Shown piece after piece: positions 1-64,000 of a stretch of 64,000 nt of DNA. Within the stretch, counting starts at the first letter, position 1. Every line of letters starts with the position of its first letter. The DNA is from Nibricoccus aquaticus (GTDB lineage: Bacteria > Verrucomicrobiota > Verrucomicrobiia > Opitutales > Opitutaceae). The notes beneath the pieces were generated by a model. It did no database searches, was not told where the DNA came from, and saw only the letters and a program-made list of their open reading frames with translations. Location: NCBI RefSeq assembly GCF_002310495.1, contig NZ_CP023344.1, positions 3,489,501 through 3,553,500 of the forward strand, written 5' to 3'. Made by a program: the position numbers and the translations under genes.

Positions 1-1189
1 GCTCGGCGGATTCGCGGAGTTCGATGCCGGGGATGGCGCGGAGGATGGCGCGGGGTTGGGCGGAGATTTTCTGGCCGTGGCAGAGGTGGCAGGCTTCGTG
101 ATAGGTGACGGGCGTGACGGTTGGCGCGGGTGATTTTTCGCGGCCGTCGATGGACGAACGGAGGAGGTTTAAGGGATGATTCGGAACTGCGGTGGATGTG
201 CGGGCGGGTGGCTGAGGGTGACGGAAATTTATTTCGACGAGGTATTCGGAGATGTCGCGGAGTTTGCGGGACCATTCGGCGGCGCGTTGAGCGTAGGCGG
301 GATCGGTGGCGAGGAGGCGGTCGTAGTGTTTGAGGTGGGAGCCGCAGCCGGCGGCGTTGGAGATGACGGCGTCGAATTGAGAGAGGTCGACGGCATCGAG
401 TTGACGGCGTGCGAGGGTGGCGGCTAGGTCGAGTTCGCCGTTGTGCGCGTGGAGGGAGCCGCAGCAGGACTGGGCGCGGGGTGTGTGGACTTCGCAGTTG
501 TTGGCGAGGAGGACGTCGGCGGTGGCGCGGTTGATGTCGGAGAAGGCGATGTCTTGAACGCAGCCGGTGAGGAGGAGGACGCGGCGGAATGGTTGAGCAG
601 AGGGTGAAGCCGATGCAGAGGCAGACTTGGCAGTTTTGGCAGAGGAAGGTGTTTCGACTTTCGCGATGAGCGAGTCGGAGAAGCGGCGCTGGATGGTGGG
701 CGTGGAGGGTTCGGCGACGCGGATCGAAGTGGGGAGGAGTTTTGTGAGGCGGAGGGCTCGGGCGAGGGATTGGAGGCCGGTGACCTGGTAGAGCCAGAGG
801 AGGCGTCCGGCGAAGCGGAGGAGACGCGGCTTCATGAAGAGCTGTTTCATGGTGAGCCAGCGGACGAAGTCGCGTCGCGGGGTTTTGACTACGCCACTTT
901 GTTCGACGTGGGCGCGGGCGTGTTCGAGGAGGTTGGTGTAATCAACGCCGGCGGGGCAGGCGGTGGTGCAGGCGAGGCAACCGAGGCAGTAGCTCATTTC
1001 CTCGGCGAAGTTCGGCGTGGTTTCGAGTTCGCCGTCGGCGATGGCGCGCATGAGGGAGATGCGGCCGCGGGGGGAGTTTTTTTCCCGGCCTGTTTCAGCA
1101 TAGGTGGGGCAGGTGGGCAGGCACATGCCGCAGTGCATGCATTGCTGGAGGACGGAGTAGTCGAGGGACTGAAGCGGAGATTGTTTCAC
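1..1189 (-). CDS. glcF: Glycolate oxidase iron-sulfur subunit, partial (3' end outside window)
   Basis: The protein passes electrons from the flavin subunit GlcD during glycolate oxidation to glyoxylate at the inner membrane. It begins VKQSPLQSLDYSVLQQC. Two ferredoxin-type [4Fe-4S] motifs follow near the N-terminus, CMHCGMCLPTCP and CLGCLACTTACP. Cysteine-rich CCG-type segments come later, including CCGSLHAHNG, NAAGCGSH and, near the left edge, YHEACHLCHGQKI. The GTG at 1189 is chosen because it gives a normal GlcF N-terminus; the first ATG would lie inside the first cluster motif. The gene follows glcD in the same direction after a 78-bp gap filled by a hairpin repeat. It is open to the left edge, so the C-terminus is missing. 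Confidence 0.9.
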   Translation of the reverse strand, partial: MKQSPLQSLDYSVLQQCMHCGMCLPTCPTYAETGREKNSPRGRISLMRAIADGELETTPNFAEEMSYCLGCLACTTACPAGVDYTNLLEHARAHVEQSGVVKTPRRDFVRWLTMKQLFMKPRLLRFAGRLLWLYQVTGLQSLARALRLTKLLPTSIRVAEPSTPTIQRRFSDSLIAKVETPSSAKTAKSASASASPSAQPFRRVLLLTGCVQDIAFSDINRATADVLLANNCEVHTPRAQSCCGSLHAHNGELDLAATLARRQLDAVDLSQFDAVISNAAGCGSHLKHYDRLLATDPAYAQRAAEWSRKLRDISEYLVEINFRHPQPPARTSTAVPNHPLNLLRSSIDGREKSPAPTVTPVTYHEACHLCHGQKISAQPRAILRAIPGIELRESAE

Positions 1190-1267
1190 GCAAAGGCGCC
1201 AAGGCGCAAAGAAGCAGGGGAGTGGGTTTTCTTGGCGGCTTTGCGCCTTGGCGAGAGAGACATTGTT
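1190..1267. repeat. Intergenic hairpin repeat, cgcaaag family
   Basis: The whole glcD-glcF gap is a repeat of the unit cgcaaag/gcgccaag. A perfect 15-bp inverted repeat, CGCCAAGGCGCAAAG at 1197-1211 and CTTTGCGCCTTGGCG at 1239-1253, encloses about 27 bp. Similar sequence occurs near 34640-34736 and 35252-35275. As RNA it would fold into a strong hairpin between two cotranscribed genes, but there is no T-run, so it does not look like a terminator. Confidence 0.75.
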
Positions 1268-2632
1268 TTAGTCGAAGATTTTTCCCGGGTTCAGCAGGGC
1301 GTCGGGGTCCAGGGTGTGTTTGATGGCTTTGAGGAGAGCGTGGCTGGATTCGCCGAGCTGTTGTTTGAGGAAGGGTTTTTTGGCGAGGCCGACGCCGTGT
1401 TCGCCGGTGATGGTGCCGCCGAGGGCGAGGGCGGCGTCGACGATCTCGGCGATGGCGTGGTGGACGCGTTCCATTTCGGCCGTGTTGCGCTCGTCGGTGA
1501 GAATGGTCGGGTGCAGGTTGCCGTCGCCGAAGTGGCCGAAGACGGCGATGTCGAGGGTGTGCTTCGCGGCGATGTGTTGGACGGAGCGGATCATCTTCGC
1601 GAGTTCGCTGCGGGGGACGGTGACGTCTTCGAGGATGGTGGTGGGTTTGCGGCGGGCGAGGGCGGAGAAGGCGCTGCGGCGGGCGAGGGCGAGTTGTGCG
1701 GATTCGGCGGCGTCGCGCGCGCGGCGGACCTGGAGTGCGCCTTGGGAGCGGGCGAGGTCTTCGATGCGCGTGGCTTCGTCGGCTGCGGCAGCGGGATGAC
1801 CGTCGGTCTCGATGAGGAGGAGGGCCTCGGCGTCGTTGGGGAGGCCGACTTTGGCGTAGGCTTCGACGCAGGCGATGGTGGTGCGGTCGAGGAACTCGAG
1901 GGTGCAGGGGATGATTTTGGCGGCGATGATCGCGGAGACGGTTTCGGCGGCGGCGTCCATTTGAGAGAACGTCGCGAGGAGCGTCTGGCGGGCGGCGGGT
2001 TTGGGGAGGAGTTTGAGGAGAACTTTTGTGATGATGCCGAGCGTGCCTTCGCTGCCGATGAAGAGGTCTCGGAGGTTGTATCCGGCGACGTCCTTCACGC
2101 ATTTGTTGCCGAGCCAGCAGACGGAGCCGTCGGCTAGGACGACTTCGAGGCCCATGACGTAATCGCGGGTGACGCCGTACTTGAGGCCGCGGAGGCCGCC
2201 GGAGTTTTCAGCGACGTTGCCGCCGATGGTGGAGATTTTCATCGAGCCGGGGTCGGGCGGGTAGAAGAGGCCGACGGCGTCGGCGGTCTCGAAGATTTTC
2301 TGGGTGATGACACCGGGCTCGGCGAGGAGCGTGAGGTTGCGCGGGTCGAGTTCGAGGATGCGGTCCATCTTGAGGACGCAGAGGACGAGGGCGTTTTCGA
2401 CGGGGACGCTGCCGCCGCTGAGGCCGGTGCCGGAACCGCGGGTAATGACGGGTGTGCGGTGGGCGCGGGCGAGTTTGAGGATGGCGGAAATCTGGGCGGC
2501 GTCGCGTGGGAAGACGACGGCGCGGGGGAGCTGCTTGAGCGCGGCGGTGCCGTCGAAGGCGTAGGGGATGAGGTCTTCGCGAGAGGTGAGGACGTTTTCC
2601 GGACCGAGGAGTTGCTGGAGTTCGGCGAGCAC
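1268..2632 (-). CDS. glcD: Glycolate oxidase FAD-binding subunit
   Basis: A 454-residue FAD-linked 2-hydroxyacid oxidase of the GlcD/DLD family. It oxidises glycolate (or D-lactate) and passes electrons to GlcF. The PCMH-type FAD domain carries PVITRGSGTGLSGGSVP near residue 75 and DPGSMKISTIGGNVAENSGG further on. The C-terminal cap ends in GTITGEHGVGLAKK and LDPDALLNPGKIFD, both typical of GlcD. The start is a GTG at 2632; no clear Shine-Dalgarno is seen. Length is slightly short of the usual 460-500 residues. Transcribed with glcF; no glcE is present in the window, so the enzyme may be a D/F form or glcE may lie elsewhere. Confidence 0.92.
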   Translation of the reverse strand: MLAELQQLLGPENVLTSREDLIPYAFDGTAALKQLPRAVVFPRDAAQISAILKLARAHRTPVITRGSGTGLSGGSVPVENALVLCVLKMDRILELDPRNLTLLAEPGVITQKIFETADAVGLFYPPDPGSMKISTIGGNVAENSGGLRGLKYGVTRDYVMGLEVVLADGSVCWLGNKCVKDVAGYNLRDLFIGSEGTLGIITKVLLKLLPKPAARQTLLATFSQMDAAAETVSAIIAAKIIPCTLEFLDRTTIACVEAYAKVGLPNDAEALLLIETDGHPAAAADEATRIEDLARSQGALQVRRARDAAESAQLALARRSAFSALARRKPTTILEDVTVPRSELAKMIRSVQHIAAKHTLDIAVFGHFGDGNLHPTILTDERNTAEMERVHHAIAEIVDAALALGGTITGEHGVGLAKKPFLKQQLGESSHALLKAIKHTLDPDALLNPGKIFD

Positions 2633-2808
2633 GGGGAGGGATAAAAGGAAGCGGCGGAAAGAGGGCGAGGCAAAGGAGAGACGGAGTGGCGCGGACGGGG
2701 GGAGGCGGTTGTTACGTTTTGGCAGGGTGCGCGAAGGAGGCGGGATGAGTTTCAGAGGAAGTGCGGTGGCGGCTGGCGTGGAATGCGAACTGCGATAGGG
2801 TCGGCAAT

Positions 2809-5397
2809 ATGGATATGCAGAAACTCACGGTCATGTCGCGGCAGGCGGTCACGGATGCGCAGAGCGAGGCCCGGCGCCGGCAGAACAATGAAGTGGATAC
2901 CTGGCACCTGTTGCATGCGTTGCTCGTGCAGGAAAACGGGCTGGTGCCGGCACTCGTGGAGAAGCTGGGGCTGACGGCGAATGTGTTGCTCGTCGCGGCG
3001 GAGCGGGAGCTGGAACGGTTGCCCAAGGTGACTGGAAGCGTGGACGTTTCGAAAATTTATGTGACGCAGGCTGTGGGTGAAGTGCTCACGCGGGCGGAGA
3101 AAGAGGCGGAGTCGCTCAAGGATGAGTTTGTGAGCGTGGAGCATTTATTCCTCGGGTTGCTCGATGTCGGGAAGCCGGAGGCGCTGGCGAAATATTTTAA
3201 GAGCTTCGGCATCGAGCGCGGGAAGGTGCTGACGACGCTCAAGCAGATGCGCGGCAGCCAGCGGGTGACTTCGGATAATCCGGAGACGACTTATCAGGCG
3301 CTGGAGAAGTACGGCATCGATCTGGTGGCGCAGGCGAGGAAGGGGAAGATGGACCCGGTGATCGGGCGCGATGACGAGATCCGGCGGGCGGTGCGCATCC
3401 TGTCGCGCAAGACGAAGAACAATCCGGTGCTGATCGGTGAGCCGGGCGTGGGCAAGACGGCGATTGTTGAAGGACTGGCGCAGCGGATTTTGCGCGGCGA
3501 CGTGCCGGAGGGGTTGAAGGATAAAACGATTTTCTCGCTCGATATGGGCGCGCTCATCGCAGGCGCGAAGTATCGCGGCGAGTTTGAGGAGCGTTTGAAA
3601 GCTGTGCTCAAGGAAGTGAAGGACAGCGAGGGGCGGATCATTTTGTTCATCGACGAGCTTCATACGATCGTGGGCGCGGGAAAAACCGAAGGCGCCATGG
3701 ACGCGGGGAATTTGCTTAAGCCGATGCTGGCGCGTGGGGAGTTGCACTGCATCGGTGCGACGACACTCGATGAGTATCGCAAGCACATCGAAAAGGACGC
3801 GGCGCTGGAGCGTCGTTTCCAGCCGGTGCTCGTGGAGCCACCGAGCGTGGAGGATGCGATTTCGATTTTGCGCGGGCTCAAGGAGCGCTTCGAGCTGCAT
3901 CATGGCGTGCGGATTCAGGACAATGCGCTGGTGAGCGCGGTGATGCTTTCGGACCGGTATATCTCGGACCGGTTTTTGCCGGACAAGGCGATCGACCTGA
4001 TCGACGAAGCGTGCGCGATGATCCGGACGGAAATGGATTCGTCGCCGCAGGAGCTGGATGCATTGCAGCGGCGCGTGTTGCAGCTGGAGATCGAGGAAGC
4101 GGCGTTGAAGCTGGAGAAGGACGATGCGTCGAAGCAGCGGCTGGAGACGTTGCGAAAAGAGCTCGGCGACGCGCGCGGACAGGCGGCGGCGTTAAAAGCG
4201 AAATGGGACAAAGAGAAGGCGGCGGTTGATCGCGTGCGCAAGGTGCGCGAGGAATTGGAGGCTACGCGGCTGGAGATGGAGAAGGCGGAGCGCGCGTACG
4301 ATTTGAGCAAGCTAGCGGAGTTGCGGCACGGGAAGATCCCGCAGCTGGAGGCGGAGTTGAAGAAGTTGGAGACGACGGAGACGAAGACGGAGTTGTTTAA
4401 GGAAGAAGTGTCGGCTGAGGAAGTGGCTGAGATTGTGGCGAAGTGGTCGGGCATCCCGGTCACGCGATTAGTCGAAGGGGAGAAGGAGAAGTTGCTGCGG
4501 CTCGGCGATGAGTTGCACGAGCGTGTGATTGGACAGGAAGAGGCGGTGCAGTTGGTAAGCGACGCGATCTTGCGCGCGCGGGCGGGTATCAAAGATCCGC
4601 GGCGGCCGGTGGGGAGTTTTCTGTTTCTCGGGCCGACGGGCGTGGGCAAGACGGAGCTGGCGAAGACGCTCGCGGAAACGCTTTTCGACAGCGAGGCGGC
4701 GATGATCCGCATCGATATGTCGGAGTATATGGAGAAGCATAGTGTGGCGCGGCTGATCGGCGCGCCTCCGGGTTACGTCGGCTATGATGAAGGCGGGCAG
4801 CTTACTGAAGCGGTGAGGCGGAAGCCTTACGCGGTGGTGCTTTTCGACGAGATCGAGAAGGCGCATCCGGACGTGTTCAATGTGTTGTTGCAGGTGCTCG
4901 ATGACGGACGTGTGACGGATTCGCAGGGGCGGACGGTGGATTTTAAGAACACGATCATCATCATGACCTCGAATCTCGGATCACGTTTCCTACTCGAAGG
5001 TGTGACGGGCGATGTGATTCCGGAGACGGTTCGCGAGAGCGTGATGGCGGAGTTGCGGCGGTCGTTCCGGCCGGAGTTTTTGAACCGCATCGACGAGACG
5101 ATCTTGTTCAAGCCGCTGACGCTCGAAGAGATCACGCGGATCGTGGAGTTGTTGATCGCTGATCTGAACCGGCGGCTGGTCGAACGGCGCGTGGTCGTGT
5201 CGCTGGATAAGAAGGCGGAAGAGTGGGCGGCGGAGAAAGGCTACGATCCGGTGTTTGGGGCGCGGCCGTTGAAGCGGTTTCTGCAACGGCAGATCGAGAC
5301 GAAACTGGCGCGAGCATTGGTGGCCGGGGAAATCGCGGAGGGCAGTCAGGTGATCTTTCATGTGAAGGAGGATCAGCTGGTTTTCACGACGGCGTGA
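2809..5397 (+). CDS. clpB: ATP-dependent disaggregase ClpB
   Basis: An 862-residue Hsp100 chaperone that extracts proteins from aggregates together with DnaK. It has the N-terminal Clp repeat domain (residues 1-145), a first AAA+ domain with Walker A GEPGVGKT at about 210-217, a long charged coiled-coil middle domain (about 400-520), and a second AAA+ domain with GPTGVGKT near 608-615. The coiled-coil middle domain separates ClpB from ClpA/ClpX. The ATG at 2809 (MDMQKLTV) is preferred over an upstream GTG at 2761 because it gives the canonical N-terminus and follows GATAGGG by 8 bp. It is followed closely by the psd gene and divergent from glcD. Confidence 0.97.
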
Positions 5398-5442
5398 TTT
5401 CTTCTTTGCGCGGTTCCTGCTTTGCCGGTGATTTCATCCGGC

Positions 5443-6366
5443 ATGCCGACCGATCCAATCCGCTTCTACAACCGACGCACGCGCACGATTGAAACCGAGC
5501 AAGTCTACGGCGAAGGCTGGCTGCGGTTCACGTACGAGAATCCGGTGGGGAAGTTTTTCCTGTGGCTGGTCGTGAAGCGGGCGATTTTTTCGCACGTGTA
5601 TGGCTGGCAGATGAGCAAGCGGGTGAGCGCGGGAAAGATCCTGCCGTTCATCGTGCAGTACGATCTGGACGTCACGATCTTCGCGAAGTCGGTGTACGAC
5701 TTTAAGACGTTCAATGAGTTTTTCTATCGCCGGTTGAAGCGTGAGGCGCGGCCGATCGCGGAAGGGAAGGACGTCGCGGTGTTTCCGGCGGATGGGCGGC
5801 ATCTGGTGTTTCCCAATGTGGATGAGGCTGCGGGATTTTATGTGAAGGGCGCGAAGTTTTCGCTGGTGGAATTGCTCGGCGAAGAATTGCTGCCGGAAGA
5901 ACAGCGGGTGCGGTCGAAGCTGTTTGCGGGCGGGGCGATGGTGATCTCGCGGTTGTGTCCGGTGGATTATCACCGGTTTCATTTTCCGGTGGAGGGCGTG
6001 CCGACCAAGCCGGAGCTCATCAATGGCGTGCTCTATTCGGTGAGCCCGATCGCACTGAGGAAGAACGTGGAGTATCTGGTGCAGAACAAGCGCATGATCA
6101 CGCTGGTCGAGTCGCCGGTGTTTGGTCAGGTCGCCAGCATGGAAGTAGGCGCGACGAACGTGGGGAGCATTGTGCAGACGGTGATTCCCGGGCGGGTGGC
6201 GGAGAAAGGGGAAGAGAAGGGGTTGTTCAAGTTTGGCGGCTCGTGCGTGATCACGTTATTCCAGAAGGGGCGGATCGCTTTCGATGCGGATGTGGTGGAC
6301 CAAAGTAAGGAGTGCGTGGAGACGTACGCGCTGATGGGCGAGCGGCTCGGTGTGGCGGTGCGTTGA
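5443..6366 (+). CDS. psd: Phosphatidylserine decarboxylase proenzyme
   Basis: A 307-residue membrane-associated enzyme that makes phosphatidylethanolamine by decarboxylating phosphatidylserine. It contains PVDYHRFHFPVEG in the middle (with the conserved His) and the C-terminal self-cleavage motif FGGSC. The motif's Ser is at residue 267 and would become the pyruvoyl group of the alpha subunit. The GGS form replaces the LGST of E. coli and matches the PSD type II class. The ATG at 5443 is chosen over an in-frame TTG at 5422. It lies 45 bp after clpB and may be cotranscribed with it. Confidence 0.93.
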   Translation: MPTDPIRFYNRRTRTIETEQVYGEGWLRFTYENPVGKFFLWLVVKRAIFSHVYGWQMSKRVSAGKILPFIVQYDLDVTIFAKSVYDFKTFNEFFYRRLKREARPIAEGKDVAVFPADGRHLVFPNVDEAAGFYVKGAKFSLVELLGEELLPEEQRVRSKLFAGGAMVISRLCPVDYHRFHFPVEGVPTKPELINGVLYSVSPIALRKNVEYLVQNKRMITLVESPVFGQVASMEVGATNVGSIVQTVIPGRVAEKGEEKGLFKFGGSCVITLFQKGRIAFDADVVDQSKECVETYALMGERLGVAVR

Positions 6367-6444
6367 GGCGGTACGGACCGGGGGTGATTCAACGCTTGCC
6401 TGAGGAAACGCGGCGGAGGCAGTCTCGGCGCGTTTCGCACTCAT

Positions 6445-6528
6445 GCCCGGGTGGTGGAATGGCAGACACGAAGGTCTTAGAAGCCTTTGCCGCAAGGTGT
6501 GCAGGTTCGAGTCCTGTCCCGGGCACCA
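6445..6528 (+). tRNA. tRNA-Leu (anticodon UAG)
   Basis: The acceptor stem GCCCGGG pairs with CCCGGGC, and CCA is encoded at 6526-6528. The anticodon stem AAGGT/GCCTT closes the loop CTTAGAA, giving anticodon TAG. A long variable arm (TTTGCCGCAAGGTGT) marks a class II tRNA, as expected for leucine. The T arm reads CAGGTTCGAGTCCTG. Length is 84 nt. Confidence 0.96.
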
Positions 6529-6577
6529 GTGCTACTTGTGATAAATAACTTTGGGGGATGAGGGCTGGAAATTGGGC

Positions 6578-6608
6578 AAAAAAAATCGCCCGGCGTGAGC
6601 CGGGCGAT
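6578..6608 (-). terminator. Rho-independent terminator for the fumarase transcript
   Basis: Stem ATCGCCCGGC (6585-6594), loop GTGA and GCCGGGCGAT (6599-6608). On the minus strand the stem is followed by eight T residues (A-run 6578-6585 on plus). It serves leftward transcription from the fumarase gene, about 300 bp after its stop. The plus-strand side lacks a T-run, so it is a weak candidate for ending the tRNA transcript. Confidence 0.8.
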
Positions 6609-6908
6609 AAACTATACGGAGCTAGGCTCTACGTACAGTTTTTGGCGGGAGGGAATAGCAGAATCCTCGAAAAAAACCTTAGTGCAAGCAATCATTCATG
6701 CCTAATTTGGCAATTTTTATAAATCATTATTATGGAGATGATTGATGAGATTTAAGTTGTTGAAGTGGCTGTTTTTTACACCAAAAACGATGATTTAGTA
6801 CTACTCAGTTAGTCACTGAAATGATCTCGGTACTGCAGGCTGTGGCTTCTTTAGGCGTTTTGGATGAATTTGATATGCGGGTGTCTCGGATTTTTGAGCT
6901 CGGTTTCG
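6609..6908. other. AT-rich non-coding stretch between tRNA-Leu and fumarase
   Basis: About 300 bp with no credible ORF. From about 6660 to 6860 the base composition is clearly AT-rich (for example 6710-6740), unlike the GC-rich neighbours. It lies downstream of a tRNA gene, a common place for integrated DNA, but no integrase, tRNA 3'-end duplicate or direct repeat was found. It could be a decayed insertion or the long 3' UTR of the fumarase mRNA. Confidence 0.5.
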
Positions 6909-8561
6909 TCAATGTTTGCCGCTGACGACTGGGGTACAGGAGCTGCAACCGTTGACGAAGAAATCGTTGCCCTTGTCGTCGACGAGGATGAACGCGGGGA
7001 AGTCTTCTACCTCGATCTTCCAGACGGCTTCCATGCCGAGTTCGGCGTACTCGAGCTGCTCGACCTTCTTGATGTTGTCCTTGGCGAGGATGGCGGCGGG
7101 GCCGCCAATGCTGCCGAGGTAGAAGCCGCCGTGTTTCTTGCAGGCGTTGGTGACTGCCGCGCTGCGGTTGCCTTTAGCGAGCATCACCATCGAGCCGCCG
7201 AGGGATTGAAAGAGATCGACGTAGCTGTCCATGCGGCCGGCTGTCGTGGGGCCGAAACTACCGGAGGCGTAACCGGCGGGCGTCTTGGCGGGACCGGCGT
7301 AGTAAACGGGGTGTTGCTTGAGGTAATCGGGAAGGCCCTGGCCGGAATCGACGCGCTCTTTGAGTTTGGCGTGGGCGATGTCGCGAGCAACGACGAGCGG
7401 GCCGTTGAGGAGGACGCGCGTGGTGACCGGATGGCGGCTGAGCTCGGCGCGGATGGCGTCCATCGGCTGGTTTAGGTCGATGCGAACGACGTTGGTGTCT
7501 TTGAACGTGCGCTCGCTATCGGGGATTAGGCGGCCGGGATTGGTTTCTAGTTTCTCAAGGAAGATGCCGTCCTTGGTGATCTTGGCCTTTATGTTTCGAT
7601 CAGCGGAGCAGGAGACGCCGAGGGCGACGGGGAGCGAAGCGCCGTGGCGAGGGAGGCGGATGACGCGGACATCGAGCGCGAAATATTTGCCGCCGAATTG
7701 AGCGCCGATGCCGGTCTTGCGGGCGATGTCCAAAATTTTGCCTTCCCACTCGATGTCGCGAAAGGCCTGGCCGTGTTCGTTACCCTTGGTTGGAAGCGCG
7801 TCGTAGTATTTCGTCGAAGCGAGCTTCAGCGTTTTCATGCACTGCTCGGCGCTGGTGCCTCCGATGACGAGCGCGAGGTGATAAGGCGGGCAGGCAGAAG
7901 TGCCTAGGTAGCCGAGTTTGTCGGCGACGAATTTCTCCAAGCCGGATGGCGTGAGAAGAGCACGGGTTTCCTGAAAGAGAAACATCTTGTTCGCGGAGCC
8001 GCCGCCTTTGGCGACAAAGAGGAATTCGTACTTCGCGCCTTCGCTCGCCATGAGGTCGATCTGCGCGGGGAGATTGGTGCCGGTGTTGACCTCGCGCCAC
8101 ATGTCGAGCGGCGCGTTTTGCGAGTAGCGAAGATTTTCTTTCGTGTAGGTCTCGTAGATACCGCGGGAGATCCATTCGGCGTCGTTGGCGCCGGTCCAGA
8201 CTTGCTGGCCTTTTTTGCCGAGGACGGAGGCGGTGCCGGTGTCCTGACAGAACGGGAGAATACCACCGGCGGCGACTTCGGCGTTTTTCAGGAGCGTGAG
8301 CGCGACGTAGCGGTCGTTGGCCGAAGCCTCGGGGTCGTCAAGGATGGCGGCGACTTGGGCGAGGTGTTTTGGGCGGAGGAAGAAGGAGCAGTCGTGCATC
8401 GCCTGCTGGGCGAGGAAGGACAATGCCTCGGGCGAGACTTTGAGGATTTCATTCCCTTCGAAGGTGGCGGTGGAGACCCCTTCTTTGGAGAGGAGGCGGT
8501 ATTCGGTGGTGTCTTCGCCGAGCGGAAATGGGTCTTGGTAGAAGAAAGCGGGCGTGGCCAT
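6909..8561 (-). CDS. fumA: Class I fumarate hydratase (Fe-S)
   Basis: A 550-residue iron-sulfur fumarase that interconverts fumarate and malate in the TCA cycle. It has the full two-domain layout of E. coli FumA/FumB. The three cluster cysteines are in CQDTGT (Cys105), TSACPPYH (Cys224) and LGVSCSADR (Cys318), the same positions as in E. coli FumA. The C-terminal beta-domain carries GPTTAGRMD and ends [14 protein letters not shown]. The ATG at 8561 is preceded by AAGG about 10 bp upstream. The gene stands alone. Class I enzymes are oxygen-sensitive, which suggests low-oxygen growth or good cluster repair. Confidence 0.95.
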
Positions 8562-8699
8562 GGAAGAACCTTGGTGAAAGATTTCCGCGCAGGCGCGAGA
8601 AAATCGTGGCTGTGCGGTGGGAATTAGCCGGGATTCAGGAGCGCGTTAGAACGCGTGCGAGAGTTACGCGGACCGCGACTGCGCGAGGTCGCGCTAGGC

Positions 8700-9269
8700 T
8701 CAACCATTGCGGGCTAGCCAGCGGCCGAGGGATTTTTTCAGGAGCTGGCGTGCGCGGTAGATACGCGTCTCCACGGCTTTGGCGGAAGCGCCCACGATCT
8801 GGCCGATCTCGGCGTGGGATTTTTCCTCGTACTCGAAAAGGACCACGGCTTCGCGCATGTCCTCAGGAAGCGAGGCAATGGCTTTGCGGACGGCGCTGGC
8901 GCGTTCGTCGCGTTCGCTGGAGGCGCGGGGATGTTCGGAGTTGTCGATCGGCTCGGGAGCTTCGTCGAGCGAAGCGGTGGGGCGACGAACGAGGCGGCGG
9001 GCGCGGTCGCGGGCGAGGTTGAGCGCGATCTGGAAAAGCCAGGTCGAGAAGCGGGCCTCGGGACGGAAGCGGGCGCGGTGTTGATAGACGCGGACGAAGG
9101 TTTCCTGCGAGAGGTCGAGCGCGTCGAATTCGTTTTGCGTGTGGCGGTAGAGGAAGCCGCGCAGCGGGAGCTGCCAGCGCAGCATGAGCCTGTCCAGTGC
9201 GGCGTCTTCGCCACGCTGGAGTGCGAGCATGTCGTCGGTGTCCTGCCCGACGGGCGCGGCGACCGTCAT
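8700..9269 (-). CDS. ECF-type RNA polymerase sigma factor
   Basis: A 189-residue sigma-70 family protein with regions 2 and 4 only. Region 2 includes FDALDLSQETFVRVYQ and FSTWLFQIALNLARD. Region 4 includes LPEDMREAVVLFEYEEKS and a helix-turn-helix ending ETRIYRARQLLKKSL. It is the last gene of a three-gene operon after an anti-sigma-like gene and a CnrX-like sensor, and its ATG overlaps the preceding stop in ATGA. The order anti-sigma, sensor, sigma is that of cnrYXH of Cupriavidus. Its target genes are not visible nearby. Confidence 0.92.
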   Translation of the reverse strand: MTVAAPVGQDTDDMLALQRGEDAALDRLMLRWQLPLRGFLYRHTQNEFDALDLSQETFVRVYQHRARFRPEARFSTWLFQIALNLARDRARRLVRRPTASLDEAPEPIDNSEHPRASSERDERASAVRKAIASLPEDMREAVVLFEYEEKSHAEIGQIVGASAKAVETRIYRARQLLKKSLGRWLARNG

Positions 9270-9709
9270 TTCGCGGCGGGGGAAATAGGCGAGTTAGTTG
9301 CGGTGATTTTAGGGCCGACCATTTCGAGGTAGCGACGTCCCTGGTCGTGTGGCATCTGTGCGGCGATGGCTTCGAGGTGTTTGCGGGTCGCCTCGGCGCA
9401 CTCGCGATTCAGCGCCTCGAAGGCAGCGAGCGCGGCGAGATAGTCGGCGCTGTCGCGACCGTGTTTTTTCTCAAGGTTGGCGAGGCGCTTTTTTTCGGTG
9501 GAGAGTTTGCTGCAATGGCTGGCGCAAACAGGGCCGTAGTCGGCGCGGATGTTTTTAATCGCGGCGAGTTGTTCGTTCGAAAGGGAGAACTCGGTCTGGA
9601 GCCAGGTGTTTTCGTCGGGGCAGCCCTTGTGACACACCCATTTGGTGACGCCGAAAGCGACGGCTCCGGCGAGAACGATGACAACAAACAGTGGAAGAAA
9701 ACGCTTCAT
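9266..9709 (-). CDS. CnrX/LTXXQ-like periplasmic sensor protein
   Basis: A 147-residue protein with an N-terminal membrane segment (about residues 4-21, LPLFVVIVLAGAVAFGV) and a periplasmic helical domain. The domain has SLSNEQLAAIKNI, a cysteine/histidine cluster (CHKGCPDE and VCASHC) and a long charged helix, resembling the CnrX/ZraP/Spy group. In CnrX this fold binds metal and controls release of the sigma factor by the anti-sigma partner. The ATG at 9709 shares its A with the stop of the preceding gene (TGATG); a TTG one codon upstream is also possible. Metal sensing is inferred from fold and residues only. Confidence 0.7.
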   Translation of the reverse strand: MKRFLPLFVVIVLAGAVAFGVTKWVCHKGCPDENTWLQTEFSLSNEQLAAIKNIRADYGPVCASHCSKLSTEKKRLANLEKKHGRDSADYLAALAAFEALNRECAEATRKHLEAIAAQMPHDQGRRYLEMVGPKITATNSPISPAAK

Positions 9710-10035
9710 CAATGGCGGTGGACCGTGTTGGGAGCGGCAGTGATTTGAATCGGATCGATCGCGGCAGCGTGGGCGGCAGCCATGCGTTCATCTCGCGTGA
9801 GCGAGTCGTAAGCGTACGCGGCGGCGCTGCCGCCGAAAGCGGCGAGTCCTGCGGCCCAGCAAGCGGCGGCGCGGAGCGTGGAGGGGAAACGAAAAAGCAC
9901 GACTCTCGAGGCGGAGGTGGATGCGGGGGAGCGCTGGATGCGGGCCCAGACATTTTCGCCGAAGTCGGGCGCAGGCTCTGGCGTGCGGGGTTGCCAGGTT
10001 TTGAGTAGGCGGGAGAGGGCGCTGTCGTCGTTCAT
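9709..10035 (-). CDS. Putative membrane anti-sigma factor (CnrY-like position)
   Basis: A 108-residue protein with a charged N-terminal part (MNDDSALSRLLKTWQPR) and one membrane segment near residues 50-72 (LRAAACWAAGLAAFGGSAAAYAY is split over it). The short C-terminal tail ends VHRH. Small proteins with a cytoplasmic N-terminus and one membrane helix, encoded with an ECF sigma factor, usually act as anti-sigma factors. No zinc-type HxxxCxxC motif is present. It is the first gene of the operon, followed by the sensor and sigma genes with overlapping stop/start codons. Confidence 0.6.
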   Translation of the reverse strand: MNDDSALSRLLKTWQPRTPEPAPDFGENVWARIQRSPASTSASRVVLFRFPSTLRAAACWAAGLAAFGGSAAAYAYDSLTRDERMAAAHAAAIDPIQITAAPNTVHRH

Positions 10036-10078
10036 GTCGGATTATACGCTGGAGTAGTGAAGAGTCCTTGGCGAATTT

Positions 10079-10471
10079 TCAGTCCAGATGATCAACCACG
10101 CGCAGGCCGGGGATATAGTGGAAATGCGCGTCGAACGTGAGGACGGTGGCGTCGGTCTGGAGAGCGTGTGCGGCGATGAGAACGTCTTGGGCCTGGATGA
10201 TGGCGCCCTTGCGGTCGAGCGACCAGGCGAGCTGGGCGGCGCGTTCCCAGATCTGGTTACTTGTGGGAATGAAAATCATGACGCCAAAGTTCTCCTGGAA
10301 ACGACGCAGTATATTGGGATCTCTGCGGCCGCGACAGACCTCGAGGACAACCATCCCGCACGTCGCGAATTCGTAATCATCCGAACGCGCGCCGAGCTGA
10401 CGAAACGGATCGGTCCCGGCGCGCGCGCAGTTGACGAAAAAGTTACTGTCCGGAAGGACGAGGTTGGCCAT
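10079..10471 (-). CDS. vapC: PIN-domain toxin, VapC type
   Basis: A 130-residue PIN-domain ribonuclease, probably the toxin of a type II pair. The acidic residues expected in the active site are in LPDSNFF (N-terminus), VVLEVCRG, AQDVLIAAHAL and TFDAHFHY. The ATG at 10471 (MANLVLPDS) is preferred to upstream in-frame starts up to 10534 because PIN domains begin at this strand. It overlaps the 3' end of the antitoxin gene by 29 bp, consistent with translational coupling. Confidence 0.85.
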   Translation of the reverse strand: MANLVLPDSNFFVNCARAGTDPFRQLGARSDDYEFATCGMVVLEVCRGRRDPNILRRFQENFGVMIFIPTSNQIWERAAQLAWSLDRKGAIIQAQDVLIAAHALQTDATVLTFDAHFHYIPGLRVVDHLD

Positions 10472-10712
10472 AAGGAGCGGGGTCTTCGGCAGCGTAGAGA
10501 ACATCGGACTTTTCGAGCGATGGATCGTTCGCAAAGGAAGCTTTCAGCTCGTCGGGCGTGAGCCCGAGACCAGCGTTGAACAGCTCTTTGAGCTTATGGC
10601 GGCGGGCCATCTCGGTGAGCGCGATCTCGACTGCGTCTGTCTTGGTTTTGGCACCGGTGATCTTCATCACACGGTCCAAAACGTCCTCGTCGATATGCAT
10701 GGTCATTTTCAT
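10443..10712 (-). CDS. vapB: VapB-type antitoxin
   Basis: An 89-residue protein with MTMHIDEDVLDRVMKITG and KTDAVEIALTEMARRHK at the N-terminus, the ribbon-helix-helix pattern of VapB antitoxins (DUF2191-like). The C-terminal half is disordered and charged, as expected for the toxin-binding part. It is encoded just upstream of and overlapping vapC. Two inverted repeats lie 14-65 bp upstream of the start, the usual place for autoregulatory operators. Confidence 0.8.
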   Translation of the reverse strand: MKMTMHIDEDVLDRVMKITGAKTKTDAVEIALTEMARRHKLKELFNAGLGLTPDELKASFANDPSLEKSDVLYAAEDPAPYGQPRPSGQ

Positions 10713-10725
10713 AACAATGCCGACG

Positions 10726-10745
10726 GTATGGCTGTGCTGCCATAC
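10726..10745. promoter_or_regulatory. vapBC operator candidate, site 1
   Basis: The inverted repeat GTATGGC-TGTGCT-GCCATAC has 7-bp perfect arms. It is 14 bp upstream of the vapB ATG and repeats the arms of site 2, whose start lies 32 bp away (about three helical turns). Confidence 0.65.
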
Positions 10746-10757
10746 TGCAAGCAGGAA

Positions 10758-10777
10758 GTATGGCTATGTAGCCATAC
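10758..10777. promoter_or_regulatory. vapBC operator candidate, site 2
   Basis: GTATGGCTA-TG-TAGCCATAC has 9-bp perfect arms. The arms extend to 11 bp if the flanking AA/TT are counted (10756-10779). It carries the same GTATGGC/GCCATAC half-sites as site 1. It lies between vapB and the end of htpG, so it probably binds the VapB-VapC complex. Confidence 0.7.
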
Positions 10778-10795
10778 TTTCTGCTTCGCGATACG

Positions 10796-12637
<1,842 letters not shown>

Positions 12638-12786
12638 GGTGGGTTTTGCTTTTGTTAAGAGAGTGGGATGAGTCCTCAGATCCAGGTCCAGGTGCAGGGC
12701 CAGGAAATGAGGAGGTGGCATTCTAGCGGAGAAATAAATTTGGCAAGCGCGTGGAATAAAACCTCGTTGTGGGTACTCTCACTTGC

Positions 12787-13422
12787 ATGAAGAAAACCCT
12801 TCTCTTTGTAGCGCTGGCTGGAGCCGCCGGGCTCGCCTTCACTTTTGCCGATATGAAAAAGCCTGAAATGAAATCGTCCACGCCTTCTCCGGTAGTTGAT
12901 TCCGCCAACTGCGCCATCACTGCTGAAAACTCCGCCTGCGGGCTGCCTTCCAAGGTGGTCATCGATATGGCGAAAACGAAGATCCAGAAGACGGACGACG
13001 AGTGGAAGAAGGTGCTCACGCCGATCCAGTTCAGCGTTGCGCGCAAGCAAGGGACAGAGCCTCCGTTTCGGAATGAGTACCACGATCATCACGCGGACGG
13101 CGTGTATTTTTCCGTGTGCAGCGAGACGCCGCTTTTCGACAGCCGTGATAAATTTGAGAGCGGGACGGGCTGGCCGAGCTTCACGAAGCCGATCGACTCG
13201 GTGTTTGTCGGTGTTCATCGCGACACTAGCTATGGCATGATCCGAGAAGAAGTTCACTGCACGGTGGACGGCGCGCATCTCGGACACGTTTTCAACGACG
13301 GACCGCGCCCGACGGGGCAACGTTACTGCATCAACTCGGCGTCGCTGAAATTCATGCCTCGGAAAGAGTATGAGGCGTGGGTCGCGAAGAACGGGCAGAA
13401 GCTGGTTGATGCGGCGAAGTAA
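12787..13422 (+). CDS. msrB: Exported peptide-methionine (R)-S-oxide reductase
   Basis: A 211-residue MsrB that repairs methionine-R-sulfoxide. The N-terminal MKKTLLFVALAGAAGLAF is a signal peptide, so it acts outside the cytoplasm. The MsrB core begins at about residue 70 and contains RKQGTEPPF, SGTGWPSF and the catalytic cysteine in RYCINSASL (Cys181). The zinc-binding CxxC pairs of many MsrB proteins are absent: one position reads YFSVCSETPLF, so this is a zinc-free form. The ATG at 12787 is used because it begins the signal peptide. A terminator follows directly. Confidence 0.93.
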   Translation: MKKTLLFVALAGAAGLAFTFADMKKPEMKSSTPSPVVDSANCAITAENSACGLPSKVVIDMAKTKIQKTDDEWKKVLTPIQFSVARKQGTEPPFRNEYHDHHADGVYFSVCSETPLFDSRDKFESGTGWPSFTKPIDSVFVGVHRDTSYGMIREEVHCTVDGAHLGHVFNDGPRPTGQRYCINSASLKFMPRKEYEAWVAKNGQKLVDAAK

Positions 13423-13449
13423 GTTCTGGCCATCAAATTTTTTGGAGAA

Positions 13450-13477
13450 GGCCGCGCTTATTCAGCGCGGCCTTTTT
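13450..13477 (+). terminator. Rho-independent terminator after msrB
   Basis: Stem GGCCGCGC (13450-13457), loop TTATTCA, GCGCGGCC (13465-13472), then TTTTT. It overlaps the last codons of the convergent modC gene, whose TAA stop lies in the loop. Confidence 0.85.
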
Positions 13478-14180
13478 GTTCACGCAGCCGATAGCGCGGT
13501 GTTTCGCTGACTTCGAAGAGGTCGGCCGGGCGGCCGCGCTTTTCGATTTTGCCGGAGAGGAGGATCAAGGCGTCGTCACAGAGCGCGACGACTTCGTCGG
13601 GGGAGTGCGTGACGTAGATCATCGGGATGGTGAACTCGTCGCGGATGCGGAGGAGGTAAGGGATGAGGCGTTCCTTGAGCGCGACATCGAGACTGGCGAG
13701 GGGTTCGTCGAGGAGGAGGAGTTTGGGCGCGGCGAGGAGGGCGCGGCCGAGGGCGACGCGTTGTTTTTCGCCGCCTGAGAGCGTGGCGATGGAGCGGTCG
13801 AGCAACGGGGAAATTTCAAGGACTTCGACGATGTGATCGAGGGACAGGCCGGCGGGGCGTTCGTGAGTAGTGCTGAAACCGTAGAGGAGATTTTTGCGAA
13901 CGGATAGGTGCGGGAAGAGCGCGCCGTCTTGCGGGACGTAGCCGATGGCGCGGTGTTGCGGGGCGATGAACTGGTGGGTGGCGCGGTCGGTGAGGACGGT
14001 GCCGGAGAGTTCGATGGAGCCGGAGGCGGGGCGGCGGAGTCCGGCGATGAGTTCGAGCAGCGAAGTTTTTCCGGAGCCGGAAGGGCCGAAGATCGCGGTG
14101 ACGCGCGACGAGAGCGTGGCGTCGATCTCGAGCGTGAAATGCGCGAGCGGGAGGCGGAGATTTTTTAGGACGAGGCTCAT
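13458..14180 (-). CDS. modC: Molybdate ABC transporter ATP-binding protein
   Basis: A 240-residue ABC ATPase. Walker A is GPSGSGKT (32-39), the Q-loop is in GYVPQDGALFPHLSV, the signature is LSGGEKQRVALGRAL, and Walker B is LLLLDEPLASLD. It lacks the C-terminal TOBE/Mop molybdate-binding domain of E. coli ModC (352 residues), so feedback regulation by bound molybdate is probably missing. The ATG at 14180 (MSLVLKNLRL) overlaps the modB stop in ATGA. Order modA-modB-modC makes the substrate assignment strong; tungstate is an alternative. Confidence 0.9.
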   Translation of the reverse strand: MSLVLKNLRLPLAHFTLEIDATLSSRVTAIFGPSGSGKTSLLELIAGLRRPASGSIELSGTVLTDRATHQFIAPQHRAIGYVPQDGALFPHLSVRKNLLYGFSTTHERPAGLSLDHIVEVLEISPLLDRSIATLSGGEKQRVALGRALLAAPKLLLLDEPLASLDVALKERLIPYLLRIRDEFTIPMIYVTHSPDEVVALCDDALILLSGKIEKRGRPADLFEVSETPRYRLREQKGRAE

Positions 14181-14848
14181 GCGGCGTGGCTCTTTCGCAG
14201 GAAACGTTCGCCGAGCCAGACGGCGGTGAAGGCGATGGCGAGGGAGATACCGAGCAAGGCGAAGGCCTCGGCGTCGCGGCCGAGTTGCACGAGGTGGTAG
14301 ATGGAGAGCGAGAGCGTGGCGGTTTCGCCGGGGATGTAACCGGCGACCATGATGGTGGCACCGAATTCGCCGAGCGCTCGTGCGAACGCGAGGAGAGCGC
14401 CTGCGATGATCCCTCGTTTGGCGAGTGGAAGTGTGATCGTGAGGAAGACGCGCCACTGACTCGCGCCGAGGGTGCGGGCGACGTGTTCGAGGCGCGGGTT
14501 GACGGACTCGAAGGCGACGCGGGCGGTGCGCACGAGCAGCGGGAACGACATGATCGCGGTCGCGAGGACGACACCGCGCCAGCTGAAGACGATCTGCCAG
14601 CCGAGCGTGTTTTCGAAGAAGGAACCGAGCGCGCCGCGGCGGCCGAAGAGTTTGAGCAGTATCAGACCGGTGGCGACGGGCGGGACGACGAGCGGGAGGG
14701 CGACGAGGGTTTCGACGAGGGATTTGCCAGGCCAGTCGCGGCGGGCAAGGAGCCAGGCGAGGGCGATGCCGGCGGGCAGGATCAGCAAGGTGCCGCCGGC
14801 CGAGACGGCGACGGTGAACCAGGTGATTTGCCAGACTTCGGGCGACAT
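14177..14848 (-). CDS. modB: Molybdate ABC transporter permease
   Basis: A 223-residue inner-membrane permease with about five membrane segments. The ATPase-contact loop reads EHVARTLGASQWRVFLTITLPLAKRGI, split by the EAA motif, and the family-typical ALGEFGATIMVAGYIPGET follows. The ATG at 14848 (MSPEVWQITWFTVAVS) is chosen over an upstream start at 14887 that adds a non-hydrophobic tail. It overlaps modC by 4 bp and follows modA by 56 bp. Confidence 0.93.
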   Translation of the reverse strand: MSPEVWQITWFTVAVSAGGTLLILPAGIALAWLLARRDWPGKSLVETLVALPLVVPPVATGLILLKLFGRRGALGSFFENTLGWQIVFSWRGVVLATAIMSFPLLVRTARVAFESVNPRLEHVARTLGASQWRVFLTITLPLAKRGIIAGALLAFARALGEFGATIMVAGYIPGETATLSLSIYHLVQLGRDAEAFALLGISLAIAFTAVWLGERFLRKSHAA

Positions 14849-14904
14849 GTTGCCGGGGAGCGGATAGCGAGCGGGTGGGCTGCGCAAGCGTGGCGAAGGC
14901 GCGT

Positions 14905-15690
14905 TCAGCGGGGTGAGGGCACCCCGCCTACATCGGATATGAAGCCGTATTTTTCGAAGATGGCTCGGGCTTCGGGGGAGGCGAGGCGGGCGGCGAATTT
15001 GCGGGCGGCTTCCTCGTGTTTCGTGTCTTTCAGGACGGCGAGCGGGTAAGTGATTTTCGGTCCTTCGGCGGCGGGGATTTCGTACGCGATCTTCACTTTC
15101 CTGGAGATAAGGGCGTCGGTTTTGTAGACGATGCCGGCGTCGACGTTGCCGGATTCGACGGCGGCGAGGCAGGCGCGGACGTTTTCGGTGGGGATGATTT
15201 TGGCGGAGAGTTTTTCCCAGAGGCCGGCGTTTTGGAGAAAGGTTTTGGCGTAGATCCCGGCGGGGACGGTTTGGGGTTCAGCGAGAGCGATGCGGGCGAT
15301 GGCGGGCTTCGCGAGATCGGCGGGGGCGGAGAGGGCGGGGCCGTTTTCAGCGTTCACGACGATGACGAGGGTGTTGCCGAGCAGCGGACGGCGGGTGCCG
15401 GCGAGGAGGAGGCCGGCTTTGGCGAGGTCGTCCATTTTGGCTTCGTCGGCGGAGAGGAAGATGTCGGCGGGCGCGCCTTCTTTGATCTGGCGGGCGAGGA
15501 GGCTGGAGGCGGCGAGGTTGAGGCGGAGTTTGTCGCCGCTGGCGGGTTCGTAGGTTTTGGCGATTTCGGTGAGCGCGTCGGAGAGGCTGGCGGCGGCGAA
15601 GACGTTGAGGTCGGCGGCGAGGCTCGTGAGCGTTGCGTTGAGGAGCGCGGCGAGAGCGAGGAGGCGGCGGAAGCGTTGGACGAACGGCAC
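14905..15690 (-). CDS. modA: Molybdate ABC transporter substrate-binding protein
   Basis: A periplasmic binding protein of about 261 residues. After a signal peptide (FRRLLALAALLNATLTSLAA) the mature protein begins DLNVFAAASLSDALTEIAK, the ModA hallmark. Other ModA features are GAPADIFLSADEAKMDDL and YKTDALISRKVKIAYEIP. The GTG at 15690 is chosen to give a normal signal peptide; an ORF start at 15816 would overlap the divergent promoter region. First gene of modABC. Confidence 0.88.
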   Translation of the reverse strand: MPFVQRFRRLLALAALLNATLTSLAADLNVFAAASLSDALTEIAKTYEPASGDKLRLNLAASSLLARQIKEGAPADIFLSADEAKMDDLAKAGLLLAGTRRPLLGNTLVIVVNAENGPALSAPADLAKPAIARIALAEPQTVPAGIYAKTFLQNAGLWEKLSAKIIPTENVRACLAAVESGNVDAGIVYKTDALISRKVKIAYEIPAAEGPKITYPLAVLKDTKHEEAARKFAARLASPEARAIFEKYGFISDVGGVPSPR

Positions 15691-15748
15691 GGCGAAGGAG
15701 TCAGCCGGGCGGCGCGCGCGACTCAATGCGATAGCGCGGCGGTGTATG

Positions 15749-15769
15749 ATCGTTTCTCGTCGGAACGAT
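15749..15769. promoter_or_regulatory. Inverted repeat in the modA/MOSC divergent promoter region
   Basis: ATCGTT (15749-15754) and AACGAT (15764-15769) form a 6-bp inverted repeat across 9 bp. It sits between modABC and the MOSC gene, where a shared regulator such as ModE would bind. The sequence does not match the E. coli ModE consensus, so this is only a candidate. Confidence 0.3.
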
Positions 15770-15838
15770 GAGCGCGTTTCAGGGGGCGCGGTGCATTTCA
15801 AAATCGCGCGTGGCATCGAAACGCTTCATCGTGCGGGG

Positions 15839-16333
15839 ATGAATTCGCCGCGCATCGTGCATCTTTATGTCTCGGCCGGGCATAATTATTTCGGTCATCA
15901 CGAGCAGCCGCCGGGCGAGCATGAGACGGTGGAAAAGGCGGAGGTGAATTGCCTCGCGGGGCGCGGGATCGAGGGCGACCGGTTTTTCGACTACAAGGCG
16001 GACTACAAGGGACAGATCACATTTTTCGCGGAGGAGATTTTCGAGGCGTTATGCGGGCAGCTCTGTGTGCATGACAAGAGCGCGGCGGTTTTGCGGCGGA
16101 ACGTGATCACGCGGGGAGTCGATCTGACGACGCTGTACGATCGCGAGTTTGAGGTGCAGGGCGTGCGCTTCCTCGGGATGGGCGAGTGCAAGCCGTGTTA
16201 CTGGATGGATCGGGCTTTTGGGCCGGGCGCGGAGAATGCACTCAAGGGGCGCGGCGGGTTGCGCGCGAAGATTTTGAGCAGCGGGCGGCTGGCGGTGGAT
16301 GTTGCGGTGCCGCAGTCGGCGGGCGCGCGGTGA
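15839..16333 (+). CDS. MOSC domain protein
   Basis: A 164-residue MOSC domain protein. MOSC domains occur in molybdenum cofactor sulfurases and related proteins that handle Moco. It contains GRGIEGDRFFDYKAD and RRNVITRGVDL, and the conserved cysteine is in MGECKPCYWMDRAFG. The ATG at 15839 is chosen because the family begins with the strand RIVHLYVSAG. It is divergent from modABC, which fits a role in molybdenum metabolism. The exact substrate is unknown. Confidence 0.85.
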   Translation: MNSPRIVHLYVSAGHNYFGHHEQPPGEHETVEKAEVNCLAGRGIEGDRFFDYKADYKGQITFFAEEIFEALCGQLCVHDKSAAVLRRNVITRGVDLTTLYDREFEVQGVRFLGMGECKPCYWMDRAFGPGAENALKGRGGLRAKILSSGRLAVDVAVPQSAGAR

Positions 16334-16381
16334 CAGACTGAGCGCGCGAGCGGTAGGAGGGTTGAACGAGGCCCGCTGCGT

Positions 16382-17986
16382 TCAGCTGTGGCTGGTGAGC
16401 ATGGATTCCTCATGGTCGAGGAGTTGCTGGAGGGGGCGGTGGATGTCGTCGGTGATGCGGTCGCGGCGCCAGAGGTCGTCGATGGCGGCGCGTTCGGCGT
16501 GGAGGGCGAGGAGGCGGTAATTGCGGGAGGAGCGGCGGCGGAGGCGGGCGCTGGCCTGGGTTTCGCCCTCGGCGGTGAGCTCGGCGAGGCGGTGTTCGTA
16601 TTCGGAAATAACTTCGCCGAGGGCGGCGGTTTCTTCGGGGGAAGGGGACAGGGTTTCGAGCTGGCGGAGAGTTTTCAGGCCGGCTTCGACCGCGGTGAGG
16701 CGGGCGAGGTTTTCTTCGCGGAGGCTGGTGTCGTCGGCTTTGACGCCGAGCCGGCAAATAAGGGATTCGAGCGTGGTGCCTTGGAGGAGGAGCGTCACGG
16801 CGGTGACGCCGAAGGCGAGAAAGACGACGATATCGCGGCCGGGGAATGGGGAGCCGTCGGCGGCGAACTGGGGAATGGAGAGCGCGGCGGCGAGGGTGAC
16901 GGTGCCTCTCATGCCGGCCCAGCCGGCGACGAGGACGTTGCTCAGGGGAGGGCGTGTCTCCGTGGAGCGGATGCGTTTCGAAAGCAGGAAGGGGAGATAG
17001 GCGCCGGGGAAGATCCAGAGGAGGCGGGCGGCGATGGCGACGGCGGAGACGGCGGCGACGAAGAGGCCGAGCTGGGCGGGGGAGTATTGTCCGGTGACGG
17101 TGGCGAGGAGCGTGGGGAACTGGAGGCCGAGGAGGATGAAGGCGAGGCCGTTGAGCCAGAAGAGGACGACGGCCCATACGGACCAGGTGGCCTGGCGGGT
17201 GGGGACATCCATCTTGAGCGGGTCGCGCCAGCCTGAATACAGGCCGGCGGCGACGACGGCGAGGATGCTGGAGAGGCCGAGGGCGTCGGCGGCGAGGTAG
17301 GCGGCGTAGGGCGTGAGGAGGGAGATGGTTATTTCGATGAAGGGATCGGTGCGGGCGATTTTCTTGAGGAAGTCGCGGAGAAAGCCGACGAGCCAGGCGA
17401 GCGCGAGGCCGAGGAGGATGCCGCCGGCGGCGAGGACGACGAAGTCCATGGCGGCGGCTTTGAGGGAGAAGGTGCCGGCGATGGCGGCGGCGAGGGCGAA
17501 CTTGAAGGCGACGAGGCCGGTCGCGTCGTTCATGAGGCTCTCGCCGTTGAGGATGGTGGTGAGGCGGGCGGGGATTTTTAGTTTTTGGGTGATGGCGGCG
17601 GTGGCGACGGCGTCGGTCGGGGAGACGACGGCACCGAGGGCGAAAGCCATGGCGAGGGAGAGGCCGGGGACGAGCCAGTGGGCGGTGAGGCCGACGAGGA
17701 CGGTCGTGAGGACGACGAGGCCCGTGGCGAGCATGAGGATGGGGCGCTTCGCGGCCATGAAGTCACGGAGCGGCATGAGCCAGCCGTCGGAGAAGAGGAG
17801 CGGTGGCACGAAGCAGAGGAAGAAGAAGCCGGGATCGAGGGCGATGCGGGGGAAGGCGGGCCAGAGGGCGACGAGGCTGGCGCCGACGACGTAGGTGATC
17901 GGGAGCGGCCAGGGCAGGCGGCGGCCGACGATGTTGAGGGCGGCGAGCAGGAGGATGAGGACGAGGGCGTTTTCGAAACCGGCCAT
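16382..17986 (-). CDS. CPA1-family Na+/H+ antiporter
   Basis: A 534-residue inner-membrane protein. The first 400 residues hold about twelve membrane segments with the CPA1 motifs FVPPLLFSDGWLMPL, ALGAVVSPTDAVATAAI and LNGESLMNDATGLVAF (the ND pair is the ion-binding site). The C-terminal tail of about 130 residues is cytoplasmic and charged. This is the NhaP/YjcE type of proton-driven sodium or potassium exporter. Single gene, convergent with the MOSC gene (48-bp gap). Confidence 0.92.
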   Translation of the reverse strand: MAGFENALVLILLLAALNIVGRRLPWPLPITYVVGASLVALWPAFPRIALDPGFFFLCFVPPLLFSDGWLMPLRDFMAAKRPILMLATGLVVLTTVLVGLTAHWLVPGLSLAMAFALGAVVSPTDAVATAAITQKLKIPARLTTILNGESLMNDATGLVAFKFALAAAIAGTFSLKAAAMDFVVLAAGGILLGLALAWLVGFLRDFLKKIARTDPFIEITISLLTPYAAYLAADALGLSSILAVVAAGLYSGWRDPLKMDVPTRQATWSVWAVVLFWLNGLAFILLGLQFPTLLATVTGQYSPAQLGLFVAAVSAVAIAARLLWIFPGAYLPFLLSKRIRSTETRPPLSNVLVAGWAGMRGTVTLAAALSIPQFAADGSPFPGRDIVVFLAFGVTAVTLLLQGTTLESLICRLGVKADDTSLREENLARLTAVEAGLKTLRQLETLSPSPEETAALGEVISEYEHRLAELTAEGETQASARLRRRSSRNYRLLALHAERAAIDDLWRRDRITDDIHRPLQQLLDHEESMLTSHS

Positions 17987-18050
17987 GGTGGGAAGCGGAG
18001 GAGAATGCGGCGGACGTGTGGAGAATGGAAATGGGAGTGGCGGGATTTTT

Positions 18051-18086
18051 TTAACCGCGAATGGAGGCCAATGGACGCGAATGCGG
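18051..18086. repeat. Short tandem repeat, gcgaatgga family
   Basis: The sequence TTAACCGCGAATGGAGGCCAATGGACGCGAATGCGG is made of degenerate units of gcgaatgga. It lies in the 222-bp gap between the antiporter and the DUF3817 gene. It is the only copy of this family seen in the window. I recognise the pattern as a type often met in intergenic DNA of environmental bacteria. Nothing else is evident in the gap. Key positions are 18056-18064 and 18077-18084. Confidence 0.5.
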
Positions 18087-18208
18087 GAGGTGGCGAGCGC
18101 GGGGTGGAACAGGGCGGCTAACGGTGGACGTGCTCGGGACTTTTATCGGACGGACGTGGGCGCGGAGGGCTTGAGTGCGGAGCGGGCGGCGGTTGGCTCG
18201 GTGGACGT

Positions 18209-18517
18209 ATGAAATGGATTCAAAGCTCGATCAGTCGTCTGCGTGTCATTGGATTTCTGGAAGGCGCGTCGTTTCTGGTGCTGATCGGAATCGCGATGCC
18301 GCTGAAGTATTTCGCGGGCGAGCCGGGGGCGGTGCGCGTGGTGGGGATGGCGCATGGGGTGCTCTTTTTGCTTTATGTGGCGGCGGTGTTGCAGGCGGCG
18401 GTGGAGCATGGGTGGAAGTTGAAGGTGACGGCGTTGTTGCTGATCGCGTCGCTGCTGCCGTTCGGGCCGTTTGTGGCGGACGCGAAGTTGCTGAAGAAGC
18501 TGCCGGAGGGCGCGTGA
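18209..18517 (+). CDS. DUF3817 membrane protein
   Basis: A 102-residue protein with three predicted membrane segments. The N-terminal LRVIGFLEGASFLVLIGIAMPLKY is split over the first helix, followed by VRVVGMAHGVLFLLYV and LLLIASLLPFGPFVADAKL. This pattern is the DUF3817 family (YdzA-like integral membrane proteins), whose function is unknown. It stands alone upstream of the ArsR operon. Confidence 0.85.
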   Translation: MKWIQSSISRLRVIGFLEGASFLVLIGIAMPLKYFAGEPGAVRVVGMAHGVLFLLYVAAVLQAAVEHGWKLKVTALLLIASLLPFGPFVADAKLLKKLPEGA

Positions 18518-18600
18518 CGGCGGAGGTGAGAGGTGCGGAGCGAGGGAGCAGCTAGATGCGCGAAACAGCGGGGTGAGTGTGATCTGGGTTGGGAGAATTG

Positions 18601-18650
18601 ATTAAGTATATGCTTAAATTAAGGCTTGCTTTATTAAGTTTATGCTTAAT
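18601..18650 (+). promoter_or_regulatory. Twin operators of the ArsR-family operon
   Basis: Two nearly identical palindromes lie directly upstream of the arsR-type gene: TTAAG-TATATG-CTTAA (18602-18617) and TTAAG-TTTATG-CTTAA (18634-18649). Their starts are 32 bp apart, about three helical turns. The second ends 12 bp before the start codon. The AT-rich block also holds the likely promoter. Both position and symmetry fit binding by the ArsR dimer encoded next. Confidence 0.75.
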
Positions 18651-18661
18651 CAATATCGGCC

Positions 18662-19033
18662 ATGCAAAGTTTACTGGCCATAGCTGACCCGACGCGGCGG
18701 CGGATCGTGGAGTTGCTTGCCGAGGGCGAGCGGAGTTCGGGCGAACTCGTCGAGGAATTCGACATGAGCGCGCCGGCGATTTCGCAGCATCTGAATGTGC
18801 TGCGGGAAGCGGGGCTCGTGGTGACGCGGGCGGAGGGGCAGTCGCGCATCCAGTCGCTCAATCCTCACGGCTTCGACGAGGTTGAGGCGTGGCTGGAAAA
18901 GACGCGCACGATCTGGTCGAGCCGTCTCGACGCGCTGGAGCGCGAGCTGCGCGCGGAAGATGCGGCGAGTGCCGTGACTGCGAAGAAAGCCAAGACCCAG
19001 GTGAAAACGAAAACCAAGAAAGCATCCTCATGA
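18662..19033 (+). CDS. ArsR-family transcriptional regulator
   Basis: A 123-residue winged-helix repressor. The helix-turn-helix includes IADPTRRRIVELLAEGERSS and MSAPAISQHLNVLREAGLV. The C-terminus is a lysine-rich tail (TAKKAKTQVKTKTKKASS). No metal-binding cysteines are present, so it is unlikely to sense metals; it matches the SdpR/AHSA1-linked group. The stop overlaps the ATG of the next gene (ATGA). Two matching palindromes upstream suggest autoregulation. Confidence 0.92.
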   Translation: MQSLLAIADPTRRRIVELLAEGERSSGELVEEFDMSAPAISQHLNVLREAGLVVTRAEGQSRIQSLNPHGFDEVEAWLEKTRTIWSSRLDALERELRAEDAASAVTAKKAKTQVKTKTKKASS

Positions 19034-19593
19034 AAACCAACGAAGATTACGCCAAGTTCAGCAGTCCATCGGAGCTCCGGATCGTGCGCACGTTGCCCGG
19101 TCCGATCGAAAGGGTCTGGGATTATTTGATCGATCCGGTGAAGCGGGCACGGTGGTTCTGTGGCGGAGAACTCCAGCAGAAGGCGGGCGGGAAAGTCGTG
19201 TTTCACATGGTCCACAAGAACCTCGCGCCCGACGAGAAACCGCCGGCGAAATACGCGGAGGTGCAAGATCCCGGCGTGAGCTTCGAAGGGCGCGTGTTGA
19301 AGTGCGAAGCGCCCCGGCTGCTGGCGTACACATTTGGCAGCGACGACTCAGAGGTGACCATCGAACTGACGCCGCAGGGCAAAGACGTATTGCTGGTTCT
19401 CACGCATCGGGCTCGTGGCGCCGAGGAAGAGAAGGAACTCACGAACTATGCGTCGGGCTGGCACATTCATCTCAATCATCTCGTCGCGCAGCTCGCGGGG
19501 ACGCCGCGTCCGGGGTTCTGGTCGATGCACGACAAGCTTCTCGCTGACTACGAAACACGCCGTGCGGCGGAGCTGAAGGCGCTCAAGCACTGA
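19030..19593 (+). CDS. SRPBCC/AHSA1 domain protein, copy 1
   Basis: A 187-residue START-like fold protein of the AHSA1 family. It starts with the strand and helix RIVRTLPGPIERVWDYLIDP and has KRARWFCGGEL and DVLLVLTHRARG. AHSA1 proteins bind hydrophobic ligands or act as Hsp90 cochaperones; in ArsR operons their ligands are unknown. The start overlaps the arsR stop by 4 bp. It is closely similar to the next gene, so the two arose by tandem duplication. Confidence 0.88.
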   Translation: MKTNEDYAKFSSPSELRIVRTLPGPIERVWDYLIDPVKRARWFCGGELQQKAGGKVVFHMVHKNLAPDEKPPAKYAEVQDPGVSFEGRVLKCEAPRLLAYTFGSDDSEVTIELTPQGKDVLLVLTHRARGAEEEKELTNYASGWHIHLNHLVAQLAGTPRPGFWSMHDKLLADYETRRAAELKALKH

Positions 19594-19633
19594 TCCTCGC
19601 GCATTCGCACACATGCTCACGCGCTGACTCCTC

Positions 19634-20185
19634 ATGAAGAACAACGAAGAACCCGGAAAGTTTACGGGCCCGGCGGAAGTTCGCATCGTGCGCACGCTGC
19701 CCGGACCGATCGAGCGCGTGTGGGATTATCTCACGGACTCCGAGAAACGCGCGCGCTGGTTTGCGAGTGGCGCGATGGAGCAACGCGTGGGTGGCAAGGT
19801 GCGCTTCGAGATGCGCCATAGCTGCATCGCGCCTGACGAAACGCCGCCCGAGGAGTTCAAGAAAGTCCACGCGAGCGGCAAAGTCTTCGAATGCACGATC
19901 ACGCGCTGCGAAGCGCCGCGCCTGCTGGCGTTCACGTTTGGCAGCGACAACGAGTCGGAGGCGATTTTCGAACTCACGCCGCAGGGCAAGGACGTGCTGC
20001 TCGTGCTCACGCATCGATCGACCGGCGGGGACATCCCGTATCTGCACGAGTTCGCCGCCGGCTGGCACACGCATGTCGCGCAGCTCATCGCCCAACTTGA
20101 GGGCGTGGAGCCGCCGCCGTTCTGGGCTATGCTCGTGACGCTCAAACCGGAGTACAATAAGGCGCGGATCGCGGCGCAGAGCTGA
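19634..20185 (+). CDS. SRPBCC/AHSA1 domain protein, copy 2
   Basis: A 183-residue paralogue of the preceding gene, sharing EVRIVRTLPGPIERVWDYL, KRARWF, CEAPRLLAFTFGSD and LTPQGKDVLLVLTHR. The differences are concentrated in the middle of the protein and the C-terminus, so the ligand pocket may have diverged. It follows copy 1 by 40 bp in the same operon. Confidence 0.88.
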   Translation: MKNNEEPGKFTGPAEVRIVRTLPGPIERVWDYLTDSEKRARWFASGAMEQRVGGKVRFEMRHSCIAPDETPPEEFKKVHASGKVFECTITRCEAPRLLAFTFGSDNESEAIFELTPQGKDVLLVLTHRSTGGDIPYLHEFAAGWHTHVAQLIAQLEGVEPPPFWAMLVTLKPEYNKARIAAQS

Positions 20186-20337
20186 TCCGGTTTAGAAAAT
20201 TTCCGGAGGAACAGCGGCGAAAGCCGTCCTCCGTTTCTGGTCAGAAAACAACAAGGCCACTGCCTTGCCTAAAACATCCGAACGCGTTGTCGGAAAATCC
20301 AACGCTCAATCGTCAGTAAATCGGAAAGATACGTCTC

Positions 20338-21084
20338 ATGAAAACTCAGTCGTTCGAAAAACCTGCCGTCGTCGCCGAGGATAAATGGCTCGCGGCTCGC
20401 AGAGAACTTCTCCGCGAAGAGAAGGAACTCACCCGTCTGCATGACAAGATTGCCGCGAAACGCCGCGAATTGCCGTGGGTGAAGGTGGAGAAAACTTACG
20501 TCTTCGATGCGCCTGGTGGCCCGGTGCCGTTGGTGGATTTGTTCAACGGTCGCAGCCAGCTTGCCGTCTATCACTTCATGCTCGGGCCCGGCTGGGACGA
20601 AGGGTGCAAGAGCTGTTCGTTCATCGCGGATCACCTGGTGCCGACGATCCCGCATTTGCAGGCGCGGGATGTGACGCTTGCAGTTGTTTCACGCGCGCCG
20701 CTTGCGGAGATTCTGCCGTTCAAGGAGCGGATGGGGTGGTCGTTCAACTGGGTGTCGTCGAATCGGAACGACTTCAATTTCGACTACCACGTCTCCTTCA
20801 CCGAGGAGGAATTGGCGCGCAGCACCGTGTACTATAATTATGGGCTCAGAGGTTTTCCGCACGGGGAGGCGCCGGGCTTCAGTGTCTTCGCGAAGGACGC
20901 CCGCGGTGACATCTACCACACGTATTCAACTTATGGGCGCGGCGTGGAGCAGTTCATGGGAACCTACACGATACTCGATCTGGTGCCGAAGGGGCGCGAC
21001 GAGGACCCGGTGGATCCGGGCATGGACTGGGTGCGCCATCACGACCGTTACGATCAACCTGCCGATGCCGTCGCCGCGCGTTGA
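20338..21084 (+). CDS. DUF899 thioredoxin-like protein
   Basis: A 248-residue protein of the DUF899 family, which has a thioredoxin-like fold. It contains YHFMLGPGWDEGCKSCSFIADHL, where the CKSC pair sits at the thioredoxin active-site position (split over residues 79-100). Family features GFPHGEAPGFSVFAKD and DIYHTYSTYGRGVEQ follow. It begins 152 bp after the AHSA1 pair, in the same direction; the gap holds no other gene. A redox role is inferred from the CxxC. Confidence 0.88.
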   Translation: MKTQSFEKPAVVAEDKWLAARRELLREEKELTRLHDKIAAKRRELPWVKVEKTYVFDAPGGPVPLVDLFNGRSQLAVYHFMLGPGWDEGCKSCSFIADHLVPTIPHLQARDVTLAVVSRAPLAEILPFKERMGWSFNWVSSNRNDFNFDYHVSFTEEELARSTVYYNYGLRGFPHGEAPGFSVFAKDARGDIYHTYSTYGRGVEQFMGTYTILDLVPKGRDEDPVDPGMDWVRHHDRYDQPADAVAAR

Positions 21085-21364
21085 GTCTTCACCGGGCAGT
21101 TTTCGCCGAAGCCGAGCCGTCCGCTGGCTGCTGTCGGCGGCGCTGCTCGCGCTCACGCCGAAATGCGTGGTGTGCGTGGCGGCGTATCTCGGGGCGGGCG
21201 CGGCGCTCGGGCTGGGCGGGCCGCAGTGGTGCGGGCCGGCGACTGGCGCGAGTCCGGCGGTTTCGTGGATGACGGCGCTCGCGTGGATCGGCGCGACGGG
21301 CCTAGCGGGGGCGCTGGGAGTTTGTGCGAGCTGCCGGACAAAGCGGCAAAATGCCAAGCTGTAG
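21065..21364 (+). CDS. Small two-helix membrane protein, unknown
   Basis: A 99-residue protein with two membrane segments (about residues 18-40 and 68-88). A PKCVVCVAAYLG motif lies in the first, and CASCRTKR is at the C-terminal end of the second. Paired cysteines at membrane edges recall metal or redox transfer proteins such as MerT/MerC, but the similarity is loose. The ATG at 21065 overlaps the end of the DUF899 gene by 20 bp, which supports coupled expression. Confidence 0.6.
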   Translation: MPSPRVESSPGSFRRSRAVRWLLSAALLALTPKCVVCVAAYLGAGAALGLGGPQWCGPATGASPAVSWMTALAWIGATGLAGALGVCASCRTKRQNAKL

Positions 21365-21389
21365 CCCTGCGCTTTTCCCGGGAGCGGGT

Positions 21390-22832
21390 TTAGATTTTTT
21401 CGCCGACGAGGGAGTTCAGGTAAACTTCGAGATGGGTGTAGTGTGTGCCGTCGCGGACTTTCGCGCCGTCGGATGGATCGTTGGGGTTGAGTCCGTTGGC
21501 GGTTTCCCAGGCGTCGGGCATGCCGTCGCGATCGGTGTCCCAGCCGTCGGGACGATGCACCACGGGATATTCGTCCCAACCGCCGACATCTTTTTCCGAA
21601 TCGGGAAGGCCGGGGAGGCCGGTGGTGCTGCCGCTGTATTTATAGGTGCCGTCGCGCGTCTCGACGAGGATGCGTTGATCGTGTGGATCGAGGGCGGGGA
21701 AGTTGCAGCCGACGTCGGCGAGAACGTTGGTGTAGGCTTCCTCGGCGGTCTGGGTTTTCACGTGCGACACGAAGAACGGGGTGTCGGACCACGGGCTGTA
21801 TTCGGTCGGCAACTGCCCGCCGCGCTCGGTGGTGGCGGTACGGCCTTTTTCCTGATCGTCGACGCCGAAGTGGCCGGGCATGACATTGCCCGAGAAATAA
21901 TAGCGCTGGCTGCCGGGGAAGCCGCCGTACTGGGCGTTGAGGGCGTAGAAGTATTTCGTGGCGGCGCCGGGCTTGTAGTAGTTGTTCACGAAATTGACCT
22001 CGTGAGCGCCGCCATCGGTCGCGCGCCGGGCCCAGTTGTAGACGACGTTGTTCCGGATATCGAGGCGGCCGGCGTATTTGTTATCTGGTTTCGAGAGACC
22101 GCCAGCCATGCTCCAGTTTCGACCGGCGCAATGGGCGAGGAGGTTGTGGTGAAAGCTGCCGATGTCGCCGCCGATGCTGGCGGCGTAGCCGTGCTGTTTG
22201 CCGGGCGGATATTTTTTGTGACCGGCGGCGTTGAGCGCTTCGGAGATGAGCGTGCGCTGGAGCGTGATGTTTTTCGCGCCGCGCGAGCTGAAGGATTCGT
22301 CGAGCGTCCAGCTGATCGAGCAGTGATCGATGATGGCGTTGTCGGCGGAGGCCAGGCCCATGCCGTCGAGGGTCATGCCCGAGGTGTTGCCGGGGCGGAC
22401 GCGTATGTAACGGATGATGACATCGCTGGCACCGAGGACGCCGAAGTTGTAATTGCTGAGGCAGATCCCGATTCCTGGAGCGGTCTGGCCGGCGATGGTG
22501 AGTTCGGAATTATTTTTGCGCACGATGAGGCGCGATTGGAGTTCGATGCGGCCGGAGACATCGAAGACGACCGTGCGTGGTCCCTCGGCTTCGACGGCGG
22601 CGCGGAGGCTGCCGGGGCCGGAGTCGTTGAGATTGGTGACGGCGATGACGCGGCCACCGCGGCCGCCTTTGGCGAAGCGGCCGTAGCCCTCGGCGGTGGG
22701 GAAGGCGAGTGGCTGCGGAGCGACGTTGGCGGCATCCGGCACTGGCGTGGGAGATGCGGCGTTGACGGCGAAGGCCGATGAGCAAAGCGCAAGCGCGGTT
22801 GAGATGAGCGGCAGGCGACGGAGGGTATTCAT
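21390..22832 (-). CDS. Secreted pectate lyase-like protein (PL1 type)
   Basis: A 480-residue exported protein. A signal peptide (MNTLRRLPLISTALALCSSAF) precedes a right-handed beta-helix domain with FPTAEGYGRFAKGGRGG, VIIRYIRVRPGN, AIIDHCSISWTLDE and GSFHHNLLAHCAGRNW, which are polysaccharide lyase family 1-like. The C-terminal segment DTDRDGMPDAWETANGLNP is a calcium-binding thrombospondin type 3-like repeat common in secreted Verrucomicrobia and Planctomycetes enzymes. It is divergent from a GH43 gene and probably helps degrade pectin-like glycans. Confidence 0.88.
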   Translation of the reverse strand: MNTLRRLPLISTALALCSSAFAVNAASPTPVPDAANVAPQPLAFPTAEGYGRFAKGGRGGRVIAVTNLNDSGPGSLRAAVEAEGPRTVVFDVSGRIELQSRLIVRKNNSELTIAGQTAPGIGICLSNYNFGVLGASDVIIRYIRVRPGNTSGMTLDGMGLASADNAIIDHCSISWTLDESFSSRGAKNITLQRTLISEALNAAGHKKYPPGKQHGYAASIGGDIGSFHHNLLAHCAGRNWSMAGGLSKPDNKYAGRLDIRNNVVYNWARRATDGGAHEVNFVNNYYKPGAATKYFYALNAQYGGFPGSQRYYFSGNVMPGHFGVDDQEKGRTATTERGGQLPTEYSPWSDTPFFVSHVKTQTAEEAYTNVLADVGCNFPALDPHDQRILVETRDGTYKYSGSTTGLPGLPDSEKDVGGWDEYPVVHRPDGWDTDRDGMPDAWETANGLNPNDPSDGAKVRDGTHYTHLEVYLNSLVGEKI

Positions 22833-23025
22833 GCTGGGCGTGAGTTGGAGGGGTGTATGCTAGACACGCGAACATTACGCGTTCGTGACAACGCGCGGAC
22901 CGTGTGAGTGAGCCGAGAGAGGCGGCTGCGGGCAGAGCTTCTGCAAATGAGAGAGTGAATCCAGCGATTGATCTGCGGGCGGGGCGGTCGTTTCGTTGAC
23001 GCTTCCCCAACTTTTTACTCCTGCG

Positions 23026-24630
23026 ATGAAACAATCACAGACTGGATGCACCCCGGCGCTTTGCTGCGCGTTACTAGCCTGTTTCATTTTTGCCACGGCT
23101 TCGGCGCGCGCTGACTCCGTGGATATTCCACGTTGGCAGCGCGGGATTGAGGGCCAGCGCAAGGCCGACTTGGGCGACGGCACGTTTCTCAATCCGATCC
23201 TCGCGGGGGACCGGCCCGATCCGACGATCCTGAAAGATGGGGACGGTTACTACATGACGTTTTCGTCGTTCAATTCCTACCCGGGGATCGTGATCTGGCA
23301 CTCGAAGGATCTGGTCAACTGGCGGCCGGTCGGTCCGGCGTTGCACAAAAATATCGGGACGGTCTGGGCGCTCGATCTATGCAAAGTTGACGGGCGCTAT
23401 TACGTGTACATTCCAGCCATCGCGCACGGGAAGCCGTGGTCCACTTATGTCATCTGGGCGGATAAGATAGAGGGGCCGTGGAGCGAGCCGATCGATCTTG
23501 GTATCGAAGGTTGCATCGATCCGGGACACGCGGTGGGCGAGGATGGCAGGCGGTATCTTTTTGTTAACGGCATTCGCAAGATCAGGCTGACCGATGATGG
23601 GTTGGCGACGGATGGAAAGCTGGAGCAGGCGTATGCTCCGTGGCGTTATCCGGAGAATTGGGTGACGGAAAATTTCGCGCCGGAGGGGCCGAAGCTTTTC
23701 AGGCGGGGCGAGTGGTTTTATCTCGTGACGGCGGTGGGCGGGACGGCGGGGCCGGTCACGGGGCACATGGTTATCGCGGCGCGCTCGCGTTCGATTCACG
23801 GGCCGTGGGAACACTGTCCGCACAATCCGCTCGTTCGCACGCTGTCGGACAAAGAGCCGTGGTGGTCGCGCGGACATGCGACGGTTCTCGAAGGACCGGG
23901 CGGCGATTGGTGGATGGTCTATCACGGCTACGAAAACGGATTTCGCACGCTCGGGCGGCAGACGCTGTTGGAGCCGATCGAGTGGACGGAGGATGGATGG
24001 TTTCGCGCGAAAGGCGGCGATCTCGGGAAACCGCTTGCGATGCCGAAGGGCGGCAGTGCGGTGCCGCACGGGCTGGCGTTGTCGGATGATTTTTCGACGA
24101 ACAAGTTTGGGACGCAGTGGGCGTTTCACGATCCGAGCGCGGATGAAATGACGCGCGTGCGCTACGGGAAGGACTTGCTGGAGCTGGCGAGCGAGGGGGA
24201 TTCGCCGACGAACAGTTCACCGCTGACGTGCATCGTGCCGGATCGCGCGTACGAAGTGGAGGTGACGATGGAGATGCTCGGAGACGCGGAGGGCGCGCTG
24301 CTGTTGTACTATAATCCGAAGGCGTTTGTCGGAGTCGGTTTCACGGGCGAGAAGGTGAAGACCTACCAGTATGCGACGACGGAGGATTGGGCGAGTGTGC
24401 CGCTGAAGGGGCGCACAGTGCGCGCGCGGATCACAAATGACCGGAACGTGATCACCTACCAATACTCGGTCGATGGCGGCGTGAGCTGGAGGACGCATCC
24501 GACGCGCATGGAAGTCGCGGGGCTCAATCACAATGTCTTTGGCGGGTTTCTGAGTCTGCGCGTGGGTATTTGCTCGCTGGGCACGGGGAGTGTGCGGTTG
24601 AGCGGGTTTTCTTATCGGGCTATCGAGTAG
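23026..24630 (+). CDS. Secreted glycoside hydrolase family 43 protein
   Basis: A 534-residue exported enzyme. After a signal peptide the five-bladed propeller begins. The three catalytic acids of GH43 are visible: Asp65 in DRPDPTILKD (base), Asp165 in GCIDPGHAV (pKa modulator) and Glu220 in FAPEGPKLF (acid). A C-terminal beta-sandwich (about residues 350-534) starts at LALSDDFSTNKFG. Likely substrates are arabinan, xylan or galactan side chains. The ATG at 23026 begins the signal peptide. It is divergent from the pectate lyase, across a 193-bp promoter region. Confidence 0.92.
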   Translation: MKQSQTGCTPALCCALLACFIFATASARADSVDIPRWQRGIEGQRKADLGDGTFLNPILAGDRPDPTILKDGDGYYMTFSSFNSYPGIVIWHSKDLVNWRPVGPALHKNIGTVWALDLCKVDGRYYVYIPAIAHGKPWSTYVIWADKIEGPWSEPIDLGIEGCIDPGHAVGEDGRRYLFVNGIRKIRLTDDGLATDGKLEQAYAPWRYPENWVTENFAPEGPKLFRRGEWFYLVTAVGGTAGPVTGHMVIAARSRSIHGPWEHCPHNPLVRTLSDKEPWWSRGHATVLEGPGGDWWMVYHGYENGFRTLGRQTLLEPIEWTEDGWFRAKGGDLGKPLAMPKGGSAVPHGLALSDDFSTNKFGTQWAFHDPSADEMTRVRYGKDLLELASEGDSPTNSSPLTCIVPDRAYEVEVTMEMLGDAEGALLLYYNPKAFVGVGFTGEKVKTYQYATTEDWASVPLKGRTVRARITNDRNVITYQYSVDGGVSWRTHPTRMEVAGLNHNVFGGFLSLRVGICSLGTGSVRLSGFSYRAIE

Positions 24631-24680
24631 ACTCTGTGAACACGGTCGGCGAGTCACTGCGCGCGCGGACGTTCATGACT

Positions 24681-25556
24681 TCAAGCTTTGAAGTGCACGC
24701 CGCCGATCCATCGATCCATACCGTTGAGCTGGCGTGCGTCGGCTTCGCCAGCGAGCACGCGCTGTCCGGCCGCGGTCAAGGTGTAGGGCTCAGGCGTCAC
24801 GAGCGGCGTGGGAGCGTGCATGAGGGCCTTGAGGCGCGACTTGACCGTCGTATCGCCCATGAAGCTCGTTTCCTCCGCAGCGGCATTGGCGCGAAATAAA
24901 TCCGCAAAGCCGCGGATGCCGCGCGCGATCGCTCGCAGGAGCTGCCGCTCAGTGCGCCCCAAGCCGGTGGGCGGTGTGGGATATTCTTCAAGCAAACGTC
25001 GCAGCGCGTTGCCGAGAAAAGGAAGTGCATCGAGATCCGTTGCGAGCAGCTGGCGCAAGGCGTCGGAATCGGGAGAGGTCAATGCGTTCCATGCGCGAGC
25101 TCCGAGCGAGAGTTGCTCCGCGGTGATGGGCTGGCGTTTCGGCCAGAGCGACGCGAGTTGCACCGGCGTAAGCTGGCCGAGACCGTAAAATGGCACGATG
25201 CCGGGAAACGCATCGATGCAGATCATCTCGGCCGTGATGCCAGGCGCTTGGGAGAGCGTTGCTAGAATCTGCAGCAACTGCAGCTGATCGTAGAGATCAT
25301 GCTCGAACCATAACACCCTATGGCAGGCAGAGCGGAGTGCGTTGTCGCGTTCGCGGAAACTCGCCGACACCTCGGGAAACGATCGATCGTCCCACTGCGC
25401 GAGGAAACGTGCGCGCACGCCGCTCATCTCCTCAAGCATCAAACCCGCCGGCACCGGGCCTTCGTGCAGGACGTCCTGCCACGCGATTACTTGTCCCGGC
25501 ACGCCGCTGTTGCGCAAAGACCCCGCCGCGCTGTCGCCGTTGGTGATGTGCAGCAT
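24681..25556 (-). CDS. DUF1835 domain protein
   Basis: A 291-residue protein. The N-terminal part MLHITNGDSAAGSLRNSG and VIAWQDVLHEGPVPAGL is the DUF1835 signature, and WFEHDLYDQLQLLQIL follows. The C-terminal third (YTLTAAGQRVLAG) looks like a winged helix. The function of the family is unknown. The ATG at 25556 is chosen because the domain begins there; an upstream in-frame start at 25838 would add 94 unlikely residues. Confidence 0.85.
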   Translation of the reverse strand: MLHITNGDSAAGSLRNSGVPGQVIAWQDVLHEGPVPAGLMLEEMSGVRARFLAQWDDRSFPEVSASFRERDNALRSACHRVLWFEHDLYDQLQLLQILATLSQAPGITAEMICIDAFPGIVPFYGLGQLTPVQLASLWPKRQPITAEQLSLGARAWNALTSPDSDALRQLLATDLDALPFLGNALRRLLEEYPTPPTGLGRTERQLLRAIARGIRGFADLFRANAAAEETSFMGDTTVKSRLKALMHAPTPLVTPEPYTLTAAGQRVLAGEADARQLNGMDRWIGGVHFKA

Positions 25557-25681
25557 GGTGACTACGGTGTCTGGCACCAATAAGATCACAAGCCAACGCA
25601 CGATGAGCGAGCGTAGCGTGGCCCGGTGCGGGGCTGGAGTTGGCGCGAATCCACCCGCCAGGGGAAAATTATCAGCGCAGC

Positions 25682-25831
25682 CCGATGGAGCATTTGACGC
25701 ATCTGCGGCGGAGACGTGCGAGTACGACGCTGAGGTCAACGCCTGCGCAACTGGAGGAGATCGCGGAGCGCACGGGGTACGGCTCGGTGTATTCGTTTTC
25801 CACGGCGTTTCGCCGCTGGAGCTGGGAGTGA
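25682..25831 (+). pseudogene. Remnant of an AraC-family regulator C-terminus
   Basis: The frame reads PMEHLTHLRRRRASTTLRST and then LEEIAERTGYGSVYSFSTAF, the second helix-turn-helix of AraC/XylS regulators (usual form PMQYLTRWR...IAxxVGYxSExAFSRAF). Only about 50 residues are present: the first helix-turn-helix and sensor domain are missing and it stops early after RRWSWE. It lies in the 404-bp gap between the DUF1835 and cupin genes; the rest of that gap holds nothing recognisable. Confidence 0.65.
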
Positions 25832-25960
25832 CCTGCATTAACAGGGTGGCAGCGTGTAGCGTTGTAGACTTGGCTTTCGGACGCAGACGATTTCCGTTCG
25901 CGAGAGCAGCGTCCTAGTGAACCCCAATTGCGGCGGATAACTTTAAACTCACTCTATCGC

Positions 25961-26353
25961 ATGAGCATTTCATCGATTATTCTCCCGCCTGGTTGTGGCC
26001 GGAGTTACGACTGCGGTCCGATGCAGGCTGTATTCAAGGCGGATGGAGCCGAGACCCAGGGCAGGTACAGCGTTTCCGAGTGGACGGTGGCGCCGCATAG
26101 TCACGGGCCGGGTCCGCATTCGCATGAAGAGAACGAGGAGCTTTTTTTGGTTACTGAAGGAACGATGGCAGTGCGGGTAGGCGAGGAATGGATTGATGCT
26201 CCACGCGGCACTTTTTTGCGCATTCCTGCGGGTGTCATTCACGATTTCGAAAATCGCACCGACAAGCCCGCGACACTCTTCAATGTGTTTCTGCCGGGGG
26301 CATTCGAACATATGATGCCTGACATTGTTCGGTGGTTCGCCGGACAAAAATAG
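25961..26353 (+). CDS. Cupin domain protein
   Basis: A 130-residue single-domain cupin. Motif 1 is HSHGPGPHSHEENEELFLV with the metal-binding His/Glu set, and motif 2 is PAGVIHDFEN with the last histidine. Such proteins bind a metal and may be isomerases, dioxygenases or sensors; nothing here fixes the substrate. The ATG at 25961 is used; an upstream non-ATG start would add an improbable tail. Confidence 0.88.
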   Translation: MSISSIILPPGCGRSYDCGPMQAVFKADGAETQGRYSVSEWTVAPHSHGPGPHSHEENEELFLVTEGTMAVRVGEEWIDAPRGTFLRIPAGVIHDFENRTDKPATLFNVFLPGAFEHMMPDIVRWFAGQK

Positions 26354-26384
26354 TGAGCCACGCGTCTCCTGAAATTTTGTTTCT

Positions 26385-26642
26385 ATGAAATCCCAAGTGG
26401 TTTTGGCGCTGGTGTTATTCACGGTTGCTGGCGCTCTATGCGGCTGCGGGTCGACCAAATATAGCGCGACCGGTGTGGATAAGAAAGCGGAGGAGTTACT
26501 CCGAAACGGGAGCGCCCGGGATATGGCTGAGGCGCGTCAGATGGCCGAAGATTATTACTGGTTGGAAAACGCGCGGAAGAAAGAGGAGGACGCGCGGTTG
26601 GAACGCCAGAAGGCGGCCGAAAAAAAGGAGCAAAGGCGTTGA
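26385..26642 (+). CDS. Small predicted lipoprotein
   Basis: An 85-residue protein with an N-terminal hydrophobic stretch ending in a lipobox-like LCGC. A charged alpha-helical body follows (EARQMAEDYYWLENARKKEED), rich in Lys, Glu and Arg. The function is unknown. It follows the cupin gene by 31 bp in the same direction. Confidence 0.65.
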   Translation: MKSQVVLALVLFTVAGALCGCGSTKYSATGVDKKAEELLRNGSARDMAEARQMAEDYYWLENARKKEEDARLERQKAAEKKEQRR

Positions 26643-26723
26643 TCGAATTCGCTGTGCCTGCATGCACGTGAGCGCTTGAGCGCGGCGCGGAACTTTTACC
26701 GGGAGAAAGTCTCACAAGGAGGC

Positions 26724-28442
26724 ATGCTTTCTTCTGCGATCCGGGTGGGGTGGGGACGGAATTTGTTTGCTGGATGGATGCTGGCCTTTTGTTGCAGCGT
26801 CCATGCGTGGGCTGGGGAGGCGTCGTCGCTTGGAGCGACAGCATCGTCGAATGCGAGGGAGGATGACGAACTGGAGGACTTGGAGCATCTGCCCGCATTC
26901 AACGTGAAGGCGGACCGGCTGGAGGAGTTTGGGTTTCGCGCGGGCGGGATGATTGCGATTCCCGGACCCTCGTATGCGTGGGTGAGAGAAGTCTTCCCGA
27001 ATACGGCGGCGTCCAAGGCGGGCCTGCGTCCGGGTGACATCATTCTCAAAGTGGACGGAAAGAAGCGGTCGCTCTTTTCGCTGATGAGAGCGGATAAAGC
27101 GCAGGATAAAAAGTGGGCGGAGCTCGCAGCGGGAAAGAAGAGCGTGTCGTGGGTGTTCGAAGTGCGCGATCCGGTCACGAAAGAGACGCGAACGGTGACG
27201 ATGATCGTGCCTTCTCCGGCACCGCATTGGGGAAGCGTGATGTGGAGCACTCCCGAGGGACGCACTCCGGCCGTTGTGAAAGAGTCAGGGCCGCTCGCCG
27301 GACGGGCAGCGGAGATTTTGGACAACGGTATCTGGACGAAATGGGAGGGTGTGGCGTTTCTGAATGTCCCAAAAACGGAGAAGGCGCCGGTGCTCGGTTA
27401 CGAATGGCGCATCGTCGAGGGCGCGGAGAGGCATCGCATGTGGGTGACGCAGCAACGCGGGAAAACGGAGATCGTTTTCGAGCGTCGGTCGCCAGTTATC
27501 GGCAACGTACTTTTTCTCACCACGCCTGCGGGAATGCTGGCGAACACGCGGTACTCACCGCCGAAGAAAAACAAGAAGATGAAACTTTCGTCTGAGGAGC
27601 TGGAGGCGGCGTTTCAAACGGAGATGGATTTCTGGCTGACGAAAGTGGGGCGCGTTTCCGGGCGTTGGCCGTTCGAGGCATTGTCGGGAGCGGGCGGGGC
27701 TGGCGACATCGCGATCGTTCGCCGGGATATTCAAGAAAGCACGGCGGTAGTCGCGGTGCGGTCGGCGTCGTTTCTCGCTCTGCCGGTGGCCGAGGAAGCG
27801 CAACGGGCGATGTTTGCCGATGCGCTTGGCAAGGTCGGCGCCGATGCGGAGTGCTGGGCTTACACCGAGATATCGCGTGGGTTTGGCGATGACCGTGTGA
27901 CGACGGTGCGCATCGATCCTTCGAAGCCGGAAGCGGAGCGGAGTACGTTGCTGATGGTTGATGGAAAGAAACCCGGTGCAGCGGTGTTTCAGCAGTGGCG
28001 GGATGAGGGACGGGGGGTGCCGGAAACTTTGGGCGAGTTGCCCGAGATTTCGAGTGTCGTCGATGTGAACGACGTGCGTGTGTTTGCCGATGAGGCGAGG
28101 GCGGTCGTGTTCGAACTGCCGTTGAAAACAACGAGCGCCGAATTTCCCTCCGACAAAGTTCAGGCGCTTTTCCGGGTGAACAAGGCGCAGCGAGCATTCG
28201 AGAACTTTTCGGTGAAGCTGCGTGAGGCTGTTCGTGTAGCGGGTGTCGCGAAGGTGACGGATGCAGGCTTCGAGGTTCGCTTTCAGAGTTTCGATCCCGC
28301 GCTCGCACCGCAGCCGGTTCTGCTCAAGACGGGTGGCGCGGCGCGGGTGCTGCTCGTGAAACTCAAGCGAGGATTTGAAACGAAACGGACTGATTTCGTG
28401 AGGGTGCTGCCGTTCGAGGAGGAAGCGACGCGCGTAGAATAG
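26724..28442 (+). CDS. Exported PDZ-domain protein
   Basis: A 572-residue protein with a signal peptide ending around HAWAGEA. A single PDZ domain at about 60-140 contains WVREVFPNTAASKAGLRPGD and IILKVDGKK. No protease catalytic triad is seen in the remaining 430 residues, which I do not recognise. The ATG at 26724 sits only 1 nt after AAGGAGG, too close for a standard ribosome site, so the TTG at 26676 or a slightly later start remains possible. Confidence 0.7.
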   Translation: MLSSAIRVGWGRNLFAGWMLAFCCSVHAWAGEASSLGATASSNAREDDELEDLEHLPAFNVKADRLEEFGFRAGGMIAIPGPSYAWVREVFPNTAASKAGLRPGDIILKVDGKKRSLFSLMRADKAQDKKWAELAAGKKSVSWVFEVRDPVTKETRTVTMIVPSPAPHWGSVMWSTPEGRTPAVVKESGPLAGRAAEILDNGIWTKWEGVAFLNVPKTEKAPVLGYEWRIVEGAERHRMWVTQQRGKTEIVFERRSPVIGNVLFLTTPAGMLANTRYSPPKKNKKMKLSSEELEAAFQTEMDFWLTKVGRVSGRWPFEALSGAGGAGDIAIVRRDIQESTAVVAVRSASFLALPVAEEAQRAMFADALGKVGADAECWAYTEISRGFGDDRVTTVRIDPSKPEAERSTLLMVDGKKPGAAVFQQWRDEGRGVPETLGELPEISSVVDVNDVRVFADEARAVVFELPLKTTSAEFPSDKVQALFRVNKAQRAFENFSVKLREAVRVAGVAKVTDAGFEVRFQSFDPALAPQPVLLKTGGAARVLLVKLKRGFETKRTDFVRVLPFEEEATRVE

Positions 28443-28514
28443 GCGGCAGATCAAGGGGGGGAGAGCGAAGCAGGGTGTCTGCAACCTGGCTTCGCGTGCT
28501 GTGTTCTTGGGGAG

Positions 28515-28832
28515 ATGAAATTTTTATCCCTGCTCTCTAAAAATTGGCGGTTGTTCGCGCTTACGCCTGTTATGGCGTTGGCGCTGTTGTCGGGTTGTTC
28601 GAACTCTGAGGAGCGGATTGTTGAAGCTGCCGAGAAGCGCTACGCTTTCGTCAAAGTGGGCATGACGAAGCAAGCGCTCATCGCGAAGTTGGGCGAGCCC
28701 GTGAACAAGCAGGACGCTCGTTATCGATGGGAGACGATAGCGGGGCCGGAGATGAATGCTTCGCTCGAGGTCCGGTTCGATAGCGCGGACAAAGTGACCT
28801 CAGTGGCGAGAAGCCGGGAAAGCCACGATTGA
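28515..28832 (+). CDS. BamE/SmpA-like small lipoprotein
   Basis: A 105-residue protein with a lipoprotein signal (LALLSGCSNSEE). The SmpA/OmlA-like fold shows FVKVGMTKQALIAKLGEPV and YRWETIAGPEMNASLEVRFD. Proteins of this fold include BamE of the outer-membrane assembly complex, but many small relatives have no known role. No bam gene is nearby. Confidence 0.7.
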   Translation: MKFLSLLSKNWRLFALTPVMALALLSGCSNSEERIVEAAEKRYAFVKVGMTKQALIAKLGEPVNKQDARYRWETIAGPEMNASLEVRFDSADKVTSVARSRESHD

Positions 28833-28878
28833 GATTGGGCTGAGTTTTTCGTGCCTGGGCCAACGCAATTATCCGAAG

Positions 28879-29532
28879 CTATGGTTGGGACGCGTCAGAC
28901 GTTCTAAAAAATCCCAGGACGAGTCGTGTCAGGGCTTTTTCGATTTCCTCACGAGGCGGGTGTTCGCCATCGGTCACCAAGGTTCGAACCACGCCGGCAA
29001 CTGCGTGCGTGAGCACAAATGCCTCGGCGGGAGAGAGCGGTATGGCGCGCGGTCCGGAGCCCGCCGGCCCTTGGGCTCGGAAAAGCTCGATCAATTTCCG
29101 GTAGAGCGGTGCGAGCCGGCCAGCGCCGCCGCTGGACATGGCGTGAGCCATCAACGTCCGGTGCGCGCGCCGCCGGCCGCCGTAGGTGGCGAGTACCGCA
29201 CGGACGATCGCGCCGATCCTCTCGCCGGGTGTGACCGGTGCGGAGCCTTGAAAACTGGCGAGCACCCTCTTCGAAAGGCCGGCCATTTCTCGTTCGGTCA
29301 ACGCCTCCAGCACGGCCTCCTTGTTTTTGAAATACTGGTAGAGCGTCCCGATGCTGACGCCGGCCTTTTCGGCCAGTGTGTTGGTGGTCAGCGAGCGGAT
29401 GTCGCCGCTTTCGAGCAGCCGGGTGGCCGCCTCCAATATGAGCTCCACCTTCTCCACGGCACGGGCCTGACGTGGTGAGCGCGGCTCAAGTCGCTGATCT
29501 CTCTGAGGCTTACGGGACTTTGAGGGAGGCAT
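28879..29532 (-). CDS. TetR-family regulator
   Basis: A 217-residue repressor. The DNA-binding domain reads ILEAATRLLESGDIRSLTTN and then EKAGVSIGTLYQYFKNKEAV, the classic TetR form. The ligand domain is not recognised. It is divergent from the HXXEE membrane protein gene, and a 21-bp inverted repeat lies between the two start codons, so it probably controls both. Confidence 0.92.
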   Translation of the reverse strand: MPPSKSRKPQRDQRLEPRSPRQARAVEKVELILEAATRLLESGDIRSLTTNTLAEKAGVSIGTLYQYFKNKEAVLEALTEREMAGLSKRVLASFQGSAPVTPGERIGAIVRAVLATYGGRRRAHRTLMAHAMSSGGAGRLAPLYRKLIELFRAQGPAGSGPRAIPLSPAEAFVLTHAVAGVVRTLVTDGEHPPREEIEKALTRLVLGFFRTSDASQP

Positions 29533-29549
29533 CGGAACGTGAGTTGTCG

Positions 29550-29570
29550 AATGTGAGCAAAGCTCATATT
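29550..29570. promoter_or_regulatory. Probable TetR operator
   Basis: AATGTGAGC-AAA-GCTCATATT has 9-bp arms with one mismatch. It is 17 bp from the TetR start codon and 37 bp from the HXXEE start codon, in their shared 75-bp promoter region. A TATTAT sequence overlaps its right end and could be the -10 of the rightward gene. Confidence 0.65.
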
Positions 29571-29607
29571 ATGAAGATGCAATCACAACTTCAAATCACT
29601 CATCTCC

Positions 29608-30126
29608 ATGACAACAGAATCCATCATTACTCTGCTTAGCTGGGCGCCGGCGGTTTGTTTCGGCCTTCACATCATCGAGGAGCTTTTCTGGCCCGGCGGT
29701 TTCCGGGAGTGGTATCACCTTTACCGGCCGCAGGTCGCGGGAGCGCCGATGTCCTACTACTACAAAGCCAACGCCTGCTACTTTGCCGCCGTGCTCACTG
29801 TTCCGCTGGGAAGGCATTCCGCGTATGCGACGCTCTTCGTCGCTGGAGTACTTTTCTATAATCTCATTTTCACGCACATCCTTGGAGCGTTCAAAACCCG
29901 CCGGTACTCTCCCGGCATCGTGACCGGACTTCTGCTCTACGTTCCTCTGTTTGTGACCAGCTACGGATATTTTCTGGCGAAGCATGTGGTCAGCATTCCT
30001 GCGGCACTTGCCTGCGCTTTTCTCTCAACTAGCGGTGAGATCTACTTCGCTCTGAAAAAGGTGAAACCTCACCCTGGCGAAATGTCTTCCAGCGGCAGTA
30101 ATCTTCAAGAAACGCCAGTGCTGTAG
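29608..30126 (+). CDS. HXXEE-domain membrane protein
   Basis: A 172-residue protein with about four membrane segments. The signature H-x-x-E-E appears as LHIIEELFWPGGFREW near residue 20, and ANACYFAAVL follows. HXXEE proteins are a family of unknown function named after this motif. It is probably repressed by the divergent TetR protein. Confidence 0.82.
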   Translation: MTTESIITLLSWAPAVCFGLHIIEELFWPGGFREWYHLYRPQVAGAPMSYYYKANACYFAAVLTVPLGRHSAYATLFVAGVLFYNLIFTHILGAFKTRRYSPGIVTGLLLYVPLFVTSYGYFLAKHVVSIPAALACAFLSTSGEIYFALKKVKPHPGEMSSSGSNLQETPVL

Positions 30127-30151
30127 ATCCGGGCTAAGCGGCAACTCTGTT

Positions 30152-30190
30152 GAAAATTTTTGCCGGGAAACATTCCGGCAAAAATTTTTC
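30152..30190. terminator. Bidirectional terminator between HXXEE and MFS genes
   Basis: GAAAATTTTTGCCGG (30152-30166) faces CCGGCAAAAATTTTTC (30175-30190) across an 8-nt loop. Each strand ends the stem in a T-run, so it can stop transcription from both convergent genes. Confidence 0.8.
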
Positions 30191-30202
30191 GTTGGGATGT
30201 TG

Positions 30203-31453
30203 TTACCCTGCCACCTGCGGCTCGTGGTTGGGGTCGATGAGCGGTTTGGGCTGGGGCTTGGCGCCGGTGTCGTTCACGCGGACGGTGCGGGCTAGGACGA
30301 TGCTCAGCAGACCGGTGGCGACGGCGATCCAGCCGAGGTAGTTGAAGTGAAGGAGGTGGCCGTTGGGTTGTTTGATGACGATCCAGCCGCCCAGCGTGGA
30401 GCTGATGCCCGACGCTAGATCGCGCGCGCAACTCGTCAGGCTTAGGAAGGCTCCGCGTCGCGACGACGGCACGGCGAGCGTAACGATGGCCTGTCCCGGA
30501 ACGAAGCGACCGCTCGCGAAGGTGAAGAAAAATCCGGCGATCACCAACGTGCCCCAGACGGGAAGTGCGCCGGCATTTGCGATCACGAGAATGACGAGCG
30601 AGGCCGCGATCACCATGTAGGTGAAGATGCGCTGGCGACCGTGGCGGTCAGCAAGCCGGCCGACCAGTGGCGCGGTTAGCACGCTCGCGATTCCGCCGAT
30701 CACATAGACCCACGAAAGGTATTTTTCGGGCAAAGCGAGGTCGCCGACGAGATGCGCGGAGAGGAGCGGGATGATGCTGAAATGGCCGAGCACCATGATC
30801 GCCATGAAGACGATGGCACGGCCGGCGTTGGCGTCGCGCAAGAGTTCTTTGAATGCCTGGCCTTTGTTCGCGCCGCTTTGCATGTGTCCGCGGACCGATG
30901 GGACAAAGCGGAACGCCACGCACCAGACGATCGCTCCGAAGACAGCGACGAAGGTGAACGGTGAACGCCAGCCGAAGTTTTGCGCCAGTTGCAGTCCGAC
31001 CGGGACGCCGATCGAGGCAGCGACGGCGAACGCGGTCATGACGATGCCGATACCGGAGGCACGGCGTTCGGGTGGCACGATGTCGCTCACGATCGCCAGA
31101 CAGAGGGAGCCGGAGATGCCGCCAAAGGCGCCGCCGATGGCGCGCGCGATGAGGAGCGCGTGGGCGTTGGGGGCGAGACCGCAGAGCAAGGTTGCGATGG
31201 TGAAGCCCGCATACGCCCACAGAAGCAGCGTGCGCCGGTCGAAACGGTCGATGAACGGCGCGCTTAAAAAGCCGACGACACCTGCAGCAAGCGAGTAGGC
31301 GGCGACAAGATGGCTGAAGTGCGCGGCGCTCAGGTCCAGTTCACGCATGAGTTGAGGCGCGAGCGGCATCATGACCATGAAGTCCATGATGTGAGTGAAT
31401 TGGACGGCTGCTAATACGAGGAGGATACCTCTTTCGGACGGACGGCTGGGCAT
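30203..31453 (-). CDS. Major facilitator superfamily transporter
   Basis: A 416-residue inner-membrane transporter with about twelve segments. MFS signatures are DRFDRRTLLLWAY after helix 2 and GRLADRHGRQRIFTY in the second half. The N-terminal FTHIMDFMVMMPLAPQLM resembles drug and arabinose efflux transporters of the DHA1 type. The substrate is not predictable. Single gene with a bidirectional terminator at its 3' end. Confidence 0.9.
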   Translation of the reverse strand: MPSRPSERGILLVLAAVQFTHIMDFMVMMPLAPQLMRELDLSAAHFSHLVAAYSLAAGVVGFLSAPFIDRFDRRTLLLWAYAGFTIATLLCGLAPNAHALLIARAIGGAFGGISGSLCLAIVSDIVPPERRASGIGIVMTAFAVAASIGVPVGLQLAQNFGWRSPFTFVAVFGAIVWCVAFRFVPSVRGHMQSGANKGQAFKELLRDANAGRAIVFMAIMVLGHFSIIPLLSAHLVGDLALPEKYLSWVYVIGGIASVLTAPLVGRLADRHGRQRIFTYMVIAASLVILVIANAGALPVWGTLVIAGFFFTFASGRFVPGQAIVTLAVPSSRRGAFLSLTSCARDLASGISSTLGGWIVIKQPNGHLLHFNYLGWIAVATGLLSIVLARTVRVNDTGAKPQPKPLIDPNHEPQVAG

Positions 31454-31677
31454 ATACGTGGCCGCCAGTGTTGTGACGCCGCGTTTTTGAGCAACTCGGC
31501 GAATCGGTTAGTTGTGAAGGGAAATACGAAGGAGCTGTGCTCGTTTGTGCAGCATAGTCCGTTTATCGGCTCCCCGAGGCTGAGACTTGAGGTTCGGGAG
31601 GAGATCGCCGAGCGCGCTTACAGCGCGCATTGATTCTTGCTGTTGCCTCGGTTCTCGAGGTTGAACAATTTTCCGCC

Positions 31678-31911
31678 ATGTCCCTGACTTTGGAGCAGAT
31701 CGTGGAAGAGACTCGGCGCTGGCCGGATGACGTGGTGGCTGAGTTGATCGATCGCATCGTCATTGCGAAGCACGGTGGCTTGGACGCGGATCACGCTGAA
31801 CAGTGGGGGAAAGTGGCTGAGGGCCGGGCGGCAGAGAGTGAACGAGATCCTTCTGTTTTAGTTTCTGGCCAGGACGTCATTGCACGCATCCGCAAGGTCA
31901 CCGGTCAGTGA
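31678..31911 (+). CDS. Antitoxin of a ParE-type pair (addiction module component)
   Basis: A 77-residue acidic protein. MSLTLEQIVEETRRWPDD and VVAELIDRIVIAKHGG match the putative addiction-module antitoxin family that accompanies RelE/ParE toxins. The ATG at 31678 is used rather than the upstream in-frame start at 31630. Its stop overlaps the toxin GTG (GTGA). A short palindrome, GCGCGCT-TAC-AGCGCGC at 31612-31628, lies 50 bp upstream and may be an operator. Confidence 0.75.
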   Translation: MSLTLEQIVEETRRWPDDVVAELIDRIVIAKHGGLDADHAEQWGKVAEGRAAESERDPSVLVSGQDVIARIRKVTGQ

Positions 31912-32198
31912 AGCCTTATCGCTTCCACCGCGACGCTGAGGATGAGTACTCTCAAGCAGCTGAGTATTATGCGCGGATCAGCCCGGAACTCGGGCGACGG
32001 TTTTTCACCGAAATCCAGTCGCTGATTGTGGATGTTTGTCTGCGACCGGCGCTTTATCGCCGTCATGTGGGTGAAGTTCGGCGGCATTTCTCCACGGTCT
32101 TTCCTTATGGGATTCTTTACCGCGAATACGCTGATGAGATCCGTATTCTGGCGGTCATGCCGCTGCGGCGTGATCCTGACTATTGGCGTGGACGGTGA
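31908..32198 (+). CDS. RelE/ParE-type toxin
   Basis: A 96-residue protein. YRFHRDAEDEYSQAAEYYAR at the N-terminus, FPYGILYREYADEIRILAV and the C-terminal RRDPDYWRGR are typical of the ParE branch of RelE/ParE toxins. The GTG start overlaps the antitoxin stop by 4 bp, as expected for coupled toxin-antitoxin genes. ParE relatives poison DNA gyrase; RelE relatives cut mRNA; this protein is closer to ParE. Confidence 0.85.
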   Translation: MKPYRFHRDAEDEYSQAAEYYARISPELGRRFFTEIQSLIVDVCLRPALYRRHVGEVRRHFSTVFPYGILYREYADEIRILAVMPLRRDPDYWRGR

Positions 32199-32211
32199 TG
32201 AATGCTCAGAG

Positions 32212-32313
32212 AATTGAACCACGGAGACACAGAGAGCACCGAGACGACGGGATTAGTTGAGATTGAATCCCGGATTGGCCTCCGTGTCCTCTGTGCCTCT
32301 GTGGTTCAATTCG
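32212..32313. repeat. Long inverted repeat, cacagag/cacggag family
   Basis: Left arm 32212-32244 begins GAATTGAACCACGGAGACAC and right arm 32280-32313 ends CCTCTGTGGTTCAATTC. The outer 12 bp (GAATTGAACCAC/GTGGTTCAATTC) are a perfect inverted repeat and the inner parts are degenerate tandem units of cacagag and cacggag. It fills most of the 141-bp gap before the GreA-like gene and would form a long hairpin. A related single arm occurs at 38756-38793. Confidence 0.8.
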
Positions 32314-32339
32314 AACCGCGACTCGCAGCTTTCGATCTA

Positions 32340-32957
32340 ATGCCTCTTCATCGGAAAAAGATTTTTCGTCCGCCGCCGCCGGCGCCGACTACGATTTACG
32401 TGCGGCCCGGGTACAATCGCGTGCTGGCGGATGAGTTCATCGCGCTGAAGCAGAAGCGGGTGGGGCTTGTGGCGGACAAGGTCGAGGCGCACAGCCAGGG
32501 CGACTTGCGTGAGAACTTTGGATTCAAGGCCGCCAAAGAAGCGATCCGCGCCGTGGACCGAAAGATGTTCGCGCTCGACCGCTTTGTGGCGCGCAACGCC
32601 TTCATTGAGGTCGATCCCGCCGCCTGGCTCACCAAGCCCACCGACACCGTGCAACTTGGCCACGTCGTCACGCTTGAAAAACAGGATCTGACCACGAAGC
32701 GGAAACACCGCTTCACCTTTCTCGTGACGACCTATGGCGAAACCGCCACCGACGAGGAGTCGGGCATCGAGTGCCTGCCGCATACGTCACCGCTGGCGGT
32801 TGTGGTGCTGGGTCTGACGCCTGGAGTGCAGACGAAAGTGACGCTGCCCGCCGGTGAAGCGCTTCTCACGGTGCTCAAGCTCCGCAATCCGACGCAGGCC
32901 GAGCTCGACCGCCTGCTCATGCCGATCAAGCCGCCGGAGATCGAGGACGAGGACTAA
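32340..32957 (+). CDS. GreA/GreB-like transcription factor
   Basis: A 205-residue protein. The N-terminal coiled coil carries EAHSQGDLRENFGFKAAKEA, matching the GDLSENAEYxxAK tip of GreA, which enters the RNA polymerase secondary channel to stimulate transcript cleavage. Here EY is replaced by GF but the acidic Asp and Glu are kept. The C-terminal FKBP-like domain is clear from about residue 110. The proline-rich N-terminal extension (KKIFRPPPPAPT) is unusual. The ATG at 32340 lies just after the hairpin repeat. Confidence 0.8.
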   Translation: MPLHRKKIFRPPPPAPTTIYVRPGYNRVLADEFIALKQKRVGLVADKVEAHSQGDLRENFGFKAAKEAIRAVDRKMFALDRFVARNAFIEVDPAAWLTKPTDTVQLGHVVTLEKQDLTTKRKHRFTFLVTTYGETATDEESGIECLPHTSPLAVVVLGLTPGVQTKVTLPAGEALLTVLKLRNPTQAELDRLLMPIKPPEIEDED

Positions 32958-32980
32958 ATGAGTTCAGCGGATTTTGCCAC

Positions 32981-33418
32981 TCACGGAACCGTCGATGCAG
33001 TGATCAACGCGAGGACGCCTTGATCCTGTTTGCTGGGAAACGAGTCGGACGGCGTGCGCGAATCTACCGCGAAGAGCGCGAGATCGAGAGCGGTGGGGGC
33101 CGGCGTTTCTGCGGCAGCGGGAACTGGCTTCGCAGCAAAATGGTGAAGTCCGACACCGTGCAGACTGGCGCCCACGCTTTGATCTTCGGCCAAGGCAGGC
33201 GCCGCGGAAAATCCGGCGCGGAGATTTACGCTTAATGAAGTCGGAACACGGCCGTGCGTTTCATGTACGACCGCTGGTCCGTCATAGGTCAGCGTGAAGG
33301 TGAGGGGAGATACCTCGCCATAAGAGCTCAGAAACCCGCTTTCTTCCCTGATCGGGATGAGTTGGGAATAAGCGGATCCAGCGAGAAACAGCAGTGTGAA
33401 GACGACTTTGAGTTTCAT
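32981..33418 (-). CDS. Exported hypothetical protein
   Basis: A 145-residue protein beginning with a signal peptide (MKLKVVFTLLFLAGSAYSQ). The mature part has no recognised domain; it contains FTLTYDGPAVVHETHGRVP and an alanine/proline-rich linker (PVPAAAETPAPTALDL). The ATG at 33418 is preferred over an upstream in-frame start at 33481. No partner is evident; a second small exported gene lies 158 bp upstream on the same strand. Confidence 0.5.
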   Translation of the reverse strand: MKLKVVFTLLFLAGSAYSQLIPIREESGFLSSYGEVSPLTFTLTYDGPAVVHETHGRVPTSLSVNLRAGFSAAPALAEDQSVGASLHGVGLHHFAAKPVPAAAETPAPTALDLALFAVDSRTPSDSFPSKQDQGVLALITASTVP

Positions 33419-33576
33419 AAGTTTTGTGTGAGCAGTTGTACGATGCTGGATACAGTGCCGTATGAGCAGAGCTCGATCCATGCGGGAGGGGAGGGCATCC
33501 GATTGCCTCCTCAGGGAATCCCGCAGGTTTCTTATTCATGGGAGGTCGTCGCCTTCCCTTTGCGGTTCGAGCGCGA

Positions 33577-33993
33577 TCAGTCTCGCGGTTGACCTGCCGA
33601 GCGGACGCGCCACGTGATTACGTAGTCGTAGGTGTCATCGCTGCCGCGGATCAAGTCATCGACTTTGAGGGTGCGCTGAAACTCGTTCCAACGCAGGCCG
33701 CCCGCAGGGACTCCGAACACGCTGATCTGTTTCCATTCGTGACAGCGGATGGCGACGGTTCCGTCCGCTCCTGAGACCGCCAGCGCCCAGCCATATTTTT
33801 GTATGCGACCCGAATCGCGGTGCGTGAGCACGACGTCCAGTGCGCGGTTCGCTTCCTTGGCTGAACTCAGGAGGACTGCACCGGTGAGCGTGGGATCGAA
33901 GTATCCTTGCCCGGTGCGGATGCGCGTTCCAGCGGCGAGGCACAACAGGCAGAGGACTCCAACCAGAGCGGGGTACTTGAATCGGCGTTTCAT
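33577..33993 (-). CDS. Exported hypothetical protein
   Basis: A 138-residue protein with an N-terminal signal or anchor (YPALVGVLCLLCLAAG). The remainder has alternating hydrophobic strands (ALDVVLTHRDSG, WALAVSGADGTVAIRCHEW) but no family I recognise. It precedes the other small exported gene on the same strand, and the two may be cotranscribed. Confidence 0.5.
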   Translation of the reverse strand: MKRRFKYPALVGVLCLLCLAAGTRIRTGQGYFDPTLTGAVLLSSAKEANRALDVVLTHRDSGRIQKYGWALAVSGADGTVAIRCHEWKQISVFGVPAGGLRWNEFQRTLKVDDLIRGSDDTYDYVITWRVRSAGQPRD

Positions 33994-34025
33994 TCTCGGG
34001 GTAAATTGAGGCGTGTGCGTTTGAG

Positions 34026-34583
34026 TCAGCTCGCGCGGCGGTAGTGCATGGCGACGGAGCCGCAGCGGAGCGGCTTTGCTGAGAGGAGGTCGAGGCTTCG
34101 TGTGCCGGGCAGGCCGCTTTGGTGGAGGGTCGGGCCGTGGCCGGCGATCCGGGGATGGACGAGGAATTTATACTCATCGATCAGATCGAGCCGGTCCAGT
34201 GCGGTCGCGAGCTTTACACTACCGAGCAGCACGCCTGCCGGGGTCGTGTCTTTGAGTTTCTGCACGTTTGCGCGCAGGTCGCCGGTGAGGAGGTGGCTGT
34301 TGGTCCACGGGAAATCCTTTCGGGTGGATGACGCCACGTACTTCGGCTTGGCCTCCAGCTTGACCGCCCACTCGCGTGTCGCTGGTGGCGCATCTATGTC
34401 GCCGCGGGCGACTGCCGGCCAGTAGCCTTCCATCATTTCGTAAGTGGTGCGGCCCCACAGCATGGCGCCGTTTTCGTCCATGAGGCGGGTAAAGAAGGCA
34501 TGCGTCTCGTCGTCGGCGATCCCCTCCTGGTGGTCGACGCAGCCGTCGAGGGTGACGTTGAGGCTGAAGGTGAGGAGGCCCAT
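34026..34583 (-). CDS. Dihydrofolate reductase-like (RibD C-terminal) protein
   Basis: A 185-residue protein of the RibD C-terminal/DHFR superfamily. It shows the first strand LLTFSLNVTLDGCVDH, GAMLWGRTTYEMMEGYW and the NADPH-binding GVLLGSVKLATAL. Such stand-alone proteins are annotated as dihydrofolate reductase family but usually have unknown substrates. The ATG at 34583 begins the first strand. Confidence 0.85.
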   Translation of the reverse strand: MGLLTFSLNVTLDGCVDHQEGIADDETHAFFTRLMDENGAMLWGRTTYEMMEGYWPAVARGDIDAPPATREWAVKLEAKPKYVASSTRKDFPWTNSHLLTGDLRANVQKLKDTTPAGVLLGSVKLATALDRLDLIDEYKFLVHPRIAGHGPTLHQSGLPGTRSLDLLSAKPLRCGSVAMHYRRAS

Positions 34584-34639
34584 GGAGCGAATCTAGGTCG
34601 CGCACGTCTGGCGTGTCCAGCGGCGGAGGCGGGGGATGA

Positions 34640-34736
34640 GTTAAGCGCAAAGACGCAACGACGCGAAGATCGGAGCGAAGGAGTCAGGGATTTGGCCGGA
34701 CTTTGCGGTGGTACTTAGCGCCTTCGCTTCTTCGCG
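34640..34736. repeat. Intergenic repeat, cgcaaag family, second copy
   Basis: The gap between the DHFR-like and VOC genes carries GTTAAGCGCAAAGACGCAAC at its left end and CGCCTTCGCTTCTTCGCG at its right end. These are opposed degenerate arms of the same cgcaaag/gcgaag unit seen at 1190-1267. The unit is present but the pairing is less perfect. Confidence 0.55.
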
Positions 34737-34742
34737 ATTCAT

Positions 34743-35144
34743 TCAAGAGGCGGGTTGCCAACTCATGTGGAGGAGGTTCCAGCCGTGGCCGTCGAGGTCG
34801 ACGAAGCTGTGCATATACATGAAGCCGAAGTCCTCGGGCTTTTCGTAGCTCGTGCCGCCCGCGGCGAGGGCTTTGGCGACGATGGCGTCCACCTCCTCGC
34901 GGCTCTCGCAACTGAGGGAGATCAAGACCTCCACGGCCTTGCTCGTATCGCAGACGGCCTTGGGGGTGAATTCGCGGAACTTGGCGTGCGTCAAAAGCAT
35001 CACGGTAATCGTCTCGCTGATGATGACACAGGTTGTGCTGTCGCCGGTGAACTGGGGATTGAATGAGTAGCCCAGTGCTTTGAAAAAGGCGGTCGACTTC
35101 GGGAGGTTGGCGACCGGGAGGTTGAGGAATATCTGCTTGTTCAT
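34743..35144 (-). CDS. VOC/glyoxalase-superfamily protein
   Basis: A 133-residue protein with the paired beta-alpha-beta-beta-beta units of the vicinal oxygen chelate fold. It reads IFLNLPVANLPKSTAFFKAL at the N-terminus and FVDLDGHGWNLLHMSW at the C-terminus, close to the PhnB-like or lactoylglutathione lyase-like group. The substrate is unknown. The ATG at 35144 is chosen because the domain begins at once; the longer ORF to 35525 is not needed. Confidence 0.88.
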   Translation of the reverse strand: MNKQIFLNLPVANLPKSTAFFKALGYSFNPQFTGDSTTCVIISETITVMLLTHAKFREFTPKAVCDTSKAVEVLISLSCESREEVDAIVAKALAAGGTSYEKPEDFGFMYMHSFVDLDGHGWNLLHMSWQPAS

Positions 35145-35581
35145 GGGAGGAAGGATCGTGGAGTACTCCTTCAACGAATGAACGGACGTGGGCCGGACAG
35201 GGCGGCGTTCTTTTAGCGGGTAGCGAGTAGGGCGGAGATCGGAGCTTTGAATCGCGAAGATGCGAAGGAGGAGCGAAGGGCGGCGGACATTGAGGGGAGG
35301 CGGGCGGGATTTGGTTCGCGTGAGTTTTGGTGCCCACGTAGATCGCTGGCCGATGAAACGGGGCGCTTCGGGCGTCGCGCGGTGTGCGAAGTGTGTTCCG
35401 GCTAGGCCAGAGATTCCGAGGCGCCAAATTCGCGTGCGCTGCCGGGTGTATTGGTCGTGTTCCAACAGCGAAGTCCGACGCAGAGTGAGGCGGGGCTTTT
35501 CGCCTGACGATGTTTGTATGACCAAATACGAAAGACGAAACTGTGGACCTCCGATGGCGAGGTGGGTTTAGCCGGGTCTAT
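35145..35581. other. Non-coding stretch with a degenerate cgcgaag repeat
   Basis: About 437 bp separate the VOC gene from the restriction cassette. A short run of the cgcaaag/gcgaag family is visible at 35252-35275 (GAATCGCGAAGATGCGAAGG). No credible gene, terminator or RNA was seen in the rest. The change to lower GC begins near 35580. Confidence 0.45.
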
Positions 35582-36514
35582 TCACTTGTCTGCGTGCGAT
35601 GCGTTTCCGGCTCCGGCATCAAGGGGTGCTTTAGGGAGATCCTCGATGCTTCGCTCGTTTTTCATTATGCCGATCCATTCGGCTACCAATTCTGGCACTC
35701 TAGTAACCACATCTCGGCCGACGATAGCTTCATCCACCAATCCCATATTCACCATATCGAAAATTCGGCACAGATAGGATTTTCCGCATTCCCACCAAGT
35801 GTAGTGCGCATCCAGAAAGAGATAGTGCTTTGCCACGATTCGTTCGGCAACGCGCATTTCTTCGATTTCCATCCCGTCTAGCTGCGTTTCATAGACACCA
35901 TCTGCAACTCTGCTTCCAAACGTCGTCGTGTAGTAATATTCTTTGATTTCCCAAATCGCAGCTGGATTGATCGCTGCCGGAAATGCGCCGTCGACCCGGC
36001 GGGACAAAGTTCGAACGGGCACGCCGCCTTTAGTAAATGCGGTCAGTACTCGAGGGTCGTAATCGCAACGATATGGACCACGGTGAGCGTCGATGAGCAT
36101 GTTAACCAAGCCTGTGAAGTATGCCGGCTTCTTTTTCTCTCCCTTTTGCTTGTTCATGGGAACTGGCAACTGAGACTTCAGATCCTTCCGCACTTTGCTG
36201 AAGAGTGCCGCCGCTTGTTTCGCTGTTTGAAGCGCTGGTTCGACTTGGTTGTTTAGGACCTCCGCGCGATGTTCGAAATAGCTCTGCAATCGTTGGCCTA
36301 ATTCAGTGAGTTGCTTTTCGGGGGTCAGCAACGGTTCAGGGGCTAATTGAAGTGCGTGTAGGCAATCCCAGATTTCATTGGGCGAAGGGACCTTGATTCG
36401 GCTGACTTTGTCCTTCCGATTTTTTCGATTCGTGTAACCAACCCATTCACTGATACTCCGCACATATGCCCAAAATGTGGGAGGCTGAGAGCGAAACCTT
36501 GGGTCGGGCTTCAT
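35582..36514 (-). CDS. Putative type II restriction endonuclease
   Basis: A 310-residue protein, not recognised as a named enzyme. A PD-(D/E)xK-like core is visible: Asp175 in RRVDGAFPA and Glu189-x-Lys191 in AAIWEIKEYYY, followed by TTTFGSRVADGVYETQLDG. This resembles nuclease active sites. The start overlaps the stop of a small XRE regulator (ATGA), and a D12-class adenine methyltransferase gene is divergent. The position between C protein and the cassette end makes endonuclease the likely role. GC content is visibly lower than that of the neighbours. Confidence 0.65.
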   Translation of the reverse strand: MKPDPRFRSQPPTFWAYVRSISEWVGYTNRKNRKDKVSRIKVPSPNEIWDCLHALQLAPEPLLTPEKQLTELGQRLQSYFEHRAEVLNNQVEPALQTAKQAAALFSKVRKDLKSQLPVPMNKQKGEKKKPAYFTGLVNMLIDAHRGPYRCDYDPRVLTAFTKGGVPVRTLSRRVDGAFPAAINPAAIWEIKEYYYTTTFGSRVADGVYETQLDGMEIEEMRVAERIVAKHYLFLDAHYTWWECGKSYLCRIFDMVNMGLVDEAIVGRDVVTRVPELVAEWIGIMKNERSIEDLPKAPLDAGAGNASHADK

Positions 36515-36750
36515 TTGAGATCCTCCTCAAGGAGTTGAATGAAGCGCTTCATTGGGATTTCCAGCGCTAAGCAAACCGAACGCAGCTCTAGAATATCTAA
36601 ACGCCGCTCGCCGGTTTCAACTTTGCTGACGAACGACTGCGGAACTTCGAGTTTCTGAGCCAGTGCGTGCTGCGTGACGCCCTTTTCTTCCCGGAGCCGA
36701 CGTATCAGTTCGCAGAGCTTTTTGTGGTCGCTAGAGTGGATGTTCTTCAA
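36511..36750 (-). CDS. XRE-family controller (C) protein of the RM system
   Basis: A 79-residue Cro/C1-type helix-turn-helix protein. IRRLREEKGVTQHALAQKLE and PQSFVSKVETGERRLDILEL form the DNA-binding domain, as in restriction-modification controller proteins. Its gene overlaps the endonuclease start by 4 bp and is divergent from the methyltransferase. C proteins delay endonuclease expression until the DNA has been methylated. Confidence 0.82.
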   Translation of the reverse strand: MKNIHSSDHKKLCELIRRLREEKGVTQHALAQKLEVPQSFVSKVETGERRLDILELRSVCLALEIPMKRFIQLLEEDLK

Positions 36751-36778
36751 CGACTGCCTTCTAACATAAAGTAACGAT

Positions 36779-36797
36779 ATATCCCAAAATAGGATAT
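36779..36797. promoter_or_regulatory. Candidate C-box operator of the RM system
   Basis: ATATCC-CAAAATA-GGATAT forms a 6-bp-arm palindrome in the 89-bp divergent promoter region between the controller gene and the methyltransferase. The position fits a C-protein binding site; the sequence does not match the common GACT/AGTC C-box class. Confidence 0.5.
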
Positions 36798-36839
36798 GTT
36801 TGGGCTTGCAGCTGGCTCACTTCGCAAGATGGTAACGCT

Positions 36840-37712
36840 GTGGTGCAATTGAGTCTGCCAGATGTCGTCGAGCCGCCCGCGCTTAAGGGGCAGCTTCTGA
36901 AATGGATCGGAAGCAAATATCGCGTCGCTGCAGACGTGGTTAGTTACCTTCCGAAGGATTATCGAAGGTTCATCGAGCCGTTCTTAGGCAGCGGCGCAAT
37001 TTTAGCGACCATGGCGCCTCGGAACGGGATAGGCGGTGATCGGTTCGGACCCTTAATCGAGATATGGCAGACTCTCGCAACGAATCCTGAAGAACTGAAG
37101 CGATGGTATGCTGCTCGTTGGAATCGCATCGCGGTGCTCGGGAAAAAAGAAGCGTATGCAGAGTGCCTCGCTAGCTACAATCATAGGCCGAATGGAGCTG
37201 ACTTTGTTTTTCTTTGTAGGGCGTGTTATGGAGGTGTGGTTCGCTTTAGAAAGGCCGACGGATACATGTCCACCCCGTGTGGAATTCATGATCCAATCGC
37301 GCCCTCGTCGTTTGCTTCACGTGTGGATGCTTGGCACCTACGCCTTCGGCACTGTGAATTTGTGAAGGCAGATTACCGCGAGTTGATGCAACGAGCAGGT
37401 GCAGGAGATTTGGTCTATTGTGATCCGCCCTACGCACACTCCCAAGCGATTCTCTACGGAGCGCAGGCGTTCAATTTAGCCGAGCTGATGGTGGAAATCG
37501 CTGCGTGTAAGAGGCGAGGAGCCAAGGTCGCCTTAAGCATCGACGGAATAAAGAAGTCAGGCACGGATAACTGCTTCATCGATGTCCCTCAGGGGCTTTT
37601 TGAGCGGGAGATTTTCGTCGATTGCGGTCGTTCGATGCTAAAACGATTTCAACTCGAAGGTCGTGACGCAGAAGATGAGGTGGTGTCCGACCGCCTTCTT
37701 TTAACGTTCTAG
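36840..37712 (+). CDS. D12-class (Dam-type) adenine-N6 DNA methyltransferase
   Basis: A 290-residue methyltransferase with the alpha-class motif order. KWIGSKYRVAADVVSYLP near residue 21, FLGSG at 48-52 (AdoMet binding) and DPPY at 195-198 (catalysis) are present. It methylates adenine in an unknown site and protects the host from the divergent endonuclease. The start is a GTG at 36840 or 36843. Genes with this architecture include Dam, M.DpnII and M.EcoRV. GC content is lower than that of surrounding genes, suggesting recent transfer of the whole cassette. Confidence 0.88.
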   Translation: MVQLSLPDVVEPPALKGQLLKWIGSKYRVAADVVSYLPKDYRRFIEPFLGSGAILATMAPRNGIGGDRFGPLIEIWQTLATNPEELKRWYAARWNRIAVLGKKEAYAECLASYNHRPNGADFVFLCRACYGGVVRFRKADGYMSTPCGIHDPIAPSSFASRVDAWHLRLRHCEFVKADYRELMQRAGAGDLVYCDPPYAHSQAILYGAQAFNLAELMVEIAACKRRGAKVALSIDGIKKSGTDNCFIDVPQGLFEREIFVDCGRSMLKRFQLEGRDAEDEVVSDRLLLTF

Positions 37713-37835
37713 TAGTTTATGTGGCTGTTCGGTTGGTCGCATTGCTGTCCAACCTTTTTCTTGGAGGTTTTTCATGCTGCAGCATTTAACGATGACAACT
37801 GCGCGGCATCATGAGGCACGCAGCGAGCTTCGGTT

Positions 37836-38693
37836 TTACGGACGGAAGGCGTCGCGATAGGTTTTGCCGCGGTCGAGGCGGGTGCGGACTTCGGGCCAGT
37901 CGCGGTTGGCGATGGCGGCGTGCAGGCCTTGGAGTTCGTCTTGAAAACGGCTCAGTGCGCGGAGGACTTCGTCGCGGTTTTGTTGGAAGATCTCGATCCA
38001 CATGGTGGCGTCGCTTGCGGCGATGCGGGTGGTGTCGCGGAGGCCGTTGCCGGAGAAGTTGCGCCAGGCGGGATTTTTTTGCGCGAGGAAGCTGCAGAGG
38101 CTGGTCGCGATGGCCTGGGGGAGGTGGCTGATGTGGGCGACGATTTCGTCGTGTTCGTCGGGGGTGACGGTGCTGACTTCGCTGCCGAGGTCGCGCCAGA
38201 AGCGGGCGACGGTTTCGGTGGCTTTGGCGTGCGTGGCGGCGGTGTCGGCGAGCGGGGTGACGAAGCAGACGCGTTTGTCGAAGAGGTCGGCGCTGGCGTT
38301 TTCCCAGCCGGTTTTCTGGCTGCCGGCCATGGGGTGTGAGCCGACGAAGAAAGCAGTGGCGGGCATGGCGGCGTGGCAGGCGCGGGTGAGTTCGCCTTTG
38401 ACGCTGCCGACGTCGGTGACGATGGCGCCCGCGGGGAGGGCGGGTGCAATCTGGCGGGCGAGCTCGATGATTTTTTCGACGGGGGCGGCGAGGACGACGA
38501 GGGTCGCGTGGCGGACGGCTTCTTCGGGCGTGTCGGCGGTGGCGTCGCACCAGGGTTGTTTTTGGAGGGCGAGGCGGGTTTCGGGGCGGCGGGACCAGAT
38601 GACGATGCGGCGGGCGGTGCCGCGGGCGCGGGCGGCCATGGCGACGGAACCGCCGAGCAGGCCGGGGGCGAGGATGGTGAGTTGGTCGAGCAC
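37836..38693 (-). CDS. tyrA: Prephenate/arogenate dehydrogenase
   Basis: A 285-residue enzyme of tyrosine biosynthesis that oxidises prephenate (or arogenate) with NAD(P). The nucleotide site is ILAPGLLGGSVAMAARARG near residue 8; DVGSVKGEL and GSHPMAGSQKTGWENA are family signatures. There is no chorismate mutase or ACT domain. The GTG at 38693 is chosen since it gives the correct N-terminus just before the Rossmann fold; the ORF runs to 38933 but the extra 80 residues are not protein-like. Confidence 0.9.
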   Translation of the reverse strand: MLDQLTILAPGLLGGSVAMAARARGTARRIVIWSRRPETRLALQKQPWCDATADTPEEAVRHATLVVLAAPVEKIIELARQIAPALPAGAIVTDVGSVKGELTRACHAAMPATAFFVGSHPMAGSQKTGWENASADLFDKRVCFVTPLADTAATHAKATETVARFWRDLGSEVSTVTPDEHDEIVAHISHLPQAIATSLCSFLAQKNPAWRNFSGNGLRDTTRIAASDATMWIEIFQQNRDEVLRALSRFQDELQGLHAAIANRDWPEVRTRLDRGKTYRDAFRP

Positions 38694-39021
38694 GATGACT
38701 CGTGAAAACGTCAGGCGGGCGGGGGGATGTCGAGTCTGCGGCGGAAGCGGATTGTTACACAGAGGGCACGGAGGTGGCACAGAGAGGGAGAGAGTCGGAG
38801 GACTGCGATGGTTGTGCGCGCCGGTGGTGGCTCCAGCTGGGTAATTTAGGATTCGGATTATTTTATTTAGAGATCTGTCGCTCCGCCCGGTACGGTTGGA
38901 TTTTCGATTCTCGATCGGGCGTGGGGGCGGCACTTGCTAAGTGCCGGTCCGTGCCGAGTCTGGGAGCGTGTGAGGTGTTCGTTGCTTTTTGGCGGCGGGG
39001 AATTTTTCTCGGCGGTCACCC
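38694..39021. other. Intergenic region with a cacagag repeat arm
   Basis: This 328-bp gap lies between the divergent tyrA and SUMF1-like genes. At 38756-38793 it carries CACAGAGGGCACGGAGGTGG followed by CACAGAGAGG, the same unit as the hairpin at 32212-32313 but with one arm only. The remainder is ordinary non-coding DNA with no clear promoter or RNA. Confidence 0.5.
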
Positions 39022-40680
39022 ATGTCTGACGATGATTCCGAGCAAGGTCCTGCTGCTGTGTTTGCGAAGGCGCGTCCGTGGTTGATCGGCGTGGGGGTGG
39101 CGGTGGCTCTGGGCGGGTTGTATTATTTTCTGGCGACGCGTGGGCCGCGGAAGGTGGACGCGGCGGCGATCACGGTGGCGACGTCGGATGACGAGGCGTT
39201 GCGGAAACTTTCTGACGAGGTTGCGAAGGCCGAGGCGATCTGGCGGGCGGCGGATGAGAAAGGGCAGAGCAGTTCCCCGGAGGCGCGGGCGGCACTGGCG
39301 CTGGCGGTGACGAAACAGCGCGAGCGCGTGCGACAGGATGCGCGTTCGACTCCGGCGGAGTCGGAGCGGTTGCGGCGGCTGGAGCAGTTCGTCGCGGACG
39401 CGGAGGTGCGGGAAAATTTGGACAAGGTTTCCGCGTTGGAAAAAGAGGCGCTGGCTGCGCGACAGGCGGAGCGGAATGGGGAAGCGGTGGAGAAATATCG
39501 GGCAGCGCTGACGCTGTTGCAGGCGGTGAATCGCAGCAATGCGGCGGCGGCGTTTAAGGACCTGCCACGTGAGAGCCGGTTGAAACTCGATCTGGAAATT
39601 TTGGAGGCGGAGCCGTTGAGCCGTCAGGTGATGGCTGCGCGGGCGAAGGCTGAGGTGGCGGCGCGGGCGGAGCGTTGGGACGAGGTTCGGGAGGCGTTTC
39701 AGGAGTTGCTGGCGGTGCAGTCGCGGATCAACCGGGAGTTTCCGCGCACGCCGTTTGTCGATGCGGCGGCGGAGGATCGCGTGGAGGGGCAGATCCAGAC
39801 GTTGCAGGCGGAGGCGCTGGCGCGGACGGTTTTGGACAAGGTGAGCGGTGGTGAAGTGAACGCGCGGGCGGGGAAGCACGCGGAGGCGGCGCGGTTGTTC
39901 GCGGTGGCGTTGAAGGCGCAGGAGACGATCAACACGGAGTTGCCCAAGAGCCGGCAGGCTTCGCAGGCGACGGCCGATGATCTGGAGGCGCGGCGGCAGA
40001 CGGCGCTTTCGATGGACGGGCTGACGAAAGTGCAGGGGCTCGATGGTGAGATCGTGGGTTTGTTGAAGGCGCGCGATGTGGCGGCGGCGCAAAAGAAGAT
40101 CGGCGAGGCCGAGGAAATCGCGGCGGCGGTGTGGCGGGATTTTCCGAGGAGTCGAAAGCTGGATACGGGGTTGCGGGAGCGCGTGAGTTATCGGGCGGCG
40201 AAGAGTGCGTCGCTGACGGCTATTCACGAAAGCGTGTTTCCGAAATTGCGGGCGCTCGCGCCTGAAGGCGGCGGCGGGGCAGTGAGAGGCGCGCAGCTCT
40301 TGAGCAGTGAGGTGGCTCAGCGGCTTTATGCGCTGGTGATGGACAAAAATCCGAGCCGCACGGTGGGCGAGGAGTGGGCGGTGGATTCGGTGAATTGGGC
40401 GGAGGCGCGGGAGTTTTGCCGGAGGCTGGGGTGGCTTTTGGGGCGGGCGGTGCGGTTGCCGACGGAGGCGGAGTATCGGGCGGCGTTGGGCGCGAGTGGT
40501 GTTACCGAACTGACGGGTGGCGTGGCGGAGTGGCTCGATGCGGGCGAGGCGGAGCCGATGGCGTTGATCGCGGGGAGGAGTTATCTGGATAGTGCGGAGG
40601 CGCTGGAGGAGGTGCCGGTGGTGCGAGTTGCGAAGACGGAGCGGGCGCGGCATGTGGGGTTTCGTTTCGTGGTCGAATGA
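39022..40680 (+). CDS. Membrane-anchored protein with SUMF1/FGE-like C-terminal domain
   Basis: A 552-residue protein. One membrane segment at about 18-38 (PWLIGVGVAVALGGLYYFLA) is followed by about 350 residues of Glu/Ala-rich coiled-coil helix. A C-terminal domain of about 120 residues reads YALVMDKNPSRTVG, AVDSVNWAEAREFCRRLGWL, VRLPTEAEYRAAL and HVGFRFVV, like formylglycine-generating enzymes. The reactive cysteines of FGE are not present, so it is probably a non-catalytic, ligand-binding relative. A TPR-like or structural role for the helical part is inferred. Confidence 0.7.
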   Translation: MSDDDSEQGPAAVFAKARPWLIGVGVAVALGGLYYFLATRGPRKVDAAAITVATSDDEALRKLSDEVAKAEAIWRAADEKGQSSSPEARAALALAVTKQRERVRQDARSTPAESERLRRLEQFVADAEVRENLDKVSALEKEALAARQAERNGEAVEKYRAALTLLQAVNRSNAAAAFKDLPRESRLKLDLEILEAEPLSRQVMAARAKAEVAARAERWDEVREAFQELLAVQSRINREFPRTPFVDAAAEDRVEGQIQTLQAEALARTVLDKVSGGEVNARAGKHAEAARLFAVALKAQETINTELPKSRQASQATADDLEARRQTALSMDGLTKVQGLDGEIVGLLKARDVAAAQKKIGEAEEIAAAVWRDFPRSRKLDTGLRERVSYRAAKSASLTAIHESVFPKLRALAPEGGGGAVRGAQLLSSEVAQRLYALVMDKNPSRTVGEEWAVDSVNWAEAREFCRRLGWLLGRAVRLPTEAEYRAALGASGVTELTGGVAEWLDAGEAEPMALIAGRSYLDSAEALEEVPVVRVAKTERARHVGFRFVVE

Positions 40681-40791
40681 ACGACGCGATGCACGGGGCC
40701 GAAGGGTCCTTAAATTGGTGGGTGGGCGGCTGTAACCCGTGCAGGCGAGTGGCGTCTTGTGTCGTGTGTATGACGGTCCTTCCATTGCCCT

Positions 40792-41388
40792 ATGTCCGGT
40801 GACGCTGATGCGGAGTTCGATCTCGTTGGGTGCCTCCAGCGGGTCCGCGCGCGCAGTCAGGACGCGGCGCGGGAGTTGGTGGAGCATCTGCATCCGCTGG
40901 TTATCCGGATCGTGCGAGCGCATCTGCCGCGGCGGGTGCTCGAAGAGGATCTCGCGCAGGAGGTGTTTATGAAGATGTTCACACGTCTCGATCAGTACCA
41001 GGGGGCGGTGCCGTTTCCGCACTGGGTGTCGCGCATCGCGGTGACGACCTGCATCGATCATTTACGGGCGCAGAAGCGGCGGCCGGAGTTTCGCTGGGCG
41101 GATCTTTCGGAGAACGAGGCAGATGTGCTCAATGCGGTGCTGACGAGCGAAGACGCGGCGGATGCGGGCGATGCGCTTGCGGCGAAAGAGCTGGTGGGGA
41201 AATTGCTCGATCAGTTGAAGCCGGACGACCGGCTGGTGATCCAGCTGCTGGATCTAGAACAGAAAACGCTCGTGGAGATCAGCGAACTCACGGGCTGGAA
41301 TACGACGTTGATCAAAGTCCGTGCTTTCCGAGCGCGGCGGAAATTGAAGAAACTTTTCGAACAGCTTAAACAAAAGGAACGCTCATGA
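40792..41388 (+). CDS. ECF-type RNA polymerase sigma factor, second
   Basis: A 198-residue sigma factor with region 2 (VLEEDLAQEVFMKMFTRLDQ and WVSRIAVTTCIDHLRAQKRR) and region 4 (LVIQLLDLEQKTLVEISELT, then IKVRAFRARRKLKKLF). It is the first gene of a three-gene operon with a small membrane protein and an LTXXQ-type periplasmic protein, overlapping the next gene in ATGA. This arrangement matches the module at 8700-10035 but with the sigma gene first. Confidence 0.92.
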   Translation: MSGDADAEFDLVGCLQRVRARSQDAARELVEHLHPLVIRIVRAHLPRRVLEEDLAQEVFMKMFTRLDQYQGAVPFPHWVSRIAVTTCIDHLRAQKRRPEFRWADLSENEADVLNAVLTSEDAADAGDALAAKELVGKLLDQLKPDDRLVIQLLDLEQKTLVEISELTGWNTTLIKVRAFRARRKLKKLFEQLKQKERS

Positions 41389-41696
41389 GCACGAATCCCG
41401 CCGAATGGTCCCGCCTGGTAGCCGCTGCACGCCGTGCTCCGAAAGACGAACGCGACGAGGCTGCGCCGTATGGATTCGCCAAGCGGGTGGCGGCTCGGGC
41501 GTTGGACGCGAAGGCACCGTGGATGGAAGCGTCGTTGCTTTCCCGTTACGGGCTGCGCGCGCTGGGGCTCTCGTGTCTGCTGGCGGTCGCGGGAATCGCG
41601 GCGACGCTGAAGCCGGTGATCTCGGCGATCGAGAGCGAGGCGGCTTTGCTCAACGAAACGCCGACGGAAATCGTGGACACCACGGAGCTCACTTGA
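41385..41696 (+). CDS. Putative membrane anti-sigma factor, second
   Basis: A 103-residue protein with a cytoplasmic N-terminal half rich in Ala/Arg (WSRLVAAARRAPKDERDEAA), one membrane segment near residues 55-73 (GLRALGLSCLLAVAGIAATL) and a short C-terminal tail. By position and topology it is the anti-sigma factor of the preceding sigma gene, although the family is not recognised. Confidence 0.6.
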   Translation: MSTNPAEWSRLVAAARRAPKDERDEAAPYGFAKRVAARALDAKAPWMEASLLSRYGLRALGLSCLLAVAGIAATLKPVISAIESEAALLNETPTEIVDTTELT

Positions 41697-41706
41697 GGCG
41701 CTGCGC

Positions 41707-42249
41707 ATGAAGAATCCTCTCTTAGCCATTTTGGTTTTCGTCGGCGTCTTCCTGTGTGGAGGCGTGGTCGGCGGCGCGGTCTCGATCCATTACTACGAGC
41801 AGTTCGTGCGGAATAAAGGCACGGATCGTTTCTTCGACCGGGAGATGCGCGAGCTCGGGCAGAAGCTGGAGCTGACGACGCAGCAGAAGAAGGATCTTCG
41901 CACGATCTTCGGACGGGCGATGGCGGATCAACGGGCGGCGCGTAAGCAGTCGGATGTGATCATGGATCGCATGGTGACGGAGTTCGAAGCGGTGCTGACG
42001 CCAGAGCAGCTGGTGAAGTTTAAGGAGCATCGCGCCAAGCAGCGTGCGGCGCGGGAGCAGCAGATGCGCGAGCGTGAAAAGCGCGGCGGGCCGCAAGCAC
42101 CGGAAGGTGGCCGGCCGCCGCCGATTTTCATGGAACGCCGGGGCGATCGTGAGCGCGGACCTGGTGGTTCAGAGAAGTCGGAAGATGCGGTTCGGCCAAC
42201 GCCGAAGCAGCCGGCGCGGGGTGAAGATGGGAGCAAGGCTGCGCCTTAG
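41707..42249 (+). CDS. LTXXQ-type periplasmic sensor protein
   Basis: A 180-residue protein with an N-terminal membrane anchor (LLAILVFVGVFLCGGVVGGA), two LTXXQ-like motifs (LTTQQKKDLRTIFGRAM and LTPEQLVKFKEH) in an all-helical domain, then a long disordered, Gly/Pro/Arg-rich tail (RGGPQAPEGGRPPPIF). Such Spy/CpxP/CnrX relatives sense misfolded proteins or metals in the periplasm. It ends the sigma operon. Confidence 0.72.
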   Translation: MKNPLLAILVFVGVFLCGGVVGGAVSIHYYEQFVRNKGTDRFFDREMRELGQKLELTTQQKKDLRTIFGRAMADQRAARKQSDVIMDRMVTEFEAVLTPEQLVKFKEHRAKQRAAREQQMREREKRGGPQAPEGGRPPPIFMERRGDRERGPGGSEKSEDAVRPTPKQPARGEDGSKAAP

Positions 42250-42349
42250 CTTAGGCGCGAAGTGGCGGGAGGGAGGACGTGGAGGTGTTTGCGCGTGGGC
42301 GGAGTTTCGATACTTGCGAGAGGAGGCTGAAGGCGGTTCGTTGTGCGAC

Positions 42350-42907
42350 ATGTCGTCTGCGCTGACCGGCAAGAAAATCGTCCTTGGGATCACGGGCTCC
42401 ATCGCCGCTTACAAGGCGGCCGAGCTGACGAGCCAGTTGCGCAAGAAAGGCGCGGAGGTTTTCCCGGTGATGACGGCGGGGGCGCAGAAATTTATTACGC
42501 CGCTGACGCTCCAGGCGCTCGCGCGGCAGCCGGTGGCGACGGATCTTTGGAGCGAGGGAAATGGGTGGCAGCCGGGTCACGTGGAGCTGGCGGACAAGGC
42601 GGATTTGTTGCTCATCGCGCCGGCGACGGCGGACGTGATCGCGCAGTTCGCGCACGGACTGGCGGGGGATTTTTTGAGTTCGCTGCACTTGGTGTGTCGT
42701 GCGCCGCTGCTGATAGCGCCGGCGATGAACGGGAAGATGTGGTCGCACCCGGCGACGGTGGCGAATGTGGCGACGCTGACGGCGCGCGGGGCGCAGTTTA
42801 TCGGGCCGGAGGACGGGATGCTGGCGTGTGGGTACGAAGGACTTGGACGGTTGTGGCCGGTTGAAGGGATCGTGGAGCGGGCGGAGCAGATGCTCGGGGT
42901 GCGCTGA
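42350..42907 (+). CDS. coaC: Phosphopantothenoylcysteine decarboxylase (flavoprotein CoaC)
   Basis: A 185-residue flavoprotein that makes 4'-phosphopantetheine during coenzyme A synthesis. KIVLGITGSIAAYKAAELTS is the FMN-binding start, and LADKADLLLIAPATADVIAQ, LIAPAMNGKMW and MLACGYEGLGRL are decarboxylase motifs. It lacks the CoaB synthetase domain fused in E. coli Dfp, so CoaB must be separate. The ATG at 42350 begins the domain. It lies just upstream of the SRP RNA. Confidence 0.88.
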   Translation: MSSALTGKKIVLGITGSIAAYKAAELTSQLRKKGAEVFPVMTAGAQKFITPLTLQALARQPVATDLWSEGNGWQPGHVELADKADLLLIAPATADVIAQFAHGLAGDFLSSLHLVCRAPLLIAPAMNGKMWSHPATVANVATLTARGAQFIGPEDGMLACGYEGLGRLWPVEGIVERAEQMLGVR

Positions 42908-42963
42908 GCTTATACCGGGAATTTTTAGTTGCGGGAGGTCGCATCCCCAGCACTGTCCGCGTC

Positions 42964-43059
42964 GGCCAGGTGCCATGCATGGGCAGGCGCGTGAACTCCG
43001 CCAGGACCGGAAGGTAGCAACGGCAACGACGTCCTCCTAGTGCCGTGGAGTGCCTGGCC
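42964..43059 (+). ncRNA. ffs: Signal recognition particle RNA, small bacterial type
   Basis: The end stem is GGCCAGG (42964-42970) with CCTGGCC (43053-43059). The conserved M-domain-binding helix 8 contains CCAGGACCGGAAGGTAGCAA (43001-43020), the SRP hallmark with the GGAA tetraloop-type turn. The length is about 96 nt, like E. coli 4.5S RNA. TTTTATTTTT follows at 43062-43071 as a likely terminator tail. It precedes dnaX, an arrangement common in bacteria. Confidence 0.92.
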
Positions 43060-43211
43060 ACTTTTATTTTTCAGGAAGGAGTTTGGCGGGATCGGCGGTG
43101 GCCAGGGCGGTATAAACTGACGGCTTCCGGTTAGGCGAGGGATCGGGCATGGTCGGCGGCACGCGGCAATCCCGGTTCGTTGTGGATCGGGTACTGCCGC
43201 CCCAAAACCCT

Positions 43212-43403
43212 ATGAAAAAGTTCCTGCTGGCCCTAGCGGCCGTGATGGTACTCGGCGGCACTTCGGTGTTTGCCTCGGATAGCAAGGATCACGCAAAGGA
43301 AGAAAAGAAGGCAGAGTGTGCAGCGTGCAAAGAAAAGGGCTCGATGTGCGACGCGTGCAAAAAGAAGGCGGAAGATAAAGCCAAAGAACATCCGAAGCCC
43401 TGA
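43212..43403 (+). CDS. Small exported cysteine-rich protein
   Basis: A 63-residue protein. The first 21 residues (MKKFLLALAAVMVLGGTSVFA) are a signal peptide. The mature part is very Lys/Glu-rich and holds CAACKEKGSMCDACKKK, two CxxC pairs seven residues apart, which could bind a metal or form disulfides. The function is unknown. It is followed by a terminator. Confidence 0.65.
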   Translation: MKKFLLALAAVMVLGGTSVFASDSKDHAKEEKKAECAACKEKGSMCDACKKKAEDKAKEHPKP

Positions 43404-43453
43404 CGGCTTGATGTGCGCAGCGGTTGAATGACCGCTTTATTTTGTGTCAGCGC

Positions 43454-43486
43454 CGGGCCCGCTTTTTAGCGGGCCCGTTTTGTTTT
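43454..43486 (+). terminator. Rho-independent terminator
   Basis: Stem CGGGCCCGC (43454-43462), loop TTTTTA, GCGGGCCCG (43469-43477), then TTTTGTTTT. It ends the transcript of the small cysteine-rich gene just before dnaX. Confidence 0.92.
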
Positions 43487-43556
43487 AAGAGCGAGAGTGG
43501 GCGGACGGTTAATTTTCAGTTGCAGGAAGAGGCGGCGTGCGTGGAGTAGCGGACTC

Positions 43557-44720
43557 TTGTCCACCGGTTACCAAGTCATCGCCCGCAAATGGCGCCCGCA
43601 GACGTTCGACGATGTCGTCGGGCAGGATCATGTGGTGCGGACGTTGAAGAACGCCATCGCGCGCAACCGGATCGCGCACGCGTATCTGTTCGTGGGACCG
43701 CGCGGAACGGGGAAAACTTCGACCGCGCGTATTTTTGCGAAGGCGCTGAATTGCACGGATGGGCCGAAGGCGGATTTCGATCCGAAAGACCCGGCGTGCG
43801 TGTCGATTGCCGAAGGCTCGCATCTCGACGTGATCGAGATCGACGGTGCTTCGAACAACGGCGTGGAGCAGGTGCGCGATTTGCGCGACACGGTCCAGTA
43901 CGCGCCGGCGCAGGGTAAGTACAAAATCTACATCATCGACGAGGTGCACATGCTCTCGACGGCGGCATTTAATGCTTTGCTGAAGACGCTCGAGGAGCCG
44001 CCGCATCACGTGAAGTTCGTGTTCGCGACGACCGATCCGCAGAAGGTGCTGCCGACGATCATCTCGCGCTGCCAGCGTTTTGACCTGAAGCCGATTCCGG
44101 CGGATTTGATCGTGCTGCGGCTGAAGAAAATCGCCGACGAGGAGAAAATCAAAGTCTCGCCCGAGGCGCTTTCGTGCATCGCGCGCATGGCGGATGGCGG
44201 GATGCGTGATGCGCAGTCGATCCTCGACCAGATGATTTCGTTTTGCGGAACGGAGATTGCCGAGCCGGACGTGCTGGATGTGTATGGCCTCGTGTCGGCC
44301 GAAAAAATCGCGGCGCTGGCGGCGGCGCTGGCGGCGGGCGATCATCCGAAGATCATCGAGATCGTGGATGCGTGCGATCAGGCCGGACGCGATCTGGTGC
44401 GGTTGTTGACGGACCTGCAGGAGCTCGTTCGCAAGGCGTTGCTCGATGCGATCGGCAAGGGCGGGAAGACGGACATTCTCGGAGGCCTGCCGATGACGAC
44501 GGAGCAGATCACGCGCTTGCTCGATGGACTGCGTGAAGGCGAAGGCAGCGTGAAGCTCGGGCTATCGGAGAAGATCAATTTCGAGGTGACGTTGCTCAAA
44601 GCGGTCGAGGCGAGCCGGGCGCGGGCGATCGATTCGCTCATCAAAGAGCTGAGCGCGCTGGCTGAGCAATCGCCGGAGTCATCCGCCGCCACTGAGGGCG
44701 GCGAAAAAAAAAAGGACTGA
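43557..44720 (+). CDS. dnaX: DNA polymerase III subunit gamma (short dnaX product)
   Basis: The clamp-loader ATPase (387 residues in this frame). The N-terminal [20 protein letters not shown], Walker A GPRGTGKT (47-54) and [20 protein letters not shown] are typical, and the zinc module is shortened: only a few of its cysteines are kept. The start is taken at TTG 43557, one turn before YQVIARKW, since no ATG is available; a GTG at 43497 is less likely. The zero frame ends at TGA 44718-44720, three codons after an A10 tract; the -1 frame continues to 45241. Confidence 0.92.
44694..44720 (+). other. Probable dnaX slippage site (A10 tract)
   Basis: Ten A residues at 44704-44713 lie just after GAGGG (44694-44698), a Shine-Dalgarno-like element, and before the zero-frame stop TGA (44718-44720). 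In E. coli dnaX a -1 ribosomal frameshift at A6G, stimulated by an upstream Shine-Dalgarno, makes gamma; in Thermus, RNA polymerase slippage on A9 makes both forms. The A10 run here could use either mechanism. No strong downstream stem is obvious. Confidence 0.75.
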
Positions 44721-45241
44721 TTGAGCAGCTCGATGAGCGCGTGGCGCAGGCCATCGCGGATATCGCGGAGCAGCGGAAGGCGTTGGGGATAGTTTCGGCG
44801 GTGGTTGTCGCGGGCGGAAGCAGCGAGCGCGGGACGAAAGCGGGCGGAAGCGATGGCTCGTCGGCGCGTGCGGGTGGGGCAGGAGATTCGGATGCGGAGA
44901 GCGATGCGGAAGTCGCGACGCTGCCGCGTGCGGAGACCGATGCGGCGCTGGCGGATGCGGCGAGCGCGCCGTTCGATGAAGACGGGCCGAACTGGCCGAG
45001 CGCGGCGGATGAAGCGGCGTTTATCGGTGGCGAGAAGGAGCAGGTACGCACGGTGCCGAAGGCGGGCGGAGCGGTGACGCTGCGTCAGGAAGCGGAGCAG
45101 GCGGAGGCGGCGCTGGGGCCGCTGCCGAGTATCGATGCGTTGATCGCGAAAATTCCGGCGGAGGCGCGGGAGACGCTGGAGGATCTTTTCCGACCGAAGT
45201 TTACGGGCGTGAAGCGGGTGTCGAAGGACGTGTTGAAGTAA
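44714..45241 (+). CDS. dnaX: Tau-specific C-terminal segment of dnaX (-1 frame)
   Basis: After a -1 shift on the A10 tract, translation continues [20 protein letters not shown] for about 175 residues to TAA 45239-45241, giving a tau of about 561 residues. The segment has an Ala/Gly/Asp-rich linker and then a basic end, [19 protein letters not shown] followed by [19 protein letters not shown], the likely polymerase- or helicase-binding part. The open frame starts before the A-tract and has no start of its own near it. Confidence 0.7.
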
Positions 45242-45299
45242 CGGGCGCGCGTGCGGCGCGGGCGGAGCGCGTAGCGGTCATGTGCAGACGCTACGGGTT

Positions 45300-46133
45300 T
45301 TAGCGGACCTCGATGACGACGGCGGTGGTGTTGTCGCGGCCGGATTCGGCGACGGCTTCGGTGACGAGTTGTTGGGCGGGGGTTTGTCCTTCGGCGGGGT
45401 TGCGGAGGAGGTCTTCGATGCGGTGATCCCAGAGGCCGTCGATGAGGCCGTCGGAGCAAATGAGGAAGCGGTCGCCCGTCTGATAGCCGACGGCGCCGAT
45501 GTGCGGGTCGATGAATTGGTGGCCGGCGCCGAGGGCTTGCTGGAGGGCGTTGCGGCGCGGGTGGAAGCGGGCTTCGCGTTCGTTGAGCTGGCCGTTGCGG
45601 CGCATCCAGCCGACTTGGCTGTGGTCGTGGGTGACCTGGGTCATCGGGCCGTTTTTGGGGAGATAATAAACGCGGCTGTCGCCGAGGTGGCCGAAATACA
45701 TCCACTCGGGCGTGAACCAGCAGAGGCTGAGCGTGGCGCCCATGCCGGCGCACTCTTCGTAGGCCTGGCCCATTTTGATCATGTCGCGGTGAATGGCGGA
45801 AAAGAGTTCGCCGATGAGGTCAGGGAAACCGCTGGACATGCCTTGGGCGGAGAGGCGGAAGCCTTTGGGGAGGAGGCGGGTGATTTTATCGACGGCGATG
45901 CGGCTGGCGAATTCGCCGGAGTTGGCGCCGCCCATGCCGTCGCTCACGGCGAAGACGAAGTCCGTCGAAGCCATGGATGATTCGCCGATTTTCCCGAGGT
46001 AACGGACTTCGTGGCCGTCGAAGGCGATGCCGAGGAAGGAGTCCTCGTTATTGGTGCGGACTTTGCCGACGTCGGTGAGGCCGGACCAGTTGAGGCGGGG
46101 GACGGGAGCGTGAGGCGTGGATGGCTGGGCCAT
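45300..46133 (-). CDS. PP2C-type protein serine/threonine phosphatase
   Basis: A 277-residue metal-dependent phosphatase. Motifs are GLTDVGKVRTNNEDSFLG (motif 1), FAVSDGMGGANSGEFASRIA (motif 2, metal Asp), GATLSLCW, FGHLGDSRVYYL (with the Asp), and ICSDGLIDGLWDHRIEDLL with GRDNTTAVVIEV at the end. It would reverse Ser/Thr phosphorylation. The ATG at 46133 is chosen; a TTG 18 bp upstream is possible. A small kinase-like gene lies just upstream on the same strand. Confidence 0.92.
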   Translation of the reverse strand: MAQPSTPHAPVPRLNWSGLTDVGKVRTNNEDSFLGIAFDGHEVRYLGKIGESSMASTDFVFAVSDGMGGANSGEFASRIAVDKITRLLPKGFRLSAQGMSSGFPDLIGELFSAIHRDMIKMGQAYEECAGMGATLSLCWFTPEWMYFGHLGDSRVYYLPKNGPMTQVTHDHSQVGWMRRNGQLNEREARFHPRRNALQQALGAGHQFIDPHIGAVGYQTGDRFLICSDGLIDGLWDHRIEDLLRNPAEGQTPAQQLVTEAVAESGRDNTTAVVIEVR

Positions 46134-46163
46134 GGAAAGCGGGGCGGTCAAAAGCGGTCGCGC

Positions 46164-46616
46164 TTATGGGAAGGACGGCTTGGGTTGGGCGGGGTCTTCG
46201 GGAAGATCGGCGGCGGAAGGTTTGAGGCCGGCACCGGCGGGGTCGTCGAGCAGGGTGGCGAATTCGAAATCGATCACGCAGAGGCGTCCATCGGACTGGC
46301 GGTACGTGATGTTGCGAGCGAAGGCGTCCTCGTGGCGGACGCCGTAGCTGGCGAGCTCGGCGTAGATCTCGGCCATGCGCTCGGCGCTGATGTGCTCGAT
46401 GACGCTACCGCAGTTGGTGGTGACGATCTTGAGGACTTCGGGATCGTGTTCGAGGAGTTGGGGGACGAAGAGGCAGCCCCTCGCTTCGAGGTGTTTCAGG
46501 ACGCGGACCTCGTTCTCGAAACGCTCTTTGGCCATGTGGCCGCGGAAAGTTTTGTGGACCCGCCCGTCATAGCCGATGCGCACGAGAGCGCGGGCGGTGT
46601 TTTTGACGTCGTGCAT
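46164..46616 (-). CDS. Minimal protein kinase-like protein
   Basis: A protein of about 150 residues with parts of the kinase fold in order. Lys22 is in RVHKTFRGH, Glu35 in ERFENEVRVLKHL, a catalytic-loop-like HEDAFARN at 95-102 (Asp97, Asn102) and DFE at 116-118 in place of DFG. The glycine loop is poorly formed and the C-lobe is missing, so it is about half the usual kinase length. It resembles lipopolysaccharide or RIO-type kinases. It is next to a PP2C gene. ATG at 46616; a TTG at 46646 is possible. Confidence 0.6.
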   Translation of the reverse strand: MHDVKNTARALVRIGYDGRVHKTFRGHMAKERFENEVRVLKHLEARGCLFVPQLLEHDPEVLKIVTTNCGSVIEHISAERMAEIYAELASYGVRHEDAFARNITYRQSDGRLCVIDFEFATLLDDPAGAGLKPSAADLPEDPAQPKPSFP

Positions 46617-46761
46617 GAAGGAGGAGGCGGGAAACGGCGTGGACAATTTCGCGCGCGTCCGGTGCTGGCAAGGGCGAGTTCCTGCTTAAAAACGCGCAGA
46701 AGTCAGACGCGAGCGGTTCATGGATAAAATTTCTGGCATGAATTTTAGTTCTAGACGCCCG

Positions 46762-46777
46762 TGGCATGTTAGGTGCT
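46762..46777 (+). promoter_or_regulatory. Candidate sigma-54 promoter of the glutamine synthetase gene
   Basis: TGGCAT-GTTAG-GTGCT keeps the essential GG-N10-GC spacing and fits the -24/-12 consensus TGGCAC-N5-TTGCW at nearly all positions. It ends 90 bp upstream of the GSII ATG. Sigma-54 control is common for nitrogen-assimilation genes. No NtrC site was recognised, but the upstream AT-rich region was only scanned by eye. Confidence 0.55.
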
Positions 46778-46867
46778 TTTTTGCAGCTGCGGTTTGTTCG
46801 TGGTCTTCCGGCCAACCAAAACGCTTGAAGAACACATACGACCACTCCCTCCTCCTCAAACTCCACC

Positions 46868-47902
46868 ATGGCCAAATACAAATTGGAATACATCTGGCTC
46901 GACGGCTACAAACCCGTCGCTGGCCTTCGTAGCAAAACGCAGATCAAAGAATTCGCCAGCTTCCCGAAGCTCGAAGAACTGCCCAACTGGGGCTTCGACG
47001 GCAGCTCGACCCAGCAAGCGGAGGGACGGAGCTCGGATTGCGTTCTTAAGCCGGTCGCTGTCTATCCAGACTCCACCCGCAAGAACGGCGTGCTCGTCAT
47101 GTGCGAAGTCATGATGCCAGACGGCAAGACCCCGCATATCTCCAACAGCCGCGCCACGATCCTCGATGACGAGGGTACTTGGTTCGGTTTCGAGCAGGAA
47201 TATTTTCTCTACGAAAACGGTCGTCCACTCGGCTTTCCCGAGGGCGGCTACCCAGCTCCGCAAGGGCCGTACTACACGGGCGTCGGTTACGCCGCTGTCG
47301 GTGATGTCGCCCGCCAGATCGTCGAAGAGCATCTCGATCTCTGTCTCGACGCCGGCATCAACCACGAAGGCATCAATGCCGAAGTGGCGAAGGGCCAGTG
47401 GGAATTCCAGGTTTTCGGCAAGGGCTCCAAGAAGGCCGCCGACGATGTCTGGGTTGCCCGTTACCTGCTGATCCGCCTCTGCGAACAGTATGGCATCGAC
47501 GTCCAGTTTCACTGCAAACCGATCCTAGGGCCCTACAACCAGGCGCTCGACTGGAACGGCTCCGGCATGCACTCGAACTTCTCCACGAAGTTCATGCGCG
47601 AGACCGGCGGCAAAGACTACTTCGAGAAGCTCATGGCCGCTTTCAGCAAGCACTGCGCCGAGCACATCGCGGTTTATGGACCGGACAATCACCTCCGCCT
47701 CACCGGCCTCCACGAGACCCAGTCGATCGACAAGTTCTCGTACGGTGTCGCCGATCGCGGTGCTTCCGTTCGCGTTCCGCACAGCTTCGTCAACGCCGGC
47801 TACAAGGGTTACCTTGAAGACCGCCGCCCGAACTCCGCGGCCAACCCGTACGAAGTCGCTTCGCGCATCCTCAAGACGATCGCGACCGTCCCGACGGCCT
47901 GA
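46868..47902 (+). CDS. glnII: Glutamine synthetase type II
   Basis: A 344-residue ammonia-assimilating enzyme of the GSII (eukaryote-like) class. LEYIWLDGYKPVAGLRSKTQ is split at the N-terminal beta-grasp, followed by NWGFDGSST, FGFEQEYFLYENGRPLGFP, GINHEGINAEVAKGQWEFQ and NGSGMHSNFSTKFMR. GSII works as a decamer and lacks the adenylylation loop of GSI. The codons are C-ending and uniform compared with neighbouring genes, a sign of strong expression. A strong terminator follows. Confidence 0.95.
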   Translation: MAKYKLEYIWLDGYKPVAGLRSKTQIKEFASFPKLEELPNWGFDGSSTQQAEGRSSDCVLKPVAVYPDSTRKNGVLVMCEVMMPDGKTPHISNSRATILDDEGTWFGFEQEYFLYENGRPLGFPEGGYPAPQGPYYTGVGYAAVGDVARQIVEEHLDLCLDAGINHEGINAEVAKGQWEFQVFGKGSKKAADDVWVARYLLIRLCEQYGIDVQFHCKPILGPYNQALDWNGSGMHSNFSTKFMRETGGKDYFEKLMAAFSKHCAEHIAVYGPDNHLRLTGLHETQSIDKFSYGVADRGASVRVPHSFVNAGYKGYLEDRRPNSAANPYEVASRILKTIATVPTA

Positions 47903-47932
47903 GTCAGCGAGTCACGCCACGTTTAGCTTTCG

Positions 47933-47962
47933 AGCGCCACCTTTGCGGGTGGCGCTTTTTTT
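47933..47962 (+). terminator. Rho-independent terminator after glnII
   Basis: Stem AGCGCCACC (47933-47941), loop TTTGCG, GGTGGCGCT (47948-47956), then a T-run to 47962. It lies between glnII and the convergent chemoreceptor gene. Confidence 0.9.
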
Positions 47963-47996
47963 ATGAGCGCTTGGGACAGGCGGAGCATGCAGAGTT

Positions 47997-49526
47997 TCAG
48001 GCTGTGGCCGTGGTATGAGCGGTGCAGGGCGTGCGGGTGAGCTGGGACGAACTTTTGCGATGGGCGGCAGCACGCGCGGCGGCTTTGCGGGTGCGCGGCT
48101 GGCCGTGGACAAGGTGGCTGAGGTGGTGGACGGAGGTGTTGAGTGACTCGGCTTGGGCGTGGAGTTCCTCGGAAGCGCTGGCGCTTTCCTCGGCGCCGGC
48201 GGCGTTGGTCTGCGTGACTTTATCCATGAGCGAGATGGCGTCGTTGATCTGGGTGATGCCTTGGGCCTGCTCTTGGGTGGCGTTGGCGATATCGGCGACG
48301 AGGGCTTCGAGTTTGCCGATCTGGCTTTGGATGGTGGTGAAGCTACCTGCGACTTCGGAGGTGAGCTGGACGCCTTCGCGGCTACGTTTGACGGAGGTTT
48401 CGATTTTATCGGCGGTCTCCTTGGCTGCGACGGCGGAGCGTTGGGCGAGGGCGCGGACTTCGTCGGCGACGACGGCGAAACCAGCTCCGGCCTCGCCGGC
48501 GCGGGCGGCTTCGACGGCGGCGTTGAGGGCGAGGATGTTGGTTTGAAAGGCGATCTCGTCGATGGTCTTGAGGATCTTGGTGATCTCTTCACTGCTTTGG
48601 TTGATGGCGTGCATGGACTGCTGCATGGCCTGCATCTGGCGGGCGCCTTCGTTGGCGGAAGCGTGGGTGGCGCTGGCGGTGTCTTTGGCGGCGCGGGTGC
48701 TTTCAGCATTGTGGCGGGTCATGCTCGAAAGTTCTTCGAGCGAGGCTGAGGTTTCTTCGAGGGAAGATGCCTGCGTGGAGGAACCTTGGGCGAGGGATTG
48801 GCTGGAAGCGGAGACCTGGCTGGCGGCGGAGGCGGTTTGCGCGGCGCCTTCGGCAAGTTCGCTGGTGACGCGATTGATGGTAACGGAGACGCGGTGGGTG
48901 ACGAGCCAGCTGAGGCCGCCACCAAAAAACAGGCCGATGGCCAACAGACCTATAGCTTCTCTAAGAAGATGAGCGTAACGATTCTGCGCGGCGCGATACT
49001 CGGCCTCGGCAACTCGGAGCTGCAGGTCTACCAGCTCTCCGATTTTATTACTGATTGGATCGATCTGCGTGTAGAGCGGGCCATCGAAATCAGTCAGAGT
49101 GCCGGTGAGCAGGCCGGTTTTGCCGTGGAGGTATTGTATGAGTTTTTCCACGGCGGCATCGGCCGGAACGTAGAGTTGCGTGGCTTGAGCAGCGAGCTGG
49201 CTTTCTTCGGGTGTGAGGTATGTAGCCATGTAGGCCTGCCAGCGCTGGCGGATATCGGCTTGTGCTGACGTGAGGCTCTTCAGGGTATTCTCAGCGTCGA
49301 CGAGGCCGGCGTTGGCTTTATTGGCGGCGTCGATGATGGAAACCGCGTAGTCATCAGCGATGAACTTGAGGTCCTTGAGGGGGACGACGCGGTCGTTGTA
49401 AACAGTCTCCAATCCTTTGTTGGTCTGTTGAATGCCGCGAAGTCCCAGTAGACCGACGATGATTGAAACTGCGATTAACAGTGCGCTGACCAGATAGAGT
49501 TTGGTGCGGAGTTTGAGCTGGTTCAT
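47997..49526 (-). CDS. Methyl-accepting chemotaxis protein 1
   Basis: A 509-residue chemoreceptor. The first membrane helix is at the N-terminus ([19 protein letters not shown]), then a four-helix-bundle-type periplasmic sensor domain (about 30-185, starting near [19 protein letters not shown]), a second helix at about 190-210, and a long signalling coiled coil. The hairpin tip reads [20 protein letters not shown] and [17 protein letters not shown]. No HAMP domain is evident between helix 2 and the signalling part. A TGTCAC direct repeat and a TACAAT -10 lie upstream. It is one of three receptors here. Confidence 0.93.
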
Positions 49527-49568
49527 GGGGATGAAAATGAGGGTCTGTGTCTGGACTTAATATCGGCC

Positions 49569-49602
49569 ATTGTAGCAGGGATCTCTGTCACCAAGTTGTC
49601 AC
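49569..49602 (-). promoter_or_regulatory. Direct-repeat site 1 with -10 box, upstream of MCP1
   Basis: TGTCAC (49586-49591)-N5-TGTCAC (49597-49602) has an 11-bp pitch. On the minus strand TACAAT lies at 49574-49569, 11 bp from the repeat, so the repeat covers the -35 position as in Pho-type activation. It lies 60 bp upstream of the MCP1 ATG. The same repeat occurs at three more sites in this cluster. Confidence 0.7.
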
Positions 49603-49685
49603 ATGTCCGAGGGAGGGCGTTTTCTCTCGTTACGATTCCACAACTTCCGGAATCCGGGAGGAGTGATTGGCTGATACTCGTTGGA

Positions 49686-49724
49686 AAAATAAAAAGCCTC
49701 CGCCTGAACGCAGGCGGAGGCTTT
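49686..49724 (-). terminator. Rho-independent terminator of the cheW-MCP2 unit
   Basis: Stem AAAGCCTCCGCCTG (49693-49706), loop AACG, CAGGCGGAGGCTTT (49711-49724). On the minus strand it is followed by a T-rich tail. It lies 26 bp after the MCP2 stop. Confidence 0.9.
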
Positions 49725-49749
49725 GGTGCAATGGACCGTGAGAAATTCT

Positions 49750-51363
49750 TTAGACGTCTTTGAAGAAAGCGGAGTCATCCGTTCCGACCCCGACGAGGAC
49801 GGGCTGGGCGTGAGTGCTGCGATTGGGGATGTTGGTGGAGCGCTTGGTTGAGCGCACTACTGACGGCTTTCTGGCAGGCTTGGTGGCTTTGACTGGTTCA
49901 GTGGTGGTGACGTGAAGTGCTGGCTTCTTCTGGCGGCTGTTACCCACGAGCTGCTGCAATCCACCGACCGCGGATGTGAGGACTTCGGCCTGGCTGGTCA
50001 GGTCTTGCGAGGCGGCGGCGGATTCTTCGGCACCGGCGGCATTGGCCTGAGTGACCTTGTCCATTTGGGAGACGGCGATGGAGACCTGGCCGATGCCCTG
50101 GCTTTGCTCGGTGGAGGCGGTGGCGATTTCGCCGACGAGGCTGTCGAGCTGGACAACCTGCTGCTGGATGGCCGTGAAACTTTTGGCGACTTCGGCGCCG
50201 ATCTGTGCGCCTTGCTGGCTTTTGTTGACGGAATCCTCGATTTTTACGGCGGTTTCCTTGGCGGCCGCAGCGCAGCGCTGGGCGAGTGCGCGTACTTCAT
50301 CGGCCACTACAGCAAAGCCGGCTCCCGCGGTGCCGGCGCGAGCGGCTTCGACGGCGGCGTTGAGGGCAAGGATGTTGGTCTGGAAAGCGATTTCGTCGAT
50401 GGTCTTGAGGATTTTCGAGATGTCGGCGCTCGCGACGGTGATGGCCTGAAGAGCGGTCTGCATGGTTTTGACCTGATCGGCACCAGCATCGGCGGAGGCG
50501 CGGGTCTGCGTGGCGGCTTGTTTGGCCTGCTGGGCGTTGTCGGCATTGCGCTTGGTCATGCTGGAGAGTTCTTCGAGCGAGGCGGACGTTTCTTCGAGCG
50601 AGGCGGCCTGTTCGCTGGCACCCTCGGCGAGAGACTGGCTGCTACCGGAGACCTGACCGGCGGCCGCGGCGACTTGGGCTGAGGAGTCGTTGAGAACGCC
50701 CGCCATCTGGCGAAGCGTACGGTTAATGCCTCGGATGATGAGCCATCCTAAAATCAGCGCGACAGCGAGGCTGGTTGCGGCGGTAATATCGGTGGTGAAT
50801 CGAGCCTGTTTGGCGACTGTGACCATTTCGTTGGAGACGCTCGTGGCGACGTCCGCATTCCACTTTAACATACTGCCCAACTGTTCACGGAAAGAGAGGT
50901 AGTCCGACTCCAGGCGTTCCTTTTCGAGTGCGTCGGCCTCAGCGTTTTTGCCGTCGCGAAGGAGTTGGACATAGGCTGTGCGCACTTCGCCAAATACTGT
51001 GCGCCGCTTAATCAGTTCAGCAAACGCGAGACGGTCGGAATCGGACGAAATGGCCTGCTCATAGTTGTCCATGGCGGTGGAAGCGGCAGAGATGTTTCCC
51101 TTGAGCGCTGTAAGGTTTTTTTCCCGTTCATCGGCGTCCATCGATTTTCTGGCCATCAACAAACGGATGTAACCACGTAGGGACTGTGTGTTGATCTCGG
51201 AGATGCTGACCAGCCCGGGGATGGCATCGTCACGCAGACGGTTGCCTGCGAACAGTTCCAATCGCGCCAAGGCAGATCGCGAGACGATGCTGATGACGAA
51301 AAGGAGAGCGATCAACGTGCTTCCTCCGAGGACAATGCGCTTGGCGATAGTCCAGTTTTTCAT
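49750..51363 (-). CDS. Methyl-accepting chemotaxis protein 2
   Basis: A 537-residue chemoreceptor. The membrane helix [19 protein letters not shown] begins at about residue 10, a four-helix-bundle sensor domain follows (about 35-185) and a second helix at about 190-210 ([18 protein letters not shown]). The signalling tip reads [20 protein letters not shown] and [20 protein letters not shown]. As in MCP1 and MCP3, no HAMP is evident and no C-terminal methyltransferase-docking peptide is seen. The ATG at 51363 is preferred to 51399. It is read with cheW, which is directly upstream. Confidence 0.93.
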
Positions 51364-51427
51364 GGAGGAAATTTTAGAGCGGGTCGGTGATGAGTTCATG
51401 AGAGTAATCGATTGGATTTTTGTAGGG

Positions 51428-51949
51428 TCAGGCGGCGGCGCGGGAGATTGCCTGGACGGTGTCGCGTGCGACGACGCGGTTGATATCGAGGAGTGTCTTC
51501 ACCTCGCCCTTGGCCTTGGCCATGCCGAGGAGGTAGGACGTATCGACGAGCGTACCGAACGATGGAGCGGGCTCTATCATGTCAGCGGCGACGTTGAGCA
51601 CGTCTTCGACGGAATCGACGATCAGGCCCATCTGGACGGTTTTGCTTGATGAGACATCGACCTGAACGACGACGATGCAGGTGCGATCGGTGAAGGCGGC
51701 TTCGAGACCGAATTTAACGCGGAGATCGACGACGGGGATAACGCGGCCGCGCAGGTTGATCACGCCCTTAACGAATTCCGGCATCTGCGGAACGGGCGTG
51801 ATTTTTTGCATGCGGATGATCTCGCGAACTTTTAGTACGGCGATGCCGTAGGCCTCGTTGTCGAGGACGACGGTCAGGTATTTGCCTGCGATGGGCGCGG
51901 CTGGAGATTCCTGGCTGACGGAAAGTGATGTGTTTTTCATGGCCAGCAT
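51428..51949 (-). CDS. cheW: Chemotaxis coupling protein CheW
   Basis: A 173-residue single-domain CheW that would link receptors to a CheA kinase. It shows [59 protein letters not shown] and [20 protein letters not shown]. The start is ATG 51949 (MLAMKNTS) or 51940; the ORF upstream to 51979 would overlap the TGTCAC site. It is followed by MCP2 at 64 bp. No cheA is present in the window. Confidence 0.92.
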
Positions 51950-51973
51950 TGTCGCAGATCTTTCCTTCCGGGG

Positions 51974-51990
51974 TGTCACCGGGGTGTCAC
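51974..51990 (-). promoter_or_regulatory. Direct-repeat site 2, upstream of cheW
   Basis: TGTCAC (51974-51979)-N5-TGTCAC (51985-51990), followed by AAGTTGG. The 11-bp pitch is identical to sites 1, 3 and 4. It lies 25 bp upstream of the cheW ATG. Confidence 0.7.
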
Positions 51991-52100
51991 AAGTTGGATG
52001 GTTTGAGTGATCTTTCGGAAAGGTTTTTGAGGTCGCAGGCGGTGGCTGGAGGTACGGTCGCCTTCCCCGGGCGCTTCGGTTTCAGGCTGGAGCGGAATCA

Positions 52101-52135
52101 ATAAAAAGCGGCCGCTCCTGGTGGAGCGGCCGCTT
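52101..52135 (-). terminator. Rho-independent terminator of the porin-MCP3 operon
   Basis: Stem AAGCGGCCGCTCC (52106-52118), loop TGGT, GGAGCGGCCGCTT (52123-52135). On the minus strand it is followed by T residues (A-run 52101-52107 on plus). It lies 36 bp after the MCP3 stop. Confidence 0.9.
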
Positions 52136-52170
52136 GGAGGGGACGAGGTACTCTGTTGATTTATGTCCGA

Positions 52171-53736
52171 TCAGGCGCGTGCAACTTGGGGAACCGAACG
52201 GGATTTCCCGGACGATGCGGCCGGGCGTTTATTCGCGTGGGCGTCAGCGGACTCGGAACCTGGAGTGGATTTGGGGCTGCGTCCGCTGAGTTCTTGGAGG
52301 CTGCGTACGGCTTCCGCGAGGACGCTGGCCTGGACATTGAGGTCTTGGGCGGCGGCGGCGGTCTCTTCTGCGCTGGCGGCATTGGATTGCGTGATACGAT
52401 CCATGTCGGACACCGCAGTGGTGACCTGGCTTATGCCCTGGCTTTGTTCGCTGGAAGCAGTGGCGATTTCGCCGACGAGCTGATCGAGCTTGAGGACCTG
52501 CTGCTGGATGGTCTCAAAACTTTTCGCGACCTCCGTGCTGATCGCGGCGCCCTGCTGACTCTTGGCAACGGAGTCTTCGATTTTGGCGGCGGTTTCCTTG
52601 GCGGCTTGAGCGGAGCGTTGAGCGAGAGCGCGGACTTCATCAGCCACGACGGCGAAACCGGCACCGGCCTCGCCAGCGCGGGCAGCTTCTACAGCGGCGT
52701 TGAGGGCGAGGATATTGGTTTGAAACGAGATCTCGTCGATCGTCTTGAGGATTTTTGAAATATCCGCGCTAGAGGTCGTGATCGCCTGCATAGCAGTCTG
52801 CATGGCGCGCATACGTTCCGTACCGGTGTCGGCAGACGAGCGAGTTTCGCTTGCGGCCTGCTTGGCCTGTTGAGCGCTTTCGGCGTTGCGCTTGGTCATG
52901 CTGGAGAGCTCTTCCAGTGACGCGGAGGTTTCCTCCAATGACGCCGCTTGTGAGCTGGAGCCGTCTGCGAGCGCGTGGCTCGAGCTGGAGACGATGCTGG
53001 CATTTTCCGAGATCACACCCGCGGAGGTAGTAAGGGCGGCGTTGGCGTCTTTAAGGCGTTGCGAGATGCTGCGTGACGCAAAAAGCGAGAGAGCGAGACA
53101 AAGCGCGGTAAATCCGGCGAGGGTTCCAGATCCGATCAGACCGAAGTGGTCGGCCTTTGAGAGCGCAGCGATGGTATTTTCGCCGGCCTTATCCGAGAGC
53201 TCAAAATAACGGTCGTTGATCGCTTGGAAGGCGGCTTCCAGTTTTGCCTGAGCAGCGCTGACCTTCTGATCGAGCGTGGACATGGCTTTTTCGAAATCAC
53301 CGCCTCGCAACTCGGTTTGGAATTGCTCGGCGGCAGCGCGGTAATTTTTTACCGCGACCTCGAAACTGGTGATCAGATCCAGACAGGAGGCGTCGGGCGT
53401 GTTCTCTTTGAGGGTGGCGATATTGGCCACGGCCTTGTCGAACTGGGTTTTTGAGGCCTGGGCCTGCGTGCTCATGCCGGCGTCGTCTTTTGCGAGAGCG
53501 AACTGGAGCGTGATGCTCTTGATATTGAGAGCGGCTTCCTGGAGTCGCGAAAGCGTCGCGAGCCCGGGGAGAAACTGATTGGTCACCGTCTGCGTCTCCC
53601 GCGTTCCTTCGCGTGAATACTGCCGAGACATGATCGCGAGCGAAGCGACGCCGATCGTCACGAGGATGAAGCAGCCTGTGATCAGCAGCATGGTTTGCCG
53701 AAAACTAAGCCGGCGTGTGATGGATGAGATTTTCAT
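52171..53736 (-). CDS. Methyl-accepting chemotaxis protein 3
   Basis: A 521-residue chemoreceptor. Its N-terminal helix is [20 protein letters not shown], the sensor domain is helical (about 40-185, with [12 protein letters not shown]-type periodicity), and the second helix is at about 190-212. The tip reads [20 protein letters not shown] and [20 protein letters not shown]. It is the last gene of a porin-binding-protein-receptor operon, 37 bp after the PstS-like gene, so it probably reports on the ligand handled by these proteins. Confidence 0.93.
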
Positions 53737-53773
53737 GGGAAGGAGGCGGAAGACGAAACAGTGAGCATCGGGA

Positions 53774-54190
53774 TTATTTGCCTAGTGAGATCAGACCGTT
53801 GGTCACGGCTGCGGAGTCCGCGACGGTGATCGCACCGGGAGTTTCGGCGGCGAGCTTGCAGGCATCGGCTTCGGTCTCGACGACCTTGGGCGCGCTGCCG
53901 CCGCCGGTCATGAAGAGACGGCGCCAGTGAGTCTGAAACTGGCTCGTGGTCATGCCGACGTGATCCTTGAGGAAAGCCTCCTGGGCGTCTCCGGTTTTCG
54001 CGATGATGATAATGACGCGGGTGTCGCCTAGGGTGACGCGTTTTCCGAGAAGGACCGCTTTCATGTCGTCGGCATCCAGATTTTTTTCTTTGAGTCCGGG
54101 GTGTGCCGCCAGAACGGGTTCAGCGTGCAGGGAGGTGCAGAGGCCCGAGGCGAGCGCGATCAGCGCAACATGTAGGAAGAATTTTTTCAT
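53774..54190 (-). CDS. Small PstS-like periplasmic binding protein
   Basis: A 138-residue exported protein. The signal peptide is [20 protein letters not shown]. The mature part ([33 protein letters not shown] and [10 protein letters not shown]) follows the first lobe of PstS-like binding proteins and ends [20 protein letters not shown]. It is about half the length of a real PstS and there is no pstCAB gene nearby. It lies between the porin and MCP3 genes, so it may deliver ligand to a receptor rather than to a transporter. Confidence 0.75.
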
Positions 54191-54221
54191 GGTGATCAGC
54201 GTTGGAGGTGATGGTTGCGGA

Positions 54222-55448
54222 TCAGAACGAGAAGGTGGTTTTGATCGCGAGCAGCGGCCAGGAGTTGTCACGCTTGGCGACCGGTTGCGGCTGGGAAGGG
54301 GTGTCGAAGATCTTGCCGGAGCCATCGATGTAGTGACCTTCAATCTTGATGATGATGTGATCGTTCACATCGAAACGGGCGCTGAGCGCATAGTCGTTCT
54401 GATTGAGAATCGGGAACGTGGAGGTGCTGCCGGCGACGTACTTTTGCTTGTCGCGTGATGTGCTGTAATAGGTGCCCAGTTCGAGCCAGGAGTTGATGCG
54501 GCGAGCGGCAGAAATGTAGCCGTAGCGACTGCGGAAGCTGACCGCCAGGGGGCGAATGGCGCCGGTCGAGATTGTGCGCAGCGAGATGTCGTAAAGAGCG
54601 TGTTCGTCGCCAGCTTCAGCAGCGAAGATCCAGTCGTTGAACGAGTATTCCGCCGAGACGAGCTGACGTTCGTAGGTTTTCGTCTGCTTCGTGTAGATGG
54701 ATGTCGTGCCGATCTTACGCGTGGTGGCGAGATTTTCGAAGGCGCTGTAGGAGTAGCCGACGCGCAGGCCGCTCAGCGGGGTGTTCCAGAACGCGGTGCC
54801 GCCGCGCACCGAATCCATTCCGAAATCGAGGTTTTTCGCCTGGAGATTGTTGTTGAAGTAATCGGTCGCGCCAGAATCGAGATCGATTGAGAGGGAGCCG
54901 TAGAACAGACGGTAATCAACGCTGCCCAATTTTCCTGCGCCGATATTTCCATAAGCCATGGCGCCGTCGAAGGAGGCGTTGAAATCGCGAAGGCGGTTGT
55001 CGTATACGCTCTGCGGCAGCAGCACAAAGGGGCGAACGGAATCGACATCGAGCGCCTCGTTGTAGAGGCCGCGGGGCATTTTCACGCGACCGGCGCGCAG
55101 GCCGAACCATTGCGTTGCCTGGTAATCAATCGTGGCCCAATCGAGTTTGATTTTGTCGTCGCCGTACTCGCCGAGCTTCTGGCCGAAAGCCTGAGCACCG
55201 ATGCGGAACTTGCCTTTGGACCACGAAGCGTTCGCTGCGTATTCGCGGAAGTCGAAGGTGCCCTCGCTCGTGTCACCGAGGTAGTCATTGGGGCCGCTGC
55301 TCTTCAAGTAGCCTTGGCTGAGGAAGCCGCCGAACTGGACGTCCTTCCATGTTACGGAAGCGGGCGATAATGTAGCGCAGGCCATTGCGGCGAAACCGCA
55401 GAGAGTGAACCGGCTAAGGTTCGTTTTGAACGAAGGGGTGAGTTTCAT
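54222..55448 (-). CDS. Outer-membrane porin-like protein
   Basis: A 408-residue protein with a signal peptide (FKTNLSRFTLCGFAAMACAT) and a beta-barrel pattern of alternating residues. It ends in Phe (IKTTFSF), the usual outer-membrane signature. Strand-like segments include FRIGAQAFGQKLGEY, WFGLRAGRVKMPRGLYNEAL and SWLELGTYYSTSRDK. It may be a specific porin of the phosphate-selective or benzoate-type superfamily; the ligand is not known. The ATG at 55448 is chosen over the long upstream ORF. First gene of the operon with the PstS-like and MCP3 genes. Confidence 0.82.
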   Translation of the reverse strand: MKLTPSFKTNLSRFTLCGFAAMACATLSPASVTWKDVQFGGFLSQGYLKSSGPNDYLGDTSEGTFDFREYAANASWSKGKFRIGAQAFGQKLGEYGDDKIKLDWATIDYQATQWFGLRAGRVKMPRGLYNEALDVDSVRPFVLLPQSVYDNRLRDFNASFDGAMAYGNIGAGKLGSVDYRLFYGSLSIDLDSGATDYFNNNLQAKNLDFGMDSVRGGTAFWNTPLSGLRVGYSYSAFENLATTRKIGTTSIYTKQTKTYERQLVSAEYSFNDWIFAAEAGDEHALYDISLRTISTGAIRPLAVSFRSRYGYISAARRINSWLELGTYYSTSRDKQKYVAGSTSTFPILNQNDYALSARFDVNDHIIIKIEGHYIDGSGKIFDTPSQPQPVAKRDNSWPLLAIKTTFSF

Positions 55449-55562
55449 GATTTGATGGTTTGTTTTCCCAGCTCTCGTTCCTCTCGCCGTCCTGCCGGTA
55501 TGCCGTGGTGGTGATAGGAATTTCGCTGTGATAACCACCTTACCGAATCGCAGTCCGGAACA

Positions 55563-55579
55563 TGTCACCGACCTGTCAC
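55563..55579 (-). promoter_or_regulatory. Direct-repeat site 3, upstream of the porin operon
   Basis: TGTCAC (55563-55568)-N5-TGTCAC (55574-55579), followed by AAGTCGG. Same 11-bp pitch as at sites 1, 2 and 4. It lies 115 bp upstream of the porin ATG. Confidence 0.7.
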
Positions 55580-55728
55580 AAGTCGGTTCATGAGCCACGA
55601 AAGCGCGAAAACCCGGGGTGTTGATTTTGAGGAAGTCCAACCCGCTGACGCCGCTGTCTTTATCCAGACACGGCGATTAAATGACTGTCGTAGAAGCAGC
55701 TGAGCAGCGCGAGACTGCCGGAGCTTAC

Positions 55729-57744
55729 TTAGTTAGCTGGGTGTGCGTACGCTTTGATCAAGCACTCGTGAAGAGCGTACAAGAGCTGTTCGTGAGTGAA
55801 CGGCTTCGAAAGTACCGTGATTTTGTATTCGTCGAGCGATGCTTGGGGGCGTTCGGCGGGATCGAGGCCGCTGATGGCGACGATGGGAAGAGTGGGGTGG
55901 AGGCGACGGATGGCACGGATGGCGGCGAGGCCGTCGAGGTGTGGCATCATCAAGTCGAGGACGAGGCAGGCGAGGCGGTCGCGGTGGGTGGCGACTTGGG
56001 CGAGGGCATCGGTGCCGTCACAAGCGGTGAGGGCGTGATAGCCGGACGCTTCCAGTGAGGACTTGATGATCTCGCGAACGGCGCGGTCGTCGTCGGCGAG
56101 GAGAATCCATTCGCCGTTGCCGGCGGGCGGTTCCTCGGGAGCTTCAGCGAGATCGTCGCAGGTGCCGGTCACGGCGGGGAGGTAGATGTGGAAGTGTGCG
56201 CCGGAGCCGAGGGCGGATTCCACCTGGAGAAAGCCGCCGTGGTCGCGGACGATGGTCTGGACGGTGGCGAGGCCGAGGCCGGTGCCTTTGCCGGGAGCTT
56301 TGGTGGTGAAGAACGGGTCGAAGATTTTCGCGAGGACTTCGGGTGACATGCCGGGACCAGTATCGGAAACGCTGAGACGGATGAAATCGCCGACGATAGC
56401 GCCGGGGATGAGCGCGGCGGCGGAGGCATCGAGGGTGCGGCGTTCGAGCGTGAGCGTGAGTTCGCCGCCGGTGGACATGGCGTCGCGTGCGTTGACGCAG
56501 AGGTTCATGAGCACTTGGTGGAGGCGGGTGGCGTCGCCGAGGACGAAGGGGAGGTCGGCGGCGAAGCGGCTGCGGATGGCGATGGAACGGGGGAAGGTTT
56601 CCTGGATGAGGTGGTGGACCTCCTTAATGAGGTGCTCGAGGCGGAAGGGTTCGCGTTCGCCTTCGCGGCCGCGGACGAAAAGGAGGATTTGCTTCACCAT
56701 GTCGGCGCCGCGCTTCGCGCTGGCGAGCATGATGTCGGCGAGGCGGCGGTCGGCTTCGGGGAGGCCGGACTCGGCGAGGATCTGGCCGGACATGAGGAGC
56801 GGGGTGAAGACGTTGTTGAGATCGTGAGCGATGCCGCTGGCGAGCGAGCCGATGCTTTCGAGGCGCTGGGCGCGGAGGAACTGGGCCTCGATTTTTTTGC
56901 GCTCGGTCATGTCGGTATTCACGACGAGGATATTGAGCGGAGCGCCGGTGAGATCGTCGCGGACGAGGGTCCAGCGGGATTCGACGATGAGTTCGGAGCC
57001 GTCGCGGCGGTGGTGGACGAGTTCGCCAGTCCATTCGCCGTCGGCGAGAGTGGCGGCAAGGGACTGGATGCGGGGAAGTTCGTCGCGGGAGCCGGTGAGT
57101 TCGTCGGCTTGGCGGGCGAGGGCTTCGGGGGCGGAGTGGCCGTAGAGGCGTTCGGCGCTGCGGTTCCAGTAGGTGATGAGGCCGTCGAGGGAGCGGACGA
57201 AGATGGCGTCGCGGGCTTTGTCGAGGAGGGCGGCCTGGGCGCGAGTTTTTTCCTGGGCGAGGATGCGGGCGTGCATCTCGTTGCGGAGAGTTTCATTGGA
57301 TTCGGCCAGGAGGGCGGTGCGTTCGATGACGCGTTGTTCAAGCTGGTCGCGGGCTTCCCGTTGCTGGCGTTGGAGGGCGTGATTGGTGAGGGCGAGTTCG
57401 ATGCAGAGCTGGAGTTCGCGTTCCTTGAAAGGCTTCAGGAGATAACTCGCGGCGTGCGTGAGCTGGGCGCGCTGGAAGGTTTTTTCGTCGGCGTTGGCGG
57501 TGAGGAAAACGACCGGGAGATCGAGCTCGGAGCGGATGAGGGCGGCGGCCTGGATGCCATCGAGTTCGCCCTGGAGCTGGATGTCCATGAGGACGAGGTC
57601 GGGCTTTAGCTCAGTGGCGAGGCGGGTGGATTCCTCGCCGGAGGCGGCGGTGGCGCAGATCTCGTAGCCGAGGCGGGTGAGGCGTTGCTCGAGGTCGAGG
57701 GCGACGACCATTTCGTCTTCGGTGATGAGGATGCGGGCGGTCAT
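55729..57744 (-). CDS. Hybrid histidine kinase (REC-PAS-HK-REC)
   Basis: A 671-residue cytoplasmic protein with no membrane segment. Order: receiver (1-125, Asp54 in DLVLMDIQLQG), coiled coil, PAS (about 165-280, with DAIFVRSLDGLITYWNRSAE), kinase H-box (SLASGIAHDLNNVFTPLL), ATPase domain (DTGPGMSPEV, GTGLGLATVQTIVRDHGG) and a C-terminal receiver (LACLVLDLMMPHLDG). The N-terminal receiver closely resembles that of the kinase at 61053-62354, so they are paralogues. It is separated from the upstream LOV kinase by only 3 bp. Confidence 0.93.
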   Translation of the reverse strand: MTARILITEDEMVVALDLEQRLTRLGYEICATAASGEESTRLATELKPDLVLMDIQLQGELDGIQAAALIRSELDLPVVFLTANADEKTFQRAQLTHAASYLLKPFKERELQLCIELALTNHALQRQQREARDQLEQRVIERTALLAESNETLRNEMHARILAQEKTRAQAALLDKARDAIFVRSLDGLITYWNRSAERLYGHSAPEALARQADELTGSRDELPRIQSLAATLADGEWTGELVHHRRDGSELIVESRWTLVRDDLTGAPLNILVVNTDMTERKKIEAQFLRAQRLESIGSLASGIAHDLNNVFTPLLMSGQILAESGLPEADRRLADIMLASAKRGADMVKQILLFVRGREGEREPFRLEHLIKEVHHLIQETFPRSIAIRSRFAADLPFVLGDATRLHQVLMNLCVNARDAMSTGGELTLTLERRTLDASAAALIPGAIVGDFIRLSVSDTGPGMSPEVLAKIFDPFFTTKAPGKGTGLGLATVQTIVRDHGGFLQVESALGSGAHFHIYLPAVTGTCDDLAEAPEEPPAGNGEWILLADDDRAVREIIKSSLEASGYHALTACDGTDALAQVATHRDRLACLVLDLMMPHLDGLAAIRAIRRLHPTLPIVAISGLDPAERPQASLDEYKITVLSKPFTHEQLLYALHECLIKAYAHPAN

Positions 57745-57747
57745 GGA

Positions 57748-60700
57748 TCAGGCGGGGGTTTTGCGGGAAATTTCCCGGAAGGTGATGGCGAAGGCGGCGC
57801 CGGGGCCGGGCTCGATCTGGAGATCGCCGCGGAGCTGGCGGACGAGGGTTTTGACGAGCTGCATGCCGAGGGACTTGGTCTGGCGGAGGTCGAAGTCGGC
57901 GGGGATGCCGCGGCCGTTGTCGCGGACAACGAGGCGGAACTGGTCGGCGGAGGCGCGCGTGAGGGAAATCTCGATACGGCCGGGGGTGCCGGGGGCGAAG
58001 GCGTGTTTGCAGGCGTTGGAGACGAGTTCGTTGACGATGAGGCCGCAGGGGATGGCGGTGTCGATGCCGAGCTCGATGGAGGCGACGTGGAGGTCGAAGG
58101 CGATGCCGCGGGTGGAGACACCGAAGGCGGCGACGAGGTTTTCGGTGAGGTCGCGGAGGTAGTCGGCGAAGTCGATGTGGCCGAGGTCGGAGGACTGGTA
58201 GAGTTTCTCGTGGATGAGGGCCATCGAGGCGATGCGGCCTTGGGATTCGGCGAAGAGGCGGCGGGAGGTTTCGTCGTGGAGGTGGCCGAGTTGGAGATTC
58301 AGCAGACTGGAGATGATCTGCATGTTGTTCTTCACGCGGTGGTGGATCTCTTTGAGGAGAACTTCTTTTTCGGCGAGGGAGGTGCGGATGGTTTCCTCGG
58401 CGCGGAGGCGGTCGGTGATGTCACGGCAGACGCAGACGAGGCCGCCGTCGCGGATCTGGGTGAGGGAGAGTTCCTCGGCAAAGGTGGTGCCATCGCGGCG
58501 GCGGGCGGTGGCGATGCCGCGCCATTTGCCGTCCTGGATGAGGGCGGGGAAGGCGGCATCTTCGAGGCGGCGGACTTCGTCGTCGGTGTAGAGTGTGCGC
58601 CAGGACTGGCCGCGGAGTTCGGAGGTTTTGGTGTATCCGAAAAGTTCGAGGTGGATCGTGTTGAGGTAGGTGAAGCAGCCCTTGGAATCGAGGATGGCGA
58701 CGCCGTCGATGGCGGCTTCGATGGCGGCGCGTTGCTTGCCGAGATCTTCTTCGGCGAGTTTGCGTTCGGTGATGTCGTGGAGAGTGCCGGCGGTGCCGCG
58801 GATGCGCTCGTCGTCGTCGAGGACGAGGCGGGCGAAGACTTCGAGCCAGCGGTAGCCGCCGTCTTTGGTGAGGTAGCGGACCTCGTGGCGGCAGTAGTCT
58901 TTTTTGCGCTCGATGAGCGGGAGGAAGAGCTCGTTGTTGCGGTCGCGGTCGTCGGGGTGGACGTAGTTGAGGAAAAGAGTGTCGAGGGATTCGGCGACGG
59001 AGTAGCCGGTGATTTCTTCCCAGGCGGGATTGAGGAAGGTCCAGAAGCCGGCTTCGTCGGTCTGGAAGACGGCTTCCTTGAGGTTGGAGACGAGGGAGCG
59101 GTAGCGGGTTTCGCTGTCGAGGTGGGCGCGGGCGGTGGAGCGGTTGAGGAGAACGGCACCGAGGACGCGGGTGGTGGAGAGGAGGGCGTCGATTTTTTGC
59201 GCGGGCCAGGGGGGAGAATCGTTTTTGAAGCCGATGGACATCATGCCCCAGAAGCGACCGGGGCCGGCGAAGATGGGCAGGGCGACGAAGGAGTGGGCAC
59301 CGAGGGCGAGCCAGAGGGATTTCTCGGCGGGCGGGCAGGCGTCGCGGCGGTTTTGGACGGGGCGGCCCTGGCGGAGGGCGTCGGCCGAGGACCAGCCGGC
59401 GTTGTTTTCGAAGAGGAGATCGCGGAGGGCGGCGCGGGAGGATGGCTGGGAGTCGGAGCCCCAGAGAGTGTCGAGGGAAAGGAGCGGGGAACCGGCGAAG
59501 CCGTGGTGTTGGCGCCAGACGGCGACGTGGTCGGCGCGGGTGGCCTGGCCGATTTGTTCGAGGGCGAGCGGGAGGGCGGCGGCGTAGTCGGAGGCGTTGA
59601 GAAGGATCTCGGCGGCGTAGCTGGCGGCCTGGTGAATGGCGTCGCGACGTTGGAGGAGTTCTTCGATCTGGATACGGGAAGTGACGTCGGTCTGGACGCC
59701 GATGAAGTGGGTGACGAGGCCGTGTTCGGAGCGGACGGGGGAGATGTCGAGTTCGTTCCAGAAGAGGGTGCCGTCCTTGCGATAGTTGCGGAGGATGACG
59801 CGGCAGGGAGTGTCGCTGGCGAGGGCGGCGCGGAGTTCGTGGAGGGCAGGCTGGTCGTGGTCGTTGCCCTGGAGGAAGCGGCAGTTGCGGCCGAGGACTT
59901 CGTGGGGGGAATAGCCGGTGATGCGTTCGAAGGCGGGGTTGACCTGGATGACGGGGCGGTCGGGGTGCTGGGCGTCGACGATGACGATGCCGTTGTTACA
60001 GGCCTTGAGGGCCTGGTCCATGAGGTGGAGGTGCTGCTTGCGTGCGACTGCGACGGTGACGTCGTGGAGGACGCTTTGGAGGCGGGGCTCACTGCCGCAG
60101 GCGGGGTGAACGATGCGGGTGACGTCGTCGATCCAACGTATCGGTTGTCCGGGGACGACGAGGCGGTAGCGCTGGGTGAGGGCGGTGGCGGTGCTGGCGA
60201 GGAATTGGGCGCGCTCGGCGGCGATGCGGGCGCGGTCGTCGGGGTGGAGGAAGTCGAGTTGTTCGCTGGTGCGGTCGAGGAGGTCGGCGGGGGAGAGGCC
60301 GAACTCGGTGACGTTTTCGGAGACGAAATCGACGGGCCAGCCGGGGGAGAGGCGGCGGCGGAGGGCGATGAAGCCGCTTTGGTTGATGATGCCTTGGAGG
60401 GTCTCGGAGCGGTCGAGGGCGAGGCGGAGGCGATCAGTCTCCGATTCGCGGAGGGTGAGCATGCGGGTGAGCTCGGCGCGGTTGACGATCTGGCGGGAGA
60501 GGGTGGTGAGAGCGTTTTCCTGGGAGGGAGAAAGAGAGCGGACGCGGCGGTCTAGGACGCAGATGGTGCCGAGGACGTCACCGGGGGCACGGGTGAGTTT
60601 GGCGCCGGCGTAGAAGCGGATGCCGGGCTCGGAGCGGACGCAGACGGCGTCGCGGAAGGCGGGGTCGGCGGTGGCGTCGGAGAGAGAGAAAACCGGGGCG

Positions 60701-60951
60701 GAGCCGGCGAGGGTGCGGGCGCAAAAGCCGGCGGCGCGAAGTTCGGGAGTGACGGACAGGCCGTGGGTGGCGACGACGGTGTACTCTTCGCCCGTGCGCA
60801 TCATGATCAGCGCCATCGGCGCGTCGCAGAGGCTGGCGGCGAGCGAGGCGATGTCGCGGTAGTCGGAGTCGTGCGACGGGTTGTCAGCGGTGCTGGCGGG
60901 CAACGGGCGTGGAGATGCGACGGACGGGGCGGGTGACAGGAGAGTATTCAC
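57748..60951 (-). CDS. Multi-sensor histidine kinase with a LOV domain
   Basis: A 1067-residue soluble kinase. Order: GAF (about 35-165), PAS (about 185-300), LOV (about 311-425), GAF (about 440-610), two PAS domains (about 615-865), HisKA_2 (LLKEIHHRVKNNMQIISSLL) and an ATPase domain (DLRQTKSLGMQLVKTLVRQL). The LOV domain keeps GRNCRFLQ with adduct cysteine Cys357, RNYRKDGTLFWNE for flavin binding, and GVQTDVT at the end, so it should bind FMN and respond to blue light. HisKA_2-type kinases usually phosphorylate separate response regulators. Confidence 0.92.
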   Translation of the reverse strand: MNTLLSPAPSVASPRPLPASTADNPSHDSDYRDIASLAASLCDAPMALIMMRTGEEYTVVATHGLSVTPELRAAGFCARTLAGSAPVFSLSDATADPAFRDAVCVRSEPGIRFYAGAKLTRAPGDVLGTICVLDRRVRSLSPSQENALTTLSRQIVNRAELTRMLTLRESETDRLRLALDRSETLQGIINQSGFIALRRRLSPGWPVDFVSENVTEFGLSPADLLDRTSEQLDFLHPDDRARIAAERAQFLASTATALTQRYRLVVPGQPIRWIDDVTRIVHPACGSEPRLQSVLHDVTVAVARKQHLHLMDQALKACNNGIVIVDAQHPDRPVIQVNPAFERITGYSPHEVLGRNCRFLQGNDHDQPALHELRAALASDTPCRVILRNYRKDGTLFWNELDISPVRSEHGLVTHFIGVQTDVTSRIQIEELLQRRDAIHQAASYAAEILLNASDYAAALPLALEQIGQATRADHVAVWRQHHGFAGSPLLSLDTLWGSDSQPSSRAALRDLLFENNAGWSSADALRQGRPVQNRRDACPPAEKSLWLALGAHSFVALPIFAGPGRFWGMMSIGFKNDSPPWPAQKIDALLSTTRVLGAVLLNRSTARAHLDSETRYRSLVSNLKEAVFQTDEAGFWTFLNPAWEEITGYSVAESLDTLFLNYVHPDDRDRNNELFLPLIERKKDYCRHEVRYLTKDGGYRWLEVFARLVLDDDERIRGTAGTLHDITERKLAEEDLGKQRAAIEAAIDGVAILDSKGCFTYLNTIHLELFGYTKTSELRGQSWRTLYTDDEVRRLEDAAFPALIQDGKWRGIATARRRDGTTFAEELSLTQIRDGGLVCVCRDITDRLRAEETIRTSLAEKEVLLKEIHHRVKNNMQIISSLLNLQLGHLHDETSRRLFAESQGRIASMALIHEKLYQSSDLGHIDFADYLRDLTENLVAAFGVSTRGIAFDLHVASIELGIDTAIPCGLIVNELVSNACKHAFAPGTPGRIEISLTRASADQFRLVVRDNGRGIPADFDLRQTKSLGMQLVKTLVRQLRGDLQIEPGPGAAFAITFREISRKTPA

Positions 60952-61052
60952 GCGGGCAGCGACGAAGGATGCCTCGCGCAGTTGCGAGGCTGGGACGAGG
61001 AACGGAGTCGGTGGCCGGCCATGGATATGAATCGGACCGGGGCGGGGGTGGC

Positions 61053-62354
61053 TTAAGCGGGGAGGTGACGCGTATTTTGTGCTGAGGGGAGCGGGTTGGC
61101 GGTGTCGAGGTGTTGGGGGAGGTCGAGGGTTTCGAGCCAGACGAGGAAGGAGAAGGTGCTGCCGCGGCCGGGGGCGCTTTGGAGCCAGATGCGGCCGCCC
61201 ATGATGCGGACGAGTTGTTCGCTGATGGAGAGACCGAGACCGAGGCCGCCGTGGCGGCGGGAGTCGGACAAGTCGGCCTGGACGAACGGGGCGAAGATGT
61301 TGGCGTGGAGTTCGGGCGGGATGCCGATGCCGGTGTCGCTGACGGAGACTTCGAGGCAGACGCGGGAGCCTTCGCGGGCGCGGACGCCGATGAGGATGTC
61401 GATCTCGCCGCGGTCGGTGAACTTGATGGCGTTATCGGCGAGGTTGAGGAGGATCTGGCCGAGACGGAGCGGATCGCCGTAGACGAGCGGGGGGACTTCC
61501 GGGGCGATTTCGCAGGTGAGGACGAGCTGGCGGGAACGGGCGCGTTGTTCGAGGGAGTCCAGGAGCGGGGCGAGGCGGTTACGGAGGTCGAAGCCGGCGG
61601 GGGTGAGGGCGATTTTGCCGGCATGGGCGTGGGAGTAATCGAGGAGGTTGTCGATGAGGCCGAGGAGACTTTGAGCGGAAGCCTGGACGACGGAGAGGCA
61701 CTGGCGGTCGGCGTTGGAGCGCGTGGAATCGAGGAGGATCTCGGTCATGCCGAGGATGCCGTTCATGGGGGTGCGGAGCTCGTGGCTGACGCAGGCGAGG
61801 AACTGGCTTTTGGCGCGGGAGGCGGCGAGAGCGTCGTCGCGGGCGCGTTCGAGGGCGGCGACGGTGTCGGCGTGGCGGGCGATTTCGTTTTGGAGGGCGG
61901 TGTTGGCCTCGCGGTAGGCGGCGGTGCGGAGTTCGACGCGGAGTTCGAGTTCGTCGCGCATGCGGCGGAGTTCGCGCTGCGTGGCGTGGTGGTGGAGGGC
62001 GATGTCGATGCTGAAGCGGAGTTCGCGTTCTTTGATGGGTTTGGAGAGAAAGTTGAAGGGGGCGACGGCCTGGGCGCGGGCGAGGGTGGTGGCGTCGGCG
62101 TTGCCAGTGAGAAACACGATAGGGAGATCGAGTTCGGCCAGGAGGCGGCTGGCGGTGTCGATACCGTCCATGTCGCCTTGGAGGTGGATGTCCATGAGGA
62201 CGAGGCCGGGCTTGAGCCGGCGGGCCTGGGTGAGGGCGTCTTCGCCGGACATGGCGACGCCGAGAACGGTGTAGCCGGCGGATTCGAGACGGCGGCGGAG
62301 GTCCATGGCGACGAGGAGTTCGTCTTCGACGAGGAGTAGGGAGGGCGTGCTCAT
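61053..62354 (-). CDS. Histidine kinase with N-terminal receiver domain
   Basis: A 433-residue cytoplasmic protein. The receiver (1-125, Asp55 in GLVLMDIHLQGD) is followed by a coiled coil, a HisKA domain (FLACVSHELRTPMNGILGM) and a full ATPase domain (NLADNAIKFTD, DTGIGIPPEL, GGLGLGLSISEQLVRIMGG). It lacks a PAS or other sensor domain, so its input must come through the receiver. The ATG at 62354 is chosen; the upstream ORF overlaps direct-repeat site 4. First gene of a leftward operon with the LOV kinase and hybrid kinase. Confidence 0.92.
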   Translation of the reverse strand: MSTPSLLLVEDELLVAMDLRRRLESAGYTVLGVAMSGEDALTQARRLKPGLVLMDIHLQGDMDGIDTASRLLAELDLPIVFLTGNADATTLARAQAVAPFNFLSKPIKERELRFSIDIALHHHATQRELRRMRDELELRVELRTAAYREANTALQNEIARHADTVAALERARDDALAASRAKSQFLACVSHELRTPMNGILGMTEILLDSTRSNADRQCLSVVQASAQSLLGLIDNLLDYSHAHAGKIALTPAGFDLRNRLAPLLDSLEQRARSRQLVLTCEIAPEVPPLVYGDPLRLGQILLNLADNAIKFTDRGEIDILIGVRAREGSRVCLEVSVSDTGIGIPPELHANIFAPFVQADLSDSRRHGGLGLGLSISEQLVRIMGGRIWLQSAPGRGSTFSFLVWLETLDLPQHLDTANPLPSAQNTRHLPA

Positions 62355-62387
62355 GGGGACATGATCGCAGAACGGGCGGGGGCGATG

Positions 62388-62404
62388 CGTCACGGAGGTG
62401 TCAC
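62388..62404. promoter_or_regulatory. Direct-repeat site 4, between kinase operon and regulator
   Basis: CGTCAC (62388-62393)-N5-TGTCAC (62399-62404), followed by AAACTTG. It has one mismatch in the first half but the same 11-bp pitch. It lies 34 bp from the kinase ATG and 67 bp from the divergent regulator ATG, so it could control both. Confidence 0.65.
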
Positions 62405-62470
62405 AAACTTGCCGGCGGAAGATTTCGTGTGTGAGGTGGGGAGCGCCGGGCAGTCCGGCGAAATTATCTC

Positions 62471-63169
62471 ATGAGTGTTTTACCCCGTGTGCTGGTGATC
62501 GATGACGATGCGGCGATCCGCGCGAGCGTGGTGCGTTGTTTGCAGGGAGAAGGTTATCGCGTGCTCGAAGCGGCGGACGGCGCGCAAGGCGTCGAAGTGA
62601 CGCTGAAGGAGAAACCGGCGCTGATCGTGATCGATGTGATGATGCCGAGGCTCGGCGGCGTGGAAGCGGTGGAGGAGATGCGGCGGCTGGGCGTGGCGGC
62701 GCCGGTGCTGATGTTGACGACGCGGAACGAGACGCCGGAGCGGGTGAAGGGATTGAAGGCGGGGGCGGACGATTACCTCGGGAAACCTTTCGACAAGGAG
62801 GAGCTGCTGGCGCGGGTGCATGCGCTGCTGAGGAAGCACGAGCGGCAGGCACCGGCGGGACGGGTGTTAAGATTTGATGAACTCGTCGTGGATCTTGACC
62901 AGAAGGCGGCGCGGAAAAATGGGGAGGACGTGGCGCTGACGCGGACGGAGTATGCGTTGCTGGAGTTGTTCGCGGCGCATCTGGGGGCGGCGGTGACGCG
63001 GGATCAGATGCTGGATGCGGTGTGGGGTTATACGTATTTCCCGTCGACGCGGACGGTGGACACGCACATCTGGCGTTTGCGGAAAAAACTCGGGGACAAT
63101 GCGGAGAATCCGCGTTGGTTGAAGCGGGTGCAGGGGCAAGGGTATGTTTTGACCTGCGCAACCGGTTGA
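62471..63169 (+). CDS. PhoB/OmpR-family response regulator
   Basis: A 232-residue DNA-binding regulator. The receiver (1-120) contains VLVIDDDAAI, phosphoacceptor Asp55 in LIVIDVMMPRLGG and KPF with Lys108. The C-terminal winged helix reads EDVALTRTEYALLELFAAHL, TRDQMLDAVWGYTYFPSTRT and VDTHIWRLRKKLG, the PhoB class. It is divergent from the kinase operon and the only DNA-binding regulator in the cluster, so it is the best candidate to bind the TGTCAC repeats and accept phosphate from the kinases. Confidence 0.93.
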   Translation: MSVLPRVLVIDDDAAIRASVVRCLQGEGYRVLEAADGAQGVEVTLKEKPALIVIDVMMPRLGGVEAVEEMRRLGVAAPVLMLTTRNETPERVKGLKAGADDYLGKPFDKEELLARVHALLRKHERQAPAGRVLRFDELVVDLDQKAARKNGEDVALTRTEYALLELFAAHLGAAVTRDQMLDAVWGYTYFPSTRTVDTHIWRLRKKLGDNAENPRWLKRVQGQGYVLTCATG

Positions 63170-63188
63170 GAATCCATGGGGTGTGCCG

Positions 63189-64000
63189 ATGGAGCGTGGT
63201 ACTTCACCCGCCTTGGCCACCACACTGACAGATCCTCCGATTTTACCGACGACCGACATGGCATCGCGCGACATTGCAACGGATGGGCCGACGACCGGCG
63301 AGTGGATGATCGCGGGGTTGCTGGCGGGGAATCTGGCGTGGACGACGCTTTGTCTCGGAGGCGTGCGGGCGGAGACGATGGTGCTGAGCTGGGCGCTGAC
63401 GGGGATCGCACTGGCGTTGCAACTGGCGCTGACGGCGTGGACGGGCGGGCGGTCGCACGCGGCGGGTTTCTGGCTGTTGCCGTTTCTCGGATACGCGGCG
63501 GTGAGCGTGCTTTTTATCACGCCGGTGCCGTGGATCGGAAAACGCGAGTGGCTGGGCTGGGCGCAGATGATCGCGACGTTTTGGGTTTCGCTGAACGGGC
63601 TCAGGCGTCCGGGACCGCGGCTGGTGGTGATCGGGACGGCGCTGGGGCTGGCGGTGTTTGCGGTGGTGCTGGCGGCGTACCAGCGGTTCATCGCGCCGGA
63701 CTGGTTGATGATGGAGCGCACGCAGGTGGCGCAGTACATCGGGAGGGCGAGCGGGAGTTTTGGGAATCCGAACAACTTTGCGGCGCTGCTGGCGCTGGCG
63801 ATCCCGCCGGTGCTCTCGCTGGCGTGGCAGCGGGGGGCGACGGCGTTTCAGCGGGTGCTCTTTGGGTATCTCGGGCTGGTGCTGCTGCTGGGGATCGGGC
63901 TGACGATCAGCCGAGGCGGATGGCTGGCGCTCGCGCTGGCGTTGGCGTGCTGGCCGCTGTTTGCGCGGAGCCAGGCGTGGGCGTCGCGTATCTTGCTTTC
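63189..64000 (+). CDS. O-antigen ligase-type membrane protein, partial
   Basis: The first 270 residues of a polytopic membrane protein, cut by the right edge. It starts at ATG 63189; another in-frame ATG at 63258 is possible. Several hydrophobic segments precede the family motif GSFGNPNNFAALLALAIPPV and TISRGGWLALALALA. This is the Wzy_C/O-antigen ligase (RfaL, PglL-like) superfamily, which joins polysaccharides to lipid A or proteins in the periplasm. It follows the response regulator by 19 bp and may share its transcript. Confidence 0.85.
   Translation, partial: MERGTSPALATTLTDPPILPTTDMASRDIATDGPTTGEWMIAGLLAGNLAWTTLCLGGVRAETMVLSWALTGIALALQLALTAWTGGRSHAAGFWLLPFLGYAAVSVLFITPVPWIGKREWLGWAQMIATFWVSLNGLRRPGPRLVVIGTALGLAVFAVVLAAYQRFIAPDWLMMERTQVAQYIGRASGSFGNPNNFAALLALAIPPVLSLAWQRGATAFQRVLFGYLGLVLLLGIGLTISRGGWLALALALACWPLFARSQAWASRILL

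Follow-up and report, generated by a model that had tools for sequence, protein, structure and literature searches.

A conserved A10 tract in dnaX as a probable slippage site for the gamma and tau subunits, with a tau register that changes across the order

The dnaX gene of the window (the whole stretch of 64,000 nucleotides analysed here) is very probably a programmed transcriptional slippage gene that yields two proteins, the gamma and tau subunits of DNA polymerase III, at a tract of ten A's (A10; positions 44704-44713, plus strand). The zero frame stops immediately past this tract and the -1 frame continues for a further 175 codons. This architecture is conserved among relatives, and the frames that do not encode tau are closed just past the tract in clear excess over expectation. 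From these observations, made on sequences, we infer that RNA polymerase is the slipping agent and that both proteins are produced.

The window belongs to a complete genome assembled as a single contig of 4.73 Mb, whose nearest named relatives are Opitutaceae (Verrucomicrobiota). The labels Opitutaceae (own family) and Opitutales (order), used below for the compared genomes, are presumptive and were taken from these named relatives. The zero frame of dnaX (43557-44720, plus strand; 387 codons, ending in GGEKKKD and a stop) probably starts at the TTG at 43557, with an alternative in-frame GTG at 43497 likewise open. In profile searches its product matches TIGR02397 (dnaX_nterm, 433 bits) and domain III (PF12169), and the solved chains matched in a PDB search are DNA polymerase III gamma/tau subunits. 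Across the tract, the zero frame reads GAA AAA AAA AAG GAC TGA and ends at the TGA at 44718-44720, whereas the -1 frame (44714-45241, plus strand; 175 codons and a stop) encodes the putative C-terminal tail of tau and remains open up to the TAA at 45239-45241. Both features had been described in an earlier reading of this DNA (hereafter the sequence-only reading) and are borne out by the sequence. The third (+1) frame, on which that reading is silent, is closed by a TGA at 44722-44724 (plus strand), which is formed by an ATT isoleucine codon followed by GA. Searches of the tail against Pfam, NCBIfam and the PDB gave no match. The upstream neighbour of dnaX, mentioned for context, is a gene for a small SRP RNA (RF00169, 61.5 bits; 42964-43062, plus strand), located about 500 bases before dnaX; a short ORF between the two (43149-43403) has a signal-like start and a body rich in lysine and cysteine.

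According to the mechanism that we propose, RNA polymerase would realign on the A10 tract and produce mRNAs with varying numbers of A's. Messengers that are unslipped, or changed by multiples of three, would run into a stop within two codons past the tract and direct the synthesis of gamma. Those lengthened by one A, alone or together with a multiple of three, would bring the -1 frame in line and direct the synthesis of tau, longer by 175 residues, with a predicted size of about 561 residues as against about 387 for gamma. Messengers read in the third frame would stop at 44722-44724 and also give a protein of gamma length.

No other single-base run in the window is as long as the A10 tract, and nowhere else in the 4.73-Mb genome, on either strand, do ten or more A's stand in a row; exactly nine A's occur at 12 other places, which were inspected for open frames. 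From base composition, the number of A10 runs expected by chance is a few tenths per strand, so that this rarity by itself proves little. What does exceed chance is that nine or more A's in a row stand at the same place of dnaX in all 147 judgeable loci of the own family (122 A10, 23 A9, one A11 and one A12). Tau is in the -1 register in 145 of these 147 loci; the two exceptions, G100 (A12) and G031 (A11), have tau in the zero frame. Homopolymers are error-prone, and the A11 and A12 family loci do join head and tail in one frame, as would be expected if the A10 were a sequencing or assembly error for a real tract of 9 or 11 A's with one continuous frame. However, 145 of the 147 family loci, each from a different genome, agree in register, and all three registers are represented among assemblies with no more than two contigs (-1 in G000, 0 in G218 and +1 in G230). 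The sequence-only reading had itself raised an error in homopolymer length and named the tract length in relatives as one of the points to examine; the nine or more A's found there in every judgeable family locus exclude this option. We thus give an error very little credence, and the compared sequences indicate that it is already refuted for the own family.

These counts come from the following sample. For the own family, 200 genomes were searched and 188 matched, and 152 of these 188 loci were read; for the order, 273 genomes were searched and 253 matched. From other families, 144 of the 218 matched genomes were read, 114 of them among the matches listed and 30 chosen for wider family cover. 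This gives 296 loci from 296 genomes, 269 of which combine a tract of nine A's or more with a tail that could be read. Left out were five own-family loci ending before the tract, two loci (L219 and L230) with a tract whose tail is lost at a contig end, and 20 loci without a run of at least nine A's. Eighty named loci from genome_contigs were read separately and stand outside these counts, with possible overlap of genomes. The locus statistics ignore shared descent, except for the counts made on a tree, which was built with FastTree from the N-terminal part of DnaX.

The pattern of substitutions indicates that the tails are coding in the tau frame. Between near family tails, differences at the first, second and third codon positions of the tau frame number 348, 277 and 1070, respectively, in at most 28 tail pairs (28 passed the filter, and out-of-frame pairs were skipped). 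Nearly all tails (265 of 269) ended within the fetched DNA. By eye, the C-termini are alike in families with several registers, such as f1 and f2. A C-terminal motif was present in 122 of 201 tails at -1, 3 of 40 at 0 and 4 of 24 at +1; this motif is too narrow, and the likeness of tails across registers is therefore drawn from reading the sequences. The tail might also be thought of as a separate protein translated by re-initiation past the gamma stop, and a GTG at 44741 indeed starts an ORF of 166 codons. We find this scarcely credible, as the head and the tail share one frame in 40 of the 269 order loci and the first ATG, GTG or TTG of the tail has no fixed place (the commonest place accounts for 34 of 142 family tails).

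Across the order, the register of tau is -1 in 205 loci, 0 in 40 and +1 in 24 (n = 269), with tract lengths of A10 (211 loci), A9 (50), A11 (5), A12 (2) and A13 (1). Mapping the registers on the tree gave 20 changes; collapsing branches with support below 90 or below 95 left at least 17. Shuffled labels required 60.7 changes on average (range 56-64), so that the register appears inherited yet mobile. Only two of the 20 changes fall within the own family. Changes can be observed between close relatives: G047 (A10, tau at -1) and G100 (A12, tau at 0) are 96.7% identical, and G396 (A9, tau at 0) and G405 (A10, tau at +1), with 93.9% identity and near-identical flanks, are one A apart. G031 and G069 form a further pair that differs in register. 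As many of the assemblies are drafts, individual cases may be errors; this is countered by registers common to whole groups, such as +1 in 5 of 5 loci of family f16 and 0 in 11 of the 12 loci of family f2 that have the tract. The near fixation of the register in the own family (145/147) suggests that it matters in this family which product is encoded directly; this would not be expected of a polymerase that scrambles the frames completely.

Registers that differ among some near relatives, together with the ease with which A10 tracts mutate, could also point to phase variation at the DNA level, in which replication slippage at A10 would switch cells between a gamma-only and a tau-producing state. 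The data speak strongly against it, as 145 of 147 family loci have one and the same register and the labels follow the tree, with 20 changes versus 60.7 for shuffled labels. Moreover, tau joins the polymerases and the helicase, so that cells lacking it would be unlikely to live. We therefore consider such switching very improbable and retain slippage during transcription as the preferred reading.

A few loci depart from the common layout. Within one genus code (g117), L251 (G390) has tau in one frame without a tract, and L248 (G418) has an A12 tract with tau at +1. In two families with small genomes, f28 (all three loci read) and f27 (two of three), the zero frame ends at 349-369 codons and there is no A9 tract (L286, L295, L297, L285 and L294), as if gamma alone remained; the third f27 locus, L296, has a dnaX of 431 codons. 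In L153 (G353) and L209 (G431), the zero-frame stop lies where gamma would end, and the A run is six long or absent; these genes may be damaged, misassembled or differently decoded. L239 (G334) has an A8 tract past which the 0 and -1 frames are each open for about 190 codons. Finally, some dnaX loci of Lentisphaeria, Omnitrophota, Bacteroidetes and KSB1 (L093, L094, L106, L109 and L112) have A9 or A11 tracts; tau occupies the zero frame there, and the other two frames stop within seven codons, a layout resembling that of Thermus.

Both non-tau frames reach a stop at most seven codons past the tract in 230 of the 269 loci, compared with 37.9 predicted when the codons of these tails are shuffled synonymously according to the codon use of each gene. 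The excess is present in each register (181 of 205 loci versus 24.9 expected at -1, 31 of 40 versus 6.4 at 0 and 18 of 24 versus 6.5 at +1). Nine control positions within these genes showed no such excess, the observed numbers there being near the expected ones: 14 versus 15.8, 14 versus 10.9 and 13 versus 14.7 at the tail positions, and 1 to 10 versus 0.6 to 12.0 at the N-terminal positions. In the own family, the stop in the third frame is mostly built on an isoleucine codon, which is ATT in 78 loci, ATC in 14 and ATA in one (n = 93). Elsewhere in the same genes, ATT represents 808 of 3831 isoleucine codons; among the 675 followed by GA, it is found in 92. The third frame stops at codon 3 in all 78 ATT loci and is closed by other means, at codon 4 or 6, in the ATC and ATA loci. 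Because these loci share descent (the isoleucine codon changes nine times on the tree), the size of the effect should outweigh its p value.

The closing of the +1 frame speaks for the polymerase, since polymerase slippage enters the third frame and a -1 ribosomal shift would not; such a shift offers no reason for closing this frame, although a ribosome sliding freely on poly-A could in principle also enter it. As an alternative, programmed -1 ribosomal frameshifting would take place at A_AAA_AAG (44708-44714, plus strand), the same heptamer as in the Escherichia coli dnaX signal, with swapped roles: gamma from the zero frame and tau from the shift. In this respect, Chlorobium phaeobacteroides is named as a candidate for the reversed arrangement by Atkins et al. 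(2016; PMC5009743). The heptamer lies in the zero frame in the window; 115 of the 147 loci of the own family and 150 of the 269 order loci share it, and it is concentrated at -1 (148 of 205 loci, versus 2 of 64 for registers 0 and +1 together). It is, however, absent from 30 of the 145 family loci that have tau at -1. The sequence-only reading also pointed to a GAGGG element five bases before the run. This Shine-Dalgarno-like element is present in the window (44694-44698, plus strand), but it is not conserved in the family, where we found no conserved Shine-Dalgarno element upstream of the tract: SD-like 4-mers occur in 35 of 147 loci, compared with a fraction of 0.199 of control windows.

Downstream of the tract, there is a weak folding bias. 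The mean z is -0.33 for 74 of the 147 family loci, versus 0.00 and -0.12 at control windows, and -0.45 for 123 of 124 loci of other families, versus -0.16 and 0.04 at controls; z values below -2 occur in 8-9% of cases downstream of the tract and in 0-5% at controls. This small bias would suit a ribosomal signal, but a strong structure is lacking: single-sequence folding detected no stable downstream stem-loop in the window (z of -0.88 and 0.19; two of the four sequences folded were arbitrary stretches of loci and thus uninformative). The genome encodes both tRNA-Lys(UUU) and tRNA-Lys(CUU), as determined by a tRNA family search and ARAGORN, which replaced an earlier pattern search that had given one match; the presence of tRNA-Lys(CUU) argues against the ribosomal alternative. 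So do the 64 of 269 order loci that have a similar tract and tau at 0 or +1, and since a -1 ribosomal shift cannot yield tau from the +1 register, the +1 relatives favour RNA polymerase. Frameshifting by the ribosome as the main route to tau is therefore unlikely, although less so than the other alternatives. Because the third frame is closed, the register changes, two tRNA-Lys are present and neither a conserved Shine-Dalgarno element nor a strong downstream structure accompanies the tract, we favour polymerase slippage. The sequence-only reading of dnaX as a gamma/tau gene with a slip site at A10 is thus well supported by the comparative data; of the two mechanisms between which it left the choice open, the evidence favours the transcriptional one, with a possible ribosomal share, given that the in-frame heptamer is common and concentrated at -1.

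Taken across the order, it seems likely that the two-product output of dnaX is conserved and its register is not: the tract and the closure of both non-tau frames have been kept through at least 17 changes of register, including a form with tau at +1. The tract might then act as a frame-independent splitter that shields an essential gene from indels in its own homopolymer, while selection on the register would be confined to certain families, among them that of the window (145/147). The importance of gamma, and the way in which the gamma:tau ratio is set in bacteria, have long been argued. A tract that is mostly kept, with both wrong frames closed and a moving register, argues strongly, if indirectly, for selection on both products. 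Natural pairs that differ by one base, such as G396 and G405, are well suited for testing the effect of the register on the gamma:tau ratio. In addition, intact dnaX genes will appear frameshifted or truncated to annotation pipelines in many genomes.

Slippage of this kind between gamma and tau is already known, and the swap of their frames is known in principle. Antonov et al. (2013; PMC3711429) described 17 dnaX genes from 12 genera in which tau is obtained by a -1 shift, nine of them with ten A's, and inferred transcriptional realignment for these two-ORF genes. As in their genes, the zero frame of the window gene stops right past the poly-A and the tail lies at -1, with ten A's at the shift place, which is also the case in 122 of 147 family loci. 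On its sequence features, the locus is a further member of these two-ORF A10 dnaX genes, with slippage most likely by RNA polymerase; the species list of that study (Supplementary Figure S3) may already include a gene from this order. In contrast, the +1 form, the register turnover and the test of third-frame stops are found here and not in the parts of that study compared here. Antonov et al. also took an unfixed direction of shift as a sign of transcriptional slippage, illustrated by IS transposase families with +1 and -1 poly-A members; these share the unfixed direction with the dnaX genes of the order but are mobile genes, whereas dnaX is a replication gene.

The dnaX gene of Thermus thermophilus uses transcriptional slippage (Larsen et al., 2000, as cited by Baranov et al., 2005, and Atkins et al., 2016; PMC1088944, PMC5009743) at an A9 tract late in the gene, with near stops in both other frames. 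It has in common with the window gene a run of at least nine A's behind domain III, near stops in both non-tau frames, two tRNA-Lys and the pair of gamma and tau. The difference lies in the frames: tau is the zero frame in Thermus and slippage leads to gamma, whereas in the window gamma is the zero frame and tau is at -1. Tau in the zero frame, as in Thermus, is found in 40 of the 269 order loci and not in the window. According to Atkins et al. (2016), the E. coli ribosomal site is tied to a sole tRNA-Lys, and two tRNA-Lys were suggested as a possible reason why Thermus uses polymerase slippage. The E. coli gene and that of the window share an in-frame A_AAA_AAG and the production, predicted here, of gamma and tau from one gene. 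They differ in that gamma is the frameshift product in E. coli and the zero-frame product in the window, that the SD element and a strong downstream structure are not conserved here, and that two tRNA-Lys are present instead of a sole one for both AAA and AAG. Searches of an open-access library, which leaves out most subscription journals and all supplements, brought up no account of a changing dnaX register, of dnaX genes with tau at +1 or of selection for third-frame stops. We judge the order-wide turnover of the register and the selection of stops in the third frame to be the parts worth following.
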